In this document: positions 1 through 62,678 of the stretch, piece by piece | Layout of the letters: every line of letters begins with the position of its first letter | Numbering within the stretch: position 1 is the first letter of the stretch | Assembly: GCF_001403795.1 (NCBI RefSeq) | Contig: NZ_CXSU01000012.1 | Location: 936,477-999,154 of the forward strand | Reading direction: 5' to 3' | DNA: 62,678 bases | Origin: Jannaschia donghaensis | GTDB taxonomy: Bacteria > Pseudomonadota > Alphaproteobacteria > Rhodobacterales > Rhodobacteraceae | Notes under the pieces: generated by a model | Seen by the model: only the letters and a program-made list of their open reading frames with translations | Told to the model about the DNA's origin: nothing | Databases searched by the model: none | Position numbers and translations under genes: made by a program

Positions 1-540
1 AAACCAACCCGGCCTGATCTTGTGACCAACCTCGTCATCAACACAGACCGGCGCACCTATCATCTCGAACTGCGCGCGACGCCGCAGGCCTATATGGCCT
101 CGGTCTCTTGGCAGTACCCCGAAGACGAGTTGATTGCGCTGCGTCGCGAAAACGATCGCGCGGAGGCGAGCCTTCCGATCGGGCGCAATGTCGATCTCGA
201 CGATCTCAACTTCCGCTACCGGATCACCGGTGACCGCGCGCCCTGGCGACCGCGCCGCGCCTTCGATGACGGGCGGCAGGTCTTCATCGAGTTTCCGCGC
301 GGGATCGGCCAGGGCGAGATGCCGCCGCTCTTCGTGATCGGACCGGAAGGGGACGGCCAGCTCGTCAATTACCGCATTCGGCGCAATTACATGATCGTCG
401 ACCGGCTCTTCGCCGCCGCCGAGCTGCGTCTTGGAGACCGCCAGCGGGTCGTCCGGATCGTGCGGACTGATGGGGTCCGGCGCAGCGAGCGAAGTGAGGA
501 GCGCGTGGTTTCCGCGTGGCGGCCCGATGAGGACCGTTGA
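1..540 (+). CDS. trbG: TrbG/VirB9-family conjugal transfer protein, C-terminal part (5' end outside window)
   Basis: This is the C-terminal 179 or so residues of a TrbG/VirB9 protein, the outer-membrane-side component of the P-type (Trb) type IV secretion core complex that exports DNA during conjugation. The frame is open to the first base of the window, so the gene begins upstream; family members are roughly 300 residues. The visible part shows the typical stretch TNLVINTDRRTYHLEL followed by a beta-rich domain with the FIEFPRG and NYRIRRNYMIVDRLF signatures. A GTG at 22 is only an internal codon. It ends 3 bp before trbI, as expected in a trbGI operon. Recognition is by sequence memory of the family; the neighbouring trbI supports it. 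Confidence 0.88.
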   Translation, partial: KPTRPDLVTNLVINTDRRTYHLELRATPQAYMASVSWQYPEDELIALRRENDRAEASLPIGRNVDLDDLNFRYRITGDRAPWRPRRAFDDGRQVFIEFPRGIGQGEMPPLFVIGPEGDGQLVNYRIRRNYMIVDRLFAAAELRLGDRQRVVRIVRTDGVRRSERSEERVVSAWRPDEDR

Positions 541-543
541 GCC

Positions 544-1767
544 ATGACCGGGACCGAAAATCAGCAAACGGACGAACCCGCCGACAGTGTGTCTCGCACC
601 GAACAGGACATCGCGAAAGAACTGCGCCTGCGACCCGATCCGCCTCGCGTCATGCGGCTTTCGCGCAAGGCCATTACGGTCCTGACCGTCGCAGGTGGGC
701 TCGGCATCGGCGCGATCCTGATCGTCGCCTTGCAAGGTTCCGATCCGGGCGATGGGCCGTCAGAACTCTTCTCAACGGACCGGGTCCAGGAGGCCGAGGG
801 TCTTTTGGGTCTGCCACGCGACTATGCGTCGGTCCCGCAGCTTGGGCCACCACTTCCGGGAGAACTGGGACGCCCGGTTCTGTCGGCGCAGCGTCGCGGT
901 GAGCCAGTGCCCGTCGTGCCCGCGACCGGCCCCGCCGTCGATCCGGAAGTACAACTGCGCTTGCAGGAGGCGGAAGCCGCGCGGCTCGCAACGCTCTTTG
1001 CCGACGCGAGATCGAGTGGCGTGGGTGCTGCGCGCCCACAGGCAGTATCCGGAACATCTCCGGCGCCTGCGCTGCAAGGTCTGTTTCCGGCATCTGCCGG
1101 CCAGGCACGGCAACCGGACACGACGGAGCGACAGGAAGCCTTCTTGGATCGCGAGGTTGACCGAAGGACCACTGCGGCGGACCGGCTCCAATCGCTGCCG
1201 AGCCCTTACGTCCTGCAGGCCGGATCGGTCATCGAGGCAGCGCTCCTGACCGGTCTACGCTCCGATCTTCCCGGGCAGATCACGGCGCAGGTCACCGCGA
1301 ATGTCTATGACAGCCCAACCGGTCAGTTCCTGTTGATCCCGCAAGGCGCGCGCCTCGTCGGTGAATATGATAGCCGCGTCGAAACCGGTCAGCGGCGCGT
1401 CCTCTTGGCGTGGACCCGATTGATCCTACCCGATGGACGCTCCGTCGTGCTCGAACGCCAGCTCGGCACCGATCAGGCGGGATATGCCGGGCTCGAAGAC
1501 GGTGTCGATAATCACTGGGGCCAGTTGTTCCGTGCCGCCGGTCTCGCCACGATTCTCAATATCGGCCTCGAAACCGGCGAGGATGGCGGCGACGAGATCG
1601 CCGAAGCGATCCGAGACGGCACGCAAGACACGATCGGGCGCGCAGGCGAAGCCATCGTCCAGCGTCAGCTTAACATTCCGCCGACGCTGACGATCCGGCC
1701 AGGATTTCCAGTGCGGGTGATGGTCACGCGCGATTTGATCCTCGAACCGCAAGGAGATGACCAATGA
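544..1767 (+). CDS. trbI: TrbI/VirB10-family conjugal transfer protein
   Basis: The 407-residue protein is the inner-membrane-anchored, periplasm-spanning scaffold of a Trb-type IV secretion system. It has a cytoplasmic N-terminus (about 1-41), one membrane helix at about 43-64, a Pro/Ala/Gln-rich periplasmic linker (about 70-215) and a C-terminal TrbI/VirB10 beta-barrel domain from about 228. That domain contains the typical FLLIPQGARLVGEYDS and LPDGRSVVLE segments. Length is normal for TrbI. It starts 3 bp after trbG and its stop overlaps the next start as ATGA, so it is translationally coupled. It belongs to an integrated conjugative element whose remaining tra/trb genes lie to the left of the window. 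Confidence 0.93.
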   Translation: MTGTENQQTDEPADSVSRTEQDIAKELRLRPDPPRVMRLSRKAITVLTVAGGLGIGAILIVALQGSDPGDGPSELFSTDRVQEAEGLLGLPRDYASVPQLGPPLPGELGRPVLSAQRRGEPVPVVPATGPAVDPEVQLRLQEAEAARLATLFADARSSGVGAARPQAVSGTSPAPALQGLFPASAGQARQPDTTERQEAFLDREVDRRTTAADRLQSLPSPYVLQAGSVIEAALLTGLRSDLPGQITAQVTANVYDSPTGQFLLIPQGARLVGEYDSRVETGQRRVLLAWTRLILPDGRSVVLERQLGTDQAGYAGLEDGVDNHWGQLFRAAGLATILNIGLETGEDGGDEIAEAIRDGTQDTIGRAGEAIVQRQLNIPPTLTIRPGFPVRVMVTRDLILEPQGDDQ

Positions 1768-2012
1768 GCAAGTTAAAGCTCGGCAACATCAGGGATGACA
1801 AGCCAGTCAAGCTCACTGTGGATCTGCCAGCGCAGGTGCATCGGGATCTCGCGGCTTATGCGGAGATCCTTGGACAGGAGAACGGGCAGAAGCTTGAACC
1901 TGCAAAGCTGATCGCACCTATGCTGGAGCGCTTCATGAAGACCGATCGAGGCTTCGCAAAGCTCAGGAAAGAACGCCGTTTCGCTTCGCCTCAATCCGCG
2001 CCAGAGAGATAA
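1764..2012 (+). CDS. DUF2274 family protein, conjugation-module partner of trbI
   Basis: This 82-residue protein starts in a 4 bp ATGA overlap with trbI. It opens MSKLKLGNIRDDKPVKLTV and has a short alpha/beta body (DLPAQVHRDLAAYAEIL) that resembles a small ribbon-helix-helix-like fold. DUF2274 genes regularly sit directly behind trbI in proteobacterial conjugative elements; no biochemical role is known to me. Its last 50 bp overlap, tail to tail, the end of the convergent LysR gene (1963-2895), a sign that the cargo was inserted right against the conjugation operon. Confidence 0.8.
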   Translation: MSKLKLGNIRDDKPVKLTVDLPAQVHRDLAAYAEILGQENGQKLEPAKLIAPMLERFMKTDRGFAKLRKERRFASPQSAPER

Positions 2013-2895
2013 ACCGACGGAGCGCTGGATTATCGTTTTCAGGACGCCAAGTCAGTGAAAAGGGAACTCGGTCATTCCCGTCGCCGATGGGTACGAGGGT
2101 TACATTGGGATATTTTGCGCCGGCTGCGTGATCGTCAACCACAGTTATGCCAAATCCAAGACCGACAAGATTCATAATTCCATCGCGACACAGATGATGT
2201 TGTGTGATCGACACGCCGCGACCGAAACCGGTGACTTGACGAACAATATAGTCACGAACGTCCGGGCCGGACTCGCGAGCGCTAATCAGGAACTCCTCCT
2301 CAGACACGTCTTGCCATTTCAATCGGTCATTGCTCGCCAAAGGCCCGTCGCTAGCAACCGCGAGATACACGGGCGCATATACCAAGACTAGGCTGTCGCC
2401 ATTCTCTTTCCAGTTCTCACCAATGGTGATCACGACGTCTAGCGTCCGGTGTCCAAGCATGGTCATCATCTGGCGACGCTCGCATTCGAGAAAGTTCAAA
2501 CGCACGGATGGATGACGTTCAACGAACGCCTTGATCAAGGCACGTTGAGGGCCATTGGAAAACGAAGACATCGTCCCTATTCGAAGTTCTCCTAGATCGG
2601 CGATAGCGCTGGATCGTGCCCGTGCGACCGCCGCATTCAAGTTCTCATAAACAGCGCTAGCACAGGCAATAAATTCCGCCCCAGCGACCGTCATGCGCGC
2701 TCCCGTGGGTCGGCGTCCAAATAGCGATACACCAAGTAACTCTTCGAGTTTCTGAATGCGCCGAGATACTGCTGACTGGCCAACATTGAGACGATCGCCA
2801 GCCTTGCGAAAACTGCAAGTCTCGGCGACCGTCAATAGGATCTCCAAATCGCGGACATCGATCTTCCGTGAGATATCTGTTGTTGGCGCTTTCAT
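1963..2895 (-). CDS. LysR-family transcriptional regulator (element cargo)
   Basis: The 310-residue regulator has an N-terminal winged helix-turn-helix at about 13-72 (VRDLEILLTVAETCSFRKAG, then QSAVSRRIQKLEELLG) and a C-terminal substrate-binding domain. The start used is the ATG at 2895, directly before the conserved HTH; an upstream TTG at 2931 would add 12 residues that do not look like the family, and neither start has a clear Shine-Dalgarno. Its co-inducer and targets are unknown. The nearest gene on its 5' side is the secreted NTF2-like protein on the same strand, so no divergent target is obvious. It is probably cargo of the conjugative element. Confidence 0.85.
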   Translation of the reverse strand: MKAPTTDISRKIDVRDLEILLTVAETCSFRKAGDRLNVGQSAVSRRIQKLEELLGVSLFGRRPTGARMTVAGAEFIACASAVYENLNAAVARARSSAIADLGELRIGTMSSFSNGPQRALIKAFVERHPSVRLNFLECERRQMMTMLGHRTLDVVITIGENWKENGDSLVLVYAPVYLAVASDGPLASNDRLKWQDVSEEEFLISARESGPDVRDYIVRQVTGFGRGVSITQHHLCRDGIMNLVGLGFGITVVDDHAAGAKYPNVTLVPIGDGNDRVPFSLTWRPENDNPALRRFISLARIEAKRNGVLS

Positions 2896-2975
2896 GGGAG
2901 ATGCACGCTGATGAGGCCATACTGGGCGCAAGTTGGCGAACCCCTAGGATCTGTAGGTGTCAGACTCCTCCGAGA

Positions 2976-3443
2976 TCACTGACCAGGAGGTGAGAAAAAG
3001 CCTCGGAGCAGGGTGATCTGACCATCTTCATTGAAGGTGAAATGGTTGATCCCCTCGAAAGTAATCTCCACGCCGTCGGGCGTCGTGCCGCGACCTTGCC
3101 ATTTGGCGACGGCCTCATTTCCAACGACATGGACAAAGCTCTCGTAGAGACCAATCTCTTGGAAGGCGCTGACGAAGCCCTCGCCTTGCGCAAGGATTTC
3201 CTCGGGTGTGGTCTTCACCGGGACGCCGACTGGGTCGTCTAGAACCGCATTGGGTGCGAAGGCGGATGCCCATTGGCCAGCGTCCATGCTGCGGGTTCCC
3301 TCAAAGTAATCCTCAACCCAGCCATGGACCGTGGCGGCATCATAGGTGCTGCCTTCCGGAGAAATCTGTGTCTGTATGACCTCTTGGGCCTGAACGGCAG
3401 TTGCCATGGTGGCGATGGCTGCGGCTAAAATTGTCTTGCGCAA
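2976..3443 (-). CDS. secreted SnoaL/NTF2-like protein
   Basis: A 155-residue protein with a signal peptide (residues 1-19, cleavage likely after VQA before QE) and a single NTF2-like cone domain of the ketosteroid-isomerase/SnoaL type (WVEDYFEGTRSMDAGQWASAF at its start, later the WQGRGTTPDGVEITFEGINH strand pair). Such domains bind small hydrophobic ligands or act as isomerases or cyclases; the substrate here is unknown. The start codon is TTG, chosen because it immediately precedes the signal peptide and has an AAAGGA ribosome-binding site 9 nt upstream. It lies just downstream of the TetR-linked secreted barrel protein on the same strand (38 bp gap), so the two are probably co-transcribed and both exported. 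Confidence 0.75.
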   Translation of the reverse strand: MRKTILAAAIATMATAVQAQEVIQTQISPEGSTYDAATVHGWVEDYFEGTRSMDAGQWASAFAPNAVLDDPVGVPVKTTPEEILAQGEGFVSAFQEIGLYESFVHVVGNEAVAKWQGRGTTPDGVEITFEGINHFTFNEDGQITLLRGFFSPPGQ

Positions 3444-3481
3444 AATGATATGTCCTTTCTGTTTGCGATTGTGGGAAGTAT

Positions 3482-3994
3482 TCAGTGGTTGTCAGCGAGG
3501 ATCAGTTGACCACCGCCGGTATCGAAGCCGTTGATGGATGTGACGCGCAGGGTTCCCGTCGCGCCTTCGAAGCGACCGGTTCCGCCTACGAACGAGCCTT
3601 CGACGACGAAGCGCGTGCTGCTGCCCTCGAACTCAAGCTCTGTTGCGTCATAGGATAGGTACAACCACCCGGTTCCAGGTGCGCTGCCGTCGATCTCATG
3701 CATGTGAAACCGCATAATGCCGCTCAGGTTTGGACCGCTGGGTGTCAAGCGGAACAAGGTAGCTGCATCCAAATGAGCGTTGCCGCTTGGTCCCTCTTCG
3801 TCCTCAAAACGAAACTGCCAAGCGCCTGTTAGATGTCCCGCACGGGCGATCACGGACTGCTCTAAATCCATGATGTCATGCGTTTCTCCGAAGGCGTAGC
3901 CGCCTGATATTTCGAATTTCATCTCAGTTTCCTGTGCTGTGGCGGCGCTTGTCATAAGCGCCGTGGCTACAAGTGCTGTCGCAAGTCTCTTCAT
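3482..3994 (-). CDS. secreted beta-barrel-like protein of unknown function, TetR-regulated
   Basis: The 170-residue protein has a signal peptide (MKRLATALVATALMTSAATA, cleavage after residue 20). The mature part is beta-rich with glycine-rich turns (FVVEGSFVGGTGRFEGATGT near the end). This pattern resembles the allene-oxide-cyclase/dirigent-like lipocalin barrel, but I cannot assign it firmly. The start at 3994 is preceded by an AGGTG ribosome-binding site; a longer in-frame extension to 4150 runs across the divergent regulator and is rejected. It is transcribed divergently from a TetR gene. A near-palindrome matching the TetR-side operator sits at 4009-4020, just upstream of its ribosome-binding site, so repression by that TetR is likely. 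Confidence 0.7.
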   Translation of the reverse strand: MKRLATALVATALMTSAATAQETEMKFEISGGYAFGETHDIMDLEQSVIARAGHLTGAWQFRFEDEEGPSGNAHLDAATLFRLTPSGPNLSGIMRFHMHEIDGSAPGTGWLYLSYDATELEFEGSSTRFVVEGSFVGGTGRFEGATGTLRVTSINGFDTGGGQLILADNH

Positions 3995-4008
3995 ACGCAC
4001 CTCTTTTT

Positions 4009-4020
4009 CGCAACGCTGCG
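4009..4020. promoter_or_regulatory. TetR operator copy 1 (CGCAACGCTGCG)
   Basis: The site differs by one base from the core of the perfect palindrome at 4055-4068 (CGCAACGTTGCG). It lies 15 bp upstream of the secreted-protein start at 3994, where a bound repressor would block its transcription. Two copies of one motif in a 100 bp divergent intergenic gap is the usual layout for a local TetR autoregulator. Confidence 0.65.
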
Positions 4021-4054
4021 TCTCGTATATAGGTGTCTCGCATGCCTTGTCAAT

Positions 4055-4068
4055 ACGCAACGTTGCGT
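4055..4068. promoter_or_regulatory. TetR operator copy 2 (ACGCAACGTTGCGT, perfect palindrome)
   Basis: A perfect 14 bp palindrome 27 bp upstream of the TetR start at 4095, sharing its core with the site at 4009-4020. It is the best candidate for autorepression of the TetR gene. Confidence 0.7.
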
Positions 4069-4094
4069 TTATTAAATTGCGAAAGGAGAACGTC

Positions 4095-4694
4095 ATGACC
4101 GACCAGACATCGAGCGCCAGAGGGCGGCCACGTGACACCAAGAGCCACACCGCCGTGTTAGACGCGGCGTTCCGAGTGCTTCAGCGAGAGGGATATGCGG
4201 CCGCTACGATAGAACGAATCGCCGCGGAAGCCGGGGTTGCTAAGCAGACCATTTATCGATGGTGGAAAGGTAAGGCGCCGCTGTTCATGGAGGTTCTTGC
4301 CCACAAAGCAGGTCAAGCGGTCGGCTTGCCGGATACGGGGACATTCGATGGAGACGTAGCGGCGCTATTGGGCGGCACTTTTTCCGCAGTATCTACAACC
4401 TTGAGGCCGCTTATGCGCGCTCTTGCCGTCGAGCTCTTACAAGACGAAGACTTTGCAGAGTCGATGCGTGAGGTCTTTGTGGAGCGTCGACGAGCAAACG
4501 TGAGATCTTTAATTCAGAAAGCTATCGGACGGGGTGAATTACCTATCGAAACAGATGTCGAACTAGTCTGTGACCTGTTATTCGGGCCAATGTGGTATCG
4601 GCTGATGTTTGACCATGCTCCTTTGGACAGAAGAGCAGCCGACGACCTGGCGAAAGTTGCGTTGCTAGCGGCTCAGAAACAGCATCTCCCCTAA
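4095..4694 (+). CDS. TetR/AcrR-family transcriptional regulator
   Basis: A 199-residue one-component repressor. The N-terminal TetR helix-turn-helix spans about 15-60 (AVLDAAFRVLQREGYAAATI, AGVAKQTIYRWWKGKAPLF). The C-terminal ligand-binding/dimerisation domain resembles the TetR_C_33-like group (LLQDEDFAESMREVFVERRR, LLFGPMWYRLMF). The start at 4095 follows an AAAGGAGA ribosome-binding site; an upstream in-frame extension from 3939 overlaps the divergent gene and is rejected. It is divergent from the secreted barrel-like protein, and two copies of a CGCAACG-TGCG motif lie between them. Ligand unknown. Confidence 0.87.
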   Translation: MTDQTSSARGRPRDTKSHTAVLDAAFRVLQREGYAAATIERIAAEAGVAKQTIYRWWKGKAPLFMEVLAHKAGQAVGLPDTGTFDGDVAALLGGTFSAVSTTLRPLMRALAVELLQDEDFAESMREVFVERRRANVRSLIQKAIGRGELPIETDVELVCDLLFGPMWYRLMFDHAPLDRRAADDLAKVALLAAQKQHLP

Positions 4695-5053
4695 GGAAAC
4701 GTTCAGAGCGACGATGGCCTGTCGCCCACATCTTTGGGAAGGCATCGACACCTTGGTTGGGCGCGCAGCGCTTGCAGGCGCACCAAGCGTTCAATCGCAG
4801 CAAGATGCAATCGACGCCTTCGGACGCACGTCGTGCCAAACCCGATGCGCGCCGTAGGGTGGATCCGACTGATCGCGCCTCCTGGCATGACACTACCCTG
4901 CCAAATAGACTGCTTGCGTGACAAACCGCCCATCATTTTGAAAGCACTGAGATATTTCATCGCGACCGATGCGCAGCGCTTACGTCAGACTTTCGAATGA
5001 CCACTGGTCGATTTCGATTTTTAGCACTATATAACTGATTTTATTGAATTAAA
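4695..5053. other. gene-poor stretch at the element end, before tRNA-Arg
   Basis: About 360 bp without a recognisable gene. Short frames exist on both strands but none has a family resemblance, a ribosome-binding site or a plausible start. The last 70 bp are markedly AT-rich (ACTATATAACTGATTTTATT), unlike the surrounding sequence. I see no integrase and no second copy of the tRNA 3' end here. It may be decayed mobile DNA plus the attachment-site region of the conjugative element. Confidence 0.5.
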
Positions 5054-5130
5054 TGGCGCACCCGAGAGGATTCGAACCTCTGGCCTCCGCCTTCGGAGGG
5101 CGGCGCTCTATCCAGCTGAGCTACGGGTGC
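5054..5130 (-). tRNA. tRNA-Arg (anticodon CCG), CCA encoded
   Basis: Read on the minus strand the sequence folds as a complete 77 nt cloverleaf. The 7 bp acceptor stem GCACCCG/CGGGTGC is followed by discriminator G and encoded CCA. The D-arm contains AGCTCAGCTGGATAGAGC. The anticodon stem CCGCC/GGCGG closes the 7 nt loop CTCCGAA, giving anticodon CCG for the codon CGG. The T-arm contains GAGGTTCGAATCCTC. Its 3' end faces the conjugative element. tRNA 3' ends are standard integration targets, so this gene probably marks the element/chromosome junction. Confidence 0.97.
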
Positions 5131-5264
5131 ATACCGTTCGCGAGATGCTTACGTCATGCTTACGCGAGATTTTCGACTTCTTGAAGAGCGAACCCGATAT
5201 CCGCCCAAGCCGTTGTTTAGTCACTTCTTTCTTCCAGCACCTTTCGACATCGCCAGACTTGACA

Positions 5265-5309
5265 TCCGCCTTCGGAGGGCAGCGCTCTATCCAGCTGAGC
5301 TATGGTTGC
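5265..5309 (-). pseudogene. decayed 5' half of tRNA-Arg(CCG)
   Basis: These 45 bases match bases 5086-5130 of the neighbouring intact tRNA-Arg at 42 of 45 positions (the 5' acceptor strand, D-arm and anticodon arm). Homology stops abruptly inside the anticodon stem, and no T-arm or 3' acceptor strand follows. Two of the three changes hit the 5' acceptor strand (CGGGTGC read as TGGTTGC on the plus strand), so this copy cannot form a tRNA. The abrupt end suggests a recombination junction, i.e. an old attachment-site remnant, rather than random duplication. Confidence 0.8.
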
Positions 5310-5349
5310 CTGCGGCTCGCAGATAGCTGCGAACCCGCAGCGCCGCAAG

Positions 5350-6480
5350 TCACTTCGGCATCTGCGCCAAGACGGATTTTGCGGCGCGCAGCCCCGGTGC
5401 TTCCCCCCCACGGCCCAACCGCTCCATGGTGCGCCCCAAGGCTTCGGCTTGCCGCTCGCGTTCGGACGGCACGGTCAACAGACGGGCAAAGGCGGTGCCG
5501 ACCGGGCCGGGCCTGCAATCGGGACCAAGGAACTCCGGCACGACTTTCGCTTCGGCCACCAGATTGACCAGTGTCACGGTGTCGATCTTCATCATGCGGC
5601 TGATAATCTGCCAGCTTAGCCAGGACATGTCATAGGCGATGACCATAGGCGTGCCGCTGGCTGCCAGTTCCAGACTGACGGTGCCCGACGCGGCCAGCGC
5701 CGCCGTCGCCGCCCCAAAGGCGCATCGTTTCTCGGATGCATCCACCAACACCACCGGGTCGCCCGGCCAGCTTCGCACCATGTCGCGCACGGCATCGGCC
5801 AGATGCGGGACGGTCGGCACGACCACGCGGGCGTCGCGCGGAATACGGGCCAAGGCCTCGCCGAACATGGGCCCGAGGCGGGAAATCTCGCCCTGCCGCG
5901 ATCCGGGAAGAACCAGCGCGATCTTGTCGCCGTGCTGCGTTTTGAACGCGGCGATCTCCGCAGCGGTCGCCTGCGGCTCTGCCACCACCGGGTGACCGAC
6001 AAAATCGCAGGTCATTCCGGCGGCTTTCATATATGGCGGCTCGAACGGCAGCAGCGCCAAAACATGATCCACGCTGCGCGCCATTTTGGACGCGCGCCCT
6101 TCCCGCCAGGCCCAGACCGAGGGTGCCACGTAATGCACGACCTTCAACGTCGGATTTTCCGCCTTCGCCCGCGATGCGACGCGCAGACAGAAATCCGGGC
6201 TGTCGATCGTCACCAGGATGTCCGGCCCGGTCTGTGCGATGGCCGCGACCGCCTGATCGCGCCGTCGCAGAAGGTCGGGCAAGCGTGGCAGGACTTCCGT
6301 CAGTCCCATGACCGACAGGATTTCCATTTCGAACAAGCTGTCGAGGCCTTCAGCAATCATCTCCGCCCCGCCGATCCCGTCGATTGCGATGCCCGGCTCC
6401 AACTCTTGCAAGCCACGCATCAAGGCTGCGCCCAGACGGTCGCCCGACGGCTCCCCTGCGATGACGAAGATGCGGGTCAT
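5350..6480 (-). CDS. lpxB: lipid-A-disaccharide synthase
   Basis: The 376-residue GT19 glycosyltransferase condenses UDP-2,3-diacylglucosamine with lipid X to give tetra-acyl disaccharide 1-phosphate, a cytoplasmic-face step of lipid A synthesis. The N-terminus IFVIAGEPSGDRLGA, the SVWAWREGRA motif and the LPGSRQGEISRLGPMF donor-site segment are typical, and length is normal. It overlaps lpxI by 4 bp (ATGA) and closes the minus-strand series fabZ-lpxA-lpxI-lpxB. Its 3' end lies 40 bp from the decayed tRNA fragment, so it is the first core gene next to the mobile element. Confidence 0.95.
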   Translation of the reverse strand: MTRIFVIAGEPSGDRLGAALMRGLQELEPGIAIDGIGGAEMIAEGLDSLFEMEILSVMGLTEVLPRLPDLLRRRDQAVAAIAQTGPDILVTIDSPDFCLRVASRAKAENPTLKVVHYVAPSVWAWREGRASKMARSVDHVLALLPFEPPYMKAAGMTCDFVGHPVVAEPQATAAEIAAFKTQHGDKIALVLPGSRQGEISRLGPMFGEALARIPRDARVVVPTVPHLADAVRDMVRSWPGDPVVLVDASEKRCAFGAATAALAASGTVSLELAASGTPMVIAYDMSWLSWQIISRMMKIDTVTLVNLVAEAKVVPEFLGPDCRPGPVGTAFARLLTVPSERERQAEALGRTMERLGRGGEAPGLRAAKSVLAQMPK

Positions 6481-7262
6481 GCCGGCAGCGCGGTCAGGAA
6501 CAGACCCGTTTTCTCCAACCGGGTGCGAACGACGTCAGGTTGCAGGACAAGAACCGCGTCCTGTACGACCGTGATGCCGTTCAATCCTACGGCCGCCGCC
6601 TGATCGACAGTCTCCGGTCCGATGGTTGCCATGTCGATCCGGCGGTCTTGTCCCGCCTTCGCCGCCTTGAAGAATACGCCGCCATCGGGTTTCGCATCGA
6701 AGTGGGTCAGACTGGCCAGCATCCACTGCGTTCCGGGCATTGCCTCAATCGCAAGGACCTGTCCGCGCGCCACGACACATCCCTGCCCCACGTCCATATT
6801 GGACAGCGCGGCGTGGACCATCTTGGCCCGTTCGATGTCGGCATAATCCCGGTCGGACGGCGCGCCGACTGTCGGCACCCGAAGCAGCGACGGTGCCACA
6901 TCCTGCGCGGCGACGACATTCAGCCCCGCCTCCTCGAACAGCGACAGGACCAGGCGTAGGGCCGCGTCATCGCCAGCCTGCAACGCCTGCATCATCCGGG
7001 GCACCAGCGGCAGTGTCGCCGCGTCTATGGCGGTCGGGTCCAATTTGGGTCGGCCGATCGCGCCGGCGAAGCAGACATCGGTGATGCCCTGCGCCGTCAG
7101 CCCGGCGATAAAACTGCCCAGGTGTTCGACGCGAAACGGCTCCGACGTCTTATCGTCAGGCTCGAACCCCTTGAGGTGGAACGCTTTCCAATGTCGATCA
7201 CCAATCTCCGAGACAACCGCTTGCGGTAATGCCCCCTGCCCGGCGATCAACGCCAAGGTCAC
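6477..7262 (-). CDS. lpxI: UDP-2,3-diacylglucosamine pyrophosphatase LpxI
   Basis: This 261-residue DUF1009 protein hydrolyses UDP-2,3-diacylglucosamine to lipid X and UMP. It is the alphaproteobacterial replacement for LpxH. Visible family segments include LALIAGQGALPQAV at the N-terminus, CFAGAIGRPKL, and the C-terminal VQDAVLVLQPDVVRTRLE. The start is GTG, within the stop region of lpxA (overlapping frames), so translation is coupled. The position between lpxA and lpxB is the diagnostic context for LpxI. Confidence 0.93.
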   Translation of the reverse strand: MTLALIAGQGALPQAVVSEIGDRHWKAFHLKGFEPDDKTSEPFRVEHLGSFIAGLTAQGITDVCFAGAIGRPKLDPTAIDAATLPLVPRMMQALQAGDDAALRLVLSLFEEAGLNVVAAQDVAPSLLRVPTVGAPSDRDYADIERAKMVHAALSNMDVGQGCVVARGQVLAIEAMPGTQWMLASLTHFDAKPDGGVFFKAAKAGQDRRIDMATIGPETVDQAAAVGLNGITVVQDAVLVLQPDVVRTRLEKTGLFLTALPA

Positions 7263-8056
7263 TTGGGCACCAGGAAACTGCGATCGGATGCGCCGGTGAT
7301 GAAGGTGACCATGCGATGCACATAATCGCTTTCGGTCTCATCCCCCAACCGCTTGGCCCGTTCCAGAAACGTGCCCTCGCCTTGCTTGAGCGTCAGGAGT
7401 GCGACGCGAAGCGCCTGAATATCCGATCGCGCCACGCCCTTGCGCTTGAGCCCGACGAGGTTGAGCCCGTCCAGCTCCGCCCTCGGCCCGGCGACCAGAC
7501 CATAGGGGACCACATCGTTCGTCACCATCGACAGCGCGCCGATGATCGCGCCCTGCCCGATCCGCACCCATTGGTGAATGCCCGACAGGCCGCCGACGAT
7601 CACGTCATCCTCGATCTGGCAATGGCCCGCGACGGCCGACTGGTTAACCACGATCACGCGGTTCCCGATGCGGCAATCATGCGCGATATGGCAGCCAGCC
7701 ATGAACAACCCGTCGTCGCCGACGATCGTCTCGCCACCGCCTTGCGCGGTGCCCGTGTTCATCGTGACATGTTCGCGAATGCGATTGCGCGCGCCGATGG
7801 TCAATGACGTGTCCTCACCGCCGAACTTGAGATCCTGCGGCACCTCCCCGATGGAGGAAAACGGGAAAATCACCGTATCTTCGCCCACGCGGGTCCGACC
7901 GGTCAGCACGACATGGCTGCGAACGTCGACACCGGCGGCAAGGACGACATTTGGCCCGATCAGGGAAAAAGCACCGACCTTGGCACCCGGTCCAACGACG
8001 GCCCCGTCCTCCACCACGGCGGCAGGATGGATCGACGCGGTCGGATCGACGCTCAT
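7259..8056 (-). CDS. lpxA: acyl-ACP--UDP-N-acetylglucosamine O-acyltransferase
   Basis: The 265-residue left-handed beta-helix enzyme performs the first step of lipid A synthesis, transferring 3-hydroxyacyl from ACP to UDP-GlcNAc. Hexapeptide repeats run through about residues 8-190 ([20 protein letters not shown] and following). The [15 protein letters not shown] segment carries the catalytic His of the HIAHDC motif, and the helical C-terminal domain is present. Start and stop overlap fabZ and lpxI respectively by a few bases, so the genes form one translationally coupled operon. Confidence 0.96.
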
Positions 8057-8514
8057 GCGTCGTCCTTCGACAAGTCCATCATTGCTGTGAAATCGGCTTC
8101 GGCGGCAACGTCCCCGCCGACGGTCGCGACGCCGTGAAACTTCCAGACTTTGGCACCGGGCTTGCCGCGCGTGACGTCGACCTTCAGCTCCAGAACGTCG
8201 CCGGGAACCACCTTTCGCCGGAACTTCGCGTTGTCGATGGCCATGAAATAGACGAGGAAATTCTTGTCGGCCAGATTGTTGGACACGCCCACCATGACCG
8301 CAGCCGTCTGGGCCATCGCCTCGACGATGGTGACGCCCGGCATGATCGGCGCGCCGGGAAAGTGACCCTGAAAATGCGGCTCGTTGAAGGTGACGTTCTT
8401 GATCCCGACGGCCGATACATTCGCCGCGATATCGCGAACCTTGTCGACCAGCAGGAACGGATAGCGGTGCGGAATGATCCGCTGGATCATGTGGATGTCG
8501 GCTTCGGTGGTCAT
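8053..8514 (-). CDS. fabZ: 3-hydroxyacyl-[acyl-carrier-protein] dehydratase FabZ
   Basis: The 153-residue hot-dog-fold dehydratase removes water from 3-hydroxyacyl-ACP in fatty-acid elongation and competes with LpxA for the same acyl substrate. Visible are [14 protein letters not shown] and the active-site stretch [15 protein letters not shown] followed by EAMAQTA, giving the catalytic His and Glu. The start at 8514 is chosen because an AGGAAA ribosome-binding site precedes it and the family begins just before this point; a much longer in-frame extension runs into ompH. It overlaps lpxA by 4 bp. Confidence 0.95.
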
Positions 8515-8572
8515 GGCATTTCCTATCGTGTGCCCCGACTTAGCGTGCAGGCGCGGTGTGGGGCAAGCGCGG

Positions 8573-9187
8573 CTAGTCTTCGTCGGACCGTGTCCCGGAT
8601 GATGGCGGGTCGGGTCGCGGCGCGGGCGGGCCCTGAAGCAGGCTGCCCCCGTCACCCAGAACCGCGTCGATCCGTTCCAGCGCCAAGTTCGTGATATCCA
8701 CCTGATCGGCCGAGGCGATGACGATCCGACGGTCCAGAATGACCAGCGCCCCGGTGTCCCGGGCCAGTTGCACCAGCACCGGATTCGCCTGCTCCAGGAA
8801 TATCTGCTGGGCGCGTTCGGTCTGTTGACTAATTGCGCGGGCTTTGGCGTCTTGCGTTTGCCGAATGCTGGTGACGCGATTGTCAAATTCCGCAGCCAGA
8901 ACTCGGAAGTCCGCCATATCCATTGCATCGCGCCGTTCGGTCAGTGCCCGCTCCTCCGCCTCTAGATCGGCCTCGATCTGACGGTTTTCGGCGGCCAGGT
9001 CGGCGGATGCGGCCTCGATGTCGCGGGCGATCCGTTGTCCGAAAAGACTTCCCGTAAACAGAAGATCACGGTCCAGAACGACGACGGCAGACGTTGGAAT
9101 TCCGACCGAAGGTTCGACAGGGGTCTGTTGTGCCATGGCGGGCGACGCCGCCAGGCAGGCGGCCAGGGCCACCAGGCGCATCCCCAT
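8573..9187 (-). CDS. OmpH/Skp-family periplasmic chaperone
   Basis: The 204-residue protein has a signal peptide ([20 protein letters not shown]) and a long helical coiled-coil hairpin (about residues 60-150, rich in Glu/Arg/Gln: [20 protein letters not shown]). It is a Skp-like holdase for unfolded outer-membrane proteins. The C-terminus is Pro/Asp/Ser-rich and probably disordered. The start at 9187 overlaps the bamA stop as ATGA; an alternative ATG two codons later is equally possible. The context directly behind bamA is the classical one. Confidence 0.9.
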
Positions 9188-11562
9188 CAGAAGCGCGTCT
9201 GGATCGTCAGGTCGAAATTCTGCTCGACATCGAAATCGCGCTTGTTGATCGGACGCGTGAAGTTGAAGCGCAGCGGGCCGATCGCAGTTTCCCACAAGAA
9301 CCCGACGCCGACGGCAGAGTTGAGATAGAAATCATCGTCCACATTCGCATCCGCGCCGCCAACGCCCAATGTCGTCGATGTATCATCCAGGCCCCAGACG
9401 GAGCCGACGTCGAGGAAGGTCGCGGCGGTGATGCCGTATTCTTCGGGGATGAACCCCAGCGGGAACTGCGCCTCAAACCGCGCGGCCACGAAATAATTGC
9501 CGCCCAACGACGCATCGTCGAAGTTCAGGTCGCGCGGCCCGATGCCGCCCGCCTCGAACCCGCGGATGATGTTAGGGCGATTGAAGAACCGGTTCGACTG
9601 ACGGGACGCATCATCGTTGAGTGTGTTGATGACGCCGCCTTCAAACGTCGCGTTCAGCGTAATCTCATCGTTGCGCACGGTCCGCTGCGCCGCGGCAAGG
9701 AAGGTGGTCTTGATGAATTCTTCGTCCCCGCCGACACCCGCAAACTGCTGACCGAAGCGCAGGCGCACGCCCCGCGTCGGGTCCAACCCGACCCCGATCG
9801 TGTTGTAATTGTACGTGTACCCGACGAACGACGTGATCGACTTGCCTTCGTCCGCAAGCAGAATCGGCGACAATTCGACATCGTCGCGCGCCTCCAGCTT
9901 GTCCTGACTGATACCGTAGAACAGCCCCAGACGGCTGTATTCGCCCGCCGGAAATTCAATCCCGGTCTGGAAGCCGACGCTTTGCGTGTTGAACGTAAAC
10001 GTGTCTTCGGAACTTTCGCTCGCAAAGACCGAGAACGACAGCGCCAGGTCGCGGTTCAGGAAATAGGGTTCGACGAAGCTCAGACTGGTCGATCCCGTCT
10101 CGCTGCCGGTGTCGATCGAGAAATTCAGCGTCTGGCCACGACCCAGGAAGTTGCTCTCCGAGAAGCTGAGCGAAACGCCCACGCCGCTCTGGACGGAGTA
10201 GTTCACCCCGAAGCCAAGCGCGCCGGTCGGCTGCTCCTCTACGTCGACGTCGACGATGACTTGGTCGGCGGCCGTGCCTTCGCGGGCAGTGACTTCAGCC
10301 TCGCTGAAATAGCCCAACGCGCGGATACGTTCGGCCGCGGCGCGGATTTCGCGCGGGTTGAACGGGTCGCCTTCCACCGTGTCGAATTCGCGCCGGATAA
10401 CGCGGTCAAGCGTGGTGCCGTTGCCTTCGATATCGATACGCTCGACGAAGAGACGCTCGCCGCGTTCCAGCACGAAATCCACGTCCAGTGTCAGGGTCGC
10501 ATTGTTGCGACGGATCTGCGGCGTAACACGCACGAATGTCAGGCCCTGCCGCGTCGCCAGCAGTTCAAGACGACGGATCTGCCGCTCCAGCGTTTGCGGA
10601 TTGAAGATATCGCCGGGGTCGATGCGGATCTCGGATTGATACGCCGCGACGTCGATTTCGGGCAGGGTCGAGACGGCGGCGGCCTGCCCAAAGCGGAACT
10701 GCTGACCTTCCTGCACGCGGAACGTCAGGAAATACGCATCGCGGTTCGGCGAAAGCTCCGGCGTGGCGGACAGCACCTGAATATCGGCATAGCCACGCGA
10801 CAGATAGAAGTCGCGCAAAAGCTGCGTGTCGAGGGCGACGCGGTCGGCCACGAACGTATCCGACCCGACCAACGCCCGGAACAGACCGGCCTGCTTGGTC
10901 TCCAGAACACGGCGCAGGCGGCGGTCGGAATAGGCGCGATTGCCGACGAAGCTCAGCCGCTCAACCTCGGACACGCGGCCTTCCGCGACTTCGAACACCA
11001 GATCGACGCGGTTGTCGCTGCGGCGGATGATCTTGGGTTGCACCGTCGCTGCCAGACGACCCCCGGTCGCATATGCATCCGATATCGCGGCCGCATCGCT
11101 TTCGGCCTGCCGAGGGGAGTATACCCGGCGAACCTGGCTTCCGATCACGGTCTGCAGGTCATCGTCCGACAGCCGTGCATTGCCCTCGATCGAGATGCGG
11201 TTGATCGTCGGAAACTCGTTGACGATCACCAGCAGCTTGGACCCCTGCGGCACGATTTCCACGGTTTCAAACAGACCCGATGCCTGCAGGCGCTGGAACC
11301 CGTCGTTGAGCTGTCCCGCGCTGATCGTCTGACCGGGCGTGACGCCCAGCGTCGACAGGATCGATGCGGTTTCGATGCGGGTGTTGCCCTGCACCTCGAA
11401 GGTCTGGAACCGGAAACTCTGCGCCTCGGCAGACAGTGTCACACCCAGGCCAAGCGTGCCCGCGGCGGTCACGAGACCAAGGCGCAATCCAACAAATCCG
11501 GCAGCGATCAGGGTCTTTGCGCCCCGACCCGCCCGCGCGCCGTCGTGATCCATCATGTCCAT
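9187..11562 (-). CDS. bamA: outer membrane protein assembly factor BamA
   Basis: The 791-residue Omp85 protein inserts beta-barrel proteins into the outer membrane. After an N-terminal signal sequence (hydrophobic stretch to about residue 47, cleavage near AEAQ), five POTRA domains span about 50-430; the C-terminal 16-strand barrel ends in the aromatic FDLTIQTRF. The conserved loop-6 motif appears as IRGFEAGG within the barrel (the VRGF/IRGF signature). A promoter with a perfect TTGACA -35 lies upstream at 11590-11618, so bamA probably has its own start besides any read-through from rseP. Confidence 0.96.
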   Translation of the reverse strand: MDMMDHDGARAGRGAKTLIAAGFVGLRLGLVTAAGTLGLGVTLSAEAQSFRFQTFEVQGNTRIETASILSTLGVTPGQTISAGQLNDGFQRLQASGLFETVEIVPQGSKLLVIVNEFPTINRISIEGNARLSDDDLQTVIGSQVRRVYSPRQAESDAAAISDAYATGGRLAATVQPKIIRRSDNRVDLVFEVAEGRVSEVERLSFVGNRAYSDRRLRRVLETKQAGLFRALVGSDTFVADRVALDTQLLRDFYLSRGYADIQVLSATPELSPNRDAYFLTFRVQEGQQFRFGQAAAVSTLPEIDVAAYQSEIRIDPGDIFNPQTLERQIRRLELLATRQGLTFVRVTPQIRRNNATLTLDVDFVLERGERLFVERIDIEGNGTTLDRVIRREFDTVEGDPFNPREIRAAAERIRALGYFSEAEVTAREGTAADQVIVDVDVEEQPTGALGFGVNYSVQSGVGVSLSFSESNFLGRGQTLNFSIDTGSETGSTSLSFVEPYFLNRDLALSFSVFASESSEDTFTFNTQSVGFQTGIEFPAGEYSRLGLFYGISQDKLEARDDVELSPILLADEGKSITSFVGYTYNYNTIGVGLDPTRGVRLRFGQQFAGVGGDEEFIKTTFLAAAQRTVRNDEITLNATFEGGVINTLNDDASRQSNRFFNRPNIIRGFEAGGIGPRDLNFDDASLGGNYFVAARFEAQFPLGFIPEEYGITAATFLDVGSVWGLDDTSTTLGVGGADANVDDDFYLNSAVGVGFLWETAIGPLRFNFTRPINKRDFDVEQNFDLTIQTRF

Positions 11563-11589
11563 CCGCCCCGTTTCGATCGTCTTTGATCG

Positions 11590-11618
11590 TCACTAGCGAA
11601 CGGCATGAAGCATGTCAA
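11590..11618 (-). promoter_or_regulatory. candidate sigma70-type promoter of bamA
   Basis: On the minus strand a perfect -35 hexamer TTGACA (11613-11618) is followed after exactly 17 bp by TAGTGA (11590-11595), which is a weak -10. It lies just downstream of the hairpin at 11620-11651 and 28 bp before the bamA start. The -35 and spacing are good; the -10 is the weak point. Confidence 0.5.
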
Positions 11619-11619
11619 A

Positions 11620-11651
11620 GCGGCAGACCCCCAAAATCTGGGGTCCGCCGC
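11620..11651 (-). terminator. strong hairpin between the 41-residue peptide gene and bamA
   Basis: A 12 bp stem with one mismatch (GCGGC-A-GACCCC pairing with GGGGTC-C-GCCGC) and an 8 nt loop. On the minus strand it is followed only by TTTGAC, so the U-tract is short and termination may be partial. It would separate rseP/peptide transcription from bamA. Confidence 0.6.
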
Positions 11652-11688
11652 CTATAAAAATTGAAGGTGTAAAAGCCGCGGGGGCGGC

Positions 11689-11814
11689 TCAGAGAGACTG
11701 GATCCAGCTTGCCAGCAGGATCGCACCGCCGATCGAGAAGGCGGCCAAGAAACGGTCGATGTTCAGGCCCATGAAGACCGAAAGACCGCGATATCCATTC
11801 TGTACATGACGCAT
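11689..11814 (-). CDS. 41-residue single-helix membrane peptide between rseP and bamA
   Basis: A small frame of 42 codons encodes MRHVQNGYRGLSVFMGLNID followed by a hydrophobic helix (FLAAFSIGGAILLASWI) and a short tail. The basic, Arg/Tyr-containing N-terminus and one membrane helix suggest an inner-membrane peptide with the N-terminus inside. An AGTGAGG sequence sits 10-16 nt upstream as a possible ribosome-binding site. I recall similar short proteins in other Rhodobacterales, but assign no function. The frame ends between rseP and a strong hairpin, so it could be transcribed with rseP. Confidence 0.65.
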   Translation of the reverse strand: MRHVQNGYRGLSVFMGLNIDRFLAAFSIGGAILLASWIQSL

Positions 11815-11932
11815 TGCAGAAACCTCACTAGTTCAAGTTCGGTAGATGCCGTCCGAATGGGGCGGGAATTGGGCGGTTATGCGACGATTCTGGACCGTTT
11901 CGCCCCCGCCGCGCAAACAGCCCCTCGCCCGG

Positions 11933-13276
11933 TCAGGTGCAGGTAACGTCGTTGAACAGCACGAAAATCATCAACGCGCCCATGATCGACAAACCGAAGA
12001 TCATCAGGACCTTGACCGCCCCGTCCGACGGCGGCTTGCCGCGCACAGCCTCGTAGGCGTGAAACACCAGATGCCCCCCGTCCAGAACGGGGATCGGGAA
12101 AAGGTTGAGCAGACCAACGCCCGCCGACAGCAGCGCGATAAAGCCGACGAAGCTGGCCAAACCATGGCTGGCCGCGACCGCGCTGGTCTGTGCGATACCA
12201 ATAGGGCCGGACATATTGCAGGTGCTGATCTGGCCGGTCGCGATGTATCCCAGCGTCGAGATCGACCGTCCCAAAATCGTCCAGAGCTGCGTCGCCCCGA
12301 AGGTCACGGCCTCGATCGGGCCAGACCGCTCGGTCGCCCCTTCGAACGCCAGGCTAGACGTGATGCCGATCAGGGGGCGCGTTTCGAACCCGCCGTCTGG
12401 CAGGGGAATGTCGCGCATCCGCGGCTGCAGGGCGAACTCCAGAACTTCTCCGTCACCGCCGCTGTCGCGCCAGACGGTCAGCGCGACCGTGCCGTCGCCC
12501 ACCGCGGCCACGGCGGCCTGCAGATCGGCGAAGGAGTGCAGGTCTTCCCCGTCGGCGGTCAAAATGACATCACCGGGCCGCATTCCGATGTCCCAGGCCG
12601 CCGAACGCGGCTGCACGGTCGATGCGCGGGCGGGCACCGGCGCGATGGCGTCGACCTCGATCAGGTTGCCGTCGCGTTCGACTTCGTAGGGCAGCGTCGG
12701 GGCCGACGGCAGCTGATCGATCAGCGCGCCCAGATCGGCGATGTCCGTCACGTCGAAGCCCGCGACCGACACGATTTCGTCACCGGGTTGAAGCGTCTGC
12801 ATATCCGCCGGCAGCGGCACCGGGTCCCCCACGGTCGGCGTGTCGGTGCCGCGACCCAAGATCATCGCAAGACCGGCATAGAGCACGATGGCCAGGATGA
12901 AGTTGAAGATCGGCCCCGCGGCGACGGTCGCCGCACGCCGCCAGAGCGAAGCCCCGGTCATCGTTTCGGCCCGCTCGGACGCGGTCATCTCGGCCACGGT
13001 CCCGTCATCGCCAACGGACGCGGCGTTGCCGTCGCCCCGGAACTTGACGTAGCCGCCCAAGGGCAACGCGGCGACCTGCCAACGGGTGCCGTGCCGGTCG
13101 ACCTTGGACGCAAGGATCGGGCCGAACCCGATGGAGAAGACATCCGCCTTGATCCCGCACCAGCGGCCGACGATATAATGGCCGTATTCGTGGATGGCGA
13201 CGATGATCGACAGCGCGATGACGAAGGCCAGGATCATCCAGGCGAAGCCGCCGAACTGCGTTGCGATATCTGCCAT
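11933..13276 (-). CDS. rseP: RIP metalloprotease RseP (site-2 protease)
   Basis: The 447-residue intramembrane M50 zinc protease cleaves membrane-bound anti-sigma factors and leftover signal peptides. The active-site HEYGH lies in the first membrane helix (about 29-33), and the second zinc-ligand motif PVLDGGH is near residue 397. Two PDZ-like regions lie between them (about 160-300), and four membrane helices are visible. It lies 21 bp after dxr on the same strand; this dxr-rseP-bamA order is conserved in many proteobacteria and ties envelope stress control to outer-membrane assembly. Confidence 0.95.
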   Translation of the reverse strand: MADIATQFGGFAWMILAFVIALSIIVAIHEYGHYIVGRWCGIKADVFSIGFGPILASKVDRHGTRWQVAALPLGGYVKFRGDGNAASVGDDGTVAEMTASERAETMTGASLWRRAATVAAGPIFNFILAIVLYAGLAMILGRGTDTPTVGDPVPLPADMQTLQPGDEIVSVAGFDVTDIADLGALIDQLPSAPTLPYEVERDGNLIEVDAIAPVPARASTVQPRSAAWDIGMRPGDVILTADGEDLHSFADLQAAVAAVGDGTVALTVWRDSGGDGEVLEFALQPRMRDIPLPDGGFETRPLIGITSSLAFEGATERSGPIEAVTFGATQLWTILGRSISTLGYIATGQISTCNMSGPIGIAQTSAVAASHGLASFVGFIALLSAGVGLLNLFPIPVLDGGHLVFHAYEAVRGKPPSDGAVKVLMIFGLSIMGALMIFVLFNDVTCT

Positions 13277-13297
13277 CGGGGATCTTTCCTTCTGCCT

Positions 13298-14458
13298 TCA
13301 GAGCGTGGGGGCGATGTCGCGCGCGACGTCGCGGGCCTGCCGGTCCGTTTGAAGCACCATATCGAGGTTCAACGTGGCGGCATCAAGGCATCCCGTCGCG
13401 TACATACCCTCCAGCGTCCGCTCCACCAGCGGGGCCATGTCGGTAAAGCGGATGTCGCGGTCCAGAAACAGGTCCAGCGCCGCCTCCTTGGCCGCGTTGA
13501 ACACCGCCCCCGACAGGCCGCCCCGCTCCATCACGCCGCGCGCGATGGCCAGCGCCGGATAGCGCGCGGGGTCGGGCGCGTGGAAATCCAGTCGCGCCAC
13601 TTCCGCCAGATCAAGTCGCGCCACCGGTACATGCGCGCGGTCGGGCCAGTTGAGCGCGTACCCGATGGCGTGGCGCATGTCGGGCGCGCCCAGATGCGCC
13701 ATCAGCGCGCCATCGTCGAACTGCACCAGCGCGTGGATCAGGCTTTGCGGATGAATGACCGTGTCGATCTTCGACGCCGGCAGGCCGAAGAACTCCTTCG
13801 TCTCGATCAACTCCATCCCCTTGTTGAACATCGACGCGGAATCCACCGTGATCCGTGCGCCCATATCCCAGTTGGGGTGCGTGCCGGCCTGTTCGGGTGT
13901 GGCATCGTGCAGCCGGTCCAGCGGAACATCGCGCAGGCCGCCGCCCGATCCGGTGATGATGACCTTCTCGACCGCGCGCATATCCTCGCCCACCAGCGCT
14001 TGAAAGACGGCGGAATGTTCGCTGTCGACCGGCAGGATCGTCGTGCCATGGCGATGCGCCTCCGCCAACAACAGAGGGCCGGCACAGACCAGGCTTTCCT
14101 TGTTCGCCAACGCCAGCGTCGTGCCGTGACGCGCGGCGCGCAGGGAAGGGACCAGCCCCGCGCTGCCCACGATGGCCGACATGATCCAATCGGCGGGACA
14201 GTCTGCCGCGTCCGCCAATGCCCCCTGCCCCGCCGCCGCCTCGACCCCGCTGCCGGCAAGGGCCGCGCGCAGGTCTGCCAGCCGGTCGTCGAAGGCCGTC
14301 ACCGCCAGGTCCGCGCCAAACCGGATCGCGTCTTCGGCAAGGCGCGCGATATTGGCCCCCCCCGTCAAAACGACGATCTTGACCGAGCCGGGCGTCAGCA
14401 GGTCCAGCGTGTTCTGCCCGATGGAGCCGGTGGCCCCGAAGATCGATATGCGTCGCAT
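13298..14458 (-). CDS. dxr: 1-deoxy-D-xylulose 5-phosphate reductoisomerase
   Basis: The 386-residue NADPH enzyme converts DXP to MEP, the committed step of the non-mevalonate isoprenoid pathway that also feeds UppS two genes upstream. It has the N-terminal Rossmann motif ISIFGATGSIGQNTLD, the NKESLVCAG segment, the substrate/metal site LPVDSEHSAVFQ, and the flexible-loop/His region KTMIHPQSL (here DTVIHPQSLIHALV). Length is normal. Its start overlaps the cdsA stop by one base (TGATG). Confidence 0.96.
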   Translation of the reverse strand: MRRISIFGATGSIGQNTLDLLTPGSVKIVVLTGGANIARLAEDAIRFGADLAVTAFDDRLADLRAALAGSGVEAAAGQGALADAADCPADWIMSAIVGSAGLVPSLRAARHGTTLALANKESLVCAGPLLLAEAHRHGTTILPVDSEHSAVFQALVGEDMRAVEKVIITGSGGGLRDVPLDRLHDATPEQAGTHPNWDMGARITVDSASMFNKGMELIETKEFFGLPASKIDTVIHPQSLIHALVQFDDGALMAHLGAPDMRHAIGYALNWPDRAHVPVARLDLAEVARLDFHAPDPARYPALAIARGVMERGGLSGAVFNAAKEAALDLFLDRDIRFTDMAPLVERTLEGMYATGCLDAATLNLDMVLQTDRQARDVARDIAPTL

Positions 14459-15333
14459 CAGACGCCTGGGATCGGTGGGAATTCCGACAGACTCTCAATG
14501 ACCAGCAGCATCAGGGCCGCTCCCAGCATCGCATCGAACCGGTCGAACAGGCCACCGTGACCCGGCAGGAGGTTGGAGCTGTCCTTGACGCCCATCTTCC
14601 GTTTGACGGCCGATTCCGCGATATCGCCCATCTGCGCCATCATGGCGAGGGCGACGGAGATCCCGACCGTTTCCCACCCCGCATCCTGCCAGACGGTCCA
14701 GATCAAGCCGACGATGGCGGCCCCGATCCAACCCGCGATCGTTCCCGACCACGTCTTCTTGGGGCTGACGCGGGGCCAGAATTTCGGACCGCCCAACGTC
14801 CGACCGGCGAAATACCCGGCGACGTCGGACATGACGACGACCGCGATCAGCCAGATCATCCAAACCAGCCCGAAATTCGTCAGATGCTGCGTCAGGCTCA
14901 ACCCCGCCAGCACAATCGCCGCGGTGAAGCCGACCATGATACGACGGTGTTTACGGATGAAGGCGATACCCGCCATCGGCACCAGCATCAGAAGCGGCAG
15001 CCCGAACCCGATGGGAAGCACGTTCGCCGCGAACAACGTCCCACCCCCCATGATCGCCATCAGCATCGCGCGCTTTGGCCCGGTGCGCAGCATCGTCGCC
15101 AACTCCCAAAGCATCAGACCGACGCAGACCGAAATCAGGGTGACGAACCAAAGCCCCCCGCCCCAAATCGCCACGCCGCCGATCACGAACAGGAAGACGG
15201 CCGTGCCCAGCCGCGGGGCAAGGTCTTGAAAGCGTCCCGCGACCTGCGGCTCGATCGGCGGGTCCATGGTGAAATCGAACAGGGGCGGTTCTTCTTCGTC
15301 CTGTTCGGGGGTGGGATCGGGCCGGTCGTTCAT
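14458..15333 (-). CDS. cdsA: phosphatidate cytidylyltransferase
   Basis: The 291-residue integral membrane enzyme makes CDP-diacylglycerol from phosphatidate and CTP, the precursor of all phospholipid head groups. A hydrophilic N-terminus (about 45 residues, acidic) precedes about eight membrane helices. The family signature is recognisable in SDVAGYFAGRTLGG...RVSPKKTWSG and the C-terminal KDSSNLLPGHGGLFDRFD. It overlaps uppS by 4 bp (ATGA) and dxr by 1 bp. Confidence 0.95.
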   Translation of the reverse strand: MNDRPDPTPEQDEEEPPLFDFTMDPPIEPQVAGRFQDLAPRLGTAVFLFVIGGVAIWGGGLWFVTLISVCVGLMLWELATMLRTGPKRAMLMAIMGGGTLFAANVLPIGFGLPLLMLVPMAGIAFIRKHRRIMVGFTAAIVLAGLSLTQHLTNFGLVWMIWLIAVVVMSDVAGYFAGRTLGGPKFWPRVSPKKTWSGTIAGWIGAAIVGLIWTVWQDAGWETVGISVALAMMAQMGDIAESAVKRKMGVKDSSNLLPGHGGLFDRFDAMLGAALMLLVIESLSEFPPIPGV

Positions 15334-16061
15334 ATCGTCACCCCACCAAACCGCCGCTCGCGTCCGCCATACCGCCCCAGTATTTCTTCCAGCTTTTCGC
15401 GGGTGAAATCAGGCCAGAGGGTGTCGACGAACTCGTATTCCGCGTATGCTGATTGCCACAACAGGAAATTGGAAATCCGCGCCTCCCCGCTGGTGCGGAT
15501 CACCAGATCGGGGTCCGGCAGGACGTGCGTGTCAAGATAGCGCGGCAGCGTCTGGTCGGTGATCGCGTCGGGGTCCAGCCGCCCGTCGGCCACGTCGCGG
15601 GCCAGACGCTTGGTCGCGCGCGCCACCTCATCCCGACCCCCGTAATTGAGCGCGATCGTCAGATGGCAGCGGGTGTTATGGGCTGTCAGCGCCTCGATCA
15701 TATCCATCAGGCCGCGCAGCTTGGCATCCAGCCGAAGCCTGTCGCCAATGAACCGCACCCGCGTCCCCTGCTTGAGCAGCGTCTGCGCTTCGGTCTGGAT
15801 ATAGCGCCGGAACAGCGACATCAGACCCGACACCTCTGCCTGTGTGCGTTTCCAGTTTTCCGTCGAGAAGGCGAAGATCGTGCAATATTCGACACCCAGA
15901 TCGGGGCAGGATTCCACAATCTCGCGCACCCGCCGGGCCCCGGCGCGGTGACCCAGAAGACGCGGCCTGCCGCGCATTTCCGCCCAGCGGCCGTTGCCAT
16001 CCATGATGAAGGCAACGTGGCGCGGGCCCGTCGTGTCGCTGCTCTTGGTGTCGGCTGGCAT
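15330..16061 (-). CDS. uppS: di-trans,poly-cis-decaprenylcistransferase (undecaprenyl diphosphate synthase)
   Basis: The 243-residue cis-prenyltransferase builds undecaprenyl diphosphate, the lipid carrier for peptidoglycan and O-antigen. It shows the diphosphate-binding HVAFIMDGNGRWA motif, the FAFSTENWKR segment and the C-terminal DLVIRTSGEARISNF motif with the SAYAEYEF tail. The ATG at 16061 is chosen because a GGGGAGAGG ribosome-binding site precedes it; a GTG at 16109 would add 16 residues without family support. Confidence 0.95.
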   Translation of the reverse strand: MPADTKSSDTTGPRHVAFIMDGNGRWAEMRGRPRLLGHRAGARRVREIVESCPDLGVEYCTIFAFSTENWKRTQAEVSGLMSLFRRYIQTEAQTLLKQGTRVRFIGDRLRLDAKLRGLMDMIEALTAHNTRCHLTIALNYGGRDEVARATKRLARDVADGRLDPDAITDQTLPRYLDTHVLPDPDLVIRTSGEARISNFLLWQSAYAEYEFVDTLWPDFTREKLEEILGRYGGRERRFGGVTI

Positions 16062-16137
16062 CTGCGCCTCTCCCCGGTCGGCGGCGGGCCGGTCCGGCCC
16101 GTCCCTCACGTCACCCGGCGGACCGGGCGCGCATTGC

Positions 16138-16695
16138 TCAGACTTGCATGATCTCGGCTTGTTTCTCTTCCAGCGCCTGATCGATCTTCTTGATATAGGC
16201 GTTGGTCATATCCTGGACCTCCGTCTCCCACATCTTGGCCTCGTCCTCGGCCAGGCCGTCGGCTTTCTTGATCTTGTCCATTCCGTCGCGTCGAATGTTG
16301 CGGATGGCGACGCGGGTGCCTTCGGCGTATTGCCCGGCGACTTTGGTCAGGTCACGGCGCCGTTCCTCGTTCAACTCGGGGATGGGCAGCATGATGATGG
16401 TGCCGTTCAGCTGCGGGTTGATGCCCAACCCGCTCTCGCGGATGGCCTTCTCGACCTTGCCGACCAGGCCCTTGTCCCAGACGTTGACGGTGACCATCCG
16501 CGGCTCGGGCACGTTGACGGTGCCGACCTGGTTGATCGGGGTGGGGCTGCCGTAGGCGTCGACCATCACCGGCTCCAACATCGAAGCGGAGGCGCGGCCC
16601 GTTCGCAGCGATCCGAATTCGGTGCGCAGGCTGGCCATCGCGCCATCCATCCGGCGTTCCAGGTCTTTGGTGTCGAGGTCGAATTCGTCGGCCAT
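16138..16695 (-). CDS. frr: ribosome recycling factor
   Basis: The 185-residue factor splits post-termination ribosomes together with EF-G. The L-shaped fold is recognisable from the N-terminal [20 protein letters not shown] helix, the [18 protein letters not shown] domain-II segment and the C-terminal helices ending [10 protein letters not shown]. The start at 16695 (MADEFDLD) fits the family; the longer upstream frame extends past the gene. It lies between pyrH and uppS, the standard order. Confidence 0.96.
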
Positions 16696-16786
16696 ATCTT
16701 GTCTCCCGCAGGCTTTGGCCGGGGTATATCCGGGGTTTGCTCGCAGGGAAAGGCGGTTGGAGTGCAGGCGTCGCGCAGGTGTGGCC

Positions 16787-17521
16787 TCAGCCGTCGACCC
16801 GCGTGCAAACGCCCGTGCCGGCAAGGATGGACTTGAAGCCGCCTTCCGCATCCAGGGAGAACACGATGATCGGCAGCCCGTTCTCGCGCGCCAGCGCTAT
16901 GGCCGACGCATCCATGACCTTCAGGTGTTTCTGCAGCACCTCGTCATAGGTGATCGTGTCGTATCGTACCGCGTCGTCGTGTTTTTCGGGGTCCTTGTCG
17001 TAAACCCCGTCGACCTTAGTGCCCTTGAAGATCGCCTGACACGACATCTCGCTTGCCCGCAGCGTTGCCGCCGTGTCGGTCGTGAAATAGGGGTTTCCCG
17101 TACCGGCTGCGAAGATGACGACGCGCTTTTTTTCAAGGTGCCGCACCGCACGGCGCCGGATATAGGGTTCGCAGACCTGATCCATCGGAATGGCGGAAAT
17201 GACACGGGTGTGGATGCCGAGGCTCTCCATCGCGCCCTGCATCGCCAGCGCGTTCATCACCGTCGCCAGCATCCCCATGTAATCGGCCGTCGTCCGCTCC
17301 ATCCCCTGCGCGCTGCCCTGCAACCCGCGGAAAATGTTGCCGCCACCGATCACCATGCAGATCTCGACGCCCATCTCATGGACCGACTGCACTTCGCGGG
17401 CGATCCGTTCGACGGTGGGGGGATGCAGGCCGAAGCCCTGGGGTCCCATCAGCGCCTCGCCCGAAATCTTCAGCATTACGCGTCTAAGGGGTTTGCCGCC
17501 ACCAGTGTCCTGATCCTGCAT
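16787..17521 (-). CDS. pyrH: UMP kinase
   Basis: The 244-residue bacterial UMP kinase of the amino-acid-kinase fold phosphorylates UMP to UDP. Motifs: [11 protein letters not shown] (ATP site), [12 protein letters not shown], the [13 protein letters not shown] loop and [11 protein letters not shown]. The ATG at 17521 has a GAGGGG ribosome-binding site; in-frame ATGs at 17536 and 17605 are possible but less well supported. It is divergent from miaA, with about 84 bp of shared promoter region. Confidence 0.95.
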
Positions 17522-17605
17522 CGTGCTGCCCCTCATGTCCGTTGCGGTGCCGGGTATGGCGGAATACTCCAAGACGGGCAACCGCGAAGGCCGGTTGCGG
17601 GGCAC

Positions 17606-18508
17606 ATGGGAAGAACACCGCGCAAGATGCTGGAAGCACTGGACAACCTGTTACCTCGAACCCCCGTCCTGATCGCCGGTCCGACGGCATCGGGCAAGTC
17701 GGCCCTGGCACTGAGCATCGCGGAGCGGTCGGGCGGCACGATCATCAACGCCGATGCGCTCCAGGTCTTCGCCGACTGGCGCAGCTTGACCGCGCGCCCA
17801 TCCCCGGCCGAGACGGCGCGCGCGCGCCACGCGCTGTATGGTCACGTCGCTTGGACCCGATCCTATTCCGTCGGTGATTGGCTGCGTGACGTGACACCGC
17901 TGCTGACCGGTGCGCGCCCAATCATCGTCGGCGGCACCGGGCTCTATTTCCGCGCGCTGACCGAGGGGCTGGCCGATATTCCGACAACGCCCCCCGACAT
18001 CCGGGCCGAAGCGACGGCGCGCTTGGAGGTCATCGGGCTTGACGCCCTGGCCGCGGAACTGACCGACGACGTGCGCGCCGACATCGATCTGGCCAACCCG
18101 ATGCGCGTGATGCGCGCATGGGAGGTGGCGCGCCATACCGGCCGATCCATCCGCGATTGGCAGGCCGACACCCCACCCCCATTGGTTCCGCTCACCACCG
18201 CCCTGCCCCTGCGCATCGACGCGCCCAAAGACTGGCTGGATCCACGGATCGAGAGCCGCTTCGACCAAATGCTCGACGATGGTGCCTTGGAGGAGGCGCG
18301 GGCCGTCCTGCCACGGTGGGACCCGACATTGAATGCGGCGCAGGCCATCGGCGCGCCCGAGCTGATCGCCCATCTGCGCGGCGAGATGACGTTGGACCAG
18401 GCCCGCGCCGCCGCCATCGTCGCCACCCGCCGCTATGCCAAGCGTCAGCGCACGTGGTTCCGCGCCCGCATGGCGGGATGGAGGGGTGTCGACGCGGCAA
18501 CGCTCTGA
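17606..18508 (+). CDS. miaA: tRNA dimethylallyltransferase
   Basis: The 300-residue enzyme transfers dimethylallyl to A37 of tRNAs reading UNN codons, so it too uses the isoprenoid pathway. It has the P-loop [14 protein letters not shown]; the usual DSMQ segment reads NADALQVF here, a variant seen in related bacteria as far as I recall. [15 protein letters not shown] and the zinc-finger-less C-terminus QTRRYAKRQ-like ([14 protein letters not shown]) are present. The start at 17606 is preferred; an ATG at 17627 is the alternative. It is divergent from pyrH. Confidence 0.93.
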
Positions 18509-18547
18509 CGCTTTGACAGGGGTGCGGCGCGCGTGGTCCGATGGCCC

Positions 18548-19390
18548 ATGTCACGCATTCGCCTTTTCGAGTCGCAAGGCCTGTCGGAAGCGGAGCGCCT
18601 GACCGGCCTTCGGCTGGAGATGGTCACCCCCCTGATCCGTCATGGGCGTTGGCGGCGGTCGGTGCCGCATGTCGAATCCCTGCCCGTCGTGATCTGGATG
18701 CAGCGCGGCCAGGGGCGCATCACGATACTGGGCCGAACACGCGGGTTCCAACCGTTGACCGCCATCTGCATTCCGCCCGGAACGCCCTTCGCCATCGAAC
18801 CCGGCGCGATGACCGAAGGCACGTTGTTGCGTCTTCCTGCCCTGTTCGAAGCCCCCCTGCCGGACGCCCCCCGGATCCTGCGCCTGTCCGACGTCTCAAC
18901 ACAGGCGGAGTTGTCGGGCCTGATCGACCGGCTGGGCCGGCATGGCGACCTGTCCAATCCTGCCGAAGGGCGCGGCGCATTGGGGCGCATCATTCTCGTC
19001 TCCGCGCTGATCGAACGGGTGGCCAGCGCGCAGCCCCCCACGCCCCTGCCCCGCGCCGCAGCGCTCGCCGCGCGGTTTACGCGCCGGGTGGAAGACCGCT
19101 TGGGCAGTGGCGCGACGCTGGAAGACATCGGCGCGGACCTTGGCGTGACACCGACCCATCTGACCCGAACCTTGCGCGGCACCGCCGGGATGACCGCCGC
19201 CGCTTATATGCAGGCGCGTCTGATGCACGAGGCACGCCGCCGATTGGCCGATAAAGACGACACTGCCGCGACCATTGCCACAGAGCTTGGCTACTCCTCC
19301 GCCGCCTATTTCTCACGCGCGTTTCGTCGCGAAACCGGCCACACACCGTCGGCCTTCCGCGCCGAAGCCCGCCGCGTCGCGCAGACCTAA
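18548..19390 (+). CDS. AraC-family transcriptional regulator
   Basis: The 280-residue regulator has an N-terminal cupin-like ligand domain (about 30-100, HVESLPVVIWMQRGQGRITI) and a C-terminal double helix-turn-helix (about 180-275, LEDIGADLGVTPTHLTRTLR and SSAAYFSRAFRRETGHTPSAF). It starts 40 bp after miaA and is followed by a DUF1206 gene on the same strand (56 bp gap), a possible target. The ATG at 18548 is chosen; a GTG five codons upstream is possible. Ligand unknown. Confidence 0.85.
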   Translation: MSRIRLFESQGLSEAERLTGLRLEMVTPLIRHGRWRRSVPHVESLPVVIWMQRGQGRITILGRTRGFQPLTAICIPPGTPFAIEPGAMTEGTLLRLPALFEAPLPDAPRILRLSDVSTQAELSGLIDRLGRHGDLSNPAEGRGALGRIILVSALIERVASAQPPTPLPRAAALAARFTRRVEDRLGSGATLEDIGADLGVTPTHLTRTLRGTAGMTAAAYMQARLMHEARRRLADKDDTAATIATELGYSSAAYFSRAFRRETGHTPSAFRAEARRVAQT

Positions 19391-19446
19391 GGGGAACCGC
19401 GCGGCCCTCCCACGGTTGACATGCCAACAACCGGAGAACCTGCATT

Positions 19447-20313
19447 ATGGCCGATCTTAAATGGACTATCCCCGTGATGCGGGCCGGCTATGCCGGTCGC
19501 GGCGTCACTTATCTGGCCGTCGCGGGCCTATCGCTTTGGGGAATCTGGCAAGGCGGCCAGGCCCAGGGCACGAGTTCCGCGCTCAAATCGCTGTCCGAAA
19601 GCACCTGGGGCGTCGCGGTGCTCTGGCTCATCGCGATCGGTCTCTTCGCCTATTGTATCTGGCGCGGTATCGACGCGGCGGAGGATCTCGAAGATGAGGG
19701 GTCCGATGCCAAGGGTATGGTGGCCCGTACCGGAATGATCGTCACGGGCCTGATCCACGGCGCGCTCGGCGCGCTCGCCCTGTCGCTCGCGCTCGGCCTC
19801 GGCCTGTCGTCGGGTGGTGGTGAAAGCGGCGGCGGCGGTGGTGGCATTTCCGGCATCGTCAGCACCGTTCTCGGCTGGCCGGGTGGTGCCTGGATCATCG
19901 GGTTGGGCGGGCTGGCGACGATCGGCGCTGGCATCTACTACGTGATAAAAGGCTGGAAAGCGAAGTATCGCCAGAAGCTGCGCGCCAACCACTTCACCCA
20001 GAACTGGGACTGGGCGTTGCGCGCCGGCGTCATCGCACAGGGGATCCTGATCGTCATCGTCGGATGCTTCTTAGTGGCCGCCGGCCTCAACGGCAACCCC
20101 GAGGAAGCCGGCGGCATGGGCAAGGCCTTCGAATGGCTCTACACCCAACCATTCGGCAAATTCCTCGTCATCGCGATCTGTGTCGGCCTGCTGGGCTTCG
20201 CGTTCTTCTGCTTCGTGAACGCCGCCTACCGCATCATCCCGAAGGTCGCCGGCGACGACATCGAAACGTTGGGCAAGAAGATGAAGGCCAAAGCGAAAAG
20301 CGCCGCGGCGTGA
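19447..20313 (+). CDS. DUF1206 integral membrane protein
   Basis: A 288-residue protein with about six membrane helices arranged as three similar pairs. Each pair opens with an Arg-Gly-x-x-(Tyr/Gly) type segment (MRAGYAGRGVTYLAVAG, VARTGMIVTGLIHGALGAL, LRAGVIAQGILIVIVG), which is the DUF1206 repeat pattern. A Gly/Ser-rich loop (about 120-135) connects repeats two and three. The C-terminus is Lys-rich and cytoplasmic. A clear ribosome-binding site (GGAGAA) lies upstream. Function unknown; some relatives are stress-induced. A hairpin at 20319-20341 follows directly. Confidence 0.85.
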   Translation: MADLKWTIPVMRAGYAGRGVTYLAVAGLSLWGIWQGGQAQGTSSALKSLSESTWGVAVLWLIAIGLFAYCIWRGIDAAEDLEDEGSDAKGMVARTGMIVTGLIHGALGALALSLALGLGLSSGGGESGGGGGGISGIVSTVLGWPGGAWIIGLGGLATIGAGIYYVIKGWKAKYRQKLRANHFTQNWDWALRAGVIAQGILIVIVGCFLVAAGLNGNPEEAGGMGKAFEWLYTQPFGKFLVIAICVGLLGFAFFCFVNAAYRIIPKVAGDDIETLGKKMKAKAKSAAA

Positions 20314-20318
20314 AAGAC

Positions 20319-20341
20319 GGGGCGGTGATTTACACCGCCCC
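20319..20341 (+). terminator. hairpin after the DUF1206 gene
   Basis: A 9 bp perfect stem GGGGCGGTG/CACCGCCCC with an ATTTA loop starts 6 bp after the stop codon. There is no U-tract after it, so it is either a Rho-assisted terminator or a 3'-end stabiliser. Confidence 0.5.
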
Positions 20342-20669
20342 GATCCCCACAATTATCGACAGATAATGCAGGTTACTTCGTGTTTGGTCGCTGCGTCAGC
20401 GCCGACGCGGCTGCGGTCTTTGCGGCTTAGCTGGACGTCGGATTGCGAATAACCTTCGATGTAACGCTGGCAGCTTTGGTGCCCGTAACTTCGCTATTGC
20501 GTCTTTTCAAAATCTCACCCCTTCCAAGGTTATCCCCAAGCTGTGAAACGCGGGGACAATTGGAAGGCACGCTTTCAGCTCACCCGCTATTATAACCAAA
20601 GAAGGTCATCGACCCTAAGGGGGCGAAATTGCTGACCTCTGATGTGCCAGATACTCAGGGCAAGGCTGG

Positions 20670-20693
20670 GGCGCGGTGGTAGGACACCGCGCC
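20670..20693 (-). terminator. hairpin after nrdJ
   Basis: A 9 bp perfect stem GGCGCGGTG/CACCGCGCC with a 6 nt loop begins 16 bp beyond the nrdJ stop on the minus strand. No U-tract follows. Confidence 0.5.
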
Positions 20694-20708
20694 TCAACCC
20701 AAGTTTCT

Positions 20709-23700
20709 TCAGCTACACCCAGACGTCCCGCCGCAGGTGTTGCACTTCATGCAGGTTCCGTTGCGCACAAGGGTGTAGTTGCCGCACTCGCCGCAGGCCT
20801 CGCCCTCATAACCCTGCATCTTGGCCTTGACCCGCGCATCCATGCCCGTCGCTTGCGCGGCGACCGTCGTGGTCGTCGTCGCGGCATAGGTGGCTTGCGT
20901 GCCCTCGGCAAAGCCCGTGGGCATCGCCGTCGATCCGGCCAGTTCGGCGGCGACCTGATCCATCCCACCGCGCAGTGCGACAAGATCCTGAGGGAGGCGT
21001 TTGCGCAGGTAGCCCGAGGATGTCACCGATTTGATGACCTCCAGCGACTTCGACGCCGCCGACTGACCGATGGGTGCGACGTTGCCGTCGTCCCCGGTCG
21101 GGGCCTCCGCCTCACCGATGCTGTCGAACGTGGTGCCCTGCGGCTTCACGTGGGCCAGGTCCTCGCGATCCAGATAGCTGACGGCGAGCTCCCGGAAGAT
21201 GTAGTCCAACACCGACGTGGCGTTCTTGATGCTGTCGTTGCCCTGCACCATGCCGGCCGGTTCGAACTTGGTGAAGGTGAAGGCATCCACGAACTCCTCC
21301 AGCGGCACGCCGTATTGCAGGCCGACGCTGATCGCGATGGCGAAGTTGTTCATCATCGCGCGGAAGCCGGCCCCCTCCTTGTGCATGTCGATGAAGATCT
21401 CGCCCAGGTTGCCGTCGGCATATTCGCCGGTGCGCAGGTACACCTTGTGCCCGCCGACGACGGCCTTCTGGGTATAACCCTTGCGCCGTTCCGGCAGCTT
21501 CTCTCGGGCGGCCTTCAGGTATTCCTTGACCACGATCTTCTCGACGATCTTTTCGGCCATGACGGTGGCCTTCTCGTGCGGCGTCCCCGTCTCCAGGATC
21601 TCGGCGGCGTCGTCGTCGTCTTCCACCAGCGACGCGGCCAGCGGCTGCGACAGCTTGGAGCCGTCACGATAGAGCGCGTTGGCCTTCACGCCCAGGGACC
21701 AGGACAGCTCATACGATGCCTTGCAGTCCTCGATCGTGGCCGAGTTCGGCATGTTGATCGTCTTGGAGATCGCGCCCGAGATGAACGATTGCGCGGCGGC
21801 CATCATGTGGATGTGGCTTTCCACCGACAGGAAGCGCTTGCCCTTCTTGCCGCAGGGGTTGGCGCAATCGAACACCACCAGATGCTCGTCCTTGAGCGCC
21901 GGGGCCCCTTCCAGCGTCATCGTTCCGCAAACGTGGTCGTTCGCGGCCTCGATGTCCTTCTTGGAATACCCAAGATGGCGCAGCAGATCGAAGGTCGGGT
22001 CGTTCAGCTTGGCCGCCGGAATGCCCAGCGTCTTGGTGCAGAACTCCTCGCCCAGGGTCCACTGGTTGAACACGAAGCGGATGTCGAAGGCCGACGGCAG
22101 CGCCGCTTCGACTTTCTTCAACTCCTCCTGACCGAAGCCATGCCCGATCAGCGAGGTGTGGTTGATGCCCGGCGCATTTCCAAGCGACCCGTGACCCACG
22201 GCGTAAGAGATGATCTCCCCGATCTGCGCCTCGCCGTAGCCCAACTTGCGCAGGGCAGCAGGCACCGACTGGTTGATGATCTTGAAGTAACCACCCCCGG
22301 CCAGTTTCTTGAACTTCACCAGCGCGAAGTCCGGCTCGATCCCCGTGGTGTCGCAATCCATGACCAGACCGATCGTGCCGGTGGGCGCGATAACGGTGGA
22401 TTGCGCGTTGCGGAAACCGTGCTTCTCACCCAGCGAAACCACGTCGTCCCAGATAGAGGCCGACAGGTCGGTCAGCGTCTTGTCGGGGCAGCCTTCGATG
22501 TCGAGCGCGACCGGCTTCACGGCCAGTTTCTCATAGCCGTCCGTCTTGCCCAACGCGGCCTGACGGTGGTTCCGCATCACGCGCTGCATGTGCTTGGCGT
22601 TCTTCTTGTAGCCCGGGAACGGCCCCAGCTCGCCGGCCATTTCGGCCGACGTGGCATAGGACACGCCGGTCATTACCGCCGTCAGGGCACCGCACAAAGC
22701 ACGACCCTCGCGGCTATCATACCCCAGTCCCATGTTCATCAGCAGACCGCCGATATTGGCATAGCCCAGACCCAGCGTGCGGAAATCATACGACCGCTGC
22801 GCGATTTCCTTGGACGGGAACTGCGCCATGGCGACCGAAATCTCCAACGTGATCGTCCAGAACCGCGCGGCGTGCATATAGCCGTCGTGATCGAAGCTGC
22901 CGTCCTCGTTCAGGAACTTCAGCAGGTTCATCGACGCCAGGTTACAGGCCGTGTCGTCCAGGAACATATATTCCGAACAGGGGTTCGACCCCCGGATCGC
23001 GCCGTCTTCGGGGCAGGTGTGCCAGTCGTTGACAGTGTCGTGAAACTGGATGCCCGGATCGGCGCAGGCCCAGGCCGCGTGGCCCACCTTGTCCCACAAA
23101 TCGCGCGCCTTGATGGTTTTGGCGACCTTGCCGTCACGGCGGTTCGTCAGCTCCCAATCGGCGTCTTTTTCGACGGCGTGCAGGAAGGCGTTGGTCACAC
23201 GGACCGAGTTGTTGGAGTTCTGGCCCGAGACCGAGTTGTAGGCCTCCGAATCCCAGTCGGTGTCATAGACCGGGAATTCGATGCTATCATAGCCCTGCTT
23301 GGCGTATTGCAGCACGCGCAGGATGTAGGCTTCGGGAATCATGTGCTTCTTGGCGGCACGGATCACGCCCTTGAGTGTGTCGTTCACTGCCGGGTCGGTG
23401 GCATCGGCCAGCGTTCCGTCCCAGGCGCGCACGGCGTCCATGACTTTCGTCAGCTGTGCCTGGTGCGCCTTGCTGCCGGCCACGATGGCCGCGACCTTCT
23501 GCTCCTCGATGACCTTCCAGTCGATGAAGGCTTCGATGTCGGGGTGATCCATATCCACGATGACCATCTTGGCCGCGCGCCGCGTGGTGCCGCCCGATTT
23601 GATGGCACCCGCCGCGCGGTCACCGATCTTCAGGAACCCCATCAGACCGGAGGACTTGCCCCCGCCCGAAAGCGATTCGCCCGCCCCGCGCAGGTGGCTG

Positions 23701-24404
23701 AAGTTGGTGCCGGTGCCGGAGCCGTATTTGAACAGGCGCGCTTCGCGAACCCAGAGATCCATGATGCCGCCGTCGTTCACCAGGTCATCGGCCACCGATT
23801 GAATGAAGCAGGCGTGCGGCTGCGGATGCTCGTAAGACGACTTGGAGCGGACCAACTTGCCAGACTTGGGGTCGACATAGTGATGGCCCTGCGCCGGACC
23901 GTCGATGCCGTAGGCCCAATGCAGACCGGTGTTGAACCACTGCGGTGAATTCGGTGCGGCCATCTGACGGGCCAGCATCACGCGCATTTCGTCGAAGTAG
24001 GTCTGAGCGTCCGACTCGGACGTGAAATACCCACCTTTCCAACCCCAGTAGGCCCAGGCCCCGGCCAAGCGGTCGAACACCTGCTTGGACGACGTTTCGC
24101 CGCCGAAACGCGCATCCTCGTCCATCTTGGCCAGCGCATCCTCATCGGGGACGGAGCGCCAAAGGAACTCGGGCACGCCCTTCTCCTTGACGCGCTTGAG
24201 TGCGGCAGGAACGCCGGCCTTGCGGAAGTATTTCTGCGCGATCACGTCGGATGCGACCTGGCTCCAACCTTCGGGGATTTCCACGGCGTCCAGCTTGAAG
24301 ACGGTGGTGCCGTCCGGGTTGCGAATTTCCGACGTCGTCGTCGTGAAGTTCAGCGCCGCGTAGGCATCCTGGCCGTCCTTCGTGAATTTCCGCTCAAGCC
24401 GCAT
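20709..24404 (-). CDS. nrdJ: adenosylcobalamin-dependent ribonucleoside-diphosphate reductase (class II)
   Basis: This large (about 1231 residues) class II enzyme reduces ribonucleotides to deoxyribonucleotides with coenzyme B12 and without an oxygen-dependent radical subunit. It has the [16 protein letters not shown] active-site segment, the [20 protein letters not shown] phosphate/effector region, and an insertion typical of the long NrdJ form. A C-terminal cysteine-rich tail (CGECGN...[14 protein letters not shown]) probably shuttles electrons from thioredoxin. The ATG at 24404 has a GGGAGC ribosome-binding site; upstream in-frame ATGs at 24422 and 24440 are alternatives. NrdR-like boxes lie about 150 bp upstream. 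Confidence 0.96.
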
Positions 24405-25008
24405 GGTAATGCTCCCGTTCATGCTAACCGGACGGCCCACGGGCCCATCCGTTCAAAAATCATCGTCCCTGGTCGGGGCCGCCATGTGAGCCGTCCTGTT
24501 GCCGGTAAGGCATAAGGATCGCGTTGGATGACTGCTGCCCGCTCGGCGGTGTGGCCACTATATGTGGTAGCCTTCGCCGCCAGTCACACCACTACCTGCG
24601 CCATCCGCGCTCGGTCAATGTGGATAAGGGCGAACTTTCGTAATTCTTTGGCTTGACCGGATCCTTCGCCGATCCGCCAGATTCGCGCCGCAGACGTCAC
24701 ATCCGGGAAAGCCCTGTATTTCCTTGCCCGACATCTGCGAGTGCCCGGAATTCAATCGCAGCGGCAGCGTGACCAAGGCGCCACGGTACCGGTCATACAG
24801 ATCGATCCACAGGTTGTTCATGCTCCGCACCGGCCTTCCCTAGTGGCGACCGGCGATATTTAACACCACATCTGGTGGCCGCTGGGAATCGGCACGGGAA
24901 TCACCGGCCGCCGAAAATCGTCGGCACCACGTCTGCGAAGACATCGGACTGTGGGAAAATCGCCGGGTGCCGACGACCGTTCATTCCGGCTGTGCCGAAA
25001 GAACGGAT
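24405..25008. other. 600 bp nrdJ upstream region without a firm gene
   Basis: It holds the candidate NrdR boxes (24555-24601) and a further CCAC-N5-GTGG dyad at 24866-24878. A minus-strand frame at 24615-24821 could encode a 68-residue peptide starting MNNLWIDLYDRYRGAL with a CxxC (CDVC), but it has no recognisable relatives or clear ribosome-binding site and I do not call it a gene. I see no cobalamin riboswitch core, although such elements precede some nrdJ genes. Confidence 0.5.
24555..24601. promoter_or_regulatory. tandem NrdR-box-like sites upstream of nrdJ
   Basis: The site at 24555-24570 (CCACTATATGTGGTAG) matches 11 of 16 positions of the known NrdR consensus acaCwAtATaTwGtgt, 8 of 10 in its core. 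A degenerate second copy starts at 24586, exactly 31 bp downstream, which is the usual three-turn spacing of paired NrdR boxes. NrdR is the global repressor of ribonucleotide reductase genes. The second copy alone would not be convincing. Confidence 0.5.
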
Positions 25009-25085
<77 letters not shown>

Positions 25086-25127
25086 ACCTGAGGCGCGCAT
25101 AGCAGGGGATCGAACCGGGGAAAAGCC

Positions 25128-25637
25128 TCAGTTGCAGGGCCAGGCCGCTTTGTCTTGCGGCAACGCAGGGCTGCGCAGCTGATCGCCGGCATCGATGCCA
25201 AGGCGCGCGGCCAGGCCACCGTTGATTTCCAGCACCGCCAACGTTGGGGCACCTGCCGGAATCGGCGTCTCGTCCAGTGGAATGGCTTCGGAGTGTACGC
25301 GAACGATCGTGCCTGTCTGGTCCACGAAGATCATGTCCAGCGGGATCAGCGTATTGCGCATCCAGAACGACACCGACGATTCGCGCGGATAGACGAACAG
25401 CATTCCGGCCATGCGCGGCAGACTTTCGCGAAACATGAGGCCCTGCGCCTGTTCCTGCGGTGTCATCGCCAGTTCGACCTTGAACCGGACCGACCCGAAG
25501 TCCCCACGCACCTCCACCCGGTTTTCGTCGCAAATCGGCGAAGTGGTTTTCGCGCCGGCCACACCCGGCAGAAGCAGCAGGGCCGTCAGCGCCCCGATCA
25601 GGGCACGCCGCGTCAGTCGTCCGTGAAGAATTCCCAT
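25128..25637 (-). CDS. exported DUF192 family protein
   Basis: A 169-residue protein with an N-terminal signal sequence ([20 protein letters not shown]) and a DUF192 beta-barrel domain (about 40-160) showing the family motifs [27 protein letters not shown] and [16 protein letters not shown]. Function unknown; archaeal and bacterial members are small periplasmic or secreted domains. The ATG at 25637 lies inside the 3' end of the cold-shock gene (25 bp overlap), so the two are co-transcribed. This DUF192 plus cold-shock pairing recurs in alphaproteobacteria as I recall. Confidence 0.87.
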
Positions 25638-26155
25638 CTGCGCACCTCGACCGCCAGCTTGCCCCGCGCACCTTCCAGGACGCGAACGCAAAATGCCTCA
25701 CCGGCAAGCACGTCCGCAAGTCCGAAGCGGCGCAGAACCTCGACGTGAACGAAGATGTCATCGGTGCTGCCGAAGACGTTCACGAAGCCGAAGCCTTTGC
25801 TCTTGTCGAACCATTTTACCCGCGCCGGCAGATAGGGCGCATCGGGTGGCGGGTCGCGCATGTATTCAGGCGTCGCTTGAAGCGGGTCGATTTCGGGCGG
25901 ACGCACGTCCAGCACCTGAATCGCCTGCAGACCACGTTCGCTGGTCTGATACGTCAGGACGACACGGCTTCCATCGAGGATGGAGCTTTGGCCAAACGCG
26001 CGCAGCACATTGGCATGAAGCAGGATGTCACGATCCAGGCCATCGCAGACCACAAAGCCGAATCCGCGCGTTGCGTCGAACCATTTGACGGTCCCGACGA
26101 TCTGAAGCGCCTGTTCCGCGTCACTTGCCACGGGAATGTCTTTATTCTGATACAT
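25613..26155 (-). CDS. double cold-shock-domain protein
   Basis: A 180-residue protein with two cold-shock domains, each with an RNP-1-like strand: first about 20-85 ([16 protein letters not shown]), second about 112-178 ([15 protein letters not shown]), joined by a Pro-rich linker ([20 protein letters not shown]). Such proteins bind single-stranded nucleic acid and melt RNA structure. The start at 26155 is uncertain because no good ribosome-binding site is visible; a longer N-terminus is possible. A perfect CtrA-type site lies 84 bp upstream. It overlaps the DUF192 gene downstream. Confidence 0.88.
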
Positions 26156-26238
26156 ATGCAAATGCGATAGTGCGCCAGCGGCTACACATTCAACCCCCTG
26201 ACGAGCCCAGTCTTTCCTTACCGTAGTGTCACATACGG

Positions 26239-26254
26239 TTAACAAGTCGTTAAC
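26239..26254. promoter_or_regulatory. CtrA-type binding site (TTAA-N7-TTAAC)
   Basis: TTAACAAGTCGTTAAC is an exact match to the CtrA consensus TTAA-N7-TTAAC. It lies in an AT-rich patch in the gap between pdxH and the cold-shock gene, upstream of the latter. TTAA is rare in this GC-rich window and this is the only properly spaced pair I found. Confidence 0.6.
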
Positions 26255-26348
26255 TATTAATATAAGATCTTGCTGGCATTACACTGTTGTCGCGTGACCG
26301 GCCCGACCGGAAGTTGTGCGGAAATCCGCCGTCCGCCAAAAAAGGCGA

Positions 26349-26966
26349 TCAAGGGTTGAGCCGGGTGGCCGTCCATCCGCCCGATGTGTCCGCTGCCGGG
26401 GTAAATCGAAACCGATCATGAAGCCGGAATGCGCCATCGGCCCACAGCTCGATCTCGACCGGACGAATCCGGAACCCGCCCCAATGCGGCGGACGCGACG
26501 GCAATGGCCCCTTGGTCGCCGTGACCTTGGCGACCTTCGCCATCAGCGCCGCACGACTGTCCAGCGGGCGCGACTGATCCGACGCCCAGGCCCCCAACCG
26601 CGACTGCAACGAGCGGGAGGCGTAATAGGCGTCGGCCTGCGCGTCCGACACCCGCTCCACATGCCCGCGCACCCGCACCTGCCGGCGCAGGCTCTTCCAG
26701 TGCATGACGAAGGCGGCTTTCGGCGTGGCCGCCAGCTCCTGACCCTTCTGACCTTCGAAGTTGGTATAGAAGACGAACGCCCCCTCCCCGACTTCGATTT
26801 CCTTCAGCAGAACCATCCGAACATTCGGCATGCCGTCGGTGTCCACCGTGGCGATGGCGATCGCGTTGGGGTCTTCCGGCTCGCTCGCCGTCGCTTCCTC
26901 CAGCCACCGCGCGGCGATGGCCACCGGGTCGTCGCCTGCGAAGATTCCGTCCCGTTCGTCGCCCAT
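26349..26966 (-). CDS. pdxH: pyridoxamine 5'-phosphate oxidase
   Basis: The 205-residue FMN enzyme oxidises pyridoxine or pyridoxamine 5'-phosphate to the cofactor PLP. It has [10 protein letters not shown] and [15 protein letters not shown] (FMN phosphate site), the [13 protein letters not shown] strand with the catalytic/FMN contacts, [17 protein letters not shown], and the conserved C-terminal RLNP. Divergent from fabI with an 81 bp shared gap. Confidence 0.96.
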
Positions 26967-27047
26967 CTAGGCCCCCGATCCTGTAAACCTTGCTGCACAA
27001 TCGCCTTTCGCCTAAAGCCGATGCCAAGGCAAGTCGGAGGGGACCCC

Positions 27048-27863
27048 ATGGCAGGTATCATGGCAGGCAAACGCGGACTCATCATGGGGCTCGCGAACGA
27101 TAAATCCATCGCATGGGGCATCGCAAAGGCCTGCGCCGCACAAGGGGCCGACCTGGCCTACAGCTACCAGGGGGAGGCGTTGAAGAAACGCGTCGTGCCC
27201 CTGGCCGCCCAGACCGGCAGCGATATCGTCATCCCGTGCGACGTTGGCGAAGGCGCGTCCATCGACGCGATGTTCGACGAACTTCGGACCCATTGGGACA
27301 CTCTGGATTTCGTCGTCCACGCCATCGGGTTCTCGGACAAAAACGAACTCCGGGGCCGCTATCTCGACACATCGCTCGATAACTTCCTGATGACGATGAA
27401 CATTTCGGTCTATTCCTTCACGGCCGTGATGCAGCGGGCCGAAAAGATGATGACGAACGGCGGCTCGGCCCTGACCCTCTCCTACTACGGCGCGGAAAAG
27501 GTCATGCCGCATTACAACGTCATGGGGTTGGCGAAGGCGGCGCTCGAATCTTCCGTGCAATACCTGGCCGAAGACCTGGGCCGCGACGGCATCCGCGTGA
27601 ACGCCATCTCTGCCGGTACGATCAAGACATTGGCCGCGTCGGGCATCGGCGACTTCCGCTACATCCTGAAATGGAACGAGTATAATTCCCCGCTGCGCCG
27701 CACAGTCACCACCGACGAGGTGGGGGCCTCGGCCATGTATCTGCTGTCCGACCTGTCGTCCGCCGTCACCGGCACGATCCACCACGTCGACGCAGGCTAC
27801 CACGTCGTCGGCATGAAGAACGTCGACGCCCCCGACATGACGCTGGACAAGAAGGGCGAATGA
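27048..27863 (+). CDS. fabI: enoyl-[acyl-carrier-protein] reductase (NADH), FabI type
   Basis: The 271-residue SDR-type reductase completes each cycle of fatty-acid elongation. It has the modified glycine motif GLANDKSIAWGIA, catalytic residues in Tyr-x6-Lys spacing (YNVMGLAK), and SAGTIKTLAASGI around the substrate loop. The start at 27048 has a GGAGGGGA ribosome-binding site. Its stop overlaps the next gene as ATGA. Confidence 0.96.
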   Translation: MAGIMAGKRGLIMGLANDKSIAWGIAKACAAQGADLAYSYQGEALKKRVVPLAAQTGSDIVIPCDVGEGASIDAMFDELRTHWDTLDFVVHAIGFSDKNELRGRYLDTSLDNFLMTMNISVYSFTAVMQRAEKMMTNGGSALTLSYYGAEKVMPHYNVMGLAKAALESSVQYLAEDLGRDGIRVNAISAGTIKTLAASGIGDFRYILKWNEYNSPLRRTVTTDEVGASAMYLLSDLSSAVTGTIHHVDAGYHVVGMKNVDAPDMTLDKKGE

Positions 27864-28492
27864 TCCGGGCTGCGCTCCTGACGGTCTGGCTCATATGCAC
27901 CGCCGGGTTTGCCTTTGCGCAGGAAAGCCTGCGCGACCGGTTCCAATCGGCGTCTGCCAATACGGCCACGAGCCGCATTCCCGATCGCATGAAGGATGAC
28001 AGCTTCTGCGATCGCACCGATCTTGACACGATATCGGACAGTCCATGGGAAACGTCGACCTTGCTGGGCGTGACCGGGCTGTCGGGCATGATGGGCGGCG
28101 CGGTGCGTTTCGACCCGTCGAGACCTGGTGGTTACGACATCTCCGCGCCGGATCCGTCCGGCACGCGGACATTGACGCACCGCGAGGTGGACGGGTTTCG
28201 CCGCATCCTGAGGCCGATGTCCTTTGCGGATTTGAACATGGAAGAGCAAATCGACGGCGGACAGACGCTCGGGTATCTACTGGGTGATCTGTCGATCGAG
28301 ACCGCATCCGGGTGCCCGGCCAACCGTCTGCCGGTCTTCGAAATCCTCGACGGACGGGACGGCGTGCATCCGGGGCGGATTGGATACGTCTTCTTCCTGA
28401 CCTCCACGCTTGGATACGAGCTGTCGGGGGCGAGTTCCAGATCCGACGGCAGCGGACCGCCGCTCTACAAAAGCAGCATCCTGATGCGGTGA
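27860..28492 (+). CDS. secreted protein of unknown function, downstream of fabI
   Basis: A 210-residue protein with a signal peptide (MIRAALLTVWLICTAGFAFA, cleavage before QES). The mature part has two cysteines (in DSFCDR and ASGCPAN) that could form a disulfide, and no domain I recognise. It overlaps fabI by 4 bp and the following LysE gene by 1 bp, so it is translationally coupled in a fabI-led operon. No function can be given. Confidence 0.72.
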   Translation: MIRAALLTVWLICTAGFAFAQESLRDRFQSASANTATSRIPDRMKDDSFCDRTDLDTISDSPWETSTLLGVTGLSGMMGGAVRFDPSRPGGYDISAPDPSGTRTLTHREVDGFRRILRPMSFADLNMEEQIDGGQTLGYLLGDLSIETASGCPANRLPVFEILDGRDGVHPGRIGYVFFLTSTLGYELSGASSRSDGSGPPLYKSSILMR

Positions 28493-29106
28493 TGCCGACC
28501 CTGACCCTCGCGCAACTCCTGGCGTTCAACGTCGCGGTGTTCTTCGCCTCCATCGGCCCTGGCCCGGCCTTCCTCGTCTGCACGCAGGCCAGCCTCACGG
28601 GCGGGCGCCGCGCTGGCGTCATGACGGGCCTGGGCCTCGCCCTCGTCGCCGGTCTCTGGACGCTGGCCGCGCTCCTCGGGCTCGACGCGCTCTTCGACAA
28701 CGTCCCGGGGTCCTACACGATGATGCGCATCGGCGGCGCGGGCCTCGTCCTCGCCATCGCCGTCGCCACCTGGATCAACGCCGAAAGCCCCATCGCCGAT
28801 GTGCCGCGCGTGTCCCGGCGGCGGGCGTTCCTGCAGGGCGCCCTCCTCAACCTCGCCAATCCAAAGAGCATTATCTTCTCCGCGGGTGTCCTCTTGGTCA
28901 TCTTCCCACCCGGCCTGAACGCGACCGAAATGGCCGTCATCACCGCCAATCACATCGCGTTGGAGGCCGTGGTCTACGCCACCCTCGCCTGGCTGTTGAA
29001 CAGACCCTCGGTGCGCGCGCGATACCTCGCCCTGAAACCCCGGATCATGCGCGCGATGGCAATAGTGCTGGCGCTGCTCGGTCTGCGCCTGCTTCTCTTC
29101 GGCTGA
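28492..29106 (+). CDS. LysE/RhtB-family amino-acid exporter
   Basis: A 204-residue membrane protein with six predicted helices and the family N-terminal signature (ASIGPGPAFLVCTQASLTGG) and a central NLANPKSIIFSAG motif. LysE-type proteins export amino acids or their analogues; the substrate is unknown. Its ATG overlaps the previous stop (TGATG). A second, different LysE paralogue follows at 29227. Confidence 0.88.
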   Translation: MPTLTLAQLLAFNVAVFFASIGPGPAFLVCTQASLTGGRRAGVMTGLGLALVAGLWTLAALLGLDALFDNVPGSYTMMRIGGAGLVLAIAVATWINAESPIADVPRVSRRRAFLQGALLNLANPKSIIFSAGVLLVIFPPGLNATEMAVITANHIALEAVVYATLAWLLNRPSVRARYLALKPRIMRAMAIVLALLGLRLLLFG

Positions 29107-29226
29107 TGGGCGATGTTGACCCCGCCCCATTCCCCGTGATCTAGCCAAGGCCCCGATGATCCGCAAAGACACCGCTTCGACCATGCGCCACCCGCTTTCC
29201 AATCCTTTGCCAATCCGGCCTGTCGC

Positions 29227-29838
29227 ATGACGGCGCTGGCCTTCGCCTCGGTCGCGCTCGTCCACCTGCTCGCCGCCATCTCGCCGGGTCCGTCTTTCGT
29301 TCTTTCGATCAAGACGGCAGCCGCCGAAGGGTTCCGTCCCGCACTGGGCCTGGCCCTCGGCTTCGGGATCGGCGCGGCGATCTGGGCGCTCTTGGCGCTC
29401 GTCGGGCTGTCGCTGTTGTTTCAGGTCGTCCCGGTCCTCTTCACCGTCCTCAAACTTGGCGGTGCCCTTTTCCTAATCTGGATCGCCATCCTGATGTGGC
29501 GCCACGCCCCCGATCCGATGCCGCAGGCCGCCGACATCGCGCCGCGCAGTATGGCGTCGGCGATCCGGCTGGGCATCGTCACGATGTTCGCCAACCCCAA
29601 GCCGGCCATCTTCTTCGGCGCGGTCTTCCTTAGCTTCGTCCCGGCCGAGACGACCGTCCTGGCCAAGGCGATCATCGTCTTCAACATCTTCTGGGTCGAG
29701 GCGGCGTGGTACATCCTCGTTGCGCGCCTCTTCTCCCTGCCCGCCGCCCGTGCTGGCTATGCCCGCTTCAAGACCAAAATGGACCGGACCCTCGGCGTCG
29801 CCCTCGGCGCGCTGGGTGTCCGCCTCGCCCTGCCCTAG
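29227..29838 (+). CDS. second LysE/RhtB-family exporter
   Basis: A 203-residue paralogue of the preceding exporter with the same plan: six helices, SPGPSFVLSIKTAAAEG at the N-terminus and MFANPKPAIFFGAVFL in the middle. It lies 120 bp downstream of the first copy and 9 bp before gpt. The two copies are clearly diverged, so this is an old duplication or independent recruitment rather than a recent tandem. Confidence 0.88.
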   Translation: MTALAFASVALVHLLAAISPGPSFVLSIKTAAAEGFRPALGLALGFGIGAAIWALLALVGLSLLFQVVPVLFTVLKLGGALFLIWIAILMWRHAPDPMPQAADIAPRSMASAIRLGIVTMFANPKPAIFFGAVFLSFVPAETTVLAKAIIVFNIFWVEAAWYILVARLFSLPAARAGYARFKTKMDRTLGVALGALGVRLALP

Positions 29839-29847
29839 GAGTTACCG

Positions 29848-30354
29848 ATGTCCACGCAATTGCCCCACGAAAAAGGCTTCCACATCAGCTGGGACCAGAT
29901 CCACCGCGACAGCCGCGCTCTGGCCTGGCGGCTGGACGGCAACGGCCCCGGCGACAATGGCACCTGGAAGGCGATCGTCGCAATCACCCGCGGCGGTATG
30001 GCACCGGCGATGATCATCGCGCGCGAACTCGACGTCAGGCTGGTCGATACGATTTCGATCAAATCCTACGACCACCAGTCACAAGGCGAGGCCCAGGTCC
30101 TCTCCCGGCCTGACCCCGAAATGATGGGCGACGGCACCGGCGTCCTCGTCATCGACGATTTGGTCGACTCCGGCAAAACGCTGGAAGTCGTGCGCAGTCT
30201 CTACCCCCAGGCACATTTTGCCACCGTCTACGCCAAGCCCAAAGGGGAGCCGATGGTCGACACTTTCATCACCGGTGTCAGCCAGGACACCTGGATCTTC
30301 TTTCCGTGGGACATGGCGCTGCAATACGTCGAACCCTACCGCGGCAAAGACTGA
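29848..30354 (+). CDS. gpt: xanthine-guanine phosphoribosyltransferase
   Basis: A 168-residue type I phosphoribosyltransferase that salvages xanthine and guanine with PRPP. The PRPP loop is [16 protein letters not shown]; other family segments are [18 protein letters not shown] and the C-terminal [11 protein letters not shown]. Length is normal for Gpt. It is probably co-transcribed with the upstream LysE gene. Confidence 0.92.
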
Positions 30355-30403
30355 GCGCCGCGCGCGTCAAGCGAAACGACGTCGGACGTAGATCACCCGT
30401 AGA

Positions 30404-31756
30404 TCACCCGTCGGTCACCCGTGAAATGAACCGCAGACGGATGCCATCCTTCGCGCGCACCGTCAGATGCGCCACGGGGACCGGGACATCGTCCGTCGTC
30501 TCGACGCGGAACGCGCCGATCAGGCGCGACAACAGCAAGACGCCTTCGGCCATCGCAAACCCCGCACCCGTGCACACGCGCGGCCCCGCGCTGAAGGGCA
30601 TATAGGCCAAGCGACTGCTTTCCTTACCTTCTGTCGTCGTCCAGCGGTTTGGATCGAAGTGGTCCGGCCGGTCCCACATCCGCTCGTGACGGTGCAGGTG
30701 CCAAGGGCTCAGCACGATCTGCGCGCCCTTCGGGGCGTCGCGCTTGCGAAACGTCTCCGCCTGCACCGTCTCGCGAACCATCATCGGAACGGGCGGATAC
30801 AGCCGCAGCGTCTCGCGAAAGACATCGCGCGTGAAGGTCATCCTTGAAAGGTCGGAAAACGCGAAGGTTTTCCAATTTTGCCTCGCTTCCGCAGCGACGC
30901 GGTCTTGTGCCTCGGGGCTTGCTGCCAGCAGATACAATCCCCATGCCAGCGCGGACGCGCTCGTCTCGTGACCGGCTAGAAAGAAGATCGCGACCTGATC
31001 GACCATTTCCTCCGGACTGAACCGGTGCCCCGTCTCGGGATCGGCAAATGTCATGATCTTCGTTGCCAGATCGTCGGGGGCGGTCCCCGCCGGGATCTCT
31101 TCGGCCCGCCGATTGACCAGCGCGGTGATCGCGGCCCGGATCGACCTCGCCGCGATCAAGGTGCGACGCCTGTGAAACCGGGGCATCCAACGCGGCAGCG
31201 GGATCAAGGCGGCAATGTTCAGAAGGGGTTGCGTGCGTTGATAGGCACGAAACTCATGGAAGACGTTCGCCGCCAGCGCATCCTCGATCGGGACGGAAAA
31301 CAGGGTGCGAAAGATGACGTCGGCCGCCGCATAGCTCGCAATCTCCTCGACCTCCTGCTCCCCCTCCCGAATCCGCGCAACTATCGCCGCCGCCGCATCC
31401 AGCATCCCTGGAAAGGCATCGCGGAGACGACCACCGGCGAAGGCCGGGTCGATGATCCGGCGCTGTCGCTTCCATTCGGCCCCGTTCGTCACGAAGACGG
31501 AGCGCCCGAGCAGCGGGGCCAATCCTTCGCGGATGCGATCCGATTTCGGAAAATCGTCGGGACGGGTTTTGAGAACCAGGTCAATGAGTTTCGGGTCGTT
31601 CATCATGTAACTTTGGAAGAACGGCGTTCGGAACTCGGCCATCCAAGCATGGTAGAGCCGCGCCGGCTGCGCGCTCAGGATATCGGCCCGAAATCGCCGC
31701 GCGTATCCCAGTGGACCAACGTGTCCGTCGCGGGATGCGGGTTTGGGCGGGATCAT
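30404..31756 (-). CDS. cytochrome P450
   Basis: A 450-residue P450 monooxygenase with the I-helix oxygen-activation motif (AGHETSASALAW), the ExxR pair (FRETLRLYP) and the haem-ligand loop FSAGPRVCTGAGFAMAEG with the axial Cys. No membrane anchor is evident. The substrate is unknown; the sequence resembles the bacterial CYP groups related to fatty-acid or terpene hydroxylases. No ferredoxin or reductase gene is adjacent. The start at 31756 overlaps the stop of the upstream membrane hydrolase by 4 bp, so the two proteins are made together. The stop region contains short CGGGTGA repeats (30390-30424). Confidence 0.92.
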   Translation of the reverse strand: MIPPKPASRDGHVGPLGYARRFRADILSAQPARLYHAWMAEFRTPFFQSYMMNDPKLIDLVLKTRPDDFPKSDRIREGLAPLLGRSVFVTNGAEWKRQRRIIDPAFAGGRLRDAFPGMLDAAAAIVARIREGEQEVEEIASYAAADVIFRTLFSVPIEDALAANVFHEFRAYQRTQPLLNIAALIPLPRWMPRFHRRRTLIAARSIRAAITALVNRRAEEIPAGTAPDDLATKIMTFADPETGHRFSPEEMVDQVAIFFLAGHETSASALAWGLYLLAASPEAQDRVAAEARQNWKTFAFSDLSRMTFTRDVFRETLRLYPPVPMMVRETVQAETFRKRDAPKGAQIVLSPWHLHRHERMWDRPDHFDPNRWTTTEGKESSRLAYMPFSAGPRVCTGAGFAMAEGVLLLSRLIGAFRVETTDDVPVPVAHLTVRAKDGIRLRFISRVTDG

Positions 31757-32985
31757 GGCGTCATGTCGGTGAACCGATTCACCGCCGTCCGCTTCGTCGA
31801 CGGGCTGTCCGCGCGATCCGCGAACCGCGTCGCAAGCCGTTGCGGACCTGCGGTGACGCGAAAGTAGTCGTAGTCTCCTGGCGTGCCCGGCAAGTTATCG
31901 AAGGCGCAGAGATACTGAAAATGCAGACGAAAATACCGACGCTTCAGCGCGGTCCAGGTTTGCGGCGTCAGGGTTTGCGTGAAGGCCGCTGACAAGATCA
32001 GCGGCCCTGTTCTAACCGGTGGTTCGACCCCGCTGACCGCCACAGGATCGCACAACGCGAAGGCGCATCCATCGCCGGGGGCCGTGACGTCGACCCAAGG
32101 CACGATCCCCTGCCCGCCCGTGACATGAAGATCGCCACGTAAGCGACTGGCACAGGGCAGAAAACTGACCATTGGAACCACGTGGCCCAGGGTCAGAAGG
32201 CTGCATCGTCTCTCAGGGATCCGGCCTGCGCGGATCATGTCCGCCAAGACGGATATCGCCAGATGCGCCCCCGACGAATGGCCGACGATCAGGACCTCGT
32301 CCGCCTCCGTCGCGAAGGCTTCGGCGATATGATCGGCGAATTCCTCCATCCGCCTTTCAAGCTCTGGCGGGTTGGCGCCGTTCCACCGGGCCGAGAAGGC
32401 ATAATCGTGCATCAGATAATAGGCGAAGACCTTGGAATCCTTGGTTTTGAACCACCGAAGACACGCCCGCAATGTCGCCACCGCGAAAATGATCGACACG
32501 ATGGTTGCAGTGACCTCCCCCGCCGGCCAAATCGCGCGCAGGCCCCATACCGTCAAGGCGGCCACGGCCCATCCGGCCAGCACAGCAACCCCAAGTTGCA
32601 GGAGCAGAAGCACGATCGGATACAGCGCGGCGATCACTGGACCCTGCCGCAGCCGCATCAGGCGAAACAAAGCACCCGATCCGATATAGGTCCACGCCGT
32701 TCGGACCAATTGGGCATAGGTCGCCGGGATCGATGCAGCCATCGACGATGACACGATGTCCGACCAGACCAGAACCTCGATCTCCGTTTCGACATCGACC
32801 CCTTCGATATGGGCCGAGACGTGCCAGGAATAGGCACTGTCGCCCTTGGTCTGCGCAATTTCGAAGCCCGATAATTCAGCCTGTTGCAGGCTTTCCTTGC
32901 GGTACAGCTCGCGATAGCGCCGGGGGTGGAACGGATCGTATCCCGGAATATAAAGGACGCGGCGGCGCGTCACGGCATGTGTCAT
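31753..32985 (-). CDS. membrane-associated alpha/beta-hydrolase-like protein paired with a P450
   Basis: A 410-residue protein. A predicted two-helix membrane segment (about 118-170, PIVLLLLQLGVAVLAGWAVA) sits between an N-terminal soluble part (RRRVLYIPGYDPFHPRRYRE, resembling the first strand and oxyanion region of a hydrolase) and a C-terminal part with a GHSSGAH nucleophile elbow (about residue 240). That layout is an alpha/beta hydrolase with an inserted membrane hairpin. No family name can be given with certainty. Its stop overlaps the P450 start (ATGA), suggesting a joint role, for example hydrolysis of an ester before or after hydroxylation. Confidence 0.7.
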   Translation of the reverse strand: MTHAVTRRRVLYIPGYDPFHPRRYRELYRKESLQQAELSGFEIAQTKGDSAYSWHVSAHIEGVDVETEIEVLVWSDIVSSSMAASIPATYAQLVRTAWTYIGSGALFRLMRLRQGPVIAALYPIVLLLLQLGVAVLAGWAVAALTVWGLRAIWPAGEVTATIVSIIFAVATLRACLRWFKTKDSKVFAYYLMHDYAFSARWNGANPPELERRMEEFADHIAEAFATEADEVLIVGHSSGAHLAISVLADMIRAGRIPERRCSLLTLGHVVPMVSFLPCASRLRGDLHVTGGQGIVPWVDVTAPGDGCAFALCDPVAVSGVEPPVRTGPLILSAAFTQTLTPQTWTALKRRYFRLHFQYLCAFDNLPGTPGDYDYFRVTAGPQRLATRFADRADSPSTKRTAVNRFTDMTP

Positions 32986-33055
32986 CTTGGCGCTCGCAGC
33001 TTCCGGTCGTTCAGGGCAGGATGACAGAAAGCTCGGGCAAGATTAAGGACGTTGC

Positions 33056-33271
33056 ATGAATATCGACCTGGAGATCGACGCCCGCGGCCTGCTGTGCCCC
33101 CTGCCGGTGCTGCGCATGAAGAAGCGGATGCAGGCGCTGCCGGCCGGTGCGATCGTCCGTCTGCTGGCCGACGACCCGGCGGCGCATGTCGACGTGCCGC
33201 ATTTCTGCGCCGAGGCCGGGCATGATTTCATCGGTGCGCGAGATTCTGCGTTCACGGTGCGCAAGGGCTGA
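33056..33271 (+). CDS. TusA-family sulfurtransferase
   Basis: A 71-residue protein with the persulfide-carrying motif in GLLCPLPVLRMKKRM (Cys-Pro-x-Pro). TusA-like proteins relay sulfur for tRNA thiolation, molybdenum cofactor synthesis or sulfur oxidation; which role applies here is not visible. A TAAGGACG ribosome-binding site precedes it. Its stop codon and that of the convergent oxidoreductase abut exactly (TGATCA at 33269-33274). Confidence 0.85.
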   Translation: MNIDLEIDARGLLCPLPVLRMKKRMQALPAGAIVRLLADDPAAHVDVPHFCAEAGHDFIGARDSAFTVRKG

Positions 33272-36200
33272 TCACTCGGCCGCCTGCGACAGGCTGGGCC
33301 CGCCGGATCGGATCGTTGCCAGCAATTCCTCGCGCCGCTTGGCGGCCTTTCGTTCGTTCGCTTCCTTCACAGGCCCGAAGCCCCGGATCGTAAGGGGCAA
33401 CTCTGCCAGTGCCACGACGGCATCGCGGGTGGCGTCGTTCAGCAGCGGCAGGGCCTCGCCCAGGTCGGCCTCGTATTGCTTGATCAAGCCGCGCTCCATC
33501 CGCCGCTCGGCGGTGCGGCCGAAGGGATCGAAAAATGTGCCGCGCAGCCGCTTTCCCATAGCAAGAAGCGGATAGGCCCGCTCGATCCAAGAGCCGAAAT
33601 CGCGTTTGCGCGGTCGGCCGTCCGGCCCGGTTTTCGACAGCATCGGCGGGGCAAGGTGATAGGTCAGTTTTAGATCGCCATCGAACGCTTCGGCCGCCTT
33701 GTCGCGCGTCGATTGCAGCAGCCGCGCAACCTCGTATTCGTCCTTATAGGTCAGTAATTTGTGATAGCCCTTTGCCACCGCCGCGCGAACGGTCGGCTCC
33801 TGAATGGTGTCGAGCATCCGCGTGTACCGCTTGGCATAGCGCTTCGACTGATAGGCCGTCAGATGCGCAGCTCTCGCAGCGATCCGCTGGTCAAGCGACT
33901 TGGGCAGGGACGTCACCGTATCGGTCAGCATCGCCTCGACCCGGTCGACGTTCATAACAGCCCAGCGACCCAGATCGAAGGCGCGCTGGTTCTTTTCCAC
34001 CGCCGCGCCGTTCAACTCCACCGCTTTCAGGATCGCGTCGCGCGTCAGGGGGACCAACCCCTTCTGCCAGGCCGCCCCCATGATCATCATGTTCGAAAAA
34101 ATCGTGTCGCCCAACAGCTTTTCGGCCAGACGCGATGCGTCGAATATCGTAAGCCGGTCGCGCAACCGGGCCTGCAGTGATAAAATCAGGCGGTCAACGG
34201 GCAGTTTGAAATCCGCGTTCAAGGTGAAGTCGCCGGTGACGATCTCGTGCCCATTGACGACCGCGCCGGTTCGACCCGAGGACGTCAAGGCCAAGGTTTT
34301 CGTATCCGCCGAGACGACCAGATCGCCGCCGATCAGGGCATCGGCTTCGCCCAATGCCACGCGGATCGCGCTGATATCGGACGGCGTGTCGGCAAGACGA
34401 ACGTGCAACGCCACGGCGCCGCCCTTCTGCGCCAGGCCGGCCATTTCCATAAGGCCCGCGCCCTTGCCATCCAGATGGGCGGCCATCGCCATGACCGCCC
34501 CGATGGTCACGACACCCGTGCCGCCGACACCCGTGATGACGGTGTTCCATGTCCCATTGATCACCGGCAAAACCGGGTCGGGAAGGTGACCTATATCGAC
34601 GTCCTGCGTGGCTTTCTTCTTCAACTGCGCCCCTTCCACGGACACGAAACTGGGGCAGAACCCCTTGATGCAGCTGAAATCCTTGTTGCACGACGATTGG
34701 TCGATCGCGCGCTTGGTGCCGAACTCCGTCTCGACGGGCACGAGGGAGACGCAGTTCGATTGCACCCCGCAATCGCCGCAGCCCTCGCAGACGTCGGTGT
34801 TTATGAAAATACGGCGGTCCGGGTCGGGGAACAGGCCGCGCTTGCGGCGGCGGCGTTTTTCGGCGGCGCAGGTCTGGATGAAGACGATGGCCGATACGCC
34901 CTCGATCTCGCGCATGCGTTTTTGAACCTGCTCCATCTCCTCACGCTCGTGCCATTGCAGGCCGGCGGGGAAACGTGATTTCTGCACGTCTTCTTTTTCA
35001 TCGTAGACGACGGCAATTTCCTTGACGCCCATGGCCTGCAATTCGCGGGTGATCTGCTCGGGGGCCAAATCGCCCTCGTTGTGCTGTCCGCCGGTCATGG
35101 CGACGGCGTCGTTGTACAGGATCTTGTAGGTGATGTTGGTCTTGGCGGCCAAGGCGGCGCGAATGGCAAGAATACCGGAGTGGTTGTAGGTGCCTTCCCC
35201 AAGGTTCTGAAACACGTGCCTACGCTTGGAAAACTGGCTTTCGCCGACCCAGTTCACGCCTTCGGCCCCCATGTGGGTATAACCTTCGGTCGACCGATCC
35301 ATCCACAGCGCCATGACGTGACACCCGATACCCGCCCCCGCGCGCGACCCTTCGGGCACCTTCGTCGACGCATTGTGAGGACAGCCCGAGCAGAACCAGG
35401 GCGTGCGCTTGGCGATGTCGGGGGCATTGTCGGCGCGCTTGGCCTCCTCGATCCGAGTCATGCCGGCCGTCATGCGGTCGGTGCCGCAGCCCTCGTCGGT
35501 CAGGATGACGCCCAGCTTCTGCGCGATGTCGGTCGGGTCCAGCGCATAGGCCTGCTGAAACAGGATCGGGCCGTTCGACCCCTTGCGATAGCCCCAGACG
35601 CGGCGACCGTGGCGATCGTCGAAAATCGCCTCCTTCACCTGCACTTCGATCAGCTTACGCTTCTCCTCGACGCAGACGATCAAATCCAGACCCTCGGCCC
35701 AGTCGTGCAGGCCCTTCATGTCCATCGGCCAGACCTGTCCGACCTTGTAGGTTGTGATGCCCAGCCGCTCGCATTCCGTCTCGTCCAGCCCCAGCAGGTT
35801 GAGCGCGTGAACCAGATCCAGCCAGTTCTTGCCCGCCGCGACGAAGCCGATCTTGGCACCCGCCTTTCCGTGCATCCGCCTGTCCATCTTGTTGGCATGG
35901 CTGAACGCCTCGGCCGCCCACCGCTTGTAGCCCAGAAGGCGATCCTCCTGCGGGATCCAATGGTCGTTGAGACGGATATTCAGCCCGCCCTCCGGCATGT
36001 CGAAGTCCGGTGTCACGAACTCCATCCGGTCGGGGCGGCCATCGACAACGCTCGTCACCTCGACGGTGTCCTTCATCGTCTTGAGCCCGACCCAGACACC
36101 CGCATACCGCGACAGCGCCCAGCCATAGAGACCGTAGTCCAGGATTTCCTGCACCCCCGCCGGGGCCAGCACAGGCATGTGCACGTCCACCAGCGCCCAA

Positions 36201-36676
36201 TCGGTCTGGTGACATGTGGTCGAGGATTCGCCCGTGTGATCGTCGCCCATCGCCATCAACACGCCGCCATATTTCGCGGTGCCGGCCATGTTGGCATGGC
36301 GCATCGCGTCACCCGACCGGTCGATCCCCGGCCCCTTGCCGTACCACAGGCCGAAAACGCCATCATGCGTCCCCTCGCCGCGCAGTTCCGCCTGCTGGCT
36401 GCCCCACATCGCCGTCGCGGCAAGATCTTCGTTCAGGCCTGGTTGGAACGTGACATCATTGGCCGTCAGCACCTTCGATGCCTTCGCCATGTTCAGGTCG
36501 ACCGCGCCCAATGGTGATCCGCGGTATCCGGTGACGTATCCGGCGGTGTTCAGCCCGGCGCGCCGGTCCCGCTCCTTCTGCATCAACATCAGACGAACGA
36601 GCGCCTGCGTGCCGTTGAGCAGGACGTCCTTTTTTTTAAGATCGAACCGGTCGGACAAAGAAACGTCGTGGCGCAT
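33272..36676 (-). CDS. indolepyruvate:ferredoxin oxidoreductase family protein (fused IorA-IorB type)
   Basis: This 1134-residue fused 2-oxoacid:ferredoxin oxidoreductase oxidatively decarboxylates aryl- or branched-chain 2-oxoacids, with thiamine diphosphate, to acyl-CoA. The N-terminal half has the IorA-like pyrimidine-binding region (GYVTGYRGSPLGAVDLNM). The middle has the WFCSGCPHNASTKVPEG motif and cysteines of an iron-sulfur region (VCEGCGDCGVQSNC). The C-terminal part (from about 720) is the gamma/IorB domain (GVGGTGVVTIGAVMAMAAHL). It is divergent from a LysR gene, with a perfect 11 bp dyad in between. Confidence 0.92.
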   Translation of the reverse strand: MRHDVSLSDRFDLKKKDVLLNGTQALVRLMLMQKERDRRAGLNTAGYVTGYRGSPLGAVDLNMAKASKVLTANDVTFQPGLNEDLAATAMWGSQQAELRGEGTHDGVFGLWYGKGPGIDRSGDAMRHANMAGTAKYGGVLMAMGDDHTGESSTTCHQTDWALVDVHMPVLAPAGVQEILDYGLYGWALSRYAGVWVGLKTMKDTVEVTSVVDGRPDRMEFVTPDFDMPEGGLNIRLNDHWIPQEDRLLGYKRWAAEAFSHANKMDRRMHGKAGAKIGFVAAGKNWLDLVHALNLLGLDETECERLGITTYKVGQVWPMDMKGLHDWAEGLDLIVCVEEKRKLIEVQVKEAIFDDRHGRRVWGYRKGSNGPILFQQAYALDPTDIAQKLGVILTDEGCGTDRMTAGMTRIEEAKRADNAPDIAKRTPWFCSGCPHNASTKVPEGSRAGAGIGCHVMALWMDRSTEGYTHMGAEGVNWVGESQFSKRRHVFQNLGEGTYNHSGILAIRAALAAKTNITYKILYNDAVAMTGGQHNEGDLAPEQITRELQAMGVKEIAVVYDEKEDVQKSRFPAGLQWHEREEMEQVQKRMREIEGVSAIVFIQTCAAEKRRRRKRGLFPDPDRRIFINTDVCEGCGDCGVQSNCVSLVPVETEFGTKRAIDQSSCNKDFSCIKGFCPSFVSVEGAQLKKKATQDVDIGHLPDPVLPVINGTWNTVITGVGGTGVVTIGAVMAMAAHLDGKGAGLMEMAGLAQKGGAVALHVRLADTPSDISAIRVALGEADALIGGDLVVSADTKTLALTSSGRTGAVVNGHEIVTGDFTLNADFKLPVDRLILSLQARLRDRLTIFDASRLAEKLLGDTIFSNMMIMGAAWQKGLVPLTRDAILKAVELNGAAVEKNQRAFDLGRWAVMNVDRVEAMLTDTVTSLPKSLDQRIAARAAHLTAYQSKRYAKRYTRMLDTIQEPTVRAAVAKGYHKLLTYKDEYEVARLLQSTRDKAAEAFDGDLKLTYHLAPPMLSKTGPDGRPRKRDFGSWIERAYPLLAMGKRLRGTFFDPFGRTAERRMERGLIKQYEADLGEALPLLNDATRDAVVALAELPLTIRGFGPVKEANERKAAKRREELLATIRSGGPSLSQAAE

Positions 36677-36697
36677 GATGAGCTCTCCCTCGGTTCA

Positions 36698-36726
36698 TTT
36701 ATAGGTCAAATAGACTGACCTATAAA
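36698..36726. promoter_or_regulatory. 29 bp inverted repeat (arms TTTATAGGTCA / TGACCTATAAA)
   Basis: Two perfect 11 bp arms flank a 7 bp AT-rich spacer, 22 bp upstream of the oxidoreductase start and 80 bp upstream of the divergent LysR start. It lacks the hallmarks of an intrinsic terminator, since no gene ends here, and it has the look of a regulator operator. Whether the neighbouring LysR or a GntR/MarR/Lrp-type protein binds it cannot be told from sequence. Confidence 0.7.
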
Positions 36727-36805
36727 GCGAAATCTTCTTCACACTTTCCCATCACCCTACCGTATAGGATTGTGCGGGGAGCGGCTATTCTGACGCGGGT
36801 GATTC

Positions 36806-37705
36806 ATGGACTGGGATAAACTACGGATTTTCCACGCGGTCGCCGACGCTGGTTCCCTCACGCATGCCGGCGACGTGTTGCACCTGTCGCAATCGGCGGT
36901 CAGCCGCCAGATCCGCGCGCTCGAAGACAGCCTCAGCACCACGTTGTTTCACCGCCATGCGCGCGGCCTGATCCTGACCGAACAAGGGGAGCTTTTGTTC
37001 GACGCGACCCAGGCGATGACCAAGCGGCTGGATACCGCCAGCGCGCGCATCCGCGATTCCGAGGAAGAGGTGTTCGGCAATCTGCGGGTGACGACGACGA
37101 TCGGCTTTGGGTCCATTTGGCTGGCCCCGCGTCTGTCGAAACTCTACGCGAAATATCCCGATCTCAGCCTCGATCTTATGCTGGAAGAACGCGTTCTGGA
37201 TTTGCCCATGCGGGAGGCGGATGTCGCCATCCGGATGAAGGAGCCGAGCCAGGCCGATCTTGTCCGCAAACGTCTGATGGACATACGCATGCAGCTTTTC
37301 GCCTCCCCCGCGTATCTGGAGGCGAATGGCACGCCGAAATCGCTGCACGATCTGGCGGCGCACCGTCTGTTGTGCCAGTCGCTCGACGTCACGCAGGTCA
37401 GTGCGGGGGCCACGCTGGTCCGGGAATTGATGACCTACGACGTGGGGCGGACGCTCAAGGTCAATAACTATTTCGGCGTGCTGCAGGGCGTGCTGTCGGA
37501 TTTAGGGATCGGGGTTCTCCCCGATTATCTGAGCCAGGATTTCCCGCAATTGGTCCGGGTTCTGCCGGCGGTGGAATCGAACGAAGTGCCGGTGTTCCTC
37601 GCCTTCCCCGAAGAGCTTCGCGGCTCCAAACGGGTGGAAGCCTTCCGCGATTTCGTGGTGGAGGAGGTCGTGGCCTATCGCAAAGCCAGGCAAGACGCGG
37701 CCTAG
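36806..37705 (+). CDS. LysR-family transcriptional regulator, divergent from the 2-oxoacid oxidoreductase
   Basis: The 299-residue LysR regulator has an N-terminal helix-turn-helix (LRIFHAVADAGSLTHAGDVL, then QSAVSRQIRALEDSLS) and a substrate-binding domain (about 90-290). It belongs to the AmpR/GcvA-like group by general look (FGNLRVTTTIGFGSIWLAP). The divergent arrangement with the oxidoreductase and the dyad at 36698-36726 suggest it controls that gene. An intrinsic terminator overlaps its stop codon. Confidence 0.9.
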   Translation: MDWDKLRIFHAVADAGSLTHAGDVLHLSQSAVSRQIRALEDSLSTTLFHRHARGLILTEQGELLFDATQAMTKRLDTASARIRDSEEEVFGNLRVTTTIGFGSIWLAPRLSKLYAKYPDLSLDLMLEERVLDLPMREADVAIRMKEPSQADLVRKRLMDIRMQLFASPAYLEANGTPKSLHDLAAHRLLCQSLDVTQVSAGATLVRELMTYDVGRTLKVNNYFGVLQGVLSDLGIGVLPDYLSQDFPQLVRVLPAVESNEVPVFLAFPEELRGSKRVEAFRDFVVEEVVAYRKARQDAA

Positions 37706-37724
37706 GAAAGCAGGCCGCTTTTTT
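37697..37724 (+). terminator. intrinsic terminator of the LysR gene
   Basis: A 7 bp perfect stem GCGGCCT/AGGCCGC with an 8 nt loop is followed by six T residues. The stem begins within the last codons of the LysR gene, so the stop codon lies in the hairpin. It also insulates the small RNA candidate downstream. Confidence 0.85.
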
Positions 37725-37780
37725 GCCCAGCCATGTGCCGAACGCATAGCGGGAATGCACCGATCGGTTCAGTTTCTGCC

Positions 37781-37809
37781 TTGTCGGAAGGCATCGTGCG
37801 TAATATTTA
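37781..37809 (+). promoter_or_regulatory. promoter candidate of the small RNA
   Basis: TTGTCG (37781-37786, within CTTGTCGG) is followed after 17 bp by TATTTA (37804-37809). The CTTG-type -35 and AT-rich -10 would suit an RpoH-type or sigma70 promoter. It sits just upstream of the hairpins of the candidate RNA. Confidence 0.45.
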
Positions 37810-37811
37810 TT

Positions 37812-37887
37812 CAGTCGAAGGACGACATCTGATGTCCCTTCACCTCCCTGTTGGACTTCGGACGAGCCTTGAGCTCGGCCTTTTTTT
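37812..37887 (+). ncRNA. candidate trans-acting small RNA, CcsR-like
   Basis: A stand-alone, non-coding 75 nt module between an insulated LysR gene and a convergent gene. It has its own promoter candidate, a first hairpin (GACAT-CTG-ATGTC, 37822-37834 area), a single-stranded pyrimidine-rich segment CTTCACCTCCCTG that could pair with ribosome-binding sites, then a terminator hairpin (CGAGC-CTTGA-GCTCG) with T7. The plan of hairpin, CCUCC loop and terminator resembles the alphaproteobacterial CcsR/'cuckoo' RNAs, whose consensus carries CCUCCUCCC. The match to that motif here is incomplete, so the family assignment is tentative. No DUF1127 gene is nearby. Confidence 0.55.
37863..37887 (+). terminator. 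intrinsic terminator of the small RNA candidate
   Basis: Stem CGAGC/GCTCG (37863-37867, 37873-37877) with a 5 nt loop, then GCC and seven T residues. The T-run reaches the stop codon of the convergent hydrolase gene. Confidence 0.75.
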
Positions 37888-38626
37888 ATTCCGCGTCGGC
37901 CAAGTGGGCCTGCAACGCGCCGTAATGTCCCAATCCAGGCATCTCGGTCAGGCCAGCATTCGGCAACGCGTCCAGCAAAGCATGGGCCATCGCGGGTGGA
38001 ACCCAGGCATCTTCGGTTCCCTGCCGAATTTCGATACGACACTGCACATCGCGCAAGATCGGTCGCCAGTCTGAGACGTAAAGCCGAAGCCAGGCCGCAT
38101 AGGCTGCCCGCTGTGTCAGGGCCTGGCGCAAACCGCGCGTGACGATCCGGCGTGCGGGATCGTTCCGAAACAGGGCGCGCTCCGCAGGCTGGGCCGTCGA
38201 GATCATCGCGCGGAGCACGATGCCGGGTGCCACACGTGTCGCAGCCGCCTGCATGGACAAAAGGAACCGCAGGCGCGCGGCGGAGGATCTGGCCACGCGG
38301 AACACCTGCGCGCCCGCCATGTCCGGCAGGAACTGCCCCAGGGTCAGCGGTGCGGCCGGCGCGATCAGATGCAGGTCAGTCACCATATCGGGCCGCCGCG
38401 CCGCCAGATGCAGCGCCGCCATTGCGCCCAGCGAAAACCCCGTCACGCGCATTAAGCCGGACGTGGCGCACTGCGCGTCGAACCTGTTCAGCAGATCGCC
38501 GATGGGGTCGCCGGGGTCGCAGCCAAGCAGATCAGCGCAGGCCCAGCCCTTTGGACGGTGCCCCGCAAGTTCGATTTCGCCCGGCCACCCCGGCAGTCCG
38601 TGACAGTAGAACGTGCCCAGGCTCAC
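37886..38626 (-). CDS. alpha/beta-fold hydrolase
   Basis: A 246-residue hydrolase with an oxyanion HG motif near the start (FYCHGLPGWPGE), the nucleophile elbow GFSLGAMAAL, an acid in EIRQGTEDAWV and a terminal His in MPGLGHYGAL. It could be a BioH-like carboxylesterase because of its small size, but this is a guess. It overlaps sufE by 4 bp and is the second gene of a sufE-hydrolase operon. Confidence 0.82.
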   Translation of the reverse strand: MSLGTFYCHGLPGWPGEIELAGHRPKGWACADLLGCDPGDPIGDLLNRFDAQCATSGLMRVTGFSLGAMAALHLAARRPDMVTDLHLIAPAAPLTLGQFLPDMAGAQVFRVARSSAARLRFLLSMQAAATRVAPGIVLRAMISTAQPAERALFRNDPARRIVTRGLRQALTQRAAYAAWLRLYVSDWRPILRDVQCRIEIRQGTEDAWVPPAMAHALLDALPNAGLTEMPGLGHYGALQAHLADAE

Positions 38627-39048
38627 CCGGTGGCGGCCGTCGCAGTCGCCTGAATACGCTCCACCATCGCGCGCAATCCGTTGGACCGCTGCGACGACAG
38701 GTGATCGTTCAGGCCCAGCCGCGCCAGTTCCGCGCGCGCATCGACCTTAGTCACCTCGCCTACGCGCAAACCGCCATACAACTCGTGCAGGATGGCGATC
38801 AGGCCACGCACGATCATCGCGTCGGATTCTCCTGCAAAATCGAAGGTCGCGTCAGCCCCCTGCCCGTCGATACGCGGATGGATCCAGACCTGACTGGCGC
38901 AGCCATCCACCTTCGTCGCATCGACCTTCAACGCGTCGTCCAGCGGCGGAAACGCCTTGCCCAGCTCGATCACGTGGCGGTAGCGATCTTCCCAGTCGTC
39001 CAGAAACTCGAACGTCTCGACCAGATCTTCAAAGCGGTCCTGTGCCAT
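38623..39048 (-). CDS. sufE: cysteine desulfuration protein SufE
   Basis: A 141-residue SufE that accepts persulfide sulfur from a cysteine desulfurase for iron-sulfur cluster assembly. The persulfide-carrying Cys lies in VDGCASQVW, and the family body LGKAFPPLDDALK and the C-terminal LGLNDHLSSQRSNGL are visible. The ATG at 39048 has an AGGGAATT ribosome-binding site; the longer upstream frame is an artefact. No suf operon is adjacent. Confidence 0.94.
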   Translation of the reverse strand: MAQDRFEDLVETFEFLDDWEDRYRHVIELGKAFPPLDDALKVDATKVDGCASQVWIHPRIDGQGADATFDFAGESDAMIVRGLIAILHELYGGLRVGEVTKVDARAELARLGLNDHLSSQRSNGLRAMVERIQATATAATG

Positions 39049-39166
39049 CGAAAATTCCCTTCGTTGCCGATCACGTAGGCGCGCGACACCGCAAGGTCCA
39101 GCCCGCTTCCCAAAGGCGCGGCAATCGGCTAGCCCGTTGTCCAACGACGGTACGGGGGAATTCACC

Positions 39167-39613
39167 ATGTTCGCACGCATCACCGCGGTTCTTGCAATCG
39201 GCGCGCTGTCGGCCTGTGGCGTGGGACAGACCCGTTTGAACCCGCTCAACTGGTTCGGATCGGATCGGGAGGAACGGATCGAACAGGTCCGCGCTGAAGC
39301 CGCGCGCCCCGTCGTCCAGCAGGTCGTGTCGCTCAAGGCGGAGCCGACGCCGGGCGGGGTGATCGTGACGGCCGTGGGCCTGCCGCCGACGCAAGGCTTC
39401 TGGGAGGCGGAGCTGGTGCGCGTCGCTTCCAGCGACCCGTCGGTCCTGGTCCTCGATTTCGGTATCCTGGACCCCCTCACGCCGGAACCCGTCGGGACGC
39501 AACCATCGCGTGAAGTGTTGGCCGGTGCCTTCTTCTCCACGCAGGATCTGGCGGGCATTCGAACGATCGCGGTGCAGGGCCTGACCAATCGCCGCTCCGT
39601 CAGTCGTCAGTAA
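39167..39613 (+). CDS. small predicted lipoprotein
   Basis: A 148-residue protein with a lipoprotein signal (RITAVLAIGALSACG, lipobox LSAC with Cys at about 17). The mature part contains a beta-rich Ig-like stretch (VVSLKAEPTPGGVIVTAVGL). No family name. The start at 39167 sits just before the signal; an earlier in-frame ATG at 39137 would place ten residues before it. Divergent from sufE. Conserved hypothetical lipoproteins of this look are common in Rhodobacterales. Confidence 0.78.
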   Translation: MFARITAVLAIGALSACGVGQTRLNPLNWFGSDREERIEQVRAEAARPVVQQVVSLKAEPTPGGVIVTAVGLPPTQGFWEAELVRVASSDPSVLVLDFGILDPLTPEPVGTQPSREVLAGAFFSTQDLAGIRTIAVQGLTNRRSVSRQ

Positions 39614-39656
39614 AACTCTGAACCAACATGGCTTTGCGGTGCGACGTTAAACCCGT

Positions 39657-40787
39657 TCAGACCCGCGAGTTGGCCAGCGCCGCACCCTCAGACAAAGATC
39701 CCAACTTGGCGTAGGCGATCTCCGGGTCGACGGACCCGAAACCGGCGAAGGTGCCGAAGCCACAGTCGCTGCTGGCGATGACGCGGCCGGACCCGACGAT
39801 ACCCGCAAACCGGAGCAACCGTTCCGCCACGACTTCGGGGTGTTCGACGAAATTCGACGTGGTGTCGACGACCCCCGGCACCAGGATCTTTCGGTCGGGG
39901 ATTTCGGCTTTTCGGTCACGGAACACCTGCCATTCGTGGGCGTGTCGCGGGTTCGACGTCTCGAACAGCAGCTGGTCGGCGTTCACCCCGAGAAAGGTGG
40001 AAAACACCGTATCCATCGGGATATCGCACACATGCGGGCCTTCGTAGTTGCCCCAGCAGATGTGAACCCGAATGCGTGACGGATCAATGCCTTGCAGGGC
40101 GTTGTTAAGTGCCTCCACATGACTGGCGGCGATCTTGAGGAATTCCGCGTCGCTCAGATCCGCGAACAGCATGTGCCGCGACAGCGCCAGATCGGGGCAA
40201 TCCAACTGCAGGTAAAGACCGGCGTCCACGATGGTGCGGTATTCCGCGGCCATCGCATCCGACAGCGCCGCAAGGTATTCGTCACGGCTGCCATAGTGTT
40301 CGTTCTGCAGGAACAGGCTGATGACGCCGGGACTGGCCGCGTTCATGAAGCCTTGCGTCGCACCGTGATTGGCCATGGCGGCCTTCAGGTTGGCGATATC
40401 GGTCTTCAACTCGTCCTGCCCCTTGGACTTCACCGGGCCGGTGCACATGGGACGTGCGTATTTGGGCGTGCCGCCACCTTCTGCCAGACGTTTGAGAAAG
40501 CTGGGAAATTTCTTTAGATCCGCGGGGGCATTGCGCGGGGAGTCGCCCGAAAACCCGGTATAGCGATCCTTGACGTAGGTCGCATAGCTGATCTTCGACG
40601 TCTCCCCGTCCGACACGATGTCGATCCCGGCCTCCACCTGGCGGCGCACCACCTCGTCGCAGGCGGCGGTCATCTGGGCCGCGAATGCCTGTTCGTCGTA
40701 GGGCTCTTCTCGTTCGCGCGCGAAGATGAAATCGACGGTTTCCTGCGTGCGCGGAAGGCTTCCGACGTGGGTGACGCGAATGGTCAT
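39657..40787 (-). CDS. C-terminal-type MetE-like (cobalamin-independent) methyltransferase
   Basis: The 376-residue TIM-barrel enzyme corresponds to only the catalytic C-terminal half of cobalamin-independent methionine synthase (full MetE is about 750 residues). The zinc site is intact: His242-x-Cys244 (RVHICWGNY), Glu276 (LLFETSNP) and Cys342 (SSDCGFGTF). So it can activate a thiol for methyl transfer, but the folate-related N-terminal half is absent, and the methyl donor is therefore open. The ATG at 40787 has an AGAGGAG ribosome-binding site. It is 223 bp downstream of the bicupin gene on the same strand and is either the last gene of the LacI operon or a separate unit. Confidence 0.85.
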   Translation of the reverse strand: MTIRVTHVGSLPRTQETVDFIFAREREEPYDEQAFAAQMTAACDEVVRRQVEAGIDIVSDGETSKISYATYVKDRYTGFSGDSPRNAPADLKKFPSFLKRLAEGGGTPKYARPMCTGPVKSKGQDELKTDIANLKAAMANHGATQGFMNAASPGVISLFLQNEHYGSRDEYLAALSDAMAAEYRTIVDAGLYLQLDCPDLALSRHMLFADLSDAEFLKIAASHVEALNNALQGIDPSRIRVHICWGNYEGPHVCDIPMDTVFSTFLGVNADQLLFETSNPRHAHEWQVFRDRKAEIPDRKILVPGVVDTTSNFVEHPEVVAERLLRFAGIVGSGRVIASSDCGFGTFAGFGSVDPEIAYAKLGSLSEGAALANSRV

Positions 40788-41010
40788 GGGCGGCTCCTCT
40801 CGGGTTCGTGATGGCGTGCCATGCGGCGGTGCCAAGGGCAAGGCAGGGGACGTGCGAAGCGCCGGCATCCGTTCCGGTCGCATCAGATCAATGGCGTCGA
40901 ATGTGTCAGGAAGGACCGGGGTGATCGGCGTCCGCCAAATCGTACCCTAAGACCGCGAAACCGCTGGCCGCAGCGGGGCGTGCCTGCCCAGACCCCGCCA
41001 AAGGCCACGA

Positions 41011-41976
41011 TCACCCTAACCAGCTGGCCCCCGGTGCATCCCCTGTGGCGACGATGTGGTACAGGCTGGCGTCGCCCGTCATCGACGGCACGGCGCTGTG
41101 CATCAGATCGGCGGGAACCGACATCGTATCGCCGGGGGCCAGGACGTCCGATCCACCGTCCCACTCCACGCGCCAGTGGCCGCGCATCGGCATCAGGACA
41201 GAAGGCCGATCATGGCAGTGCCTTGTATCCGTCGCCGACGCCCGGGTGATCAGGTCGACCTCGAACCCCGGCTTGTCCCGTATGATGCCGGTCTCCCCGA
41301 TGACCTTGCAGGGTTTCGTCCCGGCCAATGCCACCATGTCGTTGTAGCGGCGCACGCCCCAACCCACGACCTGCATCGGCGTCATCTCGGGGTAGTTGGC
41401 CAACTCAATATCGGTCAGTTTGCGCATCGGCTTGACGCCTTCGGGCAAGGTCTGCCCCGCCTTCGTATCGTAAAGCGTGCCCGTTTCGGCCAGGACAAGA
41501 CCGTGATCGGCGGCATCCTCGATAACCTCCGGGGCCCAGATCACGCCGCCGCCCGCATCGTCGCCGCCCAGGATCGCCATGATCATCCCATAGTCGGTCC
41601 CGATATTCTCGAACCCTCGGAAAATGCCGGTCGGGATGTCGATGATGTCGCCTTCCTCCAACACAACCTCCCCGGCGGTGCCGCGGCGCCCCCAGAAGAA
41701 ACGCCAGCGTCCTTTGAGCACGAAGAACACCTCGGCTGTGCGGTGGGAATGCAGGGAGTTGCGGCATTTGGGCGGCTGGCCGGCCGCACCAATGTTAAAG
41801 CCGTGGGGGGTGGTGATGTGGACATGCTGATCGTGGCTTTCGGAAACGCCACCGCCGATGATGGTGAAATTCTCCTTCTGATCGCTGCCCGGCGTATGGG
41901 CGTCGATGAAGGCGGTCTTGCAGGGCTGGAGTTCGCCGTAGCGGACGATTTGCGGTGCATTGGTCCGGCCGTTCAT
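41011..41976 (-). CDS. bicupin protein of unknown substrate
   Basis: A 321-residue two-cupin protein. The N-terminal cupin has His76, His78 and Glu82 (HSHRTAEVFFVLKG) but lacks the usual fourth His in its second motif (IPTGIFRGFEN), so its metal site is incomplete. The C-terminal cupin has HCH (TDTRHCHDRPSVLMPM) and the second-motif His (PADLMHSAVP), and is the better catalytic candidate. Gentisate-dioxygenase-like proteins share this plan, but no substrate can be assigned. The start at 41976 is in the tight operon, 4 bp after the SRPBCC gene. Confidence 0.8.
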   Translation of the reverse strand: MNGRTNAPQIVRYGELQPCKTAFIDAHTPGSDQKENFTIIGGGVSESHDQHVHITTPHGFNIGAAGQPPKCRNSLHSHRTAEVFFVLKGRWRFFWGRRGTAGEVVLEEGDIIDIPTGIFRGFENIGTDYGMIMAILGGDDAGGGVIWAPEVIEDAADHGLVLAETGTLYDTKAGQTLPEGVKPMRKLTDIELANYPEMTPMQVVGWGVRRYNDMVALAGTKPCKVIGETGIIRDKPGFEVDLITRASATDTRHCHDRPSVLMPMRGHWRVEWDGGSDVLAPGDTMSVPADLMHSAVPSMTGDASLYHIVATGDAPGASWLG

Positions 41977-41980
41977 TGCG

Positions 41981-42439
41981 TCAATCCTCTTGTGAAGTTC
42001 GTTCAAGTACCCCGGCGAAGCGATCCAGCATGTCGTCCCAGCCCCGCGCCACGTCAGCCTCGGTCGGCTGTTCGCCCAAGACAACCATCTGACTGGTGCC
42101 GGTGAAGGTGCAGCCGTCGCCGTCGGGCGTGACGTCGAATACATTCTGCATGGTCATCGCGGGGTTTCCGCCGAAGACGCCCCAGCCGTGCACGACCGCC
42201 AGACGTCCGGGTTGCAAAATGCGGATGGTATCGAACATGCGACCCACCTCCGTGTCGCCCGGCGCGATCAGGATTTCGCCGCTCTCGCCCTCCTGTGTCG
42301 CCAGGGTGACGTGAGACATGCCGGACCCTTCGGGCGTCTCGAACTGCGCGCGCAAAGCCGGGTCGAGCCAGGCATCGAAAACACGGGACGGACGCTGGGC
42401 GAACCGACGACTGCGGCGGACGGTGAAGACCTGCATCAT
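41981..42439 (-). CDS. SRPBCC (AHSA1-like) domain protein
   Basis: A 152-residue START/Bet v1-like fold with the AHSA1 group pattern (RRFAQRPSRVFDAWLDPALRAQFE at the N-terminus, GWDDMLDRFAGVLE at the C-terminus). Such domains bind hydrophobic ligands; many are polyketide cyclases or chaperone-like. It overlaps the NTF2-fold gene (ATGA) and precedes the bicupin by 4 bp, so it is in the middle of the LacI operon. A second methionine directly after the first is an alternative start. Confidence 0.82.
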   Translation of the reverse strand: MMQVFTVRRSRRFAQRPSRVFDAWLDPALRAQFETPEGSGMSHVTLATQEGESGEILIAPGDTEVGRMFDTIRILQPGRLAVVHGWGVFGGNPAMTMQNVFDVTPDGDGCTFTGTSQMVVLGEQPTEADVARGWDDMLDRFAGVLERTSQED

Positions 42440-43419
42440 GGTGCCCCTAGATGGATCTGCTTCCAGATCGCCGTCTCGTCGTAGACGGTCCATTCACGGC
42501 GGATGGACCAGCCGTTCGGCCCCCAGGGGCCGAATTCGGCGTGGGTGATGCCCATGACATAGACCATCGCCCCCGTAGGTGTGCCAAAGCCGCCCCACCC
42601 CTTGTGCCGCCCCCACAGCGACCAGCGGACGGCGGCGCGGGGTGGCATCATCGGGTCGTCCCGACCAATAACGTGATCGACGGTGAACTCCGCATCCGGG
42701 AACGCGGCGCGCAGTTGCATCCAGAAACGATCGGCGGCCCCATGACTGTGCCCCGTCACACCGCCAGGATATTCCAGCTGCGCGGCGCGGTCGTAGTTTT
42801 CGCGAATAACGCGCAGGTCGGCCCCCATGATCCGGGTCAGCGTTTCGGCCAGTCGCACGCCCCATTCGTTGTCGTTACCGCGTCCGCCGTAGGGCCCGCT
42901 GCGATCGGTTTCCGGCGTCAGGGGTCGGGTCGCCGTGTCCCGCCCGCCTTCGCGTTCGATCAGGTCGGCGGCATAGGCTTCGGGTGTCCAGCCCAATTGC
43001 CGCACGATGGCCCCCTGATCGCGGATCAGCCATTCGTCGTCGATGGTGATGCCCGTCGCGTGGCAATCGGCCATGATGCGATAGGTCAGCTTCTTGCCCG
43101 TCGCCTTGCCATAGACGCCGTCGCCCAGATGCGTCGCGGTCGACAGCAGGCGATGCGACGATAGAAGACCGGTCTCGCTGCTTTCCCCGCTCCAGATCAC
43201 ATCTTCGCCCAACAGGGTTCGGTCGGGAAACTCCGCCAAGGTCGCCATGGTCGCGCCGATCACCGACTGGTTGCCGATCACCACGCTGGCCGGCGACCGC
43301 ACCACGATTTGCGGCGCGTAGTAATCGTGCAGGGTCGAGATGCCCCGATCCTCCCAGATCTCTTTGGTGATGCCGATGATGTAGTCGGGAAAATCGGACC
43401 AGCGGTCGTTGAAGGTCAT
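42436..43419 (-). CDS. tandem NTF2/SnoaL-like domain protein
   Basis: A 327-residue protein with two NTF2-fold cone domains: the first about 10-155 (starting FPDYIIGITKEIWEDRGISTL), the second about 190-325 (from RIMGADLRVIRENYDRAAQ). Each has the ligand-pocket Asp/His-type residues of the SnoaL ester-cyclase group (HDYYAPQIVVRSP and GRDDPMMPPRAAVRWSLWG). Two fused cyclase or dehydratase domains in a catabolic operon suggest isomerisation or dehydration of a ring or keto substrate. It overlaps the neighbours by 4 bp on both sides. Confidence 0.8.
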   Translation of the reverse strand: MTFNDRWSDFPDYIIGITKEIWEDRGISTLHDYYAPQIVVRSPASVVIGNQSVIGATMATLAEFPDRTLLGEDVIWSGESSETGLLSSHRLLSTATHLGDGVYGKATGKKLTYRIMADCHATGITIDDEWLIRDQGAIVRQLGWTPEAYAADLIEREGGRDTATRPLTPETDRSGPYGGRGNDNEWGVRLAETLTRIMGADLRVIRENYDRAAQLEYPGGVTGHSHGAADRFWMQLRAAFPDAEFTVDHVIGRDDPMMPPRAAVRWSLWGRHKGWGGFGTPTGAMVYVMGITHAEFGPWGPNGWSIRREWTVYDETAIWKQIHLGAP

Positions 43420-44435
43420 GTCACGTATCCTTGGGGTATCCGGGCCGAGGATCGCACGACCAGGGGGCCGTCGATTTCGATTCGGCGGGCGGCGCGGGTC
43501 GGGTTTTCCAATTGTGCGAACAATTCTTCCACGGTGGCCTGTACCATGCGGCGGGTCGGTTGGCGCAGCGTGGTCAGATCATAGGCGGGCCAGGCGGCCA
43601 TTGGTACGTCGTCGTACCCCAGGATGCTGACATCGCCCGGCACGTCCAGTTTCAGATCGAAGCGCAGCACATCCATCACCGCCAGCGCCATGTGGTCGTT
43701 CGCCACGAAGATCGCATCGGGCGGATCGGGCCTGTCCATCAGGCGGCGTGCGGCTTCGCAGGCGGTGGCACGGTCGTATTTGCCATCCTCGATCGCGTGG
43801 ACGTCGTGACCCGCCTCTGCCAGCGCGGCGCGGAATCCTTCCAGCCGGTCCTGGCTGGTAGACGCATCGCGAAAGCCGCTGATGTGCGCCAAACGTTTGT
43901 GGCCGCCCGCCAGCAGGAACTCCGCCGCCTTGCGCCCGCCCGCCAGATTGTCGGAGGTGACGGCGGACAACCCCGATCCCGGTATGCCACGATTGAACAG
44001 GACCACCGGAATCCCGGCGGCCGCACAGCGTTTCGTCAGCTTGCCAGACAGGTTGATGGACGCGGTGATGATGCCGTCGACCTGATAATCCAGCAGCTCG
44101 GAGATCACCCGGTCTGTGTCGATACCATGCCGCCCGGTCGTGAAGATCAGCAGGTGATAGCCCTGTTTTTGCAGCGCGGTCGACAGTTTCTCGATCGCAT
44201 CTGGATAGAACGGATTGTCCAGATACGCGACGACCAACCCGATGATCCGCGTGCGCCCCGTGATCAGACCACGGGCCAGCGCATTGGGCCGGTAGCCCAG
44301 GGTGTCGGCAGCGACGCGCACCCGTTCGGCCATGTCGGGGCTGACGGATGCCCCCTTGGTGAAGACGCGGCTGACGGCGGACTGGCTGACCCCCGCCAGC
44401 TTGGCCACATCCTGAGAGGTGATCTTGCGCGCCAT
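43416..44435 (-). CDS. LacI-family transcriptional regulator
   Basis: The 339-residue repressor has an N-terminal helix-turn-helix (ITSQDVAKLAGVSQSAVSRV) and hinge (YRPNALARGLI), and a periplasmic-binding-like ligand domain (about 60-335). Its operator is probably the TGCATA-type palindrome found upstream of both its own operon (45212-45227) and the HisD-like gene (47282-47297). It sits between the SDR and NTF2 genes inside the operon (gap 4 bp, overlap 4 bp), so it is autoregulated. The start at 44435 directly precedes the HTH. Confidence 0.92.
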   Translation of the reverse strand: MARKITSQDVAKLAGVSQSAVSRVFTKGASVSPDMAERVRVAADTLGYRPNALARGLITGRTRIIGLVVAYLDNPFYPDAIEKLSTALQKQGYHLLIFTTGRHGIDTDRVISELLDYQVDGIITASINLSGKLTKRCAAAGIPVVLFNRGIPGSGLSAVTSDNLAGGRKAAEFLLAGGHKRLAHISGFRDASTSQDRLEGFRAALAEAGHDVHAIEDGKYDRATACEAARRLMDRPDPPDAIFVANDHMALAVMDVLRFDLKLDVPGDVSILGYDDVPMAAWPAYDLTTLRQPTRRMVQATVEELFAQLENPTRAARRIEIDGPLVVRSSARIPQGYVT

Positions 44436-44439
44436 CCGC

Positions 44440-45195
44440 CTACCCCGCCGTCCAGCCGCCATCGACCAGCAGATGCGTGCCGGTGACCATCGCCGACGCA
44501 TCGCTGGCCAGGAACACGACGGCGCCCATCAGATCCTCCACCTCAGCCACGCGGGGCAGCTTGATCTTCTCGTCGATCCAGGCGCGGCGCATGGGGTCGT
44601 TGAACGTCGCTTCGGTCAGGGGCGTGCGCACGAAGGTCGGGCAGATCGTGTTGACGCGGATATTCATCGGCCCCCATTCGATCGCCATGGCCTTGGTCAT
44701 GCCTTCGACCCCGTGCTTGGTCGCGCAATAAACGGCGCGGTCGATGCCGCCGACGTGGCCCATCTGGCTGCTGATCTGAAGGATCGAACCACCGTTCGTC
44801 ATGCGTCGGGCCACCCCCTGCGCCATGAAATACGCGGCCCGCAGATTTAGTCCGGTCACGACGTCGAAATCCTGCGGCGTGGTGTCGAGCGATGGGCCGT
44901 GCCGGGCGACGCCCGCGGAATTGCACAGCACGTCGAACGGGGCCTGCGCGTCCAGAAAGGCGGTCAGCGCGTCCAGATCAGCCACGTCCAGCGCTTGCCC
45001 TTCGGCGGAAAACCCGGCTTGTCTCAGGTCCGCCACGGCCTGTTCGACCCCGTCGACCCCGCGCGCGACGATGACGACATGCGCCCCCGCCTCGGCAAGG
45101 GCCGTCGCGCAAGCCAAGCCGATCCCGCGCGATCCGCCGGGGACGAAGGCACGACGTCCGTCGAGGCGAAAGCTGGGGGTCCGGGGCAACGGCAT
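44440..45195 (-). CDS. short-chain dehydrogenase/reductase, first gene of the LacI operon
   Basis: A 251-residue SDR with the cofactor motif GGSRGIGLA, the NSAG strand (LCNSAGVARHGP), the catalytic Ser and Tyr-x3-Lys (ISSQMGHVGG, then VYCATKHGVEG) and the C-terminal VDGGWTAG. The usual Thr before the Gly-rich loop is Pro here (FVPGGSRGIG). Substrate unknown. The start at 45195 has a GGAG ribosome-binding site, and the LacI operator is 17-32 bp upstream of it. Confidence 0.9.
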   Translation of the reverse strand: MPLPRTPSFRLDGRRAFVPGGSRGIGLACATALAEAGAHVVIVARGVDGVEQAVADLRQAGFSAEGQALDVADLDALTAFLDAQAPFDVLCNSAGVARHGPSLDTTPQDFDVVTGLNLRAAYFMAQGVARRMTNGGSILQISSQMGHVGGIDRAVYCATKHGVEGMTKAMAIEWGPMNIRVNTICPTFVRTPLTEATFNDPMRRAWIDEKIKLPRVAEVEDLMGAVVFLASDASAMVTGTHLLVDGGWTAG

Positions 45196-45211
45196 GACGA
45201 TCTCCGATGGC

Positions 45212-45227
45212 GTGCATAGGTATGCAA
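45212..45227. promoter_or_regulatory. LacI-type operator copy 1 (GTGCATAGGTATGCAA)
   Basis: It contains the perfect inverted repeat TGCATA-GG-TATGCA (45213-45226). It shares 13 of 16 positions with copy 2 at 47282-47297. It lies 17 bp upstream of the SDR start, covering the probable -10 region of the LacI operon promoter. Confidence 0.75.
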
Positions 45228-45314
45228 ACACCCGTTGGTCCAATCGATCAAGGCGTTTTTATATGAACCGATCCGGGCCCACGCGCATTTGTCCCACAGC
45301 CACGGAGAGCGCGC

Positions 45315-45887
45315 ATGACCAAACCGACCGAAATCGTCGAAGGATTGGAAGAGGCGGTCGAAGGGGATGACAAAGTCACCGTCGGCGAAGTCAACGAGGA
45401 GTTGGGCAATCGCGGGATCGGCGCGCTTCTGATGGTGCCCGCGTCGCTCGAACTGACGCCGGTCGGCGGGATCCCCGGTGTCCCAACCCTTCTAGCCGTG
45501 ATCGTCGCGCTGGTCGCGGCACAGATCCTCTTTGGTCGCGATCGCATCTGGCTGCCGGATGTCCTGTCGCGTCGCAGCATCGAACAGGACAAGTTCACCA
45601 CCGCCGTCGGCAAGTTGCGCCCGGCCGCCCGTTGGGCGGACGACCATCTGGGCCGGCATATTCCGCTTCTGGTCGACCCGCCGGCACCGCGCATCGTGTC
45701 GGTCGCGATTCTTCTGCTTTGCGCCACGGTGCCGGGGCTGGAATTGGTGCCCTTCGCCTCGTCGATCCCGATGGGCACGATCGTGCTTTTCGGACTGGCG
45801 CTCGTGACGCGGGACGGTCGGGTGATGGCGCTGGCCTGGGCGGCCTTCGCCGCTGCCTGCTTGGGTGTCTGGGCGCTCTGGCCCTAG
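45315..45887 (+). CDS. ExoD-family exopolysaccharide synthesis protein
   Basis: A 190-residue membrane protein with ExoD features: an N-terminal helical cytosolic part (VTVGEVNEELGNRGIGALLM) and hydrophobic segments (GVPTLLAVIVALVAAQILF; IVSVAILLLCATVPGLELVP; WAAFAAACLGVWAL). ExoD affects exopolysaccharide production and stress tolerance in rhizobia; its molecular role is unclear. It is inserted, on the opposite strand, between the two halves of the LacI regulon. A GGAGA ribosome-binding site precedes it. Confidence 0.85.
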   Translation: MTKPTEIVEGLEEAVEGDDKVTVGEVNEELGNRGIGALLMVPASLELTPVGGIPGVPTLLAVIVALVAAQILFGRDRIWLPDVLSRRSIEQDKFTTAVGKLRPAARWADDHLGRHIPLLVDPPAPRIVSVAILLLCATVPGLELVPFASSIPMGTIVLFGLALVTRDGRVMALAWAAFAAACLGVWALWP

Positions 45888-45888
45888 G

Positions 45889-47214
45889 TCACTCCGCCGC
45901 GTCGCGGTACGGTGCCCCTTCGCCGTAGGGCACATTAATGCCGCCGTAACGCCGGACACGTACATTGCACTGCTCGGCGTGGCCCACGAACCCTTCCAGC
46001 ATGCAAAGCCGCGAGCCGTATTCCCCGATCAGCGTCGCCGCCTCGTCCGTCGTGATCTTCTGATAGCTGTGGGTCTTGAGGAACTTACCCACCCAAAGCC
46101 CGCCGGTATAGCGCCCGGCCTTCCTCGTGGGCAGGGTGTGGTTGGTGCCGATCACCTTGTCGCCGTTGGCCACATTGGTGCGCGGCCCCAGGAACAATGC
46201 GCCGTAGCTGTGCATATGCTCCAGATACCAATCGTCACGGTCGGTCATCACCTGCACATGCTCGGACGCGATGTGGTTGGCCTGCGCCAGCATTTCGTCG
46301 TGGCCGTCGCACAGGATGATCTCGCCGTAATCCTCCCAGGATTTGCGGGCCGTGTCGGCAGTGGGCAGAATGGTCAGGATACGCTCGATCTCGGCCGTGG
46401 TATCGTCGGCCAGCTTGCGCGACGTGGTCAGCAGGACAGCCGGGGAATTATATCCATGCTCGGCCTGGCCCAGCAGATCGGTGGCCACCAATTCCCCGTC
46501 GACGGTATCGTCGGCGATGACCATCGTCTCCGTCGGACCGGCGAAGAGGTCGATCCCGACCCGTCCGTAAAGTTGCCGCTTGGCCTCTGCCACATAAGCG
46601 TTTCCGGGGCCGACCAGCATATCGACCGGCGTGATGGTCTGGGTGCCGATGGCCATGGCACCGACGGCCTGTATCCCGCCCATGACATAGATTTCATGCG
46701 CCCCGCCCAAGTGCATCGCGGCGATGACGGCGGCATTGGGCCGGCCTTTGAATGGTGGGGTGCAGGCGATGATGCGCGGCACGCCCGCAACGGACGCGGT
46801 GGCGACCGACATATGCGCGCTGGCGACCATCGGAAACTTGCCGCCGGGGACATAGCAGCCGACCGATTGGACCGGGATATTCTTGTGGCCCAGGATGACG
46901 CCGGGCATCGTCTCCACCTCGATATCCAGCATCGAGTCGCGCTGTGCCTGGGCGAAATTGCGGACCTGCTCCTGCGCGAACTTGATGTCCGCCAACTCCC
47001 TGTCGGACAGCTCCGCGACCAGGGCGTCGATCTGCGATTGGGTCAGGCGGAAGCTGTCGGGCGTGTAGCCATCGAATTTCTCCGACAGGTCGCGAACGGC
47101 CGCATCGCCCCGTTCCTCGATGTCGCGCAGGATCGCCTCGACCGAGGTGCGGACCTTGGCGTCGTCTTCGGCGCGCTCGGTCTCGGATTTCGCTGTTTTC
47201 AGATGCTTGGCCAT
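45889..47214 (-). CDS. HisD-family dehydrogenase, HpsN-like (not biosynthetic HisD)
   Basis: A 441-residue zinc- and NAD-dependent four-electron alcohol dehydrogenase of the histidinol dehydrogenase family. Catalytic residues are kept: zinc ligands Gln250, His253 (GQAEHG), Asp352 and His412 (EGFVGHAEQ), and the acid-base pair Glu318-His319 (ASEHVQVM). By general resemblance it is closer to the sulfopropanediol dehydrogenase HpsN of roseobacters than to biosynthetic HisD, so it likely oxidises a small diol or hydroxy compound to an acid. It lies apart from any his genes, and a LacI-type operator shared with the SDR operon is 68 bp upstream. The exact substrate is unproven. Confidence 0.85.
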
Positions 47215-47281
47215 GTCTGCCTCCGGATCCTGACGATTGGGTCTGCGGCGGGGCCGCCGGTTCGGATCAATAGAGCCGCGT

Positions 47282-47297
47282 TTGCATACGTTTGCAA
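47282..47297. promoter_or_regulatory. LacI-type operator copy 2 (TTGCATACGTTTGCAA)
   Basis: Inverted repeat TTGCA-N6-TGCAA, 68 bp upstream of the HisD-like start, overlapping a possible -35 (TTGCAA read on the minus strand, with TCTATT 17 bp on). It agrees with the operator at 45212-45227 in 13 of 16 positions. Confidence 0.75.
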
Positions 47298-47305
47298 GAA
47301 CGGCG

Positions 47306-48298
47306 TCAGAGGGTGCGCAGCCAATCGGCCATCGCCTGGATCGCGGCGGCTGTGCCCGCCGGGCTGAGGATGTCGCCGGCGATGACGTGGAAATAGGGAT
47401 CGTCCCCTTCCGGTACCTTCACCTCGACGATCGTGGCCTCCCCACCCCAGGTTTCCGCCACCGCCCGCGTCGCCGATGCGTCCACGACGCGGTCCTGCGG
47501 GGAATACCAGAAAAGCGCAGGAACATCGGGTCGCGCAAAGTCCAACGCGGCGGCGTGGTCGATGGTGGCCTGCATCGGCAGAAGCGCGATGGTCGGGTAC
47601 CGCGTCGTCCAATGCCGCGCGTGGCGCGCGTTGACGGCTTCGAAGCTGCGGCTTTCGCCCGCCACCAAGGGGGCCCAGTACCGGGCCGCGGGCAGCGACA
47701 GCAATTTGGCCGCCGGGTTGGCCACGCGAAAATTCGGCGAGATGAAGATCAGCCCCGCCACGTCCGTCATCAGGTCCGCAAGGTCAGGATCGGCGGCCAG
47801 GATCGCGGCCAACGTCCCGCCGGTGGAGGTCCCGATGACGACGACGCAGTCGCCCAGCTTCAACGCCACCGCCATCGCTTCGGCCATGTCCTCGATCCAG
47901 TCGCCCGCCGTCGCCGTCGCCATGGCGGCCCCGTCCCGGCCGTGGCCCGTCAGCCGGGTGTAGAAGACATTCGCCCCCAGATCCGCGCCCAGCCGATCGA
48001 CCAAGGGGCGTGTTTCCCAAAGGGTTGCCGAAAAGCCGTGAACATAGACGAGGACCAGATCGGTGCGCGTGCCCGGCGCCCCGGCCCAGACGACGCGCTT
48101 GGCGGCTTCGGGCGCGACATCCGGAACCTGACTTTCGCGGTCGGCCAGCCAACCGTCGATGTCGTCCGGTACAGCCGATGCATCGAAGGAAACATCGGTG
48201 TCCACCGGCTCGTAGGGTCCGAAAGTCCATAGCGCGGCCCCAACGACCACGACGATGCCAAACAGCCAGCCGAGACCCCTGAAAACTCTGCGCATCAC
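47306..48298 (-). CDS. membrane-anchored alpha/beta hydrolase
   Basis: A 330-residue protein with an N-terminal membrane anchor ([19 protein letters not shown]) followed by an alpha/beta hydrolase domain (from about 80: [19 protein letters not shown]). It has the nucleophile elbow GTSTGGTL, an acid in SPQDRVVD and a His in PYFHVIAG. It looks like a lysophospholipase or monoacylglycerol-lipase-type esterase facing the periplasm. It ends 8 bp before the operator of the HisD-like gene and is probably a separate unit upstream. Confidence 0.8.
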
Positions 48299-48343
48299 AT
48301 CCTCCCCAACGAACGCGATGAAGGACCCGAGTGGCGGATCAGG

Positions 48344-49087
48344 TCAAGGTTTCACGCGTTTGAGCACCTCGACGACACTGCGTCGGATAAGGGCAAGATC
48401 GTCCTTTTCCGAAAACCGATGATCCGCGCCGCGGACGAGTGTCAGGCGAATGTCGTCGCACGCCACGTGGTTCAGCAGACGCAGGGCGGTCGTGGTCGTG
48501 ACCGACGCATCCTCGGTCCCCTGCACCATGCGGACGGGAAACGGCAGGGGCAGCGGCGCACGCAGGACCAGACGATCGCGCCCTTCCTCGATCAGGCGCC
48601 GCGTGATGACATAAGGCTCGCCATAGTCGGACGGCACCGCCGTTTGCCCCTGCTCCATCACTTCGGTCCGCCGGTCGTCGGTGAAATCGGTCCAGAACCC
48701 ATCCTCGGTGAAGTCGGGCGCCGCAGCGATCGTGACAAGGCCCGCGACGCGGTCGGGATGGTCCCGCGCGATCAGCAGCGCGATCCAGCCGCCCATGGAC
48801 GACCCGATCAGAACCTGCGGCCCGGTCGTCGCGGCGGCGATCACCGCCATTGCGTCCTCGAACCAGTCGCCGATGCAGCCATCGGTGAAATCACCGCCCG
48901 ATTTGCCATGTCCCGAATAATCCAGGCGCAGAAAGGCGCGGCCCTGCTTGATGGCCCAGCGTTCCAGCTCCAGCGCCTTGGTTCCTTCCATGTCGGATTT
49001 GAACCCGCCCAGAAAGACGAGGCCCGGTCCCTGTCCCGGCGTGACGTGATAGGCCAGATCGTTGCCTGCGCGCGTGATGGTGTCCAT
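48344..49087 (-). CDS. alpha/beta hydrolase, ABHD10-like
   Basis: A 247-residue cytoplasmic hydrolase with the elbow GSSMGGWIALL, an acid in VQGTEDASVT and a His in RGADHRFSEKDD. It resembles the ABHD10/palmitoyl-thioesterase-like bacterial group (FLGGFKSDMEGTKALELE near the start). Substrate unknown. It is divergent from the ArsR-SRPBCC gene, and the two ArsR operators at 49140-49187 are 53-100 bp upstream of its start, so it may be controlled by that regulator. Confidence 0.8.
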   Translation of the reverse strand: MDTITRAGNDLAYHVTPGQGPGLVFLGGFKSDMEGTKALELERWAIKQGRAFLRLDYSGHGKSGGDFTDGCIGDWFEDAMAVIAAATTGPQVLIGSSMGGWIALLIARDHPDRVAGLVTIAAAPDFTEDGFWTDFTDDRRTEVMEQGQTAVPSDYGEPYVITRRLIEEGRDRLVLRAPLPLPFPVRMVQGTEDASVTTTTALRLLNHVACDDIRLTLVRGADHRFSEKDDLALIRRSVVEVLKRVKP

Positions 49088-49139
49088 ATGCCCCCCTTGG
49101 TCCGCCCTGCCCTAGCGACAAGTGCAAAGGGACGCAAAT

Positions 49140-49187
49140 AGGTGACCATCTGGTTACCTACCTTGACAGGTGACTTTATGGTCACCT
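49140..49187. promoter_or_regulatory. two inverted-repeat operators over the ArsR-SRPBCC promoter
   Basis: Site 1 (49140-49159) has arms AGGTGACC/GGTTACCT (one mismatch) around ATCT. Site 2 (49168-49187) has perfect 7 bp arms AGGTGAC/GTCACCT. The centres are 28 bp apart. A perfect -35 TTGACA (49163-49168) lies between the sites, and site 2 fills the -35 to -10 interval, with TAACGT as a plausible -10. Binding would directly block transcription of the gene at 49199. Confidence 0.8.
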
Positions 49188-49198
49188 AACGTTGATCC

Positions 49199-49957
49199 AT
49201 GGATTCGGTCTTCAAGGCCCTTGCCGACCCTCATCGGCGCGATCTGCTGGACGCCCTGCGTCGGCAAGATGGACAGTCGCTGTCTGAGCTTCAGGCGGCC
49301 CTGCCCCTGTCGCGGTTCGGTGTGGCCAAGCATCTGGGGGTTCTGGAGGATGCCGGGCTGGTGACACGGGTGAAACGTGGGCGGTTCACGGACCACTACC
49401 TGAACGCCGTCCCCCTGACCGAGGCGCTGGCACGCTGGATCGAACCCTATGCTGTGGCCCCCGCTGTCCTGGGGGTCCTGGACCTCAAGGCTCGATTGGA
49501 GGGCACGAAGATGACCGATACGAAACCCGATTATGTCCTGCGGACCTATATCCGCTGCACGCAGGATGCGCTGTGGGAGGCGTTGACCGATGCGGATGCG
49601 GCCGCAAACTATCATCCGTTCACGCCAACGGCCGTCCGCGACGGCGATACGATCGTCTACAAGCTGCCCGATGGGGCAGACATGCTGATCTGTCGGGAAA
49701 TGGCGAAGACCCCGAAAACCCGGATCGAAAGCGAATTCGTACCGAAATGGGCCCCGGACATCCCCGTGTCCCGCTTCGTCTGGACGATCGACCCGCAGGG
49801 CGATGCCTGTCGGCTGACGCTGGAACACTATGACATCCCGCCGGGCGGCGAAGGGTATGCCGAAGGGTGGGAACGCCTGACCGCGGGCCTCAAGACCTGG
49901 TTGGAGACGGGAACACCGACGCGCATCACCGCACCGCAGCCGGAGGAGGCACGATGA
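49199..49957 (+). CDS. ArsR-family regulator fused to an SRPBCC (AHSA1) domain
   Basis: A 252-residue fusion: residues 1-85 are an ArsR winged helix (KALADPHRRDLLDAL, LSRFGVAKHLGVLEDAGLV) and residues 110-245 an AHSA1-type START-like domain (TYIRCTQDALWEALTDADAA). The SRPBCC part could be the ligand sensor, replacing the metal sites of classical ArsR; no metal-binding cysteine pair is seen. Two operators cover its promoter. It is followed by a MAPEG gene in a 4 bp ATGA overlap, and divergent from an ABHD10-like hydrolase. Confidence 0.85.
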   Translation: MDSVFKALADPHRRDLLDALRRQDGQSLSELQAALPLSRFGVAKHLGVLEDAGLVTRVKRGRFTDHYLNAVPLTEALARWIEPYAVAPAVLGVLDLKARLEGTKMTDTKPDYVLRTYIRCTQDALWEALTDADAAANYHPFTPTAVRDGDTIVYKLPDGADMLICREMAKTPKTRIESEFVPKWAPDIPVSRFVWTIDPQGDACRLTLEHYDIPPGGEGYAEGWERLTAGLKTWLETGTPTRITAPQPEEAR

Positions 49958-50370
49958 CCCCCGAGCTGGGGTGGATGGCATGGACCGCCATTCTGGCCGG
50001 GTCGCTTTGGATTCCATATATCGTGGGGATCAACACCGCCGCCGATGGCACGTTGCCCGACGGGGCGGACCCGTTTCGGCGCCCCCAAGATCCTAACTTG
50101 CAACGGCCCTGGGTGGCCCGCGCGTTTCGGGCCCACCTGAACCTGTTGGAGCAGTTTCTGCCGATGCTTGCGCTGGTGCTGATTGCGGATGCCGCCGGGA
50201 TCAAGTCGCCGGTGACGGTCTGGGCTACGGGTTTGTTTTTCGGATTGCGATTGATCCATGCGGTCGGAATGATCACCGGCACGGCCCGGATGCCGCTGCG
50301 CCCGCTGGTGTTCACGACAGGCTGGCTTTGCATCATGGCGGTGGGTGCGACCATCGTGACATCGGTATGA
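49954..50370 (+). CDS. MAPEG-family membrane protein
   Basis: A 138-residue protein with four membrane helices and the MAPEG pattern in its second segment (RAFRAHLNLLEQFLPMLALV). MAPEG proteins include glutathione transferases and leukotriene synthases; bacterial members are mostly uncharacterised. It is translationally coupled to the ArsR-SRPBCC gene, so it is its likely regulated partner. The start at 49954 follows a GGAGGA ribosome-binding site. Confidence 0.83.
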   Translation: MTPELGWMAWTAILAGSLWIPYIVGINTAADGTLPDGADPFRRPQDPNLQRPWVARAFRAHLNLLEQFLPMLALVLIADAAGIKSPVTVWATGLFFGLRLIHAVGMITGTARMPLRPLVFTTGWLCIMAVGATIVTSV

Positions 50371-50423
50371 ATGAAACCGTCGTGCGGTCGGGGCGTTGGG
50401 AGCTGACTCAAAGGAGACATCCC

Positions 50424-50693
50424 ATGTCAAACGACCGCACGCCGAAATCCGATCCGCCGCACAGCGACCGCGACGCGCCCGTGCAGCCCATCCCCGAGCG
50501 TCCGCATCCGTCGGGCGACCCCAAGAGTGACAACTACGCCCCGGTCGACGTGGAGCCGAAGCCCGAGGGTGGCAAGACGAAGTACGACAAGCCGACCGAC
50601 GGGGCGGATGATTTCGCCATCGACGAGCAGCGGGACAAGCGGATCCGGGGCAACGAGGCACCCAAGGATGTGGCCGACCCGCCGAAGCCCTAG
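50424..50693 (+). CDS. small hydrophilic protein of unknown function
   Basis: An 89-residue protein, very rich in Asp, Pro, Lys and Glu ([19 protein letters not shown]), with no predicted membrane segment and probably disordered. It has an AAAGGAGA ribosome-binding site and coding-like composition, so the call as a gene is reasonable. Its stop overlaps that of rlmE by 4 bp (CTAG). No function assigned. Confidence 0.65.
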
Positions 50694-51436
50694 ACCCCGG
50701 GTGCCGCCCTGCCCTTGAACCCCTGGGCCACCACGAACTTCTCGGAGCTGTCGGAGCGGCTGGCCCCCGGCTTGAAGTTGGCGACCTTGGCGAAGTTGTT
50801 CTTGAGCTGCTTTTGCAGGTCGCCCTCCGCCCCGCCAGCAAGGACCTTGGCGACGAAGGTTCCACCAGGGGCCAGGATGTCGAAGGCCAGATGGGCCGCC
50901 GCTTCGCACAGCATCATGATCCGCAGGTGATCGGTCTGCTTGTGACCCGAACTTGCCGCGGCCATGTCGGACATCACGACATCCGCTTCGCCGTCCAGCC
51001 AGGTCTTGATGGCGTCGTCGGCCCCTTCGGACAGAAAGTCGAGAACGTGGATCTCCGACCCCGGGATCGGCTCCACGTCCTGCAGGTCGATGCCGATGAT
51101 GCGCCCGACTTTCTTTTTCGGGTTCTCGCCCAGCGAGTTGATGCGCGGCACGGCAACCTGGATCCAGCCCCCGGGCGCACAGCCCAGATCGACAACCCGG
51201 GCACCGGGCGTCAGGAAGTGATACTTGTCGTCCAGATCCATGATCTTGAAGGCCGCGCGTCCGCGATAACCTTCGGCCTTGGCGCGCGCAACGTACGGAT
51301 CGTTGAGCTGACGTTCCAGCCACAGCTTGGACGACATCGTGCGCCCCCGCGCCGTCTTCACCTTCACGGTGAGATCGCGGTAGCCGCGTCCCGACGCATT
51401 GCCGGACCCCAGACCTTTGACGGGTTTCTTGACCAT
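50690..51436 (-). CDS. rlmE: 23S rRNA (uridine-2'-O)-methyltransferase RlmE
   Basis: The 248-residue FtsJ/RrmJ methyltransferase 2'-O-methylates U2552 of 23S rRNA. SAM-binding motif [15 protein letters not shown], catalytic Lys and Asp in [10 protein letters not shown] and [13 protein letters not shown], and the Lys in [10 protein letters not shown] are visible. A basic N-terminal extension (about 30 residues) precedes the domain, typical of alphaproteobacteria. It is convergent with the small hydrophilic protein and follows ppx/gppA. Confidence 0.93.
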
Positions 51437-51477
51437 ATATTTGCCTTACGCCCCTTCGGACCGGATCGGAAGGCCCG

Positions 51478-52644
51478 CTAGAACGGGCCGTCGTCCAGCA
51501 CACCATCCGCCGACATCTGCGCATAAAGCAGACCTTCCCGCAGGCCCCGGTCTGCGACCGACAGTCGGTCCGTCGGCCAGACCCGCAAAAGCGCCTGAAG
51601 AATCGCAGCCCCCGACATGATGAGCGCGTGGCGATCCCGCCCGATCCGCGGATCGTTGCGCCGACCGTCCGGCCCCTGCGCCAGATACCCCCGGATCACC
51701 CGGTCGATCTGCTGTGTCGTCATGCGCAGGCCGTCGACCTTGTTGCGATCGTAGCGGCGCAGGTTCAGGTGGGTGGCCGCCACGGTCGTGACCGTGCCTG
51801 ACGTGCCGACGATCTGAAAACCGGGGTCTGCGTCGCCCTCGGCATCGGCGTAGGGGCTGAATTCCGCAAGGCATTCCTCGAAATGCCAGGACATCAGCGC
51901 AAAGCGGGCCGCATCATCCGTCACATCGCGGAACTGGTCCTTGAGGGTGGCGACGCCCAGCGGAATGCTGATCCAGTCAACCACCTTGGCGCGGGGGAAC
52001 GGATCTTCGGCGGCCCCCTTGAACCCGGCGTGCAGGCGCATGATGGCGCGGGCGCGGTCGTGGCGGGGCACGCGGGTCAGATCGATCCAGACCAGCTCGG
52101 TCGATCCGCCGCCGATATCGACGACCAGAAGTTGTTCGGTCTTGGCCGACACCAGCGGCGCGCAGGACACGACGGCCAGCCGCGCCTCCTCCTCGGGCTG
52201 GATGATCTCCAACGGCAATTCAGTCTCGCGGTGGACGAGGTCGATGAACTCGGTCGCGTTGCTGGCGCGGCGGCAGGCTTCGGTCGCGACAAGGCGCATC
52301 CGGCGCACGTCATGCGTTTCCAGTTTGCGGCGGCAGATCTTGAGCGCCCCGATGGTGCGGGCCATGGACGACCGCGAAAGCCGCCCCGACTGCTCTAACC
52401 CGTTGCCCAGTTGGACGGACTTGGAAAAGCTGTCGACGACGTGCAACTGCGAGCCCTTGGGCTGTGCGATCAGCATCCGGCACGAATTCGTCCCCAGATC
52501 CAGCGCCGCATAAAGCTCCGCCGGGTCGGGTCGATTGTCAGCCACGCGTGCGTGGGGTGTCGGCCGTATCACGGGGGTTGGTCCGGCGATGCGCGTTGCA
52601 CCGGCGTCGGACCTCGGCCCCCCGGCCGGGTCTTCCGGTGGCAT
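51478..52644 (-). CDS. Ppx/GppA phosphatase family protein
   Basis: A 388-residue protein of the exopolyphosphatase/guanosine pentaphosphatase family, with the ASKHA phosphate-1 motif ALDLGTNSCRMLI, the connect/phosphate-2 segment VVDIGGGSTELVW and the adenosine-like motif GTSGTVTTVAA. It could degrade polyphosphate or pppGpp; the sequence alone does not decide. The ATG at 52644 is chosen as the most reasonable; in-frame ATGs upstream to 52830 encode a disordered extension without family match. It precedes rlmE on the same strand. Confidence 0.87.
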   Translation of the reverse strand: MPPEDPAGGPRSDAGATRIAGPTPVIRPTPHARVADNRPDPAELYAALDLGTNSCRMLIAQPKGSQLHVVDSFSKSVQLGNGLEQSGRLSRSSMARTIGALKICRRKLETHDVRRMRLVATEACRRASNATEFIDLVHRETELPLEIIQPEEEARLAVVSCAPLVSAKTEQLLVVDIGGGSTELVWIDLTRVPRHDRARAIMRLHAGFKGAAEDPFPRAKVVDWISIPLGVATLKDQFRDVTDDAARFALMSWHFEECLAEFSPYADAEGDADPGFQIVGTSGTVTTVAATHLNLRRYDRNKVDGLRMTTQQIDRVIRGYLAQGPDGRRNDPRIGRDRHALIMSGAAILQALLRVWPTDRLSVADRGLREGLLYAQMSADGVLDDGPF

Positions 52645-52746
52645 CGCCGCCTCCGCATTCAGGGTTGGTCTCACGCTACAAGTCGGGGGGCCTTCGCACA
52701 AGCCGCGTTCATGTCCGTGTTGAAGGATTCGATGCTTTGCCCCCCT

Positions 52747-52814
52747 CGTGTCGGGTGACACGGACGGGTATCCCCGACGTGTGTCGCCATCGGAAGGTGC
52801 CGTGTCGCCATCGG
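52747..52814. promoter_or_regulatory. hairpin and 13 bp direct repeats upstream of the one-carbon cluster
   Basis: CGTGTC-GGGT-GACACG forms a 6 bp hairpin (52747-52762). Downstream the sequence GTGTCGCCATCGG occurs twice (52781-52793 and 52802-52814), exactly 21 bp apart, i.e. two helical turns. A site for a regulator binding on one face of the helix would look like this. No known riboswitch is recognisable. Confidence 0.45.
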
Positions 52815-52870
52815 GCCGTTTGCCCGACAAGGCCGCCCCTATATCTTGGGGGCAATGAGGGAGGGTCCCG

Positions 52871-53167
52871 ATGGGTCAGATCACGGTCGTCTATTGGCGG
52901 GACATCCCCGCCCAGGTTATCGCGGGCAAGGGTCGCCGCGCCGCGAAGGTGCAGTTGTCGGAACGGTTCGAGCAGGCCATCGACCGCGCCGCCATGCGCT
53001 CGGGCGCGTCGGAGACCGACGCCTATCTGGCCGATTGGCGCAAGGTCCCCGAAGAAATGGAGGGCGAGGATGCAGACAACGCCGCCGCCCGCGCCGCCGC
53101 ATTGGAAGATGCCTGGACGCCGGACCGTCTGAAGGCCGTCGCCCTGGCCGGAGGGCACGAGGCATGA
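52871..53167 (+). CDS. small 'virulence factor'-family protein, first gene of the one-carbon cluster
   Basis: A 98-residue protein (MGQITVVYWRDIPAQVIAGK, then a helical body with QLSERFEQAIDRAAMRSG). It matches the alphaproteobacterial family named 'virulence factor' (PF13769) from memory; the name says nothing reliable about its job. It regularly sits with methyltetrahydrofolate and corrinoid methyltransferase genes. It overlaps the MTHFR gene by 4 bp. Confidence 0.7.
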   Translation: MGQITVVYWRDIPAQVIAGKGRRAAKVQLSERFEQAIDRAAMRSGASETDAYLADWRKVPEEMEGEDADNAAARAAALEDAWTPDRLKAVALAGGHEA

Positions 53168-54063
53168 GCATTCTGGGATTCCGCAAGACCGAGGCCCCCG
53201 CCCCGAAGAACGACGATCTGGCCGCATTCCTGCAAGGCGCGTCGATCGAGGTGATGCCGCGCACGGCCGAAAAGGTGGACGACTTCGCCGCGATCCTGCC
53301 GCGCGGCACACGCGTTTACGTCGCCCATATCGAAGGCACGCCGATCGAAGAGATGGTGGCCACCGCCGCGCGCCTGCGCCGCGACGGCATGGAGCCGATG
53401 CCCCATTTCCCCGCGCGCCTCATCGCGGATCGAACCACGCTGAACGATTGGATCGCGCGTTATCGCAATGACGCGGACGTCGATCAGGCGTTGATCCTGG
53501 CCGGGGGCGTGGCCGCACCGCACGGCGACTACGCCACCTCGATGCAGCTGCTGGAAAGCGGAGCCTTCGACGGGTTCAAGCGCCTACATGTCGCGGGTCA
53601 CCCCGAAGGCAACCGCGACATCGACATGGACGGGAGCATGAAGAACGTCTCGGATGCCCTTGCCTGGAAACAGAAGTTTTCAGAGCGTACCGATGCGGAC
53701 ATGGCCATCGCCACGCAGTTCTGCTTCGACGCGGGGCCGGTCATCGACTGGGCCAATGGCATCAAGGCGGCGGGGATCGACCTGCCCGTCCACATCGGCA
53801 TCGCCGGGCCGGCCAAGCTGCAGACACTCATCAAGTTCGCCATCGCCTGTGGCGTCGGACCGTCGCTGAAGGTGCTGCAGAAACGGGCGATGGATGTCAC
53901 CAAATTGCTGCTGCCCTACGAGCCGACGGAGGTTCTGACGGCGCTGGCGGCGCACAAGGCCGCGCACCCGGATTTCAACATCGAAGCCGTCCATATCTTC
54001 CCACTGGGCGGGATCAAGACATCGGCCACTTGGCTGGCGACCCACGCAAAGGATGAAGAATGA
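53164..54063 (+). CDS. methylenetetrahydrofolate reductase family protein
   Basis: A 299-residue TIM-barrel MTHFR that interconverts methylene- and methyl-tetrahydrofolate. Compared with E. coli MetF the sequence is divergent, as in the C1-cluster group; recognisable are VYVAHIEGTPIEEMVATAAR, PMPHFPARLI, ILAGGVAAPHG and the HVAGHPEGNRDIDMDG segment. It overlaps the next gene by 4 bp (ATGA). Together with the downstream methyltransferase it could move methyl groups from a methylated substrate into the folate pool. Confidence 0.87.
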   Translation: MSILGFRKTEAPAPKNDDLAAFLQGASIEVMPRTAEKVDDFAAILPRGTRVYVAHIEGTPIEEMVATAARLRRDGMEPMPHFPARLIADRTTLNDWIARYRNDADVDQALILAGGVAAPHGDYATSMQLLESGAFDGFKRLHVAGHPEGNRDIDMDGSMKNVSDALAWKQKFSERTDADMAIATQFCFDAGPVIDWANGIKAAGIDLPVHIGIAGPAKLQTLIKFAIACGVGPSLKVLQKRAMDVTKLLLPYEPTEVLTALAAHKAAHPDFNIEAVHIFPLGGIKTSATWLATHAKDEE

Positions 54064-55046
54064 CCCGCACCGTATTGGAATCCAAGACAAAGACGGTCGT
54101 GATCGGCTTCGACGATCCGTTCTGCGTCATCGGAGAGCGGATCAATCCGACCGGCCGCAAAAAGCTGGCCGCCGAATTGGAGCTCGATGATTTCTCGACC
54201 GTGGAGCGTGATGCGTTGGAGCAGGTCGCCTGCGGTGCCATGGTTCTCGATATCAATTCGGGCGCGGTTTTCACCAACAAGATGGCCGACGATCCGCGGT
54301 ATGCCGACAACAACTTCGTCGAGCCGGCGCTGATGAAATCGCTGGTAGAGCGGGTTCAGGCGCTGGTCGATGTGCCGCTCTGCATCGACAGCTCGGTCCC
54401 CGGCGCGTTGGAGAATGGTCTTATGGCCGCCGAAGGGCGCCCCCTGCTCAATTCCGTCACCGGAGAGGAAGAGCGGCTGGAACTGGTCCTGCCATTGGTC
54501 AAGAAATACAATGTGCCCGTCGTCGCCATTTCCAACGATGACACTGGCATCAGCGAAGACCCGGATGTGCGCTTCGCCGTGGCCAAGAAGATCGTGGAGC
54601 GCGCCGCCGAATTCGGCATCCCGGCCCATGACATCGTGGTCGACCCGCTGGTCATGCCAATCGGTGCGATGGCGACGGCGGGGCAGCAGGTCTTTACCCT
54701 GGTCCGGCGGTTGCGCGACGAGTTGGGCGTGAACACCACCTGCGGCGCGTCGAACGTCAGTTTCGGCCTGCCCAACCGGCACGGCGTCAACGCGGCTTTC
54801 CTGCCCATGGCCATCGGTGCCGGCATGACGTCGGCGATCATGAATCCCGTGCGGTCGGTCGAGATGGAGGCCATTCACGCGGCCAACATGCTGATGAACC
54901 ACGACCCCAACGGCGGTAACTGGATCGGGTTCAGCCGTGTTCTGGATGCCGTGAAAGACGGCGCGACGTTCGCCGAAGCCGCGCAGGCCGCGGCCGCGTC
55001 GGGCGCACGGTCGGGCGGGCGGCGCGGCGGGCGTCGCCGCGCCTGA
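54060..55046 (+). CDS. methyltetrahydrofolate:corrinoid methyltransferase (MtrH/AcsE-like)
   Basis: A 328-residue pterin-binding TIM barrel of the MtrH/AcsE/DHPS-like type. Key segments: CVIGERINPTGRKKLA, MVLDINSGAVF, CIDSSVPGALENGL, and NTTCGASNVSFGLPNR with the pterin-site Asn/Asp. It transfers methyl between a corrinoid protein and tetrahydrofolate. The Arg/Gly-rich C-terminus (GARSGGRRGGRRRA) is unusual. The downstream gene starts 1 bp after its stop, so the operon is tight. Confidence 0.87.
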   Translation: MTRTVLESKTKTVVIGFDDPFCVIGERINPTGRKKLAAELELDDFSTVERDALEQVACGAMVLDINSGAVFTNKMADDPRYADNNFVEPALMKSLVERVQALVDVPLCIDSSVPGALENGLMAAEGRPLLNSVTGEEERLELVLPLVKKYNVPVVAISNDDTGISEDPDVRFAVAKKIVERAAEFGIPAHDIVVDPLVMPIGAMATAGQQVFTLVRRLRDELGVNTTCGASNVSFGLPNRHGVNAAFLPMAIGAGMTSAIMNPVRSVEMEAIHAANMLMNHDPNGGNWIGFSRVLDAVKDGATFAEAAQAAAASGARSGGRRGGRRRA

Positions 55047-55047
55047 C

Positions 55048-57048
55048 ATGACCGACCATCACGTCATCTTCATGCCGTCCGGCAAGCGCGGACGGTTCGA
55101 AACGGGGACCCCAGTCCTGACCGCGGCGCGGCAATTGGGCGTGGACCTCGAATCGGTCTGCGGCGGGCGGGGGATCTGTTCCAAATGTCAGGTGCAGCCG
55201 GGGCACGGTGACTTTCCAAAGCTGGGCGTGACCGTTCGGGATGATGCGCTGTCGGCGTTCAACGCCGTCGAACAGCGATATGACGACAAGCGCGGCCTGA
55301 AACCGGGCCGACGTCTGGGCTGTCAGGCGACGGTTCAGGGCGATGTCGTCATCGATGTGCCCGCCGAAAGCCAACTGCACAAACAGGTCGTGCGCAAGGC
55401 GGCCAGCGGCGTGCCGATCACGATGGACCCCGCCACGCGGCTTCATTTCGTCACCGTGGAGGAGCCTGACATGGATGCGCCCTCGGGCGATCTGGAACGG
55501 CTGAAGCACGCGTTGAGCGCGCAATGGGACCTGACCGGTTTGGATATGGCCCTGCCGCTGCTCCGCGACCTGCAACCCACCCTGCGCAAGGGCAAATGGG
55601 AGGTGACGGTCGCTGTCAACCATGACGAGAACCGCATCACCGCCTTGTACCCGGGCCTGCGGGAGGCACCGCTGCTGGGCCTGGCGATCGACCTCGGCTC
55701 CACCACCATCGCGGCGCATCTGTGTGACCTGTCCACGGGCGCGGTGCGCGCGTCGGGCGGTGTGATGAACCCGCAGATCCGCTTCGGCGAGGATCTGATG
55801 AGCCGCGTCAGCTATGCCATGATGAACCCCGGTGGCGATCTGGAGATGACGCGCGCCGTGCGCGACGCGTTGGAGACGCTGGCCGTGGACCTGGCGGCAG
55901 ACGCCGGGATCGTGGCCAACGACATCGTTGAGGTCGTCATCGTCTGCAACCCGGTGATGCACCACATCCTGTTGGGCGTGGACCCGGTCGAACTGGGTCA
56001 GTCGCCCTTTGCGCTGGCGACGTCCGACGCCCTGCGCATCGCAGCGTCCGAAATCGGACTGACGTCCCTGTCTGCGGGCGCGCGCGTCTACATCCTGCCG
56101 TGCATCGCCGGCCACGTCGGAGCCGACGCCGCCGCCGTCGCACTGGCCGAGGCACCCGATCAGGCGGACGCGCTGACCCTAATCGTTGACGTGGGCACCA
56201 ACGCGGAGATCATACTGGGCAACCGGGACCGTCTGCTGGCGTGTTCGTCACCTACCGGCCCCGCATTCGAAGGCGCGCAGATCAGCGCGGGTCAGCGCGC
56301 GGCGCCCGGGGCCATCGAACGGGTCGAGATCGACGCCGCCACCAAGGAGCCGCGCTTCCGCGTCATCGGGTGCGAGCTGTGGTCGGATCATCCAGATTTC
56401 GCGGCGGCGACACGCGCGACGGGCATAACCGGCATCTGCGGGTCGGGCATTATCGAAGCCGTGGCCGAAATGCGGATGGCCGGCATCGTCGACGCGAAGG
56501 GCCTGATCGGATCGCCCGCGCAGGTCGGCACGTCGCGGTGCGAATTGGTGGGGCGGACGCATTCCTATCTGCTGTGGGAGGATGGAAACCGCCGTATCCA
56601 CGTCACGCAGGGCGACATCCGCGCGATCCAGTTGGCGAAATCGGCGCTCTATGCCGGGGCGCGGCTGCTGATGGACGAGGCCGGGGTCGATACACTCGAC
56701 AAGGTAACGCTGGCCGGGGCGTTCGGGGCCCACATCTCGCCCAAGCATGCGATGGTGCTGGGCATGATCCCCGATGCCGCGCTCATTTCGGTGACGAGCG
56801 CGGGGAACGCCGCCGGACACGGCGCGCGCATGGCCTTGTGCAACCGAGCTGCGCGCGCACATATCGAGACGTTGGTCCGGCGGATCGAGAAGGTCGAGAC
56901 GGCCATCGCGCCGCGGTTTCAGGAACACTTTGTCGCCGCCAATGCCATCCCGCATGCCACGGCCCCCTTCCCCCATTTGATGTCCGAGGTGACCCTGCCC
57001 GACGTCAGTTGGAACACCGCGTCCGAAGGGCGGCGCAGGCGGCGTTAA
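55048..57048 (+). CDS. RACo-type corrinoid reductive activator (2Fe-2S plus ASKHA/DUF4445)
   Basis: A 666-residue protein with an N-terminal plant-type 2Fe-2S ferredoxin domain (Cys38, Cys44, Cys47, Cys92) and a C-terminal ASKHA ATPase domain of DUF4445 type (about 205-620, GLAIDLGSTTIAAHL, VDVGTNAEIILGN). RACo-like enzymes use ATP to reduce inactive Co(II) corrinoid back to Co(I). Its presence shows that a corrinoid protein must exist, but none is encoded next to it in this window. It overlaps the convergent ABC ATPase stop by 4 bp (TTAA). Confidence 0.9.
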   Translation: MTDHHVIFMPSGKRGRFETGTPVLTAARQLGVDLESVCGGRGICSKCQVQPGHGDFPKLGVTVRDDALSAFNAVEQRYDDKRGLKPGRRLGCQATVQGDVVIDVPAESQLHKQVVRKAASGVPITMDPATRLHFVTVEEPDMDAPSGDLERLKHALSAQWDLTGLDMALPLLRDLQPTLRKGKWEVTVAVNHDENRITALYPGLREAPLLGLAIDLGSTTIAAHLCDLSTGAVRASGGVMNPQIRFGEDLMSRVSYAMMNPGGDLEMTRAVRDALETLAVDLAADAGIVANDIVEVVIVCNPVMHHILLGVDPVELGQSPFALATSDALRIAASEIGLTSLSAGARVYILPCIAGHVGADAAAVALAEAPDQADALTLIVDVGTNAEIILGNRDRLLACSSPTGPAFEGAQISAGQRAAPGAIERVEIDAATKEPRFRVIGCELWSDHPDFAAATRATGITGICGSGIIEAVAEMRMAGIVDAKGLIGSPAQVGTSRCELVGRTHSYLLWEDGNRRIHVTQGDIRAIQLAKSALYAGARLLMDEAGVDTLDKVTLAGAFGAHISPKHAMVLGMIPDAALISVTSAGNAAGHGARMALCNRAARAHIETLVRRIEKVETAIAPRFQEHFVAANAIPHATAPFPHLMSEVTLPDVSWNTASEGRRRRR

Positions 57049-57677
57049 TCCAGTCGGATGACCTGGCCGCCCGCCGCCTGCGCGTCGGCCTCGTCATGGG
57101 TCACCATCAGAACCGGGACGCGCGCGACGCGGGCGCGGCCGAAGACCAATTCGCGCATCTGGTCGCGCAACCCGGTGTCGAGCTTGGAAAACGGCTCGTC
57201 CAACAAAAGGGCGGCGGGACGCGACAGCAACGTGCGCATCAACGCGACCCGCGCCGCCTGCCCACCCGAAAGCGTGGCGGGATCGCGCGCGCCAAAGCCG
57301 GCCAGACCGATATCGGCCAGGGCCGCATCGACGGTCGCACGGCGGTCCGCGCGGCGCCCGCCGCGTGGCAGACCGAAAGCTAGGTTCGTTGCCACGTCCA
57401 GATGCGGAAACAGAAGTGGATCCTGATACAGGATGCCGACATGACGGGCGGCAACGTCCAGCCCGGTCAGGTCCGTCCCGTTCAGAACCACGCGGCCCGT
57501 CGCGCGAAAGGCGGCCGGCAGATCGCCCATCACAAGACTGAGCAGTGTCGATTTACCCGATCCCGACGGTCCCATCAGGGTCAGCACCTCGCCCGGAGGA
57601 ATCCGCGCGTCGACCGCCAGCAGCAGCCTTTCGTCGCGCGAAATCGCGACATCGTCGAAGCGCAGTCCGTCAGACAT
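57045..57677 (-). CDS. ynjD: ABC transporter ATP-binding protein (YnjD-like)
   Basis: The 210-residue nucleotide-binding subunit has Walker A GPSGSGKSTLL, Q-loop in GILYQDPLLFPHL, signature LSGGQAARVALMR, Walker B ALLLDEPFSKLD and H-loop THDEAD. It forms one transporter with the permease and the binding protein upstream. Substrate unknown, as for E. coli YnjBCD. The start at 57677 overlaps the permease by 8 bp. Gene symbol is given by operon and sequence analogy. Confidence 0.85.
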   Translation of the reverse strand: MSDGLRFDDVAISRDERLLLAVDARIPPGEVLTLMGPSGSGKSTLLSLVMGDLPAAFRATGRVVLNGTDLTGLDVAARHVGILYQDPLLFPHLDVATNLAFGLPRGGRRADRRATVDAALADIGLAGFGARDPATLSGGQAARVALMRTLLSRPAALLLDEPFSKLDTGLRDQMRELVFGRARVARVPVLMVTHDEADAQAAGGQVIRLD

Positions 57678-59328
57678 GGCGCAGACCGCGACGATTGCGG
57701 AAGACGATGGCCGGCACCCCAAGGGCCAGCGCGAAGGGCAATAGCGCCGCGACCGCCTGACCCAGACCCCAGACGCCGATGGCGCGCCTGTCCCCGCCCG
57801 ACGACAGGGCGACCGCCTCGGTCACCAGCGTCGTGACGCGCCCCCCGCCCAAAAGCAGGGTGGTCAGATATTGGCCGATACTGACCGCCATGCCGACCGC
57901 CACCGCCGTCAGAACGGGGCTGACCAGCATCGGCAGGCGCAAGCGCCACAGGACGCGGTTCTGCGATGTGCCCAGACCGGCGGCGACTCGCGCCAGCCGT
58001 CCGTCCCACGCCCGGAACGGTCCCTGCAACGACAGGAAGACGTACGGCAGGACGAAGACGATATGCCCCGCCAGAACCAGCCAGATCGACGGCCCGATGC
58101 CCAGCGTGAGCGGCAGCAATTGAAGGCCCGGAAGGAAAGTGACCTGCGGGACCAGAAGCGGCAGGTAAAGCAGCCACAGCGCGCGCTGCCCCAGAGACAG
58201 GCCGTGACGCACCTCCGCCTCCAGACAGCCGATCACGAGGAGGAGCGAGACAGCAGTGGCAGTCACGGCAAGGCCCAGCGTCGTCAGCGCCGTCTGCGCC
58301 ATGTCGGGGCCGAACCGCATCCAACTGCGCCACGTCAGCGCCTCGGGCAGCATGTCGGGAAAGGCCCAGCGGGCCGCAACCGACCAGACCGCAAGGGCGG
58401 CAAGTCCGGCCAGAACCATCGCGGCGGATCCCCCGGCAAGGGTCAGTCCGACACCCCGGGCCGCGCGGTCCGGCAGACCGATGCCCGACCAGACCCAGGC
58501 CCGGCCCACGGACCCGATCGCCCGCTCACCCAGCCACCACAGGGCCAGCACGGCAAGCGTCGCCGCGAACAGGATCAGACCGCCCGCGGCCGCGACGGCG
58601 CGCGCGGCAAGGTCCGGGTCGGTCATCCACCGCGTCACCTGAACCGCCAGTGTCGTGGGCGTGGACGGCCCCAGGATGATCGCGACATCCACGTTCGTCA
58701 TCCCGAAGACCAGCACCACGAGGACCGGCAGCCGCACCTGCGCATAGATCGTCGGGAACACGGCCTTGAGCCATGCCGCCACACGCCCCTGCCCCAGACT
58801 GCGGGCGATGGCCATGCGCGGCCCCGCATCGGCCTGACCCATCGCGGCCAGCATCATCAGCAGCAAGAACGGCGTCTCCTTGGCGATCAGGCCGGCGGTC
58901 AGCGACAGGCCCCACGGATCGCCGAGGATCAGAAGATCGGGCGCACGGTCCCACCCCAGCAGGTTCGCCGGAATGCGAAAAATCCATCCCGACGGCGAGA
59001 CGAGGAAGGCCAGCCCAAGGGCCGCGGCCGCATGCGGCACCGCCAGGAGCGGCGACAGCGCGCGTTCCAGCACCGCGAAGGCGCGGGTGCCGTGCCATCC
59101 CGCCAGAATCAGCGTGGCGACGGCCAGCGCGCCCAGCGTCGACAGGACGCCGGACAGGATCGAGATGGCCAGCGCACGTGGCAGGCCGGGCCAGGACAGC
59201 GCCGTGGCAAAGGGCGTTTCCGCCGACTGCATCAGCAGGCCCGACGCAGGCAGGATCGACCCGATCAGACCGAACAGGACCGGCCCGACCAGGACCAGCG
59301 TCGTCAGAAGCGGAAGCGGGCGCAGCAA
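57670..59328 (-). CDS. ynjC: fused ABC transporter permease (YnjC-like)
   Basis: A 552-residue permease of about twelve helices, made of two binding-protein-dependent permease domains fused end to end (about 40-270 and 330-545). Each half has an EAA-like loop (ARSLGQGRVAAWLKAVFP; AAGLGTSQNRVLWRLRLP). This fused form is typical of YnjC and some thiamine/iron permeases. It lies between the binding protein and the ATPase gene. Confidence 0.87.
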   Translation of the reverse strand: MLRPLPLLTTLVLVGPVLFGLIGSILPASGLLMQSAETPFATALSWPGLPRALAISILSGVLSTLGALAVATLILAGWHGTRAFAVLERALSPLLAVPHAAAALGLAFLVSPSGWIFRIPANLLGWDRAPDLLILGDPWGLSLTAGLIAKETPFLLLMMLAAMGQADAGPRMAIARSLGQGRVAAWLKAVFPTIYAQVRLPVLVVLVFGMTNVDVAIILGPSTPTTLAVQVTRWMTDPDLAARAVAAAGGLILFAATLAVLALWWLGERAIGSVGRAWVWSGIGLPDRAARGVGLTLAGGSAAMVLAGLAALAVWSVAARWAFPDMLPEALTWRSWMRFGPDMAQTALTTLGLAVTATAVSLLLVIGCLEAEVRHGLSLGQRALWLLYLPLLVPQVTFLPGLQLLPLTLGIGPSIWLVLAGHIVFVLPYVFLSLQGPFRAWDGRLARVAAGLGTSQNRVLWRLRLPMLVSPVLTAVAVGMAVSIGQYLTTLLLGGGRVTTLVTEAVALSSGGDRRAIGVWGLGQAVAALLPFALALGVPAIVFRNRRGLRHV

Positions 59329-59340
59329 AGTCGCGCGACG

Positions 59341-60543
59341 TCAGTCGGCGACGCCGTAGCGCGCGACCCAATCGTCGGCCAGGCGCGTGGCCCAGGTGGG
59401 ATGCGGCTCCGGCAGGGCGGTGCCCAGTTGGGTGGGCGTCAGCGTCGCGATGCCCAGGTCCAGCGCGTCAAAGACGGCGCGATCCTCGGGCGAGAGCTTC
59501 GCCATGTCGAGTACGGTGCCATAGCCCAGGACCGCCGGATCCTGCGCGCGCGCCTGCGCCTCGGGGGACAACAGAATATCAGCGACGACCATGGCGCCGG
59601 CCTTGGCGTTGGCATTCACCGGGATGGCGACGAAGCTGGCGTTGCCGATCGTACCGCCATCGAGAACATAGGTCCGCACGCTTTCGGGCAGTTCGAAATT
59701 ACCGATCGCGGTCGTCGCTTCGCCCGGGGAGAAGCTGATGGCGATGTCTACTTCGCCGTCATTGATCAGTTGGAACTGGCGCGGCCCGCTTTCGGGGTAA
59801 GCGCGTCCCTGCCGCCAGAGCAGCGGCTGCAACTGGTCAAGATAATCCCAGAGGATGAACGTCACGTCGTCGTAATCGTCACCCACCGGTTCCGACAGGC
59901 GGGCGGGGTCGTCCGTCAACTCGATCAGCATCTGCTTGAGGAATGTTGTGCCCAGGAAATCAGGCGGCTGCGGATAGGTAAAGCGACCGGGGTTCGCCTG
60001 CGCCCATTCCAGAAGTTTCGCGGCGGACGTCGGCGGTGTCTCGACCCGCGCGCTGTCGTGGACGAAGACAAGCTGCGCCATGGCCCATGGGCTTTCGAAC
60101 CCTTCGGTGGGCACGGTGAAGTCGGTCAGCACGCCCTTGCCGTCGACATCGACGTAGCGCCAGTTCGGCAATTGTTCGGCAAAGGGGCCGAACAGCAGGT
60201 TTTCGCGCTTCATCGACGCGAAATTTGCGCCGTTGATCCAGATCATGTCGACCGACCCGCCCTCGGTGACTCCGGCCTGCAATTCGTTGACGACGACGCC
60301 GACGGCGTCGGCCGTGTCCGTCAGTTTCACATGGCGCAGGTCCACGCCCATCTCACCGGCCCGGTCGGCCACCCAGCCAATGAAATCGTTCGTCGCGGTC
60401 GACCCACCCCAAGCGTGCCAATAGACGGTCTGCCCGTCGGCCTGCGCGGTCACGGCGGGCCAATCGGCAGGATCGGGCTGCGTCTGCGCGGGTGAAAGCG
60501 TCGGCAGGGCCAGGGCGGCCAGAAGGGTGAGTGCAAATCGCAT
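59341..60543 (-). CDS. ynjB: ABC transporter substrate-binding protein (YnjB-like)
   Basis: A 400-residue periplasmic binding protein with a signal peptide (MRFALTLLAALALPTLSPAQ). The mature protein has TVYWHAWGGSTATNDFIGWV and VDMIWINGANFASMKRENLL, the YnjB hallmark. The ligand is unknown. The start at 60543 is 8 bp after the stop of the CDP-alcohol phosphatidyltransferase gene. Confidence 0.88.
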   Translation of the reverse strand: MRFALTLLAALALPTLSPAQTQPDPADWPAVTAQADGQTVYWHAWGGSTATNDFIGWVADRAGEMGVDLRHVKLTDTADAVGVVVNELQAGVTEGGSVDMIWINGANFASMKRENLLFGPFAEQLPNWRYVDVDGKGVLTDFTVPTEGFESPWAMAQLVFVHDSARVETPPTSAAKLLEWAQANPGRFTYPQPPDFLGTTFLKQMLIELTDDPARLSEPVGDDYDDVTFILWDYLDQLQPLLWRQGRAYPESGPRQFQLINDGEVDIAISFSPGEATTAIGNFELPESVRTYVLDGGTIGNASFVAIPVNANAKAGAMVVADILLSPEAQARAQDPAVLGYGTVLDMAKLSPEDRAVFDALDLGIATLTPTQLGTALPEPHPTWATRLADDWVARYGVAD

Positions 60544-60551
60544 GAAGTCTC

Positions 60552-61154
60552 TCAGGTCAGAAGGCTGCGGGCATTGGCCACGCGGGCCACGGCGGTGAAG
60601 AGGCACAGGACGCCGAAGCCCCAGGCCAGCGGCGCGAACAGGCCGGGCAAGAGGCACAGAAGGACGAAGAAAACGATCGTTTCCGTCCCTTCCAGCAGCC
60701 CGGCGGAATAGTAGAGCGATTTGACGCCCTGCGCCTGCGACGTCAGTCCGCGCTTCTCGGCCATGATGGAATAGCCCAAAAAGCTGGTGCCGTTGACGTA
60801 GAATGCCAAAAGCAGAAATGCGGCCGGCAGGGCGTTGGCGGGGTCGAGAACCGCGAAGGCGAACGGCACCGCGCCGTAGAAGACGAAGTCGCACCAGATA
60901 TCGAGATAGCCCCCGAAATCGGTCGTCCGCGTCGCGCGCGCCACCGCCCCGTCCAACCCGTCGAGCAGGCGCGAGGCCAGAAGCGGAAGCAGCGCCCACC
61001 CCGGTGCCCCAACGGCGATCGTAACCGCCGCCACCAGCCCAAGCGCGAAACCTGCCCCCGTTACACCGTTGGCGGACACCCCCGTGTTGGCGAGCGTGCG
61101 GCCCAGCCGGTTCAGCGGCGGATCGATCAAGGGGCGAATGAGACGGTCGAGCAT
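60552..61154 (-). CDS. ynjF: CDP-alcohol phosphatidyltransferase family protein (YnjF-like)
   Basis: A 200-residue membrane enzyme with the catalytic aspartate motif (LDGLDGAVAR, later GGYLDIWCDFVFYG) in which the Asp residues bind two metal ions. It transfers a phosphatidyl group from CDP-diacylglycerol to an unidentified alcohol. Its pairing with YnjBCD matches the E. coli ynjBCDEF neighbourhood, but here ynjA and ynjE are absent and ynjF is first. A GAAGGA ribosome-binding site precedes the ATG. Confidence 0.87.
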   Translation of the reverse strand: MLDRLIRPLIDPPLNRLGRTLANTGVSANGVTGAGFALGLVAAVTIAVGAPGWALLPLLASRLLDGLDGAVARATRTTDFGGYLDIWCDFVFYGAVPFAFAVLDPANALPAAFLLLAFYVNGTSFLGYSIMAEKRGLTSQAQGVKSLYYSAGLLEGTETIVFFVLLCLLPGLFAPLAWGFGVLCLFTAVARVANARSLLT

Positions 61155-61248
61155 CGGGTCCTTCGCACAGGTCGCAGGTCAGGGGTTTGTTGCGAAATCG
61201 GCAGGTCCGATACAACGCACAAGTGCGTGACCTTTAAGCGCGTTCGCC

Positions 61249-62451
61249 TCAGGGCTGCAAGCGTATGGAACGGACCGCAAGACCCGACGCCACCGCCAGC
61301 GCCGCCGATGTGGCCAGGGCCAGCGGCAAGCCCCCGACCTGATAGGTCAGACCGGACAGAGCCGTCCCCATCAGCCGTCCTGCGGCATTTGCCATGTAGT
61401 AAAACCCCACATCCATCGTCACCCGCCCTGCCCCTGCGAAATCGAGGATGAGAAAGCTGTGAAGCGCGGAATTCACGGCGAAGACCGCCCCGAAAAGCAG
61501 CAAGCCCCCAAGGATCAGCGGCCCGGCATTGGGGGCTGCGAAAGCAATCGCGGCCAGCGTAGCCGTCACCGCGGCCAGTGCAGCGACCCAGAGCGTGCCG
61601 CGCGCCGGCGTGCCGGGACCAAGGCGGGGGGCCAACGCCTGCACGAAGCCGTAAAACACGATCCAGAGCGCCATGAACCCGCCGGTCAGGAAGAACGCGC
61701 GGTCCGTTTCCATCCCTGCGGCAAGATATCCGGCAAGCCAGATCGGCAGCGCCACCACGAACCACACGTCACGTGCCGCAAACAGGAACATCCGCGCCAG
61801 CGACAGCCGATTGACGCGACCGTCCGTGCTGAAGACTTGGGCGAACGTCGCGTTCCGGGACCGCACCGTCAAGCCATCCGGCAAGAACGCGACGATCGCG
61901 ACCAGGATCGCGGCCAGACCGGCGGCCATCGACCAGAGCGCCGGCACGAAGCCGATCCCACCCAGAAGCGCGGCGCCAAGGAAAAACCCGAGCCCTTTGA
62001 CCGCGTTCTTCGACCCGGTCAGGGCCGCGACCCAAGCGTAGAGCCGCGCGCCCTGCCCCGACGGGATCAGCAGCTTGATAGCCGACTTCGATGCCGTTTT
62101 CGTCAGATCCTTGGCAACGCCCGACGCGCCCTGAACGACCATCACGAAGACGACCGAAACCGCCAGCGTCCAAGACGGATCCAACTGCGTCAATGCGGCA
62201 AGGGCCACGATCTGCAACGCCAACCCCGCGATCAGCGTCGTGGCCAACCCGAAACGCGTCGCCAGCCATCCCGCCACCAGATTGGTCGCGATGCCCGCCA
62301 CTTCGTAGAGCACGAAAAGCCAGGCCAACGTCAGCGGCGGAAACCCAAGGCGGTGAAAGTGCAAAAGCACCAGCATCCGCAACGCCCCATCCGTCAGCAT
62401 GAACGCCCAATAGGCAGCCGTGACGGCGGCGTATCCCCGCAAGGTGGTCAC
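61249..62451 (-). CDS. arsJ: organoarsenical efflux MFS transporter ArsJ
   Basis: A 400-residue 12-helix MFS protein with the ArsJ N-terminus (AYWAFMLTDGALRMLVLLHF) and the segment GASGVAKDLTKTASKSAIKL. ArsJ exports 1-arseno-3-phosphoglycerate, made by a partner GAPDH from arsenate and glyceraldehyde 3-phosphate; the product decays to arsenate outside. The partner gene is directly upstream (stop 2 bp before this start). The start codon is GTG. Confidence 0.9.
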   Translation of the reverse strand: MTTLRGYAAVTAAYWAFMLTDGALRMLVLLHFHRLGFPPLTLAWLFVLYEVAGIATNLVAGWLATRFGLATTLIAGLALQIVALAALTQLDPSWTLAVSVVFVMVVQGASGVAKDLTKTASKSAIKLLIPSGQGARLYAWVAALTGSKNAVKGLGFFLGAALLGGIGFVPALWSMAAGLAAILVAIVAFLPDGLTVRSRNATFAQVFSTDGRVNRLSLARMFLFAARDVWFVVALPIWLAGYLAAGMETDRAFFLTGGFMALWIVFYGFVQALAPRLGPGTPARGTLWVAALAAVTATLAAIAFAAPNAGPLILGGLLLFGAVFAVNSALHSFLILDFAGAGRVTMDVGFYYMANAAGRLMGTALSGLTYQVGGLPLALATSAALAVASGLAVRSIRLQP

Positions 62452-62452
62452 G

Positions 62453-62678
62453 TCACGCGGCCATCATCCGCGCGATGTCGGCCAGCCGGATCGCATAGCC
62501 GAATTCGTTATCGTACCACGCATAGAGCTTCAGATGCGTGTCCTGCACCACGATCGTCGAAGGCGCGTCGATCACGGTGGAGCGGCGGTCGTTGAGGTAA
62601 TCGGAGCTGACCAGCGGGCGATCCTCCACCCCCAGGATGCCCGCCAACGGCCCCGCCTCGGCCGTGCGGAAGGCGTCG
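62453..62678 (-). CDS. glyceraldehyde-3-phosphate dehydrogenase, ArsJ-linked, C-terminal part (5' end outside window)
   Basis: The last 75 residues of a GAPDH, cut by the window edge. They include GILGVEDRPLVSSDYLND, the IDAPSTIVVQDTHLKLYAWY strand, and the C-terminal NAD-site WYDNEFGYAIRL (GAPDH signature WYDNEWGY, with Trp replaced by Phe). Adjacent arsJ indicates the arsenate-resistance form rather than the glycolytic one, although only the 3' end is seen. Confidence 0.9.
   Translation of the reverse strand, partial: DAFRTAEAGPLAGILGVEDRPLVSSDYLNDRRSTVIDAPSTIVVQDTHLKLYAWYDNEFGYAIRLADIARMMAA

What the first reader, a model, noticed from the sequence alone, without database searches (positions are those of the whole stretch)
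39657..47297. Candidate undescribed LacI-controlled catabolic regulon
Seen: a tight minus-strand operon SDR-LacI-(NTF2)2-SRPBCC-bicupin, then a MetE-like gene 223 bp on, and a HisD-family gene elsewhere on the same strand. Both units carry near-identical palindromes upstream. Known: HpsN-type HisD proteins oxidise small diols, and cupins, SnoaL and SRPBCC domains are typical of aromatic or keto-acid breakdown. Inference: one pathway that oxidises an alcohol, cyclises or dehydrates it, and removes a methyl group. I know of no described pathway with this set. No transporter is present, so uptake must be encoded elsewhere.
Basis: partly seen in the sequence, partly recalled or inferred. Interest (0 to 1): 0.82.

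Follow-up and report, generated by a model that had tools for sequence, protein, structure and literature searches.

The report
Scattered LacI regulon, likely sunscreen breakdown
A marine-type bacterium keeps, at several distant places in its genome but apparently under one shared genetic switch, the uptake and breakdown genes for one natural compound, which may be the mycosporine-type sunscreens made by algae and fungi; breakdown genes for these are not known to me.

Summary
The set is a conserved catabolic regulon: in 80 named loci fetched with the bicupin, LacI lies nearby in 77, the tandem SnoaL in 75, a HisD1-type gene in 72, the MetE-like gene in 64, and sugar-type ABC subunits in 48 to 58. 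The palindrome pattern has its only two perfect matches in the genome at the window's two promoters. Three of five one-mismatch sites stand at promoters of homologues of the missing parts: ABC binding protein and permeases, ABC ATPase, and further SnoaL genes. So the "missing" transporter exists, and the cluster seems to have been split while its operator was kept.
The HisD-like protein keeps catalytic and zinc residues but lacks HpsN's sulfonate-recognising histidine, so a DHPS dehydrogenase is unlikely.
My best pathway, inferred: bicupin ring cleavage, esterase, pyruvate aldolase, then SDR plus HisD turn a C4 fragment into malate. In Vibrio and Salinivibrio the C4 part is replaced by 3-oxo-tetronate genes, the fragment that gadusol should give. 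Best substrate guess: mycosporines/gadusols. Regulon near certain; substrate about 0.4.

The parts
39657..40787 (-). MetE-like core methyltransferase (376 aa, catalytic domain only)
   Evidence: Pfam PF01717 above cut-off, all NCBIfam methionine synthase models far below theirs; 64 of 80 bicupin loci hold it; HxC, E and C zinc-type motifs conserved in 27 sequences (ligand roles recalled)
41011..41976 (-). bicupin, proposed ring-cleaving oxygenase
   Evidence: AlphaFold model pLDDT 81.5; Foldseek/VIA neighbours are quercetin, salicylate and gentisate dioxygenases, tied with oxalate decarboxylases and seed globulins; H76, H78, E82, R120 invariant
41981..42439 (-). SRPBCC/AHSA1-like protein; inside the operon but not conserved in the regulon
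   Evidence: Pfam PF08327; found in 2 of 41 loci, the window itself included
42436..43419 (-). tandem SnoaL/NTF2-fold protein (snoD)
   Evidence: Pfam PF07366; model pLDDT 94.5, two NTF2-type domains; 75 of 80 bicupin loci
43416..44435 (-). LacI-family regulator, proposed regulator of the regulon
   Evidence: Pfam PF00356/PF13377; 77 of 80 bicupin loci
44440..45195 (-). SDR dehydrogenase
   Evidence: Pfam PF13561; tblastn finds it in 30 of 41 loci, window included; 53 of 80 by ORF picking, a lower bound
45213..45226 (.). operator-like palindrome TGCATAGGTATGCA before the SDR-LacI-snoD operon
   Evidence: perfect match to the pattern, one of two in the genome
45889..47214 (-). HisD-family zinc alcohol dehydrogenase (HisD1), probably not HpsN
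   Evidence: PF00815; best PDB match sulfopropanediol 3-dehydrogenase, with Met129 where HpsN has its His; 72 of 80 bicupin loci
47283..47296 (.). operator-like palindrome TGCATACGTTTGCA before hisD1
   Evidence: perfect match to the pattern, one of two in the genome

Best explanation
This is the remnant centre of a conserved LacI-type regulon for the uptake and full breakdown of one class of small, sugar-like, methoxylated ring compound. SHOWN by sequence: a conserved gene set and a conserved 14-base operator-like palindrome. In this genome the set is split over at least four places that keep the palindrome: the window (SDR-LacI operon and hisD1), ABC binding protein/permeases with a divergent SnoaL gene, ABC ATPase with a divergent SnoaL gene, and a lone SnoaL gene. 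INFERRED: the LacI protein binds these sites and represses all of them until substrate arrives. INFERRED chemistry: tandem SnoaL proteins (and, in some lineages, an amidase and a second HisD) strip the amino substituents. The bicupin oxidatively opens the ring beside the methoxy carbon. An alpha/beta hydrolase splits the resulting methyl ester, or the MetE-like protein removes the methyl group. An RraA- or HpcH-type aldolase cleaves the open chain into pyruvate and a C4 acid. SDR and HisD1 then turn the C4 acid (4-hydroxy-3-oxobutanoate, via 3,4-dihydroxybutanoate, the carboxylate analogue of DHPS) into malate. [quoted passage not shown]
For: Regulon: the pattern's two perfect matches are the two window promoters; of five one-mismatch sites, three flank homologues of cluster genes. 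In relatives, 61 sites in 37 of 80 loci against 2 sites for the pattern read backwards, 39 sites in 22 of 40 other-genus loci, and the motif in the S. medicae, Roseibium, Martelella, Pantoea and Deinococcus clusters. Gene set. HisD1 keeps the catalytic EH and DK residues but not the HpsN His. Aldolase: RraA with the RD motif, or HpcH nearest HpaI/GarL. Bicupin fold. Methoxy link: the nearest MetE-like relatives outside the cluster among plasmids (50-53%) lie beside desA/ligM-like and metF genes in 6 of 6 sphingomonad loci, two of them one species. C4 link: in Vibrio and Salinivibrio the cupin, HpcH and hydrolase genes run on from otnK-otnC-otnI, with no HisD or SDR annotated in the stretch (Vibrio Otn scores); a Primorskyibacter locus has otnK-otnC next to the cluster. 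By my own chemistry, gadusol cleaved this way gives 3-oxo-tetronate, the OtnK substrate. An amidase together with a second HisD, in Pantoea, Roseibium, Martelella and Novosphingobium and 6 of 80 loci, would suit mycosporine-glutaminol, which by recall has an amide and an amino alcohol.
Against: No direct substrate evidence. HisD1 at 76-83% identity also occurs in five looked-at plasmid contexts with no cupin or SnoaL annotated in the 12-14 kb flanks (Rhizobium pRL8, Pararhizobium, Sulfitobacter, Aminobacter, Ancylobacter), so it is not specific to this pathway. The bicupin lacks the His of cupin motif 2 (Arg120 instead), and its fold matches are tied with non-oxygenases. The otn link rests on three loci: Vibrio, Salinivibrio and L093, the only one of 134 cluster loci with otnK. 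Pantoea and Klebsiella have the second cupin type with HisD1/SDR, not otn, and L164 has Ldh_2 and PfkB instead, so the deoxygadusol/gadusol split is not clean. Amidase with second HisD occurs in marine as well as land strains, and S. medicae shows amidase without a second HisD in the stretch, so it does not mark fungal mycosporines. MetE is absent from 16 of 80 loci and from the Klebsiella, Pantoea, Deinococcus, Roseibium and Martelella annotations, and in three actinobacterial/haloarchaeal loci it has no desA or metF. Priestia's cluster has no operator match, and the single match in the Vibrio stretch is away from the cluster. This genome's only RraA lies with HpcH and a hydrolase in a second cluster without the operator.
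Confidence: 0.4

Rival explanations
1. The same scattered LacI regulon and the same core logic (ring or lactone opening, aldolase to pyruvate, C4 oxidation), but for a different compound: an unusual methylated or branched sugar acid, cyclitol or other polyol natural product.
For: LacI, an ABC binding protein whose solved relatives are sugar-binding proteins, SDR and aldolase proteins nearest sugar-acid models such as KduD and GarL, all below their cut-offs, and otn or PfkB neighbours suit a sugar-acid-like substrate. HisD1, often with an SDR, recurs with other partners.
Against: Does not by itself explain the amidase plus second HisD, the many tandem SnoaL genes, or the MetE-like gene whose relatives sit in methoxyaromatic clusters.
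Confidence: 0.42
2. A methoxylated aromatic (syringate- or gentisate-like) pathway: the bicupin is a gentisate/salicylate-type dioxygenase and the RraA protein a CHA aldolase.
For: Fold neighbours of the bicupin; MetE-like relatives beside desA, metF, ligAB and, in Croceicoccus, ligK.
Against: No DesA, MetF, PurU, FolD, LigK or LigB homologue at E 1e-15 in the 120 cluster loci searched with the Croceicoccus proteins (ring hydroxylases were not searched for). LigK/PRK09262 models score far below cut-off. The alcohol dehydrogenases and the sugar-type ABC transporter do not fit an aromatic acid well.
Confidence: 0.08
3. Sulfonate (DHPS) catabolism with HpsN as the dehydrogenase.
For: Best PDB match is sulfopropanediol 3-dehydrogenase.
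Against: The HpsN-defining His126 is Met129 here, and Met, Ile or Leu in the 12 of 16 other cluster or context HisD proteins that the motif search could read. Another gene of the same genome, at C12:1362951, does have the His. I saw no C-S lyase annotated in the named clusters.
Confidence: 0.02
4. No shared pathway: the operon, MetE and HisD are neighbours by chance, with palindromes of an unrelated repressor.
For: HisD1, often with an SDR, does occur in other contexts.
Against: Co-occurrence in most of 80 loci and across families and phyla, with the palindrome conserved at promoters of the set.
Confidence: 0.02

Closest known systems
HpsN / DHPS 3-dehydrogenase (Cupriavidus, PDB 8v35; PMC11382572, passages read)
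   Same: HisD family; zinc and catalytic residues aligned (E318/H319, D352/K353, Q248/H251, H411), so four-electron alcohol oxidation is expected
   Different: lacks the sulfonate-recognising His126; different operon partners
LacI-controlled sugar regulons (surveyed in PMC4052901, read only as passages)
   Same: LacI regulator, palindromic operator, sugar-type ABC transporter, operator before the regulator's own operon
   Different: enzymes are not those of a sugar pathway I know; that main text has no histidinol, cupin or polyketide term; its supplements were not open to me
H4folate-linked O-demethylation and protocatechuate 4,5-cleavage clusters of sphingomonads (desA/ligM, metF, ligAB, ligK)
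   Same: MetE-like relatives at 50-53%, an NTF2 gene beside it, an RraA-family aldolase in Croceicoccus
   Different: no DesA, MetF or LigB homologue in 120 cluster loci; bicupin, HisD and tandem SnoaL instead
3-oxo-tetronate pathway (OtnK/OtnC/OtnI; NF043035, NF043034, NF043033)
   Same: runs together with the cupin-HpcH-hydrolase core in Vibrio and Salinivibrio and lies beside the cluster in Primorskyibacter
   Different: found near 1 of 134 other cluster loci only; most others have HisD1, usually with an SDR

Membership tests
HpsN DHPS-3-dehydrogenase | HisD family with Glu/His catalytic pair and zinc ligands | tested here: met
   phmmer alignment to 8v35/8wwe
HpsN DHPS-3-dehydrogenase | His126 that recognises the sulfonate (PMC11382572) | tested here: not met
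   Met129 at the aligned position; position counted by me from the printed alignment with a one-residue offset
LacI catabolic regulon | LacI protein, palindromic operator at target promoters, co-located catabolic and transport genes | tested here: met
LacI catabolic regulon | LacI binds the operator and is released by an effector | not testable with these tools
   needs purified protein
Quercetin/gentisate-type bicupin dioxygenase | two cupin domains of this fold | tested here: met
   model; rows within one Z unit include non-oxygenases
Quercetin/gentisate-type bicupin dioxygenase | cupin metal ligands including the His of motif 2 (motif recalled) | tested here: not met
   H76, H78, E82 invariant but Arg120 at the motif 2 His place; a two-His one-Glu site remains possible
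Cobalamin-independent methionine synthase | catalytic domain with zinc-binding motifs | tested here: met
   PF01717 above cut-off, motifs conserved (ligand roles recalled)
Cobalamin-independent methionine synthase | curated equivalog score | tested here: not met
   best NCBIfam 92.8 bits against a cut-off of 406
CHA aldolase (LigK) | curated LigK/PRK09262 score | tested here: not met
   Ruegeria RraA 28.5 and 29.4 bits against 304.5 and 179; RD motif present
Mycosporine/gadusol catabolic pathway | growth on or turnover of the compound | not testable with these tools
   no such gene set known to me to compare with

The most novel reading that the evidence does not exclude
This is the first genetic route for the complete breakdown of mycosporines, mycosporine-like amino acids and gadusols, the main natural UV sunscreens: a bicupin ring-cleaving enzyme, a pyruvate aldolase and swappable C4 modules (SDR+HisD or OtnKCI), under one LacI operator, shared by marine roseobacters and small-genome alphaproteobacteria and by plant- and soil-living rhizobia, enterobacteria and Deinococcus, with a related set in Priestia.
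Probability: 0.38. Interest if true: 0.88.

Novelty: new variant of a known kind. Interest (0 to 1): 0.68.

Why it matters
So a common natural compound is probably being consumed by a pathway that current annotation hides under names such as histidinol dehydrogenase, ester cyclase and methionine synthase. If the substrate is a mycosporine or gadusol, it would give marker genes for the fate of the ocean's and leaf surface's sunscreen compounds. The genome also gives a clean case of a gene cluster scattered over a genome while its operator sequence keeps the regulon together.

Tried and rejected
DHPS/HpsN reading: rejected on the His126 position. SRPBCC as a pathway part: rejected. ExoD gene: on the other strand and not among the recurrent clusters. 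Substrate ideas weighed from recall and dropped for lack of matching enzymes: homarine, pantothenate, ascorbate, betaine lipids, vitamin B6, chloramphenicol, apiose. A first form of the mycosporine idea (HisD1 oxidising the ring's hydroxymethyl group before cleavage, aldolase acting on 4-carboxy-4-hydroxy-2-oxoadipate) was given up when HisD1/SDR turned up in unrelated contexts and otn genes took their place in Vibrio and Salinivibrio; the order proposed now was fitted after seeing those data, so it is post hoc. RraA and HpcH as simple stand-ins for each other: weakened, because this genome's second cluster has both. VIA-align for the bicupin does not separate dioxygenases from decarboxylases or globulins; its rows for the SnoaL protein mostly cover one domain. 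Literature: no paper on mycosporine catabolic genes stood in the listings (25 of 126 listed; 15 of 115; 15 of 206; 7 of 7; 10 of 3,384); for these I saw listings and abstract starts, and passages of PMC3083659 and PMC6165330. Searches for a HisD-SnoaL-cupin cluster gave 0, 0 and 2 papers, neither of the two on this subject by title and abstract start. Only open-licence full texts were searched. For PMC11382572 and PMC4052901 I saw passages only.

Counting limits: the 40 loci are one per genome from 40 of the 59 other genomes with a match; one stretch was cut by a contig end. The two sets share some genomes. ORF picking can miss genes under antisense ORFs, so its counts are lower bounds. The operator shuffles had means of 1.2 and 3.35 sites but single maxima of 10 and 30, against 39 and 61 observed. 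Two of the seven genome sites (C11:494965, inside an ORF; C11:838765) have no link to the pathway. Of 14 loci fetched from 14 of the 23 other genomes, 12 hold further cluster genes; two (L212, L213) show cupins only. In one search the motif search could not read 4 of 18 HisD proteins. In one search, for two HisD proteins with guessed or cut coordinates (Sinorhizobium HisD1, Roseibium HisD2), the longest stop-free piece was used, so their lengths are partial.
Full report
WHAT IS IN THE WINDOW. The minus-strand genes and both palindromes are real and intact. The order of transcription is SDR, LacI, tandem SnoaL, SRPBCC, bicupin, then a 223-base gap and a MetE-like gene; the HisD-like gene lies upstream with its own palindrome, separated by an ExoD-like gene on the plus strand. 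The palindromes are 18 bases before the SDR start and 69 bases before the HisD start.

CONSERVATION. A search with the tandem SnoaL protein hit 60 of 149 genomes of the family, this one included, each from a different genus. I fetched up to 20 kb around one hit in each of 40 of the other 59 genomes. Clustering with the window (41 loci) put HisD-like genes in 32 loci, LacI in 33, MetE-like in 27, bicupin in 26, a second SnoaL type in 30, and ABC transporter subunits in 22 to 26, with an alpha/beta hydrolase in 16 and an RraA-family protein in 15 (maps). Direct tblastn found the SDR in 30 of 41, the bicupin in 28, MetE in 27, and the SRPBCC protein in only 2, window included. In these 80 loci: LacI 77, snoD 75, HisD1 72, MetE 64, snoC 63, permeases 58 and 53, SDR 53, RraA 53, binding protein 49, ATPase 48, hydrolase 40, amidase 6 and second HisD 6. 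Named plasmids carry core sets in Ruegeria conchae, Roseibium, Martelella, Sinorhizobium medicae, Pantoea, Deinococcus and Priestia, Novosphingobium and, in a minimal form, Klebsiella michiganensis. Across the class 24 of 240 sampled genomes have the bicupin; of 14 of these that I fetched, 12 hold more of the set and 2 show cupins only. Some of the 12 come from assemblies of 1.3 to 2.8 Mb, not all of them complete.

THE SCATTERED REGULON. The pattern TGCAWASSTWTGCA has two perfect matches in the genome, both in the window, and five more with one mismatch; the same pattern read backwards gives three. Asking where this genome keeps the transporter, I found the binding-protein homologue at C12:567165, 44% identical to that of Ruegeria. 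One of the one-mismatch sites, C12:567006, lies about 150 bases before it, between it and a divergent SnoaL gene. A second, C5:668633, lies between a divergent SnoaL-type gene (36% to Ruegeria snoC) and an ABC ATPase 74% identical to that of Ruegeria; a third, C12:1373799, stands before a SnoaL gene 58% identical to Ruegeria snoC. The last two sites have no link I can see. So five of seven sites mark genes that in relatives form one cluster. The inference is that the cluster was broken up here and held together by its operator.

THE OPERATOR IN RELATIVES. The pattern, allowing one mismatch, occurs 61 times in 37 of the 80 named loci against 2 for the backwards control; most sites lie at binding-protein/ATPase promoters, others before hisD1, SnoaL genes or the second HisD, and a few inside unrelated ORFs. 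In the 40 other-genus loci it occurs 39 times in 22 loci; half-site shuffles average 1.2 there and 3.35 in the named set, with single shuffles up to 10 and 30. The two sets overlap in some genomes. The motif also stands in the clusters of S. medicae, Roseibium, Martelella, Pantoea and Deinococcus; there is none in the Priestia stretch, and the one in the Vibrio stretch is away from the cluster.

THE HISD PROTEIN. Its nearest solved relatives are sulfopropanediol dehydrogenases, then histidinol dehydrogenases. The HpsN paper (passages read) names His126 as the residue that recognises the sulfonate and sets HpsN apart. In the alignment that position is Met129 in the window protein; in 12 other HisD proteins of clusters and contexts it is Met, Ile or Leu, 4 could not be read, and another HisD homologue of this same genome (C12:1362951) has His. 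Catalytic and zinc positions are kept. So it is very likely an active zinc alcohol dehydrogenase on a substrate without a sulfonate. The same HisD subfamily, 76 to 83% identical, occurs in five other contexts I looked at, in three of them directly beside an SDR. It therefore probably acts on a small common molecule and not on the intact special substrate.

THE OTHER ENZYMES. The bicupin model (pLDDT 81.5) resembles quercetin, salicylate and gentisate dioxygenases, but oxalate decarboxylases and seed globulins score the same. It keeps H76, H78 and E82 and has an invariant Arg where cupins usually have a further ligand His (motif recalled). The tandem SnoaL model (pLDDT 94.5) resembles polyketide cyclases and the two-domain epoxide hydrolases Lsd19 and MonBI/MonBII. 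The aldolase partner is either RraA with an RD motif or an HpcH protein nearest HpaI and GarL, families with pyruvate-type aldolases. MetE-like relatives outside the cluster at 50 to 53% sit in six sphingomonad plasmid loci, and all six, two of them from one species, have desA/ligM-like and metF genes nearby; three more distant loci have none.

THE PATHWAY PROPOSAL. In Vibrio pelagius and Salinivibrio the cupin, HpcH and hydrolase genes run on directly from otnK, otnC and otnI, and no HisD or SDR is annotated in the stretch; the Vibrio Otn proteins pass the curated cut-offs for 3-oxo-tetronate kinase, decarboxylase and isomerase. Primorskyibacter flagellatus (L093) has otnK and otnC with a second cupin type and another SnoaL gene right beside the complete main cluster. 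This genome has an otnK equivalog elsewhere and a second cluster with ABC transporter, second-type cupin, HpcH, hydrolase and RraA, with no operator match in that 20 kb. From structures that I recall, gadusol is a 2-methoxy-cyclohexenone with a tertiary carbinol bearing CH2OH and a neighbouring CHOH. Cleaving it next to the methoxy carbon, hydrolysing the methyl ester and retro-aldol cleavage gives pyruvate and 3-oxo-tetronate. 4-Deoxygadusol gives pyruvate and 4-hydroxy-3-oxobutanoate, which an SDR could reduce to 3,4-dihydroxybutanoate; this is DHPS with a carboxylate in place of the sulfonate, and a HisD without the sulfonate-binding His could oxidise it to malate. The amidase and second HisD of some clusters would match the amide and amino alcohol of mycosporine-glutaminol. 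A review passage (PMC3083659) reports a suggestion that Vibrio harveyi can hydrolyse amino acid substituents off such compounds, so bacterial attack on them is not a new idea; the genes are what I did not find in print. All of this paragraph's chemistry is inference, and it was fitted after the gene data were seen.

WHAT SPEAKS AGAINST IT. Pantoea and Klebsiella combine the second cupin type with HisD1/SDR; Roseicyclus L164 has an Ldh_2 and a PfkB protein in their place; otnK is near the cluster in 1 of 134 loci besides the two Vibrionaceae; amidase with second HisD is found in marine as well as land strains and does not track a fungal source; MetE is missing from 16 of 80 loci; the bicupin's metal site is unusual. 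A different sugar-acid-like or methoxylated substrate remains about as likely as a mycosporine.

VERDICT. The substrate is open; my best guess is the mycosporine/gadusol family.

Noticed in passing
window 47306-49087, minus strand: Two alpha/beta hydrolases directly upstream of hisD; the second type occurs in 7 of 41 loci, and the maps of these seven show no ABC transporter genes. They may or may not replace the missing hydrolase.
   Followed up: partly
L168, G000:C11:599709-607076: Second, paralogous cluster in the same genome: ABC transporter, second-type bicupin, HpcH, hydrolase and RraA beside a GntR-type gene, with no LacI operator match in the 20 kb.
   Followed up: partly
L176, G000:C12:1362951-1364174: Another HisD homologue of this genome does carry the HpsN-type His, so a true DHPS dehydrogenase may lie there.
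   Followed up: no
L093, 16187-20713: Two sister sets side by side in Primorskyibacter flagellatus: the main cluster and an opposite-strand set with second-type cupin, SnoaL, OtnK and OtnC, and the start of an HpcH gene.
   Followed up: partly
L197 (Klebsiella michiganensis plasmid from a fishpond culture): Minimal version of the core (LacI, HisD, SDR, MFS, hydrolase, HpcH, cupin) on a plasmid typed as conjugative, IncFIB.
   Followed up: no
L140 and L142: A MAG labelled Flavobacteriia carries what looks like the same contig, by name, length and gene map, as a Roseobacter MAG; probably mislabelled.
   Followed up: no
L081, 1456-17134: Vibrio pelagius plasmid has the ABC transporter and four full-length SnoaL-type genes beside sarcosine oxidase and purU, without HisD, cupin or aldolase at that place.
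   Followed up: partly
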